From the IMG/VR virus record IMGVR_UViG_3300025168_000763, positions 1 through 22,059 of that record: a stretch of DNA of 22,059 nucleotides. One strand, 5' to 3'. The notes under the pieces are model-generated. The model was not told the DNA's origin, ran no database searches, and saw only the letters and a list, made by a program, of their open reading frames with translations. Below are positions 1-22,059 of this stretch, piece after piece. This DNA comes from a virus. The stretch's first letter is position 1. Each line of letters starts with the position of its first letter. The position numbers and the translations under genes are program-made.

Positions 1-21
1 CGTTAAATTATGGATAGCTTT

Positions 22-46
22 TCACATACTTGTGATGGTATATAAA
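22..46. promoter_or_regulatory. Small dyad next to an AT-rich -10-like stretch
   Basis: TCACA (22-26) and TGTGA (31-35) form a perfect 5-bp inverted repeat with a 4-bp spacer. It is followed at once by TATATAAAAT (39-48), which contains a -10-like TATAAA at 41-46. No good -35 hexamer lies at the right distance. The dyad sits upstream of a run of small regulatory genes and could be an operator, but a dyad this short can arise by chance. Bases 1-60 otherwise show no gene. Confidence 0.2.
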
Positions 47-60
47 ATCTTTTTTGGTTT

Positions 61-234
61 ATGAGCCCAGTGTGTAAAATGGTAGATGTTCATGATGAGC
101 TAAAACGTGCACGTGACGCATTTTATAATGCTATGTTTGAAGATAATGAGGAAGAGATGCGTGCTGCAGATAATGCTGTTGGATATTATGAGTCCATGGA
201 CGGCATATCTTGCCCCGAATATCCAGGATTTTAG
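61..234 (+). CDS. Small acidic protein, unknown function (57 aa)
   Basis: An ORF of 57 codons runs from ATG 61 (alternative ATG at 79) to TAG 232-234. The protein begins MSPVCKMVDVHDELKRARDA and continues with an acidic, probably helical stretch (residues about 25-36, rich in D/E) ending CPEYPGF. It ends 10 bases before the next ATG, and the sequence after its stop supplies that gene's ribosome-binding site. An ORF in another frame covers part of the same DNA (from 107), but its first 46 codons look non-coding, while this frame has a balanced composition. No family recognised. No clear Shine-Dalgarno site precedes ATG 61. Moderately confident that it is a real phage small ORF. Confidence 0.45.
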   Translation: MSPVCKMVDVHDELKRARDAFYNAMFEDNEEEMRAADNAVGYYESMDGISCPEYPGF

Positions 235-244
235 AAAGGAAAAA

Positions 245-427
245 ATGATAAATAATTACATGACAAAAAATGAATTAGCAAAACTGCTTAACATTAGTCT
301 TGCAACTGTTAATAGAAAATTGAAAGAAATTCCTCACATTAAAATGGGGAATCATAGAGTGAGTAGAGTATTATTTGATCCTGAAAAAGTTAAAGAATAT
401 CTTAAAAAATTTGAGGTTAACACATAA
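245..427 (+). CDS. AlpA/excisionase-like helix-turn-helix protein (60 aa)
   Basis: Small DNA-binding protein of the MerR-like HTH_17/excisionase type. The start is ATG 245, because AAAGGA (235-240) is a good ribosome-binding site and the protein then opens MINNYMTKNELAKLLNIS. The frame is open further upstream but without coding character. The fold signature is 'TKNELAKLLNISLATVNRKL' (helix-turn-helix, residues about 7-26), a short wing, then 'DPEKVKEYLKKF' near the C-terminus, as in proteins that bind one half-site with a winged helix. Such proteins act as excisionases, prophage regulators or replication-initiator partners. It is followed 12 bases later by a second protein of the same general kind. 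Specific role (excision or transcription control) unknown; no integrase is visible in the window. Confidence 0.75.
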   Translation: MINNYMTKNELAKLLNISLATVNRKLKEIPHIKMGNHRVSRVLFDPEKVKEYLKKFEVNT

Positions 428-439
428 AGGAGAAATAGA

Positions 440-661
440 ATGAATAATGTTAATGGATTTGGAATGATTAAATTACATCTTAAAGGTAGTTTATTAAATG
501 AAGAGGAAGTATCTCATTTATTACAAATTAGCATTCCTAAATTACGTAAGGAAAGAATAAATAAAAATGGAATTCCGTATTATAAATTAAATGGTTCTGT
601 AAGATATAGTGTTAAAGATATTAAAACATACTTAAAATTTAATAGAATAGATGGAAATTGA
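440..661 (+). CDS. Second excisionase-like HTH protein (73 aa)
   Basis: A good Shine-Dalgarno AAAGGAGA precedes ATG 440. The protein shares the architecture of its upstream neighbour: an N-terminal helix pair (LNEEEVSHLLQISIPKLRKE, residues about 19-38), a turn with a wing (GIPYYKLNGSVRYSVKDIKTYL) and a basic C-terminus. 'GSVRYSVKDIKTYL' is the typical wing plus final helix of HTH_17/AlpA proteins ('vRf...dv..yl'). The N-terminal about 18 residues are an extension that the first protein lacks. The pair probably arose by duplication or forms a two-component regulator. The last 11 bases overlap the start proposed for the next gene. Function inferred from fold only. Confidence 0.7.
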   Translation: MNNVNGFGMIKLHLKGSLLNEEEVSHLLQISIPKLRKERINKNGIPYYKLNGSVRYSVKDIKTYLKFNRIDGN

Positions 662-929
662 CAAAATTCCTATGGTGCGTGTAACGTGGCTTGATGCCCG
701 TGATACGGAGACTGGTTGGATTGCGATTAAAGATATTATTGCTGCACCTTTGGCAACGTGCCAGGAGGTTGGGTATTTGGTAGTTAATAATGAGGAAAAG
801 GTAGTGGTCATGCGTTCGTGGTGCGTGGACCGGGATGATAACCATGGGGGTGGTGCTATTGCTATTCCACAAGGATGGGTAACAAAGATAGAATATTTAG
901 GAGTATCACATGCCGACGTACGAAATTAA
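651..929 (+). CDS. Conserved small phage protein, 'RVTWLDA' type (up to 92 aa)
   Basis: I recognise the opening 'MVRVTWLDARDTETGWI' and the pattern 'GYLVVNNEEKVVVM...' as a small beta-rich protein common in phages, without a known function. The start is uncertain. ATG 651 overlaps the previous gene by 11 bases; ATG 672 begins exactly at the family-like N-terminus. Neither has a clear ribosome-binding site, so translation may be coupled to the upstream gene. Its codons (CGT, GCC, ACG, GTG, CTT-rich) and higher GC differ visibly from the strongly A-ending genes on both sides, which suggests a separate origin. The 3' end overlaps the next gene by 20 bases and carries that gene's Shine-Dalgarno sequence. 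Confidence 0.7.
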   Translation: MEIDKIPMVRVTWLDARDTETGWIAIKDIIAAPLATCQEVGYLVVNNEEKVVVMRSWCVDRDDNHGGGAIAIPQGWVTKIEYLGVSHADVRN

Positions 930-1299
930 TTTATGGCAAGACAAAAAGATAGTAGAGAAAGTTGTTAAACAATTTCAAAACGATGATGAAGTAATAAAAT
1001 ACATAGCTGATAATTTTGATAGAACAGAAGATTTACCAAGATTAGATGCTGAAGCAGGTTATTTAAGACCAAAAAAGAGTGATGCAATCATTACATGGTC
1101 TAAAATTAGCACATATGTGCGCAAACATGCTCCAAAAAGAATGGAATTAACAGATGAAGAGAAAGAAATTAAAGATACATTAGAGAAAAGCATAACAAAA
1201 GAGGTAATAAATGAGTGGGGATACAATGAAATGATTAGACAAGTAGAACATTATTATTGGGGTCAACCTAACTCTAAAGGATTAGAGGAAAAAAGATAA
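910..1299 (+). CDS. Hypothetical protein, unknown function (129 aa)
   Basis: ATG 910 is preceded by AGGAG at 899-903, within the overlapping upstream gene. The product is soluble, charged and lysine/glutamate-rich, opening MPTYEINLWQDKKIVEKVVK. No transmembrane segment, signal peptide or recognisable catalytic motif is visible; the C-terminal half (residues about 75-115) is probably helical. Codon use is strongly A/T-ending, unlike the preceding gene. It ends in a TAATG overlap with the LexA-like gene, so the two are probably translated together. I do not recognise a family. Confidence 0.7.
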   Translation: MPTYEINLWQDKKIVEKVVKQFQNDDEVIKYIADNFDRTEDLPRLDAEAGYLRPKKSDAIITWSKISTYVRKHAPKRMELTDEEKEIKDTLEKSITKEVINEWGYNEMIRQVEHYYWGQPNSKGLEEKR

Positions 1300-1535
1300 T
1301 GGGTATTGGCAAAGGTATTACGAAGAAACAAGGATTAACACCTAAACAAGCGCAGTTTCTTAGGGTATTAACTGGGTTTATTCATCAAAACGGTTATTCA
1401 CCCTCTTATGAAGAGATGAAACAGATGAATGGCATGAAATCAAAGAGTAACGTGCATGAGTACATAAAAAACCTAGAAAAGCGCGGTTATTTAACATATG
1501 AGAAGTATTGTAATCGTACTATCATGCTAAAATAA
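1299..1535 (+). CDS. LexA-type winged-helix DNA-binding protein (78 aa)
   Basis: This is a free-standing version of the N-terminal DNA-binding domain of LexA. Visible landmarks are 'LTPKQAQFLRVLTGFIHQNGYSPSYEEM' (helix 1 and the 'G.sPS..Ei' motif that starts helix 2, residues about 13-40), 'KSKSNVHEYIKNLEKRGYL' (recognition helix and the 'L.kKGyl' segment, about 47-65) and a C-terminal wing strand. The S24 peptidase domain of true LexA is absent, so it cannot self-cleave in an SOS response. It overlaps the upstream gene by one base pair (TAATG). A GGTATTGG motif lies in its first codons and more copies lie just downstream, so autoregulation is possible but unproven. Confidence 0.8.
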   Translation: MGIGKGITKKQGLTPKQAQFLRVLTGFIHQNGYSPSYEEMKQMNGMKSKSNVHEYIKNLEKRGYLTYEKYCNRTIMLK

Positions 1536-1548
1536 AGAGGTATTGTAT

Positions 1549-1683
1549 ATGGCGCTGGATGCTCAAAAGTTTTTTTATTTTTCTTATACCGGGATATTGC
1601 CAATACTCCAATACCTTTTAGTGTTTTTGGTGTGTGATAAAGGATATTCGGTATTGGCAAGGTATTGGGAGTTCAAGGGTTAA
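1549..1683 (+). CDS. Possible 44-aa hydrophobic peptide
   Basis: AAAGAGG (1534-1540) sits at a workable distance before ATG 1549. The frame then stays open to TAA 1681-1683, just before the terminase small subunit start. The peptide has a hydrophobic stretch (residues about 14-28, ILPILQYLLVFLV) that could span a membrane. Against it, most of the DNA is occupied by CCAATACC-type sites and a T-rich tract, and the composition is unlike its neighbours. It may be a spurious ORF across a regulatory interval; low confidence. Confidence 0.25.
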   Translation: MALDAQKFFYFSYTGILPILQYLLVFLVCDKGYSVLARYWEFKG

Positions 1684-1778
1684 GCATGAAAAAAGAGGAA
1701 AAAGTAACTGAAATGAGTAAAAAAGACAGTATAATCAATAAGATAGATAAGGTTGGTGAAAAGGTTGTTGCCAATACC
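1600..1778. repeat. Cluster of CCAATACC/GGTATTGG sites around the terS start
   Basis: Perfect copies of the 8-mer CCAATACC lie at 1608-1615 and 1771-1778 (+ orientation) and 1650-1657 and 1661-1668 (as GGTATTGG). A further GGTATTGG is at 1302-1309, in the start of the LexA-like gene. A one-mismatch copy (1600-1607) directly abuts 1608-1615, giving an 8-bp tandem. The pair at 1650-1671 is an 11-bp tandem, GGTATTGGCAA then GGTATTGGGAG. The 1600-1615 pair and the 1650-1668 pair face each other as inverted arms. The set looks like a multi-site protein-binding region; candidates are a repressor such as the LexA-like protein, or TerS. Confidence 0.7.
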
Positions 1779-2357
1779 ATCCGTAATACCAGGGACATGG
1801 CATTAAAACACCCTAAAGGCGAAGATGGGTTGACTGATAGACAAAGAATATTTGTTGAATTGTACTCTGCTAATGAAGGTAGACTTACACCTACTGAATG
1901 TGCTAGACAGTCTGGATATAAACCAGAACGTGCAGCTGTAACAGCATCAGAGTTGTTAAATGTAAAAAAGTCACCCAAGGTTGTACAAGCTATAGTTAAA
2001 AGAAGAGAAGAGATTGCAAACACACATAAAGTTGAAATGGACAAGCATGTCCAAGAGTTGGCACGTCTGCGTGAGACTGCGCTTGATGCTAAGTCTTATA
2101 GTGCTGCAGTTAATGCTGAGCGGTTGCGTGGACAAGCTGCAGGATTGTACATTGACCGTAAAGAAATCAGAACTGGCAGTATTGACAGCATGTCCCGTGA
2201 TGAAGTTTTAAAACAATTAAAGGAATTAGGATTAGATGGAAAGTTCAGGAAAGAAAATAATAAGACTATCTTATCGGTCGAAGAAGAATCCGATAGCGAG
2301 CCAATTGACATCACCCCAGTGGAAACAAAAGGTGAACAAGAACAAGAAGAAGTATGA
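1686..2357 (+). CDS. terS: Terminase small subunit (TerS), about 223 aa
   Basis: DNA-recognition subunit of the packaging motor. The N-terminal part carries the Terminase_2-like signature 'LTDRQRIFVELY...LTPTECARQSGYKP' followed by 'ASELLNVKKSPKVVQAIVKRREE', a helix-turn-helix unit typical of TerS proteins. The middle (from about 'MDKHVQELARLRETALDAKSYSAAVNAER') is a long helical oligomerisation region; the C-terminus is acidic (EEESDSEPIDI...EQEQEEV), as expected for contact with TerL. I choose ATG 1686 (AAGGG at 1675-1679 upstream); a TTG start at 1665 or ATG 1713 are alternatives. Codons change towards CGT/CTG/GCT in the helical segment (about 2045-2150), a patch unlike the flanks. It overlaps the nuclease gene by four bases (ATGA). 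Confidence 0.85.
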   Translation: MKKEEKVTEMSKKDSIINKIDKVGEKVVANTIRNTRDMALKHPKGEDGLTDRQRIFVELYSANEGRLTPTECARQSGYKPERAAVTASELLNVKKSPKVVQAIVKRREEIANTHKVEMDKHVQELARLRETALDAKSYSAAVNAERLRGQAAGLYIDRKEIRTGSIDSMSRDEVLKQLKELGLDGKFRKENNKTILSVEEESDSEPIDITPVETKGEQEQEEV

Positions 2358-2788
2358 CCGCAAAACCGGAAACAAATTTTTGGAAGAGTGTAAAGACATA
2401 CTTAGAGGGTGGTAAGTATTTAGTATCGCGTATTGAGTCTTACGTTACACCAGGATTCCCAGATTGCATAGTATATCATGAGGATTGTGGATTCTTTACG
2501 TTAGAATTAAAAGTAATGAGGCGTAATAAAAAAGGGGACGCAAAAGTACTCATATCACCTCTACAACATGCCTTCCATGTCTCTTATTCTATGCGGCGTG
2601 CTCCTGTATTTATCCTAATTACGGACCCCGGGAAGGGGGTCGTAAAGCTTTTTGACGGTAGTCAAACTCCCAAACTCCGTGATTCTACCAACTTGGACGA
2701 AGGACCAAGGCCCTTGTACCACGGCCCGCTGGCCGGGATGCAGCTGACGCAGTTCGCAAACTCCAAAAGTCCCAAACTCCGGGAATAA
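2354..2788 (+). CDS. VRR-NUC-type PD-(D/E)XK nuclease (144 aa)
   Basis: Small nuclease of the VRR-NUC/Holliday-junction-resolvase-like superfamily. Visible active-site pattern: 'TPGFPDCIVYH' (the Asp of G-x-PD), 'FFTLELKV' (the E-x-K motif), then 'ISPLQHAFHVSY', the usual Q-rich helix after the core. Phages use such enzymes to process branched DNA before packaging. It starts inside the TerS stop codon (ATGA) and is probably translationally coupled. The core ends near residue 105 ('FILITDPGKGVVKLFDG'). The remaining about 38 residues come from GC-rich repeat DNA and contain two copies of a '(T/S)PKLR' motif encoded by the dispersed repeat described below. So the gene's 3' end seems to have been extended by, or to host, two repeat units. 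Confidence 0.8.
   Translation: MTAKPETNFWKSVKTYLEGGKYLVSRIESYVTPGFPDCIVYHEDCGFFTLELKVMRRNKKGDAKVLISPLQHAFHVSYSMRRAPVFILITDPGKGVVKLFDGSQTPKLRDSTNLDEGPRPLYHGPLAGMQLTQFANSKSPKLRE
2663..2737 (+). repeat. Composite repeat unit A
   Basis: Two perfect tandem copies of CAAACTCC (2663-2678), then about 45 bp, then a GC-rich segment with repeated GGCC (2722-2737), followed by AGCTGACG. It lies within the 3' end of the nuclease gene and is translated there as QTPKLR. Confidence 0.6.
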
Positions 2789-2843
2789 ACCTCCCGTCAT
2801 TCGCCTTATGGAGCTGCTGGTTTGTACGCCGGGCGCGCCGGGG
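2757..2843 (+). repeat. Composite repeat unit B
   Basis: Three tandem 8-mers (CAAACTCC, AAAAGTCC, CAAACTCC; 2757-2780), then about 50 bp, then a GC-rich segment centred on the palindrome GGCGCGCC (2832-2839), then AGCTGATG at 2853. The first part encodes the last residues of the nuclease (NSKSPKLRE). Confidence 0.7.
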
Positions 2844-2892
2844 AAACTATGGAGCTGATGATCGGCGGACTTATGCCATTCTGCCATTTCCT

Positions 2893-2977
2893 AAAAGTCC
2901 CAAACTCCTGACTATTTCTCCCCAACCTGTGCCTAATGAAGAAATATGTTCTCGCCCGCCCGGGCGCCCGCGGGAAC
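2893..2977 (+). repeat. Composite repeat unit C
   Basis: AAAAGTCC plus CAAACTCC (2893-2908) is a 16-bp exact match to 2765-2780 in unit B. About 40 bp later comes a GC-rich imperfect palindrome (2948-2977) with an 8-bp outer stem GTTCTCGC/GCGGGAAC (one T-G pair) and an internal CCCGCGGG. Confidence 0.7.
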
Positions 2978-3028
2978 AACACGGAAATAAAATGGCTGAA
3001 AACAGGGAAATTTTTTTGCTGGTAGCTG

Positions 3029-3057
3029 TTGACATCCCAGCGGAGCTGAGCTATATC
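3029..3057 (+). promoter_or_regulatory. Sigma70-like promoter in the control region
   Basis: A perfect -35 TTGACA (3029-3034) is followed 17 bases later by TATATC (3052-3057), a fair -10. No supported gene follows before 3782, so any transcript would be a leader or untranslated RNA crossing repeat units D and E, possibly an origin-activating transcript. Confidence 0.4.
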
Positions 3058-3236
3058 TATTGATAGAATGAGAAAGAGAGGCAAATATGGATTGACTAGG
3101 TTTATTAATACCAGTAAAATTGGCGGTTTTCTGCCTTATTATTGTACTGGTACTACGAAGTTCGGGGAGTTGGTGATGCGTTCACCTGCTGCGACCGGGC
3201 AGCATACGCTGCAGCCACAGCTGCTGCCTGGATCCT

Positions 3237-3316
3237 GAAACTCCTAAACTCCTGGAAGGTTCCATCCCAAAAAGCAGGATGGCCACCTTTCAGGTTTACG
3301 CACCGGGCGCGCCCGG
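3237..3316 (+). repeat. Composite repeat unit D
   Basis: GAAACTCC and TAAACTCC in tandem (3237-3252), then about 50 bp, then the perfect 14-bp palindrome CCGGGCGCGCCCGG (3303-3316). The approach to the palindrome (GTTTACGCA) resembles that of unit B (GTTTGTACG). Confidence 0.7.
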
Positions 3317-3384
3317 CGGAAAGACAGTCATGATTTATCATAATAAGAAGAAATGGTTTGGCTCTGCACAATATAGGAATGGAG

Positions 3385-3393
3385 TTATCCACA
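3385..3393 (+). promoter_or_regulatory. DnaA box 1
   Basis: TTATCCACA, an exact match to the bacterial DnaA-box consensus. One of three exact copies within 1.14 kb; I noticed none elsewhere in the window. Confidence 0.6.
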
Positions 3394-3411
3394 AGATATT
3401 TATCAATGTCC

Positions 3412-3440
3412 TTGGACGACCAACCTTGGTGTGGTATAAT
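3412..3440 (+). promoter_or_regulatory. Extended -10 promoter
   Basis: TATAAT (3435-3440) is preceded by TGG, giving an extended -10 (TGnTATAAT). A weak -35-like TTGGAC (3412-3417) sits at 17-bp spacing. The start would be near 3447, giving a leader of about 330 nt before the gene at 3782. It lies 18 bp downstream of DnaA box 1. Confidence 0.55.
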
Positions 3441-3458
3441 AAGACAGTTAATTAATTA

Positions 3459-3543
3459 GAGTATGGTCAGCGACCTAGTTGCTAACAGTAGAAACAAGTA
3501 CTCGACGAGGTTTGTGTGCGCATTCATCTCTCGCAAGAGAATG
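3459..3543 (+). other. Potentially structured leader RNA segment
   Basis: Directly downstream of the 3412-3440 promoter several short stems can form: GAGTA (3459-3463) with TACTC (3499-3503) enclosing a GGTC-AGC-GACC hairpin (3465-3475), and TCTC-GCAA-GAGA (a GNRA tetraloop, 3529-3540), alternatively CATTC/GAATG (3521-3543). It does not read as a tRNA or a known ribozyme. It may be a structured 5' leader or a small RNA; the stems are short. Confidence 0.25.
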
Positions 3544-3581
3544 GTACATCCGACAGACATGAGGCATGGTAGTTATATCTG

Positions 3582-3665
3582 TAAGTCCTCTAAACTCCTA
3601 AACTCCTAACTACCTCCCATCCATTATATTAGTACTGCACTTCCTGTTGTCCTGCCCCCGCGGGC
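3582..3665 (+). repeat. Composite repeat unit E
   Basis: TAAGTCC, then TAAACTCC twice in tandem (3591-3606), a degenerate TAACTACC (3607-3614), about 40 bp, then GCCCCCGCGGGC (3654-3665, core palindrome CCCGCGGG as in unit C), then AGCTGATG at 3674 as in unit B. Confidence 0.7.
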
Positions 3666-3700
3666 GATGGCTGAGCTGATGCGAGTGATGTGAGTTGTCT

Positions 3701-3743
3701 GCCCGGGTGCGACATCGTGTCACATGTACATTGTTAGTATAAT
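3701..3743 (+). promoter_or_regulatory. 24-bp element with dyad upstream of a -10 hexamer
   Basis: GCCCGGGTG is followed by the near-palindrome at 3708-3724 (arms TGCGACA and TGTCACA, 3-bp centre). A second copy of the 24-bp element lies at 4525-4548 (20 of 24 identical). A perfect TATAAT is at 3738-3743 and the dyad covers where its -35 would be; no good -35 hexamer is present. This is the layout of an activator-dependent or repressed promoter for the small genes starting at 3782. Confidence 0.4.
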
Positions 3744-3781
3744 ATGTATTGTATTAGTATTAATAAATAGAAAGAGAATAT

Positions 3782-4048
3782 ATGACAAAGAATGAATTTA
3801 AGGACATAGTTAAACGTGGTTTCTTTAGCTGTAAGTGGATTAAGAACGATGGCACAGTTGGTAAGATTAAACTAGGTGTACTAGGTAAGCTAGGCTATCG
3901 CTTTACTAAAGAGAAACAAGTAACTGAACACCCTAACTACGTCTTAGTATTTAGAATAAATAGTAGAGCTAAGTCAGACTTCCAACGTTGGGCAAATGTA
4001 AACCCCGACACAGTCTTTGAGATTAGTGGCAAGAGTTATCCACAATGA
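3782..4048 (+). CDS. Small SH3-like beta-barrel phage protein (88 aa)
   Basis: ATG 3782 follows AGAAAGAGA. The pattern 'FFSCKWIKNDGTVGKIKLG...HPNYVLVFRIN...RWANVNPDTVFEI' matches small phage proteins of the DUF2693/SH3-like kind, in which a 'KkDGt.R' turn begins a beta-barrel and a 'R.iN.dtv..i' strand ends it. Their function is unknown; they are often single-copy early proteins. Its last codons contain an exact DnaA box, and its stop overlaps the next ATG (ATGA). The family call is from memory of the pattern, so moderately sure. Confidence 0.6.
   Translation: MTKNEFKDIVKRGFFSCKWIKNDGTVGKIKLGVLGKLGYRFTKEKQVTEHPNYVLVFRINSRAKSDFQRWANVNPDTVFEISGKSYPQ
4036..4044 (+). promoter_or_regulatory. DnaA box 2, inside coding DNA
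   Basis: Exact TTATCCACA in the last sense codons of the 3782 gene (it spans the end of S-Y-P-Q). Confidence 0.5.
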
Positions 4049-4122
4049 ATGTAGCATTATTCTTAATAGGTGTTTCTATTATGTGGGTTGTAATGTATAG
4101 CTTTATTATAACAATTAGTTAA
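4045..4122 (+). CDS. 25-aa single-pass membrane peptide
   Basis: The ATG at 4045 overlaps the previous stop (ATGA) and the frame closes at TAA 4120-4122, just before the AAAGGAG ribosome site of the next gene. The product (MNVALFLIGVSIMWVVMYSF plus five residues) is almost wholly hydrophobic, enough for one membrane helix. Tight spacing on both sides supports translation. Possible roles include membrane signalling, superinfection exclusion or a holin accessory; none can be shown from sequence. Confidence 0.45.
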   Translation: MNVALFLIGVSIMWVVMYSFIITIS

Positions 4123-4134
4123 AGGAGAATTAGA

Positions 4135-4458
4135 ATGACTAACAAAAACGAAGAACAAACAATGGACTCATTAGTTCCTGTTGAATCAATCAAGGGTGTT
4201 GATATTACCCCTGTTATGCAAGAAGTAATAGAGTATGCTAAAGACCACGCAAGTTTTGGCGACTTGGAATCAATCATCTCATCTGTTCCTGCTAAGTCTA
4301 GCTTAGATTGGAAACTTATATCTGGCGTGCTTATGAATAGCACAGTTGAATGGGTTGTTGATAACAAAGGCAATAGTAATGTTGAATCAATAGATTTAAT
4401 TAGACATTTACAAAAAGATGTAGGGTACTTACTACAACGATTAGGTTTAGCTGGTTAG
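4135..4458 (+). CDS. Hypothetical protein, unknown function (107 aa)
   Basis: A strong Shine-Dalgarno AAAGGAG precedes ATG 4135. The protein is acidic and mixed, opening MTNKNEEQTMDSLVPVESIK. It is probably helical from about residue 28 ('MQEVIEYAKDH') to the end ('RHLQKDVGYLLQRLGLAG'), with no membrane helix and no catalytic signature. It is the last of three small genes in the control region and is followed by a hairpin and the virion-operon promoter. No family recognised. Confidence 0.65.
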   Translation: MTNKNEEQTMDSLVPVESIKGVDITPVMQEVIEYAKDHASFGDLESIISSVPAKSSLDWKLISGVLMNSTVEWVVDNKGNSNVESIDLIRHLQKDVGYLLQRLGLAG

Positions 4459-4475
4459 TCACTAGTTAATTCTCA

Positions 4476-4506
4476 GCACAGCTACTACTATATCTAGTGG
4501 CTGTGC
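4476..4506 (+). other. 12-bp-stem hairpin after the small-gene cluster
   Basis: Bases 4476-4487 pair with 4495-4506 (one G-T pair) around the 7-nt loop CTATATC. It lies 18 bases after the stop of the 4135 gene. No T-tract follows, so it is not a standard rho-independent terminator; it could be a transcript 3'-end stabiliser or part of the origin. Confidence 0.5.
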
Positions 4507-4512
4507 ATAACC

Positions 4513-4521
4513 TGTGGATAA
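4513..4521 (-). promoter_or_regulatory. DnaA box 3 (opposite strand)
   Basis: TGTGGATAA, the exact reverse complement of TTATCCACA. It sits between the hairpin and the second 24-bp element, about 130 bp before an AT-rich stretch (4649-4699). Confidence 0.6.
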
Positions 4522-4524
4522 GTC

Positions 4525-4548
4525 GCCCGGGTGTGACACCATGTCGCA
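4525..4548. repeat. Second copy of the 24-bp element with dyad
   Basis: GCCCGGGTG then arms TGTGACA and TGTCGCA with a 3-bp centre (4532-4548); matches 3701-3724 at 20 of 24 positions. Three of the four differences fall within the dyad arms, which keep the consensus TGYGACAnnnTGTCRCA. Immediately downstream is another GC-rich stretch (GGCGCCCGGGACTCC). Confidence 0.55.
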
Positions 4549-4643
4549 GGCGGCGCCCGGGACTCCGGCGGACGGACCTTTCGACCCCCCTACACCCCCT
4601 ATATCAGAACCCGAATTGAGAACTGGGTTTGCACTGTTTGAGA

Positions 4644-4672
4644 GTGACAATTACCACAAAAAACGTTATAAA
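4644..4672 (+). promoter_or_regulatory. Promoter of the virion operon
   Basis: GTGACA (4644-4649) and TATAAA (4667-4672), each one base from the sigma70 consensus, are separated by exactly 17 bp. The transcript would start near 4679, about 20 nt before ATG 4700. The surrounding AT-rich tract (4649-4699) could also serve as a DNA-unwinding element for the neighbouring DnaA box. Confidence 0.6.
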
Positions 4673-4699
4673 AAATTTAAAAAAAATTAAACATTTTGT

Positions 4700-5338
4700 A
4701 TGTCATTTTTAGTAGCTAATTTACCCCCAATAAAAGTACTTGTAAAAAAGCAATATTTATATGATCATCAAAAGGGAAAAGGAGAATTTGTAGAAGGTGT
4801 TTGGATTAGTTGTAAATCTATCCAAGGTAGAGCGTTATACTTTGAAACGTACTTGCCGGAATATGGTGCTTTATATGATAAGCTGCCTATTAGCGCTTTT
4901 GTTAACGCCCCTACTGATCTGGATCTTGAATTAGAAGAGCTACAACTATGGGATGCATTTAGCTACCACTTAACTATTGTAGAAAAAGCTTCTATATCCG
5001 GAGTTAGATGTAAATACCTTGCGCCTTCCAAAAAATGGTACTATGGTGAATACCTGTTTACGATAGATAATGCTCATGCGGATACAAATATCCTTAATGT
5101 AAATTACTCAGAGGTCCCAGAAGAGCACAAATCGTTTAACATATTAGAATTGGACAACGGACATTTCGCTGCCCAACCAAATAACCGTGTCATTTTCTAC
5201 GATAAATCGCTTACACCAGCAAAACCACTGCAACCTGACTTTAAAGTGTCAACAGAATACTACTCTGTAGAGAATAAATCTAAATGGACGGCTGGAGATG
5301 ACGATAATTACCATTATAACTTAAAAGAACAAGAATGA
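4700..5338 (+). CDS. Conserved marine-phage protein upstream of TerL, unknown function (212 aa)
   Basis: Starts MSFLVANLPPIKVLVKKQYL and contains 'GVWISCKSIQGRALYFETYLPEYGALYDKLPI', a pattern I associate with a conserved protein placed directly before TerL in marine phages. It is beta-rich, soluble and aromatic-rich, with no membrane helix. No Shine-Dalgarno sequence is visible before ATG 4700, so initiation may rely on the short unstructured AT-rich leader. Its stop overlaps the TerL start (ATGA), implying coupled translation and perhaps a packaging-related role. Function unknown. Confidence 0.75.
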   Translation: MSFLVANLPPIKVLVKKQYLYDHQKGKGEFVEGVWISCKSIQGRALYFETYLPEYGALYDKLPISAFVNAPTDLDLELEELQLWDAFSYHLTIVEKASISGVRCKYLAPSKKWYYGEYLFTIDNAHADTNILNVNYSEVPEEHKSFNILELDNGHFAAQPNNRVIFYDKSLTPAKPLQPDFKVSTEYYSVENKSKWTAGDDDNYHYNLKEQE

Positions 5339-6786
5339 AGAGCCTAGATTCACTAGATACGCAAACTTTAAAGTATATTTTGAAGAATGCAGTACTAGAA
5401 AAGCAAGAAAAAGCCCAAAAAGACTTTATGTCCTTCGTAAAACAGGTTTGGCCGGAGTTTGTAGAGGGAAAACACCATAAAATTTACGCAGATAAGCTAA
5501 ATCGCATTGCAAACGGCGAATTAAAGCGATTAATTGTAAATATGCCTCCAAGACACACAAAATCGGAGTTTGCATCGCATTTATTTCCTGCATTTTACAT
5601 GGGCCGCCATCCTAAGGCAAAATTGATACAAACTACACATACAGGAGAACTAGCAATCAGATTTGGACGTAAAGCAAAAAATTTGATAGAATCTGACGAA
5701 TATGAAAAAGTTTTTCCTACAGTTAAACTGGCTGCAGATTCGAAAGCTGCTGGACGTTGGGAGTCGAATCATGGCGGTGAGTATTTTGCTGCTGGTGTTG
5801 GCGGTGCTATTACCGGTCGAGGGGCTGATCTTCTTATTATTGATGATCCTCATTCTGAGCAAGATGCGCTATCCCCTCATGTCCTCGATGCTCATTATGA
5901 GTGGTATACTTCTGGCCCTCGTCAGCGTCTTCAGCCTGGTGGTGCTATTGTCCTAGTAATGACGCGTTGGTCGATAAAAGACCTAACAGGAAAGTTATTA
6001 GACGCACAAGGAAAAGACGACATGTCAGATCAATGGGAAGTTGTCGAGTTTCCTGCTGTTATAAACGATAAACCTATGTGGGGTAACTTTTGGACCATGG
6101 ACGGTTTAAATGGAGTCAAAGCTTCCATACCTTTAACCAAGTGGCAAGCACAATGGATGCAGCAACCTACGTCCGAAGAAGGTGCCCTTATAAAACGTGA
6201 GTGGTGGAAAAAATGGGACGAGGAAGATATACCGGAATTACAATATGTCATACAAAGTTATGACACAGCATTTAGTGCAAAACAATCTGCAGACTATTCT
6301 GCTATAACAACGTGGGGTGTTTTTACACCAGTGGAAGGAGAACGTACGGCATTAATTTTACTGGACGCCAAACGCGGCCGGTGGAACTTTCCTGAGCTAA
6401 AAGCAAAGGCAATGGAAGAGTATGAGTACTGGGAACCAGAGGCTGTTCTTGTAGAAGCCAAGGCCAGTGGCTTGCCATTAACTCATGAGTTGCAAAAATC
6501 AGGAATACCTGTTATAAATTATACACCCTCTCGAGGAAATGATAAACACACGAGGGTAAACAGCGTAGCTCCGCTATTCGAATCAGGAGCTATTTGGGCG
6601 CCCAATAAATCGTTCGCTGAAGAAGTTATCGAAGAATGTGCAGCATTTCCATTCGGTGACAATGATGATTACGTGGATTCTACCACGCAAGCGCTGATGC
6701 GTTACAGACAAGGATACTTTGTAACATTAGACGATGATTACGAAGATGAAGAAAAAATTAAAGTCGGAGGGAGAAGCTACTACTAA
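5335..6786 (+). CDS. terL: Terminase large subunit (TerL), ATPase-nuclease (483 aa)
   Basis: Packaging motor protein with both domains intact. ATPase: Walker A-like MPPRHTKSE (residues 70-78), Walker B LLIIDDP (166-172, with acidic D170/D171), coupling motif 'VLVMTRW'. RNase H-like nuclease (Terminase_6C type): acidic residues in YDTAF (D310), LVEAK (E374) and DDYVDSTTQALM (D448). Length is normal for the family. It overlaps the upstream gene by ATGA and the downstream gene by TAATG. Codons within about 5745-5955 (the ATPase core up to the coupling motif) switch to T-ending (GCT, GGT, CTT, CGT), unlike the A-ending codons before and after, a mosaic pattern suggesting recombination. Confidence 0.95.
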   Translation: MKSLDSLDTQTLKYILKNAVLEKQEKAQKDFMSFVKQVWPEFVEGKHHKIYADKLNRIANGELKRLIVNMPPRHTKSEFASHLFPAFYMGRHPKAKLIQTTHTGELAIRFGRKAKNLIESDEYEKVFPTVKLAADSKAAGRWESNHGGEYFAAGVGGAITGRGADLLIIDDPHSEQDALSPHVLDAHYEWYTSGPRQRLQPGGAIVLVMTRWSIKDLTGKLLDAQGKDDMSDQWEVVEFPAVINDKPMWGNFWTMDGLNGVKASIPLTKWQAQWMQQPTSEEGALIKREWWKKWDEEDIPELQYVIQSYDTAFSAKQSADYSAITTWGVFTPVEGERTALILLDAKRGRWNFPELKAKAMEEYEYWEPEAVLVEAKASGLPLTHELQKSGIPVINYTPSRGNDKHTRVNSVAPLFESGAIWAPNKSFAEEVIEECAAFPFGDNDDYVDSTTQALMRYRQGYFVTLDDDYEDEEKIKVGGRSYY

Positions 6787-8306
6787 TGGAAAAAGATAGA
6801 ACAGGAATATTATCTAATTTTTATAATGATTCTTCACCAGCAAAAAAATTTGTTAATTTTGTATCGCCTTTTTTAAAACAGTATGGTGAGCAGGCAGCTG
6901 ACGCTGGTCAAAGTTACAAAAATCTAGCAGAAAATGATACATCAAACTTTGAAAAATTATTTGGCGAAAGTAATTTTTCAAACAAAGCACAAGAAATTGC
7001 GCGTGGTGGCCAAGACGTTCTTGGACACGGTTATAATATAGCACGTGAAGGTGTAGACTTATTAGGTGACATTGCAGCAAATTCATATGCTATTACTAAC
7101 AATGCTATGAAACGTGCAAACAATGTTTTTTTACCAGAATTTTTAGAATACGACGTAGAGCCAATGGGGCAAGGAACTAAAACAGCTTTAACTGACACAG
7201 TTTCTTATCTTAGCTTAGGTACTTTAGGTGATCCAACAACTATTGTACAAGATGCTCATCAAGCTACATACAAGTACGCTCCTGTTGTAGATAAACAATA
7301 TTTAAAAGAAATAGGGTATGAGGGACCCATGGGTGGGGATAGCTTATATGAATCTTGGAAAAATGCATCAGGATTTAATACACAAAATAATGCTTCGCAA
7401 ATTAAACTAATGACCGATAAAGACATGTCTTTAAATTATACACCACAAATGGCTTATCCAGATTTTATGGATTGGACATCTTCTACTGAACCTGGAGGAC
7501 TTTATGATCCTTCCAGTTATTCAAATGAAGATAGAGCAAGTTTGTTATCTAACAGAAAAGATTTATTTGATCGTTGGTACGGATTACAATCAGAAGGGGT
7601 AAGAGAAAAATATAATCAAAAAAATGAGTGGCGTCTCGCAGGAAAAGATTATGCTAATTGGGCTTCTAAAGAATATCAAAATGAAATGCTATCTAAACAC
7701 GGAAAATATGCATTAGATGACATTGATTTAAATCCAAATATATCTCCTTATGAAGATATAGAAGTAAAATTAAAACTTGCTAATGACGATTACATAACAG
7801 CGTATAATGATGCTGGTGGATATGAAAATGTAGATGACGCTGCAAGTTCTTTTTCAATTGGTGAGCCTACTGAATTTGATTATGGTATGTTTGATCGTTC
7901 GCCCACCGACAATGGCCCAGGTATTACAGGATCAGAAGAAGATCAAAAAGCATTAGGGTTTTTACCACGCTATAATTACAACACGCCAGAAGCAGATACA
8001 TTTGCAAACAACCTTATAAATGTAGCTCCTGAAGTATTATTAGGGTACAAAGGAGTTGCAAAACTTGGAGGTAAATTAAAAGATTATACAAATAAATTAC
8101 CATATAGTAGAATAGCAAGAGAGATTGCTCCAGGCGCACTTCAATGGGGAAAAAGTAATAATTTTGGTATTCCTAAATTTAAAGAAAATATGAATGGTTG
8201 GAAGCACATTTTAAACGTAGGTGCAGAAAGTATAAATCAATTTAGAAATAAAGGAGGCCAAGGTCTAGGCGTAGCCTACCTTGTTGATCAAAGTATAAAC
8301 GAGTAA
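6786..8306 (+). CDS. Orphan protein between TerL and the 1440-aa protein (506 aa)
   Basis: Not recognised. It opens MEKDRTGILSNFYNDSSPAK and is a soluble, Asn/Tyr/Asp-rich protein. An N-terminal helical segment (about 20-120) contains 'FGESNFSNKAQEIARGGQDVLG'; the middle is rich in W/Y (about 215-300), and residues about 405-435 are moderately hydrophobic ('NLINVAPEVLLGYKGVAKLG'). It overlaps TerL by TAATG and is followed two bases later by the 1440-aa gene, so the two are probably co-translated and co-packaged. Internal virion (ejection) protein is a reasonable inference from position and size, not shown by motif. Confidence 0.7.
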   Translation: MEKDRTGILSNFYNDSSPAKKFVNFVSPFLKQYGEQAADAGQSYKNLAENDTSNFEKLFGESNFSNKAQEIARGGQDVLGHGYNIAREGVDLLGDIAANSYAITNNAMKRANNVFLPEFLEYDVEPMGQGTKTALTDTVSYLSLGTLGDPTTIVQDAHQATYKYAPVVDKQYLKEIGYEGPMGGDSLYESWKNASGFNTQNNASQIKLMTDKDMSLNYTPQMAYPDFMDWTSSTEPGGLYDPSSYSNEDRASLLSNRKDLFDRWYGLQSEGVREKYNQKNEWRLAGKDYANWASKEYQNEMLSKHGKYALDDIDLNPNISPYEDIEVKLKLANDDYITAYNDAGGYENVDDAASSFSIGEPTEFDYGMFDRSPTDNGPGITGSEEDQKALGFLPRYNYNTPEADTFANNLINVAPEVLLGYKGVAKLGGKLKDYTNKLPYSRIAREIAPGALQWGKSNNFGIPKFKENMNGWKHILNVGAESINQFRNKGGQGLGVAYLVDQSINE

Positions 8307-8308
8307 TT

Positions 8309-11300
8309 ATGGCTAAAGTAAAACTTGCTAAAATTATTTACAAAAAATTAAAAAACGGGAAAGATTCTTTAGAAAAATCTCACGCAGTTTATGGTGGTAA
8401 AAGATTTGAACTTGATGAACTTGTCCCCGTACAGGTAAGAGGTGAAAAAGGAAAACTTCTTACACGCGATAAATTTAGACCACGTGTAGTAGAAGAAAAA
8501 AGATTAGCTGATCTTGCGACCGCACCAGGTGTTAATAAAAAACGTAAAACTAGTCTTTCTAGTGATGCTGAAAATAAAAATAAATACATTATGAATACTC
8601 TTGAAAGTATGCCGGACAAGCAATTATTTCGACTTACAGTAAAAGAAATGGATGAAATGTTTGGTCGTAATGTAAGTTCCCAAAGAAAACGTGTTCTTAA
8701 TAAGAGAATAAATCCTGCAACAGGAAAAAAATACGAATCATTTGATATGCCCCTTTCAGCATTTGGAAGACATTATAATGAATATGATAAGTTTGATAAT
8801 CCAATTGTTGTTAATAGAAAATTAAAATCAAAGCTTGGTCTTAAAGAAAAAAATTATAATAAAATAATAAAATTATTTAATGATATAGATTTATTATCAG
8901 AAACAAAAACCCCTACTAATTCAAGAGCTTCTTTATTTTTACAAATTGATAGAGCTATTAAAAATTCAAAACTACCAGAAGATGAAACAATAGAAAATAT
9001 TATAGGTCAAGTAGATAAATCTGCTTGGGGTAAACTGTTAAGAGAAAGAAATATAGGAAGAGCTACTAGAACACGTGCAGAAAAAGCTGGGATACTTAAA
9101 AAAAGTGATAGACCAGAAGTAAGTCACATTATTCCGGTTTCAAAAGATTTAAGTAAAGCATTAGATACTAATAACGTTTTTTACGAACCTCAAGGAATAA
9201 ACAGAGCAAGACCTAAGGGAGAAGTTGCTCAGCGAAGATATAATTATATAAAAGAATTAGATGACAGCATTATACGACCACTTGCTGAATATGATTTAAT
9301 GGACAAATACAGTTTATCTAAAGGTGGTTTAATTAAAGATGTTCTTAGTGGCGCGGCTCAAATGTCTAGACGTAAATTCTTAAAAGGCTCTGGGGCCTTG
9401 GCCGCTTCAACAGCTCTGCCAATGCGAACTGTTGCTAAAGTATTACCCAAGGTTGCAGTAAAAGAAGCGTCACGTTTTGCGCCACCATGGGTTAAATCAA
9501 TGATTGGTGTATTAGATCAAATAGGCACAAAAGGTGCATACATGAGCCACACAATGAAAAATGGCACAAAGATTAGTAGTGCAGGAAAAGTAAAAGATGA
9601 TTACCGTGGTCAAAAACAAGAATTTGAAGTCATAAATTCAGATGGCTATAGAGTTCCCGTAAATTTATACAGACCTAAAAATGGAGACTTACATGTAGAA
9701 TTTGATATTCGTGATGATTTTCAAAACAACCAACATATATACATGGACAGAAAAACAGGGCAGGTAGAAATAGTAGATGAAAATTACTACATGACTGGTC
9801 CTGAAGATTTTGCAAAAGACGATCCTTTAGTATGGGACGTAACAACGCCTACACAAATGAGCCAGTTTGAAAAGAAGATGGGATTAATGCGTGGTGATGG
9901 AGATGATTATATAAAAGATTATATGTCAACGCCTGAAGGTGGCGACTATTCAGATCTATTTGAAAGCTTTATTGATTCTTTCTCACCTTCTGGTAGTATC
10001 TTTAAAACAAAAGAAAAAGCTCAAATAGCTAAAGATAAAAAGATACAACAAACTCAAAGAAAATTAGAGGACGACGAAATGAGATTTGAAGAAGAGTTTA
10101 GAGGTGGTAATATACATTCATTTAACAGGGGTGGTTCAACAGATAAAATAGTACCAAAATTTAAACCTGATCAATTAAAACGTTATCGTTTTATGAATAA
10201 CTTAAGTGACCAAGAAGCCATGGCTCGTATGATGATGGCAGAAGATTCTTCTCAACAAGGAGGATATGGAGTTGCACATGTAATTAATAACAGATTAAAA
10301 AGAGGTCACTCTAATTATGGTTCTTTTATGGGAATACTTCCTCAAGACAGAGAATATGCTGTAGATGAAAAAGGTAATAGATTAGGTTTAGGTCCTCGCG
10401 TAGAATACAGTAAATTTCGTGATGAAGGTGTAAGAGAATTTAGTGATTTACAAAGAATATTAATGGGGTATGATCAATTTACACCTTTTAGAAGTGGAAA
10501 AAATTCAAGATTTTTTGGTGATTATACTGGTAATGAATTAGATCTTTATAATAATTATTATGATTATGCCGGTAAAGTTCTTGGAGGAAACGTAGAAGAT
10601 TTCACAGGAGGTGCTGATTTTTTTCATAAAGCAGAAGAAAATCCATCAAGAGGTTTTGGCGGAGTAAACCCTACTTATTTTAATAAATTTGGTGGCACTG
10701 ATTTTTACAAATCTTACAACAGCGGTGGCATTGCAAGAAGACCAGGAGCTGTGCCTCCAGAAAAAGGACCAGACCCTTTAGGTTACTCTATTAAAAATAT
10801 GGGTGAACAATTTATTAAAAAAGCTAAAGGTGGGTTACTTAGAAAAATTCCAAAAGTAATGGGAAAGATAACTGACTACAAAGCTAAGTTAGAAGGACCT
10901 AGTGTCCAAGGACCAATACGCCCGGATAAACCCTTTACCGTTTTTGATGAAGATGGTTTACCAATAAAAGACTTTGACACAGGAAAAGAAGCAAGAGATT
11001 TTTTAAGAAATAATGAATACGCTGACATGTATACTGCTGGTGCTAAAAAAGCTGAACCTATAGAAGACACAGCTGGTGCAATGTTTTGGAACTCACGTGA
11101 AAAAATAGTTAACGCACCTTCTGAAGCAATGCAAGCTAACCAATGGTTAGACTTTATGAAACGAGGTAAACACGGAATACTTAATCCTAAAGGATTAGCG
11201 ATTATTAAAGACCAGGAATTAAATGATACTTCATTAGCACCGTACTTATCACAAATGGGTAAACAAATTATATCAAAAGAAAAATTGGTAAAAGAGTTTG

Positions 11301-12631
11301 ATGAAATGGCTCCTACTTTTGACGTCATCGCTTTAGGTGATGCCACAGGTGCTAAAGTACTGAGTAAAGTAGAAAGAAGTTTAAATAAAATTGATACCCA
11401 AGCTATTCGTAACCCACAAGTAAAAGGATTTTTTGATTACATGAAAACTGTTATTAATCCTTTACAACGATTAGGTGGAGATGCAGATGAAAAAGCAATC
11501 CTTAGTAATAAAATAAATGAAATGGTGGAAAGAAATTTTGGTATTAAGAATGCTTTAGAAGAAGGTGTTCCCCAAAGATTTCCATTTGAAGTAAAAGAAG
11601 TATTATCCCAAGTATCCACGGCCCTTGGAAAAAGAACTTCAGGATTTAGTAAATACGATAGTAGAGCTATACACGAGGGCACACAAACACTAAGTGGTGG
11701 TGATAATTACCGTGAGTTTTTATTTACCCATAAACCAGGTAAACTACGATCAAGCGAACCAAATTATACGTATGCTCATGATTTTGGATTAAGCCAAGGA
11801 CAAAGAGCTGGGGGTGTAGTTCACACACGTGTATCAGATAGAACAGATCAATTTGGTAGAAGACTAATGCATATAGAAGAAATACAATCTGACATGCACC
11901 AGAAAATTAATATGGCACAACGTGCCCTAAAAAAACAACATGCTGAATTTGAGAAAAAAGGACTAACTCCTAAGCAAGGACGAAACAGACTGGATGGTTA
12001 TCTACAAAGAGATTATGATGAACTAGTAAAAGATGCCCAGTATGCACCACGACAAGATGTTAGACTTAAAAAAGAAATAAATGCTAATGAACAACAGATG
12101 CGTTTAATACAGGCAAAGATAGAAGACTTGTTAACAAAACCTCAAAACAAAGCGACACAAATTAGGTTGGTAAGACTTAATAAAGAAAGAGCTAAGATTA
12201 GAAGAATTTTAGAAGAGGAAAAATCAAAGCTAGCTGAAAATACAAATACTACAGGAATACCAGAAGGACCACTTAGAAAAAGTGAAGATTATAATGAATT
12301 TGTTATGAAATACTTATTGCGTGTAGCAGAAGAAGGTGGTTATGATGGGTTATCTATTTCTACTCCAGCCATTAAAAATCTATCATTAAGCCCAGGCAGC
12401 AAAGACTTTATTGGTAATTTAACAGCGTACGGACCAATAGCGAATGGTGCTATGAAAAAGGCTGCAAAAAAAGTAGGTGCAAAATTTATGAAAACTGCTA
12501 TAGTTGATGAGAAAAAAAGGGGATGGGAGATTCCAATGATATTAATCAAAGAAAACAAAATCGCCAAAGACATAATTAAAAAAGGCACACCTATTTATAA
12601 AAAAGGTGGTTCAGTAAAAGGTAAGAAATAA
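8309..12631 (+). CDS. 1440-aa multidomain 'polyvalent' virion protein with SleB-like hydrolase
   Basis: Modular protein, probably carried in the virion. (1) Residues about 1-330: basic N-terminal region ending in an HNH-like motif, SHIIP (272-276) followed by N289 and N298-R299. (2) A perfect twin-arginine pattern SRRKFLK (353-359) followed by a Gly/Ala stretch. (3) A beta-rich region (about 400-590). (4) A SleB/cell-wall-hydrolase-like domain (about 620-805): 'MARMMMAEDSSQQGG' with candidate catalytic E645, 'NNRL' (660-663), then 'DFTGGADFFH' (764-773). (5) A C-terminal domain with 'HIEEIQSDMHQ' (1188-1198) and 'AEEGGYDGL' (to 1348), a pattern found in phage polyvalent proteins. Lys/Arg/Ser-Gly-Gly motifs sit between the parts and at the C-terminus. 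Enzyme activities are inferred; domain (5) has no certain function. Confidence 0.8.
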   Translation: MAKVKLAKIIYKKLKNGKDSLEKSHAVYGGKRFELDELVPVQVRGEKGKLLTRDKFRPRVVEEKRLADLATAPGVNKKRKTSLSSDAENKNKYIMNTLESMPDKQLFRLTVKEMDEMFGRNVSSQRKRVLNKRINPATGKKYESFDMPLSAFGRHYNEYDKFDNPIVVNRKLKSKLGLKEKNYNKIIKLFNDIDLLSETKTPTNSRASLFLQIDRAIKNSKLPEDETIENIIGQVDKSAWGKLLRERNIGRATRTRAEKAGILKKSDRPEVSHIIPVSKDLSKALDTNNVFYEPQGINRARPKGEVAQRRYNYIKELDDSIIRPLAEYDLMDKYSLSKGGLIKDVLSGAAQMSRRKFLKGSGALAASTALPMRTVAKVLPKVAVKEASRFAPPWVKSMIGVLDQIGTKGAYMSHTMKNGTKISSAGKVKDDYRGQKQEFEVINSDGYRVPVNLYRPKNGDLHVEFDIRDDFQNNQHIYMDRKTGQVEIVDENYYMTGPEDFAKDDPLVWDVTTPTQMSQFEKKMGLMRGDGDDYIKDYMSTPEGGDYSDLFESFIDSFSPSGSIFKTKEKAQIAKDKKIQQTQRKLEDDEMRFEEEFRGGNIHSFNRGGSTDKIVPKFKPDQLKRYRFMNNLSDQEAMARMMMAEDSSQQGGYGVAHVINNRLKRGHSNYGSFMGILPQDREYAVDEKGNRLGLGPRVEYSKFRDEGVREFSDLQRILMGYDQFTPFRSGKNSRFFGDYTGNELDLYNNYYDYAGKVLGGNVEDFTGGADFFHKAEENPSRGFGGVNPTYFNKFGGTDFYKSYNSGGIARRPGAVPPEKGPDPLGYSIKNMGEQFIKKAKGGLLRKIPKVMGKITDYKAKLEGPSVQGPIRPDKPFTVFDEDGLPIKDFDTGKEARDFLRNNEYADMYTAGAKKAEPIEDTAGAMFWNSREKIVNAPSEAMQANQWLDFMKRGKHGILNPKGLAIIKDQELNDTSLAPYLSQMGKQIISKEKLVKEFDEMAPTFDVIALGDATGAKVLSKVERSLNKIDTQAIRNPQVKGFFDYMKTVINPLQRLGGDADEKAILSNKINEMVERNFGIKNALEEGVPQRFPFEVKEVLSQVSTALGKRTSGFSKYDSRAIHEGTQTLSGGDNYREFLFTHKPGKLRSSEPNYTYAHDFGLSQGQRAGGVVHTRVSDRTDQFGRRLMHIEEIQSDMHQKINMAQRALKKQHAEFEKKGLTPKQGRNRLDGYLQRDYDELVKDAQYAPRQDVRLKKEINANEQQMRLIQAKIEDLLTKPQNKATQIRLVRLNKERAKIRRILEEEKSKLAENTNTTGIPEGPLRKSEDYNEFVMKYLLRVAEEGGYDGLSISTPAIKNLSLSPGSKDFIGNLTAYGPIANGAMKKAAKKVGAKFMKTAIVDEKKRGWEIPMILIKENKIAKDIIKKGTPIYKKGGSVKGKK

Positions 12632-15141
12632 TGGCTGAAAATCCAAATAACAATATAGAAAAAGCATTAAGTTCTTTAACAGACGCTTTAGAGATAGAAC
12701 CTACAGGAGAAGAAATACAACTACAAGATGACGTTATGGAAAAGAACGTAGAAATCATGGATGATGGCAGTGCCGTTGTCGGTGAAGAAGAACAAGTTCT
12801 CGATACGTCAAACATACCCTTTAATGCCAATTTAGCAGATTACATAGAAGAAGATGAACTAATGCGTTTTTCTGGTGATCTAGTAAACGATTTCGAAGCG
12901 GATAAAGACTCAAGGAAAGACTGGGAAGATTCCTACGTCAAAGGCCTTGACATGTTAGGATTCAAATATGAAAACCGGACAGAACCCTTCGAAGGAGCGT
13001 CCGGGGTCGTACATCCCTTACTCGCTGAGTCTGTAACTCAATTTCAAGCTCAAGCGTATAAGGAACTTCTCCCCCCAAGCGGCCCCGTACGAACTCAAGT
13101 TGTAGGACTCTCCACCCCTGAAGTACAAGATCAGGCAAAAAGAGTTCAACAATTTATGAACTACCAAATAACAGAAATCATGCAAGAGTATGATCCAGAC
13201 ATGGACCAACTGTTATTTTATCTACCACTTTCGGGTTCTGCTTTTAAAAAGATTTATTATGACGCGTTGATGAAACGTGCGTGTGCAAAGTTTGTAACTG
13301 GAGAAGATTTAGTAATAAACTACATGGCTACTGATTTAGAAAATGCAGCTAGAGTTACACACGTTATTAAAACAAGTGGTAACGATATTAGAAAACAACA
13401 ACTACAAGGTTTTTACAGAGACATAGCTATTACAACAGGACAAGTAGAAACTTCTGAAGCACAAGAAAAAGTAAACACTTTAGAAGGTGTGCAACGTGAA
13501 TACGGACAAGACGAAGATGAGCATACTCTTTTAGAAATGCACATTACAACAGACGTGCCAGGGTTTGAAGATACATCAGGTGTTAAGCTTCCTTTTATTA
13601 TAACAATAGATCAATACTCTGGAGAAATTTTATCTATCTATAGAAATTATAAAGAAGGAGATCCAGATTTTAAAAAGATTTCTTATTTTGTACACTACAA
13701 GTTCCTCCCAGGTCTAGGCTTTTATGGCTTTGGCCTAATACACATGCTAGGTGGGTTATCAAGAACTGCAACAAGTGTTTTGCGACAATTAATTGATGCA
13801 GGTACTCTTGCTAACTTGCCGGCAGGATTTAAGGCACGTGGTATGAGAATACGTGATGACGATACACCATTACAACCAGGTGAGTTTAGAGATGTAGATG
13901 TAACAGGTACATCTATTAAGGAATCATTATTACCTCTACCTTATAAAGAACCAAGTGGTACTTTGTTTCAATTACTAGGTTTCGCTGTTGATGCAGGTAA
14001 ATCATTTGCTGCTATTGCAGACATGAAAATGGGTGAAGGTAATGAACAGAATCCAGTAGGCACAACAATGGCTCTTTTAGAAAGAGGAACTAAAGTTATG
14101 TCAGCTATTCACAAAAGATTACATTACGCACAAAAAATAGAATTTAAATTATTGGCTAAAGTATTTCAATTGTACTTACCACCAGAATATCCTTACCAAG
14201 TTGTAGGGGGTAATCAAATGATTAAACAACAAGATTTTGATGATCGTGTTGATGTTATCCCAGTATCAGATCCTAACATCTTTTCCATGGCACAACGTGT
14301 TACATTAGCACAGCAGCAGCTACAATTAGCTACAGCAAATCCTGGATTACATAATATGCGTGAAGCATACAGAAGAATGTATGATGCAATGGGTGTTGAT
14401 AACGTTGATTCTATACTTAAACCAGATCCTGAATTACCACAACCAATGGGTCCTTCTAGTGAAAATGCAGGCGCGATGAATGGTAAAGCACCTAAAGCTT
14501 TTCCTATGCAAGATCATCAGGCGCACATACAAGCACATGCTGAATTTATGTTTACACGTATGGTACAAATTAATCCTCAGATTTATTCTTTACTACAAGC
14601 ACATATTTGTGAGCACATTTCTTTAATGGCTGGTGCAATGGTGCATGAAGAATTTAAAGAACAAACACAACAACTACAGCAAGCACAACAGCAAGCACAA
14701 CAAAATCCACAAATGGCGCAGCAAGTAGAACAGCAAATGCAGCAATTAATTAATGCGCAGGCTGCTAAACAAGCACAGATAGAAGCTGAAATGACTATGA
14801 AATTAGCTCAAGACGAAGAAGCTAGAATTAGTAAAGAAGCTCAAGATCCTCTTGTTAAACTTAAACAACAAGAATTAGATCTTAAAGCTATGGAAACACA
14901 AATGAAAGTTCAAAAAGATGTTATGGTAGAAGGAGAAAAATTAGATATCGAAAGAGACAAATTAGAAGCCGACACCACTTTAGGAATAATGAAAATGGCT
15001 GCTGATGTTAACAAAGAAGATTCAGAAGAAGCAATGGTTATGTTTAAAGAAAACATGATTAATTCTAGAGAATCAATGAAGTCAGAAGCAAACGAAAAAA
15101 TAGCGAGGACAAATGGACGAGCAAAAACTAAAGGAGATTAA
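12631..15141 (+). CDS. Portal protein (836 aa)
   Basis: Dodecameric head-vertex channel through which DNA enters and leaves. Recognised by overall pattern rather than a short motif: acidic N-terminus (1-75), then 'DWEDSYVKGLDMLGFKYE', 'FEGASGVVHPLLAESVTQFQ', 'FYLPLSGSAFKKIYYD' and 'LPAGFKARG', typical of large portals of marine podovirus-like phages. From about residue 670 comes a Gln-rich helical region ('EQTQQLQQAQQQAQQ...') and a charged helix to the end, which could form a P22-like portal barrel. Bases about 12950-13100 use C-ending codons (CCC, TCC, GTC) unlike the rest, a second codon mosaic. The start overlaps the previous stop (TAATG); the 3' end overlaps the next gene by 29 bases. 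Confidence 0.88.
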   Translation: MAENPNNNIEKALSSLTDALEIEPTGEEIQLQDDVMEKNVEIMDDGSAVVGEEEQVLDTSNIPFNANLADYIEEDELMRFSGDLVNDFEADKDSRKDWEDSYVKGLDMLGFKYENRTEPFEGASGVVHPLLAESVTQFQAQAYKELLPPSGPVRTQVVGLSTPEVQDQAKRVQQFMNYQITEIMQEYDPDMDQLLFYLPLSGSAFKKIYYDALMKRACAKFVTGEDLVINYMATDLENAARVTHVIKTSGNDIRKQQLQGFYRDIAITTGQVETSEAQEKVNTLEGVQREYGQDEDEHTLLEMHITTDVPGFEDTSGVKLPFIITIDQYSGEILSIYRNYKEGDPDFKKISYFVHYKFLPGLGFYGFGLIHMLGGLSRTATSVLRQLIDAGTLANLPAGFKARGMRIRDDDTPLQPGEFRDVDVTGTSIKESLLPLPYKEPSGTLFQLLGFAVDAGKSFAAIADMKMGEGNEQNPVGTTMALLERGTKVMSAIHKRLHYAQKIEFKLLAKVFQLYLPPEYPYQVVGGNQMIKQQDFDDRVDVIPVSDPNIFSMAQRVTLAQQQLQLATANPGLHNMREAYRRMYDAMGVDNVDSILKPDPELPQPMGPSSENAGAMNGKAPKAFPMQDHQAHIQAHAEFMFTRMVQINPQIYSLLQAHICEHISLMAGAMVHEEFKEQTQQLQQAQQQAQQNPQMAQQVEQQMQQLINAQAAKQAQIEAEMTMKLAQDEEARISKEAQDPLVKLKQQELDLKAMETQMKVQKDVMVEGEKLDIERDKLEADTTLGIMKMAADVNKEDSEEAMVMFKENMINSRESMKSEANEKIARTNGRAKTKGD

Positions 15142-15391
15142 AGATAAAGTTGAAAAAATAGCTGTGACTATGAAAAAGATAGAAGATGCAGCTAACAGTG
15201 AAATTAAACATCCAGATGATTATCTACAAGTATGTGGAGCTTTAATGGCTGTTTGCAGAAACATGTATGTAAGTGGACTTGGCATAGAAGGTGCAGCAAA
15301 TATGTTTGCAGCTGTGGCAGAAACGTTTATAATACAAGAAGAAGTAATACAGGAACTATATTACTCAGTAGATAAACCAACGATACACTAA
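15113..15391 (+). CDS. Small conserved phage protein after portal (92 aa)
   Basis: Begins MDEQKLKEIKDKVEKIAVTM inside the last 29 bases of the portal gene. It is helical: a charged N-terminal helix (1-30), then 'HPDDYLQVCGALMAVCRNMYV' and an Ala/Gly-rich amphipathic segment 'LGIEGAANMFAAVAETFI'. Moderately hydrophobic but without a clear membrane span. Similar small genes follow portal in other marine phages as far as I recall; function unknown. The next gene's Shine-Dalgarno AAGGAG starts at the last base of its stop codon. Confidence 0.7.
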   Translation: MDEQKLKEIKDKVEKIAVTMKKIEDAANSEIKHPDDYLQVCGALMAVCRNMYVSGLGIEGAANMFAAVAETFIIQEEVIQELYYSVDKPTIH

Positions 15392-15401
15392 AGGAGACAT
15401 T

Positions 15402-15701
15402 GTGGCTAAACCAGGATTATACGCAAATATACACGCAAAGAGAGCTAGGATAAAAGCTGGCAGCGGTGAAAAAATGAGAAAGGTAGGCGCTAAAGGTGCT
15501 CCTTCAAAAAAAGACTTTGTTAAAAGTGCAAAAACTGCTAAACCACAAAAAAAGAATATGGGCGGAAGTATGACACCTAAAGTAGGTGCTAAAAAATTTC
15601 CTAGTACATCACCAGGATTTCACCAAGCCCAGAAGACTGCTAAAGCAACTGGTCAACCGTTGACTATGCGTAAAGGTGGTAAAGCGAAGAAGAGGAGGTA
15701 A
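15402..15701 (+). CDS. Small, very basic conserved phage protein, GTG start (99 aa)
   Basis: GTG 15402 is chosen because AAGGAG (15391-15396) lies five bases upstream and the protein then opens with the conserved 'MAKPGLYANIHAKRARIKAG'. The pattern 'GLYANIHAKR.RI..GSGEKMRK.G.KGAP' is widespread in marine phages and cyanophages. It is rich in Lys/Arg/Gly, disordered, with 'NMGGSMTP' and a C-terminal 'MRKGGKAKKRR'. The codons of that tail also form the strong ribosome site AGGAGG for the next gene. A DNA- or RNA-binding virion protein is plausible; no direct evidence. Confidence 0.8.
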   Translation: MAKPGLYANIHAKRARIKAGSGEKMRKVGAKGAPSKKDFVKSAKTAKPQKKNMGGSMTPKVGAKKFPSTSPGFHQAQKTAKATGQPLTMRKGGKAKKRR

Positions 15702-15702
15702 T

Positions 15703-15834
15703 ATGAAGTTACTAACAGATTTATGGGCTCACTTAAAAGAGTGGAGCGAATGGGGAATAAAGGACTGGATAAAAGCCGGTATTGTTGCTCTAATAGTCAT
15801 TGTAATTCTTAAGTCGATAATGCCAGGAATTTAA
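15703..15834 (+). CDS. 43-aa single-pass membrane protein
   Basis: ATG 15703 follows an excellent Shine-Dalgarno (AGAGGAGG). The stop TAA 15832-15834 overlaps the next ATG (TAATG). The product has an amphipathic, Trp-rich N-terminal half (MKLLTDLWAHLKEWSEWGIK) and one hydrophobic helix (residues about 25-39, 'AGIVALIVIVILKSI'). Such a layout fits a holin/spanin accessory, a membrane anchor or a virion membrane-contact peptide. It is well supported as a gene by spacing and ribosome site; role unknown. Confidence 0.7.
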   Translation: MKLLTDLWAHLKEWSEWGIKDWIKAGIVALIVIVILKSIMPGI

Positions 15835-16925
15835 TGGAAGACAATAAGTCAAAATACTTAAGAAAAATTAATACTCCGACCCCTTTTAACGAGGGGCCGG
15901 AAATGCAGAATTACAACCGTATGATGGACTTGCAATCGCAAGCACCTAACTTTACACAAAACGATCCACGATTTGATCAGCTTAAAGATGCAAGAAGAAC
16001 GTATAATCGTAATGATAAATACACGATAGGAAATAGACAAGGCATAGCACCTTTAGAAGTACAGAAAAATTTTTCTAACCAAAGTAATAATTTTAGAAAC
16101 GCTGCACCTAATGCTTATGCAACAATGTATCCTGCTCAAGATTTTGCAATGAGGTATGGCGAGTCTGGAGGATTAATGGGAATGATGGCAAAAGAAATGT
16201 TTGGTAAAGTTTCTAATTTTGGAAAAGACATGGCTAACAAAATAGGCATAGCAGGAGCTGCTAATTCAGACGAAGGTGAAATGGCAGACTACGCAGCACA
16301 AACTTTTGGTTTTGGAGCACCTACCTTTCCTGGTAGTGAAATGACAATACCATACCCTAATCAAGATCGCCCAGACAATACAGTTACAATTGAAGACACA
16401 TTTACAGAACCTCCTTTTCGTTCTATTCAATCTGATGGTTATGGTGGCCCGGTAGATGGATCTAATCCAAGAGGTCAAGTAACAAGTGCAAACCCTGCAC
16501 CAGGAAAAATGGGACTTGATCCTAACATAGATTATGGAAACGAAATGAATATGTTAGACGCTATAGCAGAAGATAATGTAAGATTTGATAGAGATGTAAA
16601 AGCTTTTCCCCCACCAATAAAAGAACCTCCTGTAATGGAAGGAATGGCACCGCCAGATATAATACCAACTGAAGTCATAGAAGAAACAGAATCATTTAAC
16701 GACAGTGGTAGGGAGGCAGGAATAGCATCCATGTACGGTCAAGGCCCTAGTTACGCAAGTAATGATAGAAGGTACGAAAAAGAATACAGAGATTTTACAG
16801 AAAGTATGTCTGATACACTAAGACAATTTGGTCCAGTTCCTTATGAAGAATTTTCAGAAATGTATGAAAAAATGTTTCAAGGAAAACCACAAGTAGGATT
16901 TTCTAGAACACTAGTAAATAGATAA
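15834..16925 (+). CDS. Orphan Pro/Met/Asn-rich protein (363 aa)
   Basis: Starts MEDNKSKYLRKINTPTPFNE. It is largely low-order: Asn/Gln/Pro-rich N-terminal part, a short hydrophobic Gly/Met segment ('ESGGLMGMMAKEMFGK', about 108-123), a Pro-rich middle (about 165-290, 'PPPIKEPPVMEGMAPPDIIP') and a charged aromatic C-terminus ('RYEKEYRDFTESMSDTLRQF'). It joins both neighbours by TAATG overlaps. Between portal and the holin-like gene, a virion or adhesin-like accessory is likely, but I do not recognise it. Confidence 0.65.
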   Translation: MEDNKSKYLRKINTPTPFNEGPEMQNYNRMMDLQSQAPNFTQNDPRFDQLKDARRTYNRNDKYTIGNRQGIAPLEVQKNFSNQSNNFRNAAPNAYATMYPAQDFAMRYGESGGLMGMMAKEMFGKVSNFGKDMANKIGIAGAANSDEGEMADYAAQTFGFGAPTFPGSEMTIPYPNQDRPDNTVTIEDTFTEPPFRSIQSDGYGGPVDGSNPRGQVTSANPAPGKMGLDPNIDYGNEMNMLDAIAEDNVRFDRDVKAFPPPIKEPPVMEGMAPPDIIPTEVIEETESFNDSGREAGIASMYGQGPSYASNDRRYEKEYRDFTESMSDTLRQFGPVPYEEFSEMYEKMFQGKPQVGFSRTLVNR

Positions 16926-17977
16926 TGGCAACGCCAAAGTTTAGATTTGGTGGTTACATGAATGCCACTGGTGGTGGTACTAACAGTAACGCATCATCTA
17001 ACTACGGAGGTGGTGGAGGTGGTTCAAGCTACAGTAGTGGTTCCTCATCTAACAATAACAACAATAACAATAGAAGAACCGGAACTACTGAAGCAAAAGT
17101 TAAAAGCTCAGAAAGACTATCAGGAACAATAAGAGACGACAAAGCTAATGAAGATTCAGGTATAGATGTTGCTGCTATAAAAGCAGCAAATAAAGCTAGA
17201 AACGATAACGCTTATACTGCAGCAAAAGAAAAACAAAAAGCAATGCAAAGAGCAATTGCTTTGGCTTATAATGTAAACAAAGACGATGGTTCTAATAGAT
17301 CTACAACTGATCAATCTACTTCTAACTTTCAAAATTTAACTGACGCTGAAAAACAAATTTTAATAGATTCTGGTTTTGCAGCAGCAGAATCAAGTGGTGT
17401 CCTGGGCGGAACAATGGGTGCAGAATTAGTTACTAATCAATTAAAAAAACAATTAGCTGAAGCTACAACAGATGATGAGGCTAACGTAATACTAGGTAAA
17501 TTACAACAATTAGGATTTTCTAATGTAACACAATACGATCCTTTTAACGCAGGTGATACTGCGTATGATCCAGATAATTTATATAACGTTGGATTAGGAT
17601 ATGATCAATCAGCAGTTTATGATTTTAACACTTTAAAACCATACGAAAGAAACGCTTTTTATGATATGCAAAGCCCTAATCTTACAACTAAAGCTTACAC
17701 AAACTACATGAATAAATTTCCAGCTTTTGGTCATTCTCGTCAAGGTGGCATTGGATTTTATGGTGGTGGAGGTGGCGGCGGTTACGGCGGCGGTGGCGGC
17801 GGCGGTGACGGAGGCAGTTCTGGTGGATCCCCATCTAGAGGAGGAATGCCACAAGGAAACCCTAACGACATGTTTGGGGCAATGTCACCTTTACAACAAG
17901 CAATGATTAATACAAATGCAGCAAAAAGTTTTAGCCAAGGTTATAAACGTGGAGGAATAGTTACTTTAGTATGTTAG
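16925..17977 (+). CDS. Low-complexity Gly/Ser/Asn-rich virion-like protein (350 aa)
   Basis: N-terminal Gly/Ser/Asn-rich linker (residues about 15-55, including seven consecutive Asn), a helical region (about 75-190, 'EKQKAMQRAIALAYN', 'LVTNQLKKQLAEATTDDEA'), a Tyr/Asp/Asn-rich segment (about 200-270), and a second Gly-rich tract (about 278-300) encoded by a GC-rich GGY/GGC repeat at about 17760-17830. It ends YKRGGIVTLVC. The architecture (flexible spacers flanking a helical core) suits a structural or tail-associated protein. It overlaps the holin-like gene by 7 bases. Family unknown. Confidence 0.65.
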   Translation: MATPKFRFGGYMNATGGGTNSNASSNYGGGGGGSSYSSGSSSNNNNNNNRRTGTTEAKVKSSERLSGTIRDDKANEDSGIDVAAIKAANKARNDNAYTAAKEKQKAMQRAIALAYNVNKDDGSNRSTTDQSTSNFQNLTDAEKQILIDSGFAAAESSGVLGGTMGAELVTNQLKKQLAEATTDDEANVILGKLQQLGFSNVTQYDPFNAGDTAYDPDNLYNVGLGYDQSAVYDFNTLKPYERNAFYDMQSPNLTTKAYTNYMNKFPAFGHSRQGGIGFYGGGGGGGYGGGGGGGDGGSSGGSPSRGGMPQGNPNDMFGAMSPLQQAMINTNAAKSFSQGYKRGGIVTLVC

Positions 17978-18408
17978 GTGGTTTACCAGTAGAAATGATT
18001 ACAATGCTAGGCTCATCTTTATTAGGTGGGTTTATGTCAATATGGTCCCAATCAATTAAAGCAAAGCAAGACGAACAAAAAATGTTGTTAGCGAGAGCTG
18101 ATAACCAAATGAAACACATAGATAAAGCCCGCGCTTTTACTGACAAAGGATTTACATTTACCAGAAGAATAATAGCATTATCTGCTGTTGGCGCTATCAT
18201 TGTATGGCCTAAGATTGCCCCAGTATTTTTTGATACCACTGTTGTACTAACGTGGACAGAATTTACTAGAGGGTTTTTATTTTTAATTGAAAGCAAAGAA
18301 GTAGTAATGGATAAATCATTTAATGGTTTAATTATTACACCACTTGATACACATTTAATGAGTGCTATTGTAGGACTTTATTTTGGTGGTAGTTTAGTTA
18401 AAAGATAA
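17971..18408 (+). CDS. Holin-like membrane protein (145 aa)
   Basis: The pattern 'MITMLGSSLLGGFMSIWSQSIKAKQ' at the N-terminus recurs in marine phages. I count three hydrophobic segments: about residues 9-25, 66-87 ('RIIALSAVGAIIVWPKIAPVFF') and 128-142 ('LMSAIVGLYFGGSLV'), separated by a charged helical linker (28-62) and an amphipathic segment. Size and topology fit a holin or a membrane-anchored lysis/injection protein. No separate endolysin gene is next to it; the only muralytic domain in the window is inside the 1440-aa protein. The role is inferred. Confidence 0.65.
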   Translation: MLGGLPVEMITMLGSSLLGGFMSIWSQSIKAKQDEQKMLLARADNQMKHIDKARAFTDKGFTFTRRIIALSAVGAIIVWPKIAPVFFDTTVVLTWTEFTRGFLFLIESKEVVMDKSFNGLIITPLDTHLMSAIVGLYFGGSLVKR

Positions 18409-18530
18409 TGGCTAAGAAAAAATCACTATCACAAAAAAGAAAATCCAAGTCAGATAAAAACCCAAAAGGTTTGGCAAAAGGATGTGGCATGGTAATGGAA
18501 AATAGAAGGAAAAAAACAAAGTATGCCTAA
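18408..18530 (+). CDS. 40-aa basic protein with 'GCG...NRRKKTKY' motif
   Basis: ATG 18408 overlaps the previous stop (TAATG) and the frame closes at TAA 18528-18530, overlapping the next gene by eight bases. The product, opening MAKKKSLSQKRKSKSDKNPK, has a strongly basic N-terminus and the tail 'GCGMVMENRRKKTKYA', which I recognise as a recurrent small marine-phage protein of unknown function. A single Cys sits in the GCG turn. It may be a nucleic-acid-binding or virion-internal peptide. Short but well positioned. Confidence 0.65.
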   Translation: MAKKKSLSQKRKSKSDKNPKGLAKGCGMVMENRRKKTKYA

Positions 18531-18765
18531 GACAGCAGCATGGACACGAAAAGCTGGAAAAAGTAAATCAGGTGGGTTAAATGCTAAAGGACGTGCAAGT
18601 TATAAAAAAGGAACACTAAAAGCTCCTACTAAGTCTAAGACTAGTGGTAGACGTAAATCATTCTGCGCTCGTATGGGTGGCATGAAGAAAAAACTAACAA
18701 GTGCAAAAACAGCTAGAGATCCTAATTCAAGGATTAATAAGTCGTTGCGCAAATGGGACTGTTAG
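18523..18765 (+). CDS. DUF6321-like small basic phage protein (80 aa)
   Basis: Opens MPKTAAWTRKAGKSKSGGLN and contains 'AKGRASYKKG', 'SGRRKSFCARMGGMKKKL' and the ending 'INKSLRKWDC'. 'TAAWTRKEGK..GGLNAKGR' with 'RKSFCARM' and 'SLRKW.C' is a conserved phage family (DUF6321, from memory). Two Cys and many Lys/Arg suggest metal- or nucleic-acid binding, unproven. Its start lies within the previous gene. Confidence 0.75.
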   Translation: MPKTAAWTRKAGKSKSGGLNAKGRASYKKGTLKAPTKSKTSGRRKSFCARMGGMKKKLTSAKTARDPNSRINKSLRKWDC

Positions 18766-18791
18766 TATAATAGCAACTTAAGGAGATAATT

Positions 18792-19073
18792 ATGGTTGGA
18801 AGAATAATGTCAAAGCCAGAGAAAAGAAAAACACCTGGCAAAAAAATGGCTACTACTACTTATAAAAAAGGTGGCAAAGTTAAAAAAATGCACGGTGGTG
18901 CAATGCATGCAATGCCAAACGGAACAATGATGCCAGGTGCTAAACATGGTATGAAAAAAGGCGGAGCAGCGAAAAAGAAAAGTAAATTTCCAGATCATTC
19001 AGGTGATGGTAAAATTACTAAAAAAGATATTTTAATGGCTAAAGGAATTATTCCTAAGAAAAAAAAGAAGTAG
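18792..19073 (+). CDS. Small Lys/His/Met-rich protein with one EF-hand-like loop (93 aa)
   Basis: AAGGAG (18780-18785) supports ATG 18792. The protein opens MVGRIMSKPEKRKTPGKKMA, has repeated Lys-Gly-Gly units ('YKKGGKVKK', 'MKKGGAAKKK') around a His/Met-rich segment ('MHGGAMHAMPNGTMMPGAKH'), and then the calcium-loop-like DHSGDGKITKKD (residues 68-79). That loop has Asp/Ser/Asp at positions 1, 3 and 5, Gly at 6, Ile at 8 and Asp at 12, as in EF-hands and dockerins. A helix plus a Lys tail follows. Function unknown; Ca2+ binding is inferred from the pattern. Confidence 0.7.
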   Translation: MVGRIMSKPEKRKTPGKKMATTTYKKGGKVKKMHGGAMHAMPNGTMMPGAKHGMKKGGAAKKKSKFPDHSGDGKITKKDILMAKGIIPKKKKK

Positions 19074-19285
19074 TGGAAGACATAACCGCGATTTACGCAA
19101 TCTTAAAAAGATTGCGTGCGCGCAAAGAAAATTTAAAAGATGTTATAGCAGCGGGATTGCCAACAATGGATACCTATGTTAAAGCAGTAGGTGAGTATAA
19201 AGCTTACCAAATAATAGAACAGGAAATACAAGACCTGCAGAAAGATGAGGATAACGATGACAGAGAAGGAAATACCAAAGCGTAG
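19073..19285 (+). CDS. Small helical phage protein, GTG start (70 aa)
   Basis: GTG 19073 overlaps the previous stop codon (TAGTG). It opens MEDITAIYAILKRLRARKEN. Helical throughout with a charged second helix ('YQIIEQEIQDLQKDEDNDD'); a similar small gene recurs in marine phage head modules. It overlaps the GroES-like gene by 29 bases if the latter starts at 19257. Function unknown. Confidence 0.65.
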   Translation: MEDITAIYAILKRLRARKENLKDVIAAGLPTMDTYVKAVGEYKAYQIIEQEIQDLQKDEDNDDREGNTKA

Positions 19286-19760
19286 ATTTGCTTTAGAAGA
19301 AAAAGATTTAGCTGTAGAAGCTAATGAAAATAATAAGAAAGCTGAGAAAAAAGAAAACCGTTTTCTTAAAAAATTACAAAAAGATGCTACTGAAAGCATT
19401 GAACACCTACCTACTGATAAAGTATTAGAAAGATTACCAGATCCTACTGGATGGCGTATGTTAGTTTTACCATACAAAGGCCAAGGTAAAACTAAAGGTG
19501 GAGTTATATTAACAGATAAACATGTAGAAGAACGTGGCTATACAACAGTCACGGCTTTGGTTCTTAAAATGGGATCAGAGTGTTATAAAAATGAAGAGAG
19601 ATATCCCAATGGACCGTGGTGCAAGAAGGGTGACTGGATTATATTTGGTCGCTATGCTGGATCACGCTTTGGAATAGAAGGTGGTGAAGTGAGAATACTT
19701 AATGATGACGAGATAATTGCTGTGGTAAAAGACCCAGAGGATATCTTGCAATATAAATAA
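19257..19760 (+). CDS. GroES-like co-chaperonin (167 aa)
   Basis: Phage co-chaperonin that would cap the host GroEL to fold capsid protein, as T4 gp31 does. Cpn10 landmarks: 'PTGWRMLVLPYKGQGKTKGGVIL' (first strands and the start of the mobile loop), 'VTALVLKMG', 'WCKKGDWIIFGRYAGSRF' (the 'GD.Vlf.kyaG' motif) and 'GGEVRILNDDEIIAVV' (the end of the fold), all within about residues 60-163. I choose ATG 19257 because GAGG lies six bases upstream; ATG 19245 in the same frame is possible. It has a Lys/Glu-rich N-terminal extension of about 55-60 residues that plain GroES lacks. It lies directly before scaffold and capsid genes. Confidence 0.88.
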   Translation: MTEKEIPKRRFALEEKDLAVEANENNKKAEKKENRFLKKLQKDATESIEHLPTDKVLERLPDPTGWRMLVLPYKGQGKTKGGVILTDKHVEERGYTTVTALVLKMGSECYKNEERYPNGPWCKKGDWIIFGRYAGSRFGIEGGEVRILNDDEIIAVVKDPEDILQYK

Positions 19761-19773
19761 ACAGGAGTAAAAT

Positions 19774-20703
19774 ATGCCTGCAATAGAAACGCAAGCCGAA
19801 GCCGACGAAAAGATGGTCGATCTTCCTTCGACTGGAGCATCAGTAGACGTCACACTTGATGACACCGATGTAAGAGTTAATAAAGAAGAACCGGAAGCTG
19901 TAGAAACAGTTGTAAAAACTGAAACTGCATCCGAAGGAGAAATGGAAGATTACGGGAAAAAAGTTCAATCCCGTATTGATAAACTAACTAAAAAAGCAAG
20001 AGAAGCAGAAAGACGTGAACAAGCTGCTGTTGAATATGCACGTGGTGTGCAACAAGAAGCAGATAGCATGCGTCAAAAAGCACAAGCTTTAGATACTGGT
20101 TATGTAACTGAGTTTGGTGATCGAGTAGATGCACAGATTACTCAAGCTAAAAAAGAACTTAAAGACGCAATGGATTTAGGTGATGTAGAAAAGCAAGTTG
20201 ATATTCAAGCTAAATTAGGTAGATTAGCTATAGAAGAAGAGCGTGCTGCATCCCATAAAGCTCAAAGGGAAAGATTAAGGCAAGAAATGGAAGCAAGAGG
20301 GGTTAACCCAAATCAACCACGTATGCCCCAGCAGCAACCAAGACAACCTGCACCCCCTGCAAGACCAGATCCTAAAGCTGAAGAGTGGGCTGAGAAGAAC
20401 ACATGGTTTGGTGATGATGAACCAATGACCTTGACTTCTTTCTCAATTCATCGTAAACTAGTAGAAGAAGGATTTGACCCCAAGAGCGATTCGTACTATA
20501 ATGAAATAGACGTTCGAATGAGGGAAACATTTCCTCACAAGTTTGAACAACCAGTTTCGCCAACTCAAGCTGTAAATTCTGGAAACAGAATGGCAGCTCC
20601 AGGGAAGCGCAAAGGCACTGTGAGACTCACACCCTCACAAGTGGCTATAGCAAAAAAATTAGGTGTGCCGCTAAGCGAATATGCGAAATACGTGAAGGAG
20701 TAA
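19774..20703 (+). CDS. Capsid assembly scaffolding protein (309 aa)
   Basis: Directs procapsid assembly and is then removed. Features: acidic disordered N-terminus (1-60), long charged coiled coil (about 60-170, 'KKVQSRIDKLTKKAREAERREQ' region), a Pro/Gln-rich hinge ('QPRMPQQQPRQPAPPARPD', about 187-206) and a basic C-terminal helix-loop-helix ('RLTPSQVAIAKKLGVPLSEY') of the kind scaffolds use to bind capsid protein. Order co-chaperonin, scaffold, small protein, decoration, major capsid supports this. AGGAG upstream of ATG 19774. Confidence 0.82.
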   Translation: MPAIETQAEADEKMVDLPSTGASVDVTLDDTDVRVNKEEPEAVETVVKTETASEGEMEDYGKKVQSRIDKLTKKAREAERREQAAVEYARGVQQEADSMRQKAQALDTGYVTEFGDRVDAQITQAKKELKDAMDLGDVEKQVDIQAKLGRLAIEEERAASHKAQRERLRQEMEARGVNPNQPRMPQQQPRQPAPPARPDPKAEEWAEKNTWFGDDEPMTLTSFSIHRKLVEEGFDPKSDSYYNEIDVRMRETFPHKFEQPVSPTQAVNSGNRMAAPGKRKGTVRLTPSQVAIAKKLGVPLSEYAKYVKE

Positions 20704-20707
20704 GCAT

Positions 20708-21175
20708 ATGAATACAATAGATGAAAATAAAAAACTGCCATCACGCGAGTCTGAAACCAGAGAGAAAACTTCTCGAAGGAAACCGTGGACTCCACCATCA
20801 CAACTAGACGCACCACCTGCGCCAGCTGGGTTTACTCATCGCTGGATAAGGGCCGAATCTGTAGGACAGCAAGATCAAAAAAATGTTTCTGCTAGACTAC
20901 GTGAAGGATGGGAATTTGTTCGTGCAGACGAATATGATTCTAACATCTGGCCTCAAATTGATTCAGGTACATATAAAGGTGTTATAGCTGTTGGAGGTTT
21001 AATGCTAGCAAGGATTCCTAATGAAACGGTTGCTGAACGTACTCAATACTTTACTCAAAAGACTAAAGATAGAGATAACGCAATTGCAAACGATCCATTA
21101 AAGGACCAACATCCTAGTATGCCTGTTAGTAATGCTAGCAGGTCGCAAGTTAGTTTTGGCGGCAAGAAATCCTAA
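20708..21175 (+). CDS. Conserved small protein between scaffold and capsid genes (155 aa)
   Basis: Opens MNTIDENKKLPSRESETREK. The central pattern 'PPAPAGFTHRWIRAESVGQQ' and 'NVSARLREGWEFVRADEYD', then 'GVIAVGGLMLARIPNETVAER', is one I associate with a conserved head-module gene of marine phages. Soluble, no membrane helix; a short Ser/Gly-rich C-terminus. Capsid-assembly or structural role inferred only from position. The 79 bases after it (21176-21254) contain a T7 run and a short CCCA/TGGG stem but no clear terminator or promoter. Confidence 0.75.
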   Translation: MNTIDENKKLPSRESETREKTSRRKPWTPPSQLDAPPAPAGFTHRWIRAESVGQQDQKNVSARLREGWEFVRADEYDSNIWPQIDSGTYKGVIAVGGLMLARIPNETVAERTQYFTQKTKDRDNAIANDPLKDQHPSMPVSNASRSQVSFGGKKS

Positions 21176-21254
21176 ACAGATTTTTTTCTCCTTAATTAAA
21201 AAATTTACCGATCCCATGGTGGGTGAGGTATATCTTTAACTACAAGGAAAAATC

Positions 21255-21860
21255 ATGGTAAATGTAAACGCACCATCCGGTTTAAGACCTGTAGGTGAAT
21301 CTGGTAGTAACATCCAAAACGGTGGAACTACGGAGTACGACATCAACCCTGGATTAGCAACAACTATTTTCAAGGGCGATTTAGTACAGTTATTAGCAAA
21401 CGGAACAATTCAACAATCAGCAGCAGGTAATGTTGACTGTGTTGGTGTTTTCAACGGTTGCTTTTATGACGACCCTACTACTCAAAAACCAACTTGGTCA
21501 AACTACTACCCTGGCGGAATTACTCCAACAGGTGGTGGATTAATCAAAGCATTTGTCTACGACGATCCAAATAAGTTATTCGAGATACAAGGTAACGGTA
21601 TCCTAGCAGCTGGTTTTCCAGCAGCAGTAGGAAAAAATACTGATATCGTGGTTACTAACGGAAATACAATCAACGGCCAATCAGCAAGTCAATTAAACGT
21701 ACTTACTGGTAATGGTGGTGGTGTTCCAGCAGCAGGCGCAGCTCAATTAAGAATCGTTGGCATGTCCAAAGATCCTGAAAACAGCGACGCACTTACTGCT
21801 AACACTAACTGGATTGTTAAAATCGTTGAACACGTGTACTCTAGAATAACTGGCGTATAA
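21255..21860 (+). CDS. Capsid decoration-like protein (201 aa)
   Basis: AAGGAA precedes ATG 21255. The product opens MVNVNAPSGLRPVGESGSNI, then 'YDINPGLATTIFKGDLVQLLANGTI' and 'CVGVFNGCFYDD', Gly/Asn/Thr-rich and beta-rich throughout, ending 'WIVKIVEHVYSRITGV'. 'PSGLRPV' followed by a 'GD.V.l...G.i' strand and 'GVF.G' is typical of head decoration/stabilisation proteins encoded next to the major capsid gene. Codons are more C-ending than upstream (AAC, TAC), fitting a highly expressed structural protein. Role inferred. Confidence 0.7.
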   Translation: MVNVNAPSGLRPVGESGSNIQNGGTTEYDINPGLATTIFKGDLVQLLANGTIQQSAAGNVDCVGVFNGCFYDDPTTQKPTWSNYYPGGITPTGGGLIKAFVYDDPNKLFEIQGNGILAAGFPAAVGKNTDIVVTNGNTINGQSASQLNVLTGNGGGVPAAGAAQLRIVGMSKDPENSDALTANTNWIVKIVEHVYSRITGV

Positions 21861-21878
21861 ACCTAAGGAGATTGAACA

Positions 21879-22059
21879 ATGGTTATTTCAAGAATGCAAT
21901 TGGTCAAAGAACTCGAACCAGGCTTAAACGCACTATTTGGCTTAGAGTATGACCGATACGAAAATCAAGACAAAGAAATATTCGATACAGAATCATCTGA
22001 TCGTGCTTTCGAAGAAGAAGTAATGCTTGGCGGTTTTGCCAATGCAGCTGTAAAACCTG
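21879..22059 (+). CDS. Major capsid protein, 5' part only
   Basis: AAGGAG precedes ATG 21879, and the frame stays open to the window end (60 full codons). It opens MVISRMQLVKELEPGLNALF, with 'GLEYDRYENQDKEIFDTE' and 'SDRAFEEEVMLGGFANAAVK', which matches the N-terminal pattern of major capsid proteins of marine phages ('F.t..S.rafEe...l.GfG.a'). Position after scaffold and decoration genes fits. The fold-defining part lies outside the window. Confidence 0.75.
   Translation, partial: MVISRMQLVKELEPGLNALFGLEYDRYENQDKEIFDTESSDRAFEEEVMLGGFANAAVKP

Follow-up and report, generated by a model that had tools for sequence, protein, structure and literature searches.

A conserved array of tandem-octamer and G+C-palindrome units, candidate transcript-end modules, upstream of the late genes of marine phages

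Several described systems resemble the repeat array reported here. Rho-dependent terminators such as lambda tR1 share with its units an RNA that starts at the end of translation and, in part of the units, has more C than G, a G+C hairpin or palindrome about 50 nt further on and the lack of a U tract; known RUT sites, however, have no conserved exact heptamer, whereas the units carry a near-invariant tandem AAACTCC, with one to three units per gene end. RK2 oriV, P1 oriR and lambda ori are iteron plus DnaA-box origins, which the array recalls in its direct repeats of one orientation, its DnaA-box-like sites and its G+C-rich and A+T-rich neighbours. It differs from them in that its repeats are only 7-8 bp long, stand in short pairs and are interleaved with genes over 1-2.5 kb, that a scan of the neighbouring genes gave no initiator, and that sister clades lack the boxes. 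The P1 hexamer array and the sites of P22 and SPP1 are phage pac sites and, like the array, consist of short repeats near terminase genes, but the span of the array, its interleaved genes, the position of units at gene ends and the DnaA-box-like sites set it apart. REP/BIME elements are intergenic palindromes; the units resemble them in standing at gene ends and in pairing a short conserved motif with a G+C-rich palindrome, but are confined to a single locus, have a 50-bp gap between motif and palindrome and occur in phages, not in bacterial genomes. Integron attC cassette arrays also consist of small cassettes set apart by similar elements, whereas the present locus has fixed cassette slots and no attC core, and no integrase was seen beside it.

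The array is real and is conserved across a large group of marine phages related to cultured pelagiphages; judged from sequence features, it most likely consists of regular transcript-end modules within a control locus for small genes and RNA that precedes the late operon. No description of the composite was found in the literature searched. The stretch of DNA analysed (the window) is the 22,059-base viral contig IMGVR_UViG_3300025168_000763, whose nearest cultured phages by the terminase large subunit (TerL) are the Pelagibacter phages HTVC027P (66%) and HTVC023P (54%). The array occupies a mostly non-coding stretch that runs from a nuclease gene to TerL, and the following genes of the window serve as landmarks.

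1683-2357, plus strand: terminase small subunit (TerS; PF03592, phrog_51)
2354-2788, plus strand: VRR-NUC-like nuclease gene with an R-E / G-x-PD / E-x-K / S-x2-Q pattern; unit A (below) lies inside its 3' end
5335-6786, plus strand: TerL, the downstream border of the locus
12631-15141: portal

The R-E, G-x-PD, E-x-K, S-x2-Q pattern is common to the nuclease in six relatives. We infer the name VRR-NUC because these residues fit; the PHROG family label of the protein is helicase, and Pfam gave no match.

Five units in the window have the same composite layout, in which tandem YAAACTCC octamers are followed, after about 50 bp, by a G+C palindrome.

2663-2740, plus strand: unit A, CAAACTCC CAAACTCC (2663-2678), spacer, imperfect palindrome GGCC-CGCT-GGCC (2723-2734), within the 3' end of the VRR-NUC-like ORF
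2757-2844, plus strand: unit B, CAAACTCC AAAAGTCC CAAACTCC (2757-2780), spacer, palindrome GGCGCGCC (2832-2839)
2893-2976, plus strand: unit C, degenerate first copy TAAAAGTCC, then CAAACTCC, spacer holding a degenerate DnaA box CTGTGCCTAA, palindromes CGCCCGGGCG / CGGGCGCCCG / CCCGCGGG (2957-2974)
3237-3319, plus strand: unit D, GAAACTCC TAAACTCC, palindrome CCGGGCGCGCCCGG (3303-3316); the first AAACTCC is overlapped by the stop codon TGA (3236-3238) of a 56-aa ORF
3591-3666, plus strand: unit E, TAAACTCC TAAACTCC, spacer, palindrome CCCGCGGG (3657-3664)

A 16-bp match, AAAAGTCCCAAACTCC, is common to units B and C, CCCGCGGG is common to units C and E, and AGCTGAYG is present after units A, B and E. 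The original prediction had placed the five octamer starts at 2663, 2757, 2893, 3237 and 3591 and had listed the palindrome sites and shared words; all of these coordinates were right. Nine copies of AAACTCC were counted in 2601-3800, compared with a mean of 0.09 and a maximum of 2 in 1000 dinucleotide shuffles, and the five tandem octamer pairs compare with 0 in all 1000 shuffles. G+C-only palindromes of at least 8 bp numbered seven (0.64 expected in the whole window), six of them in the array; the single one outside it is 8 bp long. The proposal of one repeated composite element, as opposed to random G+C islands, was borne out by these shuffles and by the recurrence described below. The likeness of the units to each other holds for their layout and motifs, but not for the sequence between octamers and palindrome, which is not conserved between the units of one genome.

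The composite recurs in more than 130 marine viral contigs, and AAACTCC clusters confined to one strand were seen in nearly all TerL relatives at about 78% identity or more that extend into the region. Searched together with its spacing, the motif was found in more than 119 stretches of IMG/VR, compared with six scattered matches in 84,980 bacterial and archaeal species genomes, which are taken as chance; no direct DNA match to the locus was found among 50,697 phage records. Most of the 132 loci under analysis had been retrieved with the motif and are biased in this respect; the statistics were therefore redone on two sets chosen independently of it, one selected by TerL (19 loci, 99 units) and one by an RNA hairpin described below (33 loci, 188 units). 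The original prediction had named recurrence in related genomes as the point on which it could fail, and the units did recur in the 19 loci chosen by TerL. G+C-only palindromes occurred at 3.61/kb in the arrays of these loci vs 0.095/kb outside (3.4-3.6/kb inside vs 0.1 outside over both motif-independent sets). In the TerL-selected set, each of the 62 unique units that could be measured had its first palindrome 20-60 bp past the last AAACTCC; over both sets this distance was mostly 30-60 bp and never 60-90 bp. In the larger, motif-biased set (681 unique units, 132 loci) the octamer-to-palindrome distance peaked at 50-55 bp. Octamer pairs were spaced by 7-10 bp with a mode of 8, a reversed tandem pair was not found in either motif-independent set, and second AAACTCC copies were exact in 635 cases vs 85 with one mismatch.

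The array is always flanked by the TerS/VRR-NUC-like genes on one side and TerL on the other, and its orientation does not vary. Both long contigs (G001 and G002; 69.8 and 61.7 kb) and the window have one array per genome. The earlier suggestion of a small mobile repeat that had multiplied in the phage is not supported, in view of this single array in the two long contigs, its fixed orientation, place and order, and the scatter of only six matches in 84,980 genomes; the dispersed copies expected of a mobile repeat or MITE are absent from G001, G002 and the window, each of which has a single cluster.

Distances between units are bimodal, with one class of 60-100 bp (tandem units) and one of 150-500 bp. 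The longer gaps hold small transcription units in the fixed order uuu[slot 1]uu[slot 2]u[slot 3]uu, where u is one unit. Slot 1 encodes a protein of about 70 aa with a conserved HYDGVVPVM-type motif and has been lost in the window; slot 2 encodes a peptide of about 25 aa with a single membrane span and an I-P-[LVI]-K motif. A conserved ORF is lacking from slot 3 in most families; the slot holds interchangeable hairpins, to which family C adds a short ORF. Slots 2 and 3 of the window are as follows.

3087-3176, plus strand: slot-2 small membrane peptide frame, M-D-(TGA)-LGLLIPVKLAVFCLIIVLVLRSSGSW, overlapping the 56-aa ORF (3068-3238)
3441-3590, plus strand (probable extent): slot-3 putative small RNA, following a sigma70-like promoter (TATAAT 3435-3440), with a GAGTATGGTCAGCGACC...GTACTC module and a GAGGCATGGTAGTTATATCTGTAAGTCCTC hairpin adjoining unit E

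The slot-2 frame begins with ATG GAY and has TGA as codon 3 in 23 of 34 variants, the rest having TGG (6), TAC/TAT or CAC. Past the TGA the protein sequence is kept through synonymous changes between the window and its 96%-identical relative L005; UGA readthrough is possible, as is a two-codon minigene with reinitiation. Structured RNA built of interchangeable hairpin modules was seen in slot 3 of L018, L101, L117, L062 and about 100 other contigs. The common last hairpin has the core AAGAUAAACGGAGUUAUUCGGCUCUU and an outer stem that covaries, with a covariation score of 0.304 vs 0.108 in shuffled alignments, a score that none of 500 shuffles reached. Neither this hairpin nor the locus gave a credible match in Rfam at gathering or permissive thresholds, and no tRNA genes were found in seven related loci.

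The units stand at the ends of these genes and RNAs. Of 79 slot-2 variants (median distance 2 nt), 34 have a stop codon that begins 1-2 nt ahead of AAACTCC (TAAACTCC or TGAAACTCC), and therefore the octamer itself supplies TAA or TGA. For slot 1 the distance from stop codon to AAACTCC has a median of 10 nt and a mode of 2 (n=77). In 31 of 53 cases, -1 to 3 nt separate the last hairpin of slot 3 from the AAACTCC that follows it. A search with the last hairpin alone added 40 contigs, of which 37 show a same-strand AAACTCC no more than 200 nt downstream of it; in the other three (L329, L344 and L349) the hairpin forms an operon leader, with a ribosome-binding site and start codon following within a few bases, so that the transcript continues without a unit at a place where no end is needed. 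The window has exceptions: unit A lies inside an ORF, and the slot-2 frame stops 62 nt before unit D, on which only the overlapping 56-aa frame ends.

In the direction of the array, the 102 arrays hold 15 intrinsic terminators, compared with about 8 expected. On the opposite strand, 50 were located exactly at the right end of the array, where they serve an opposite-facing neighbour gene; in L005, where this gene is present in forward orientation, it is followed by a hairpin and T run of its own. Since array-strand terminators are near chance, it appears to be the composite, and not a hairpin with a T run, that closes each forward unit. T runs after the palindromes were not above A runs (29 vs 25 of 566), and the fold z of the octamer region, used as a test for unstructured RNA, was near zero.

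Our tentative reading, a call that falls a little short of even, is that the composite is a module for transcript 3' ends, at which termination probably depends on a factor (Rho). The layout of the units, their strand, their position at gene and RNA ends, the lack of intrinsic terminators on that strand and the site enrichments are observed; termination at the units, and by Rho, is what we infer. The locus would then be a control region upstream of the late (TerL-portal-capsid) genes, in which the start of tandem YAAACTCC would mark the end of translation or of a folded RNA. The octamers would give a short ribosome-free stretch of nascent RNA with more C than G, RNA polymerase would pause at the G+C palindrome about 50 nt on, and the termination factor would most simply be host Rho, possibly another reader of AAACUCC. 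One to three tandem units would insulate each small transcription unit, with a separate sigma70-like promoter for every such transcription unit, frequently accompanied by a DnaA-box-like site; the protein of about 70 aa, the membrane peptide of about 25 aa and the structured RNA would each be expressed uncoupled from the other two and from the VRR-NUC and TerL operons. It fits this reading that relatives differ in their cassettes from one unit edge to another. Should the units be terminators, their regularity and sequence specificity would be unusual, and they would set the limits of a membrane peptide and a modular RNA that would go unnoticed without them.

According to the RhoTermPredict rule, a RUT site, recognized in a 78-nt window by its C/G ratio and regular C, is followed by a downstream pause site (PMC6407284). 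Windows of 78 nt with C/G >1.5 and regular C were found in 36% of units vs 5.7% of controls; at C/G >1 the figures were 50% and 10%, half of the units failing. The C-rich bubble is short (about 40 nt). The G+C palindrome, 40-60 nt past the octamers, falls within the 150-nt range set for the pause of Rho terminators, and the units, window unit A excepted, lie at an end of translation or in untranslated RNA, as such terminators do. Against a purely Rho reading, the near letter-perfect AAACTCC is more than Rho needs, and the DnaA-box-like sites are unaccounted for by termination.

In sister subclades, short tandem repeats of different sequence take this position: they occur where the VRR-NUC-like gene ends (3') and again in later gaps as far as TerL. 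GGTCGGG occurs with G+C palindromes in L031, L032, L034 and L047-L049, GCTTGNN heptamers in HTVC027P and many relatives, and GCTC / GGGCCCACCC repeats in 023Pt_psg01. G+C content is raised downstream of the nuclease in 71 of 77 testable loci. Because the subclades carry different repeats at one place, the locus is old and its repeat turns over. This turnover is not accounted for by the Rho reading, and the presence of GGTCGGG or GCTTGNN at the corresponding place counts against a purely Rho mechanism, as does one case among the sister subclades in which the repeat is on a strand that would give G-rich RNA, beside an intrinsic terminator. In HTVC027P the repeats flank gp33 and gp34. A published transcriptome of this lytic phage assigns separate expression classes to gp30, gp33 and gp34, three genes in the corresponding region, whose timing is unlike that of all other phage genes (PMC12753301); the notion of a separate control of the interval is thus open to test in cultured HTVC027P.

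The main rival, possible but unlikely, is a DnaA-dependent replication origin, in which AAACTCC would be the iterons for a phage initiator, the boxes would recruit host DnaA and the A+T-rich DNA at about 4650-4700 would be unwound. DnaA-box-like sites had not been noticed in the original prediction; those of the window outside the units are as follows.

3385-3393, plus strand: DnaA-box-like TTATCCACA, about 20-28 bp upstream of a sigma70-like promoter (TGGACG 3413, TATAAT 3435-3440)
4036-4044, plus strand: DnaA-box-like TTATCCACA in the 3' end of ORF 3782-4048
4502-4535, plus strand: degenerate and perfect DnaA-box-like pair, 11 bp apart, TGTGCATAACCTGTGGATAA, then GCCCGGG; a recurrent sub-module of box pair and palindrome

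The site TTATCCACA occurs at 2.08/kb in the locus vs 0.05/kb elsewhere (615 vs 32; 42-fold), and the motif-independent sets have 81 sites inside vs 1 outside. Adjacent pairs of the same orientation exactly 11 bp apart numbered 107, most pair members lying just 5' of a G+C palindrome. An origin would fit this enrichment and the placement of the pairs, the single array in both long contigs and the direct repeats of one orientation. It is at odds with the lack of an initiator gene beside the array in a scan of the neighbouring genes against PHROGs and Pfam, and with the third-position (GC3) skew, which showed no strand-composition switch at the array and has the same sign on both sides of it in G001 and G002, a test that a one-way origin would escape. 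Nor is TTATCCACA present at this place in HTVC027P, 023Pt or the GGTCGGG relatives, and the units track gene ends, which is not a requirement of an origin; the location of many boxes at promoters also speaks against one.

Many single boxes stand at sigma70-like promoters, which suggests that DnaA may regulate the small promoters. A rather unlikely extension of the transcript-end reading builds on this: the array would be a new control locus in which a sequence-specific factor, and not merely Rho, reads tandem AAACUCC to end transcription or, if antagonised, to let it pass, while host DnaA, titrated by accumulating phage DNA, times the promoters of the membrane peptide, small protein and modular RNA before the late genes.

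A pac/cos region, where TerS, perhaps with the VRR-NUC-like nuclease, binds the repeats and packaging starts towards TerL, is less likely than an origin and altogether doubtful. Its attraction lies in the place of the array between TerS/VRR-NUC and TerL, in the fact that all three groups (AAACTCC, GGTCGGG and GCTTGNN) have their repeats starting where VRR-NUC ends (3'), in the strand fixed relative to TerL, and in the variation of the repeat from subclade to subclade, as expected if a protein and its site co-evolve. It is weakened by the 1-2.5 kb length of an array interspersed with small genes and by HTVC027P, in which TerS is inverted and the array is not, and it leaves the DnaA-box-like sites and gene-end positions unaccounted for. 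By inspection, the TerL-selected contigs did not end preferentially in the array.

It is quite improbable that the units are recombination boundaries, that is, short homologies, perhaps cut by the neighbouring nuclease, for the swap or loss of cassettes. L005 has a 330-bp cassette (promoter, ribosome-binding site and small gene) between units B and C that is missing from the window, and the two differ between units D and E by a non-homologous cassette, homology breaking at unit edges. Cassette alleles occur in varied combinations among phages, and homology resumes within 5 bp of AAACTCC in 361 of 438 comparisons of different cassettes, a partly circular test that is conditioned on a homologous next unit. 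The slot of each cassette is nevertheless unchanged, and because cassettes keep their slots the shuffling of alleles is ordinary homologous exchange; octamer-palindrome spacing, strand and DnaA-box-like sites would also be left unexplained. An integron cassette array was rejected on the same constancy of slots and on the lack of an integrase among the genes examined beside the array. A DnaA-titration or DnaA-control locus (a datA/DARS-like decoy), in which the boxes matter and the units shape DnaA complexes, is very improbable: box clusters and 11-bp pairs beside palindromes would suit it, but there are only 3-9 boxes per genome, octamers outnumber them, and the many boxes at promoters suggest small-gene regulation.

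In one long contig (G001; L191 10183-10968), a gene some 2 kb upstream of the array encodes a 261-aa protein with a ParB-like DGQHRLAAAKELG box, for which Pfam gave no match. The small gene that follows the array (window 4135-4458; compared with L018 and G001) is inverted between close relatives, being forward in the window and L005 and reverse in most; in the relatives it has an intrinsic terminator in either orientation. Positions 4460-4700 of the window combine the DnaA-box-like pair and G+C palindromes with a conserved TTTGAGAGTGACAAT-ACC-CAAAAAACGTTAT block and, directly 5' of the TerL operon, DNA that is very rich in A+T; this region is a candidate late promoter or unwinding element.
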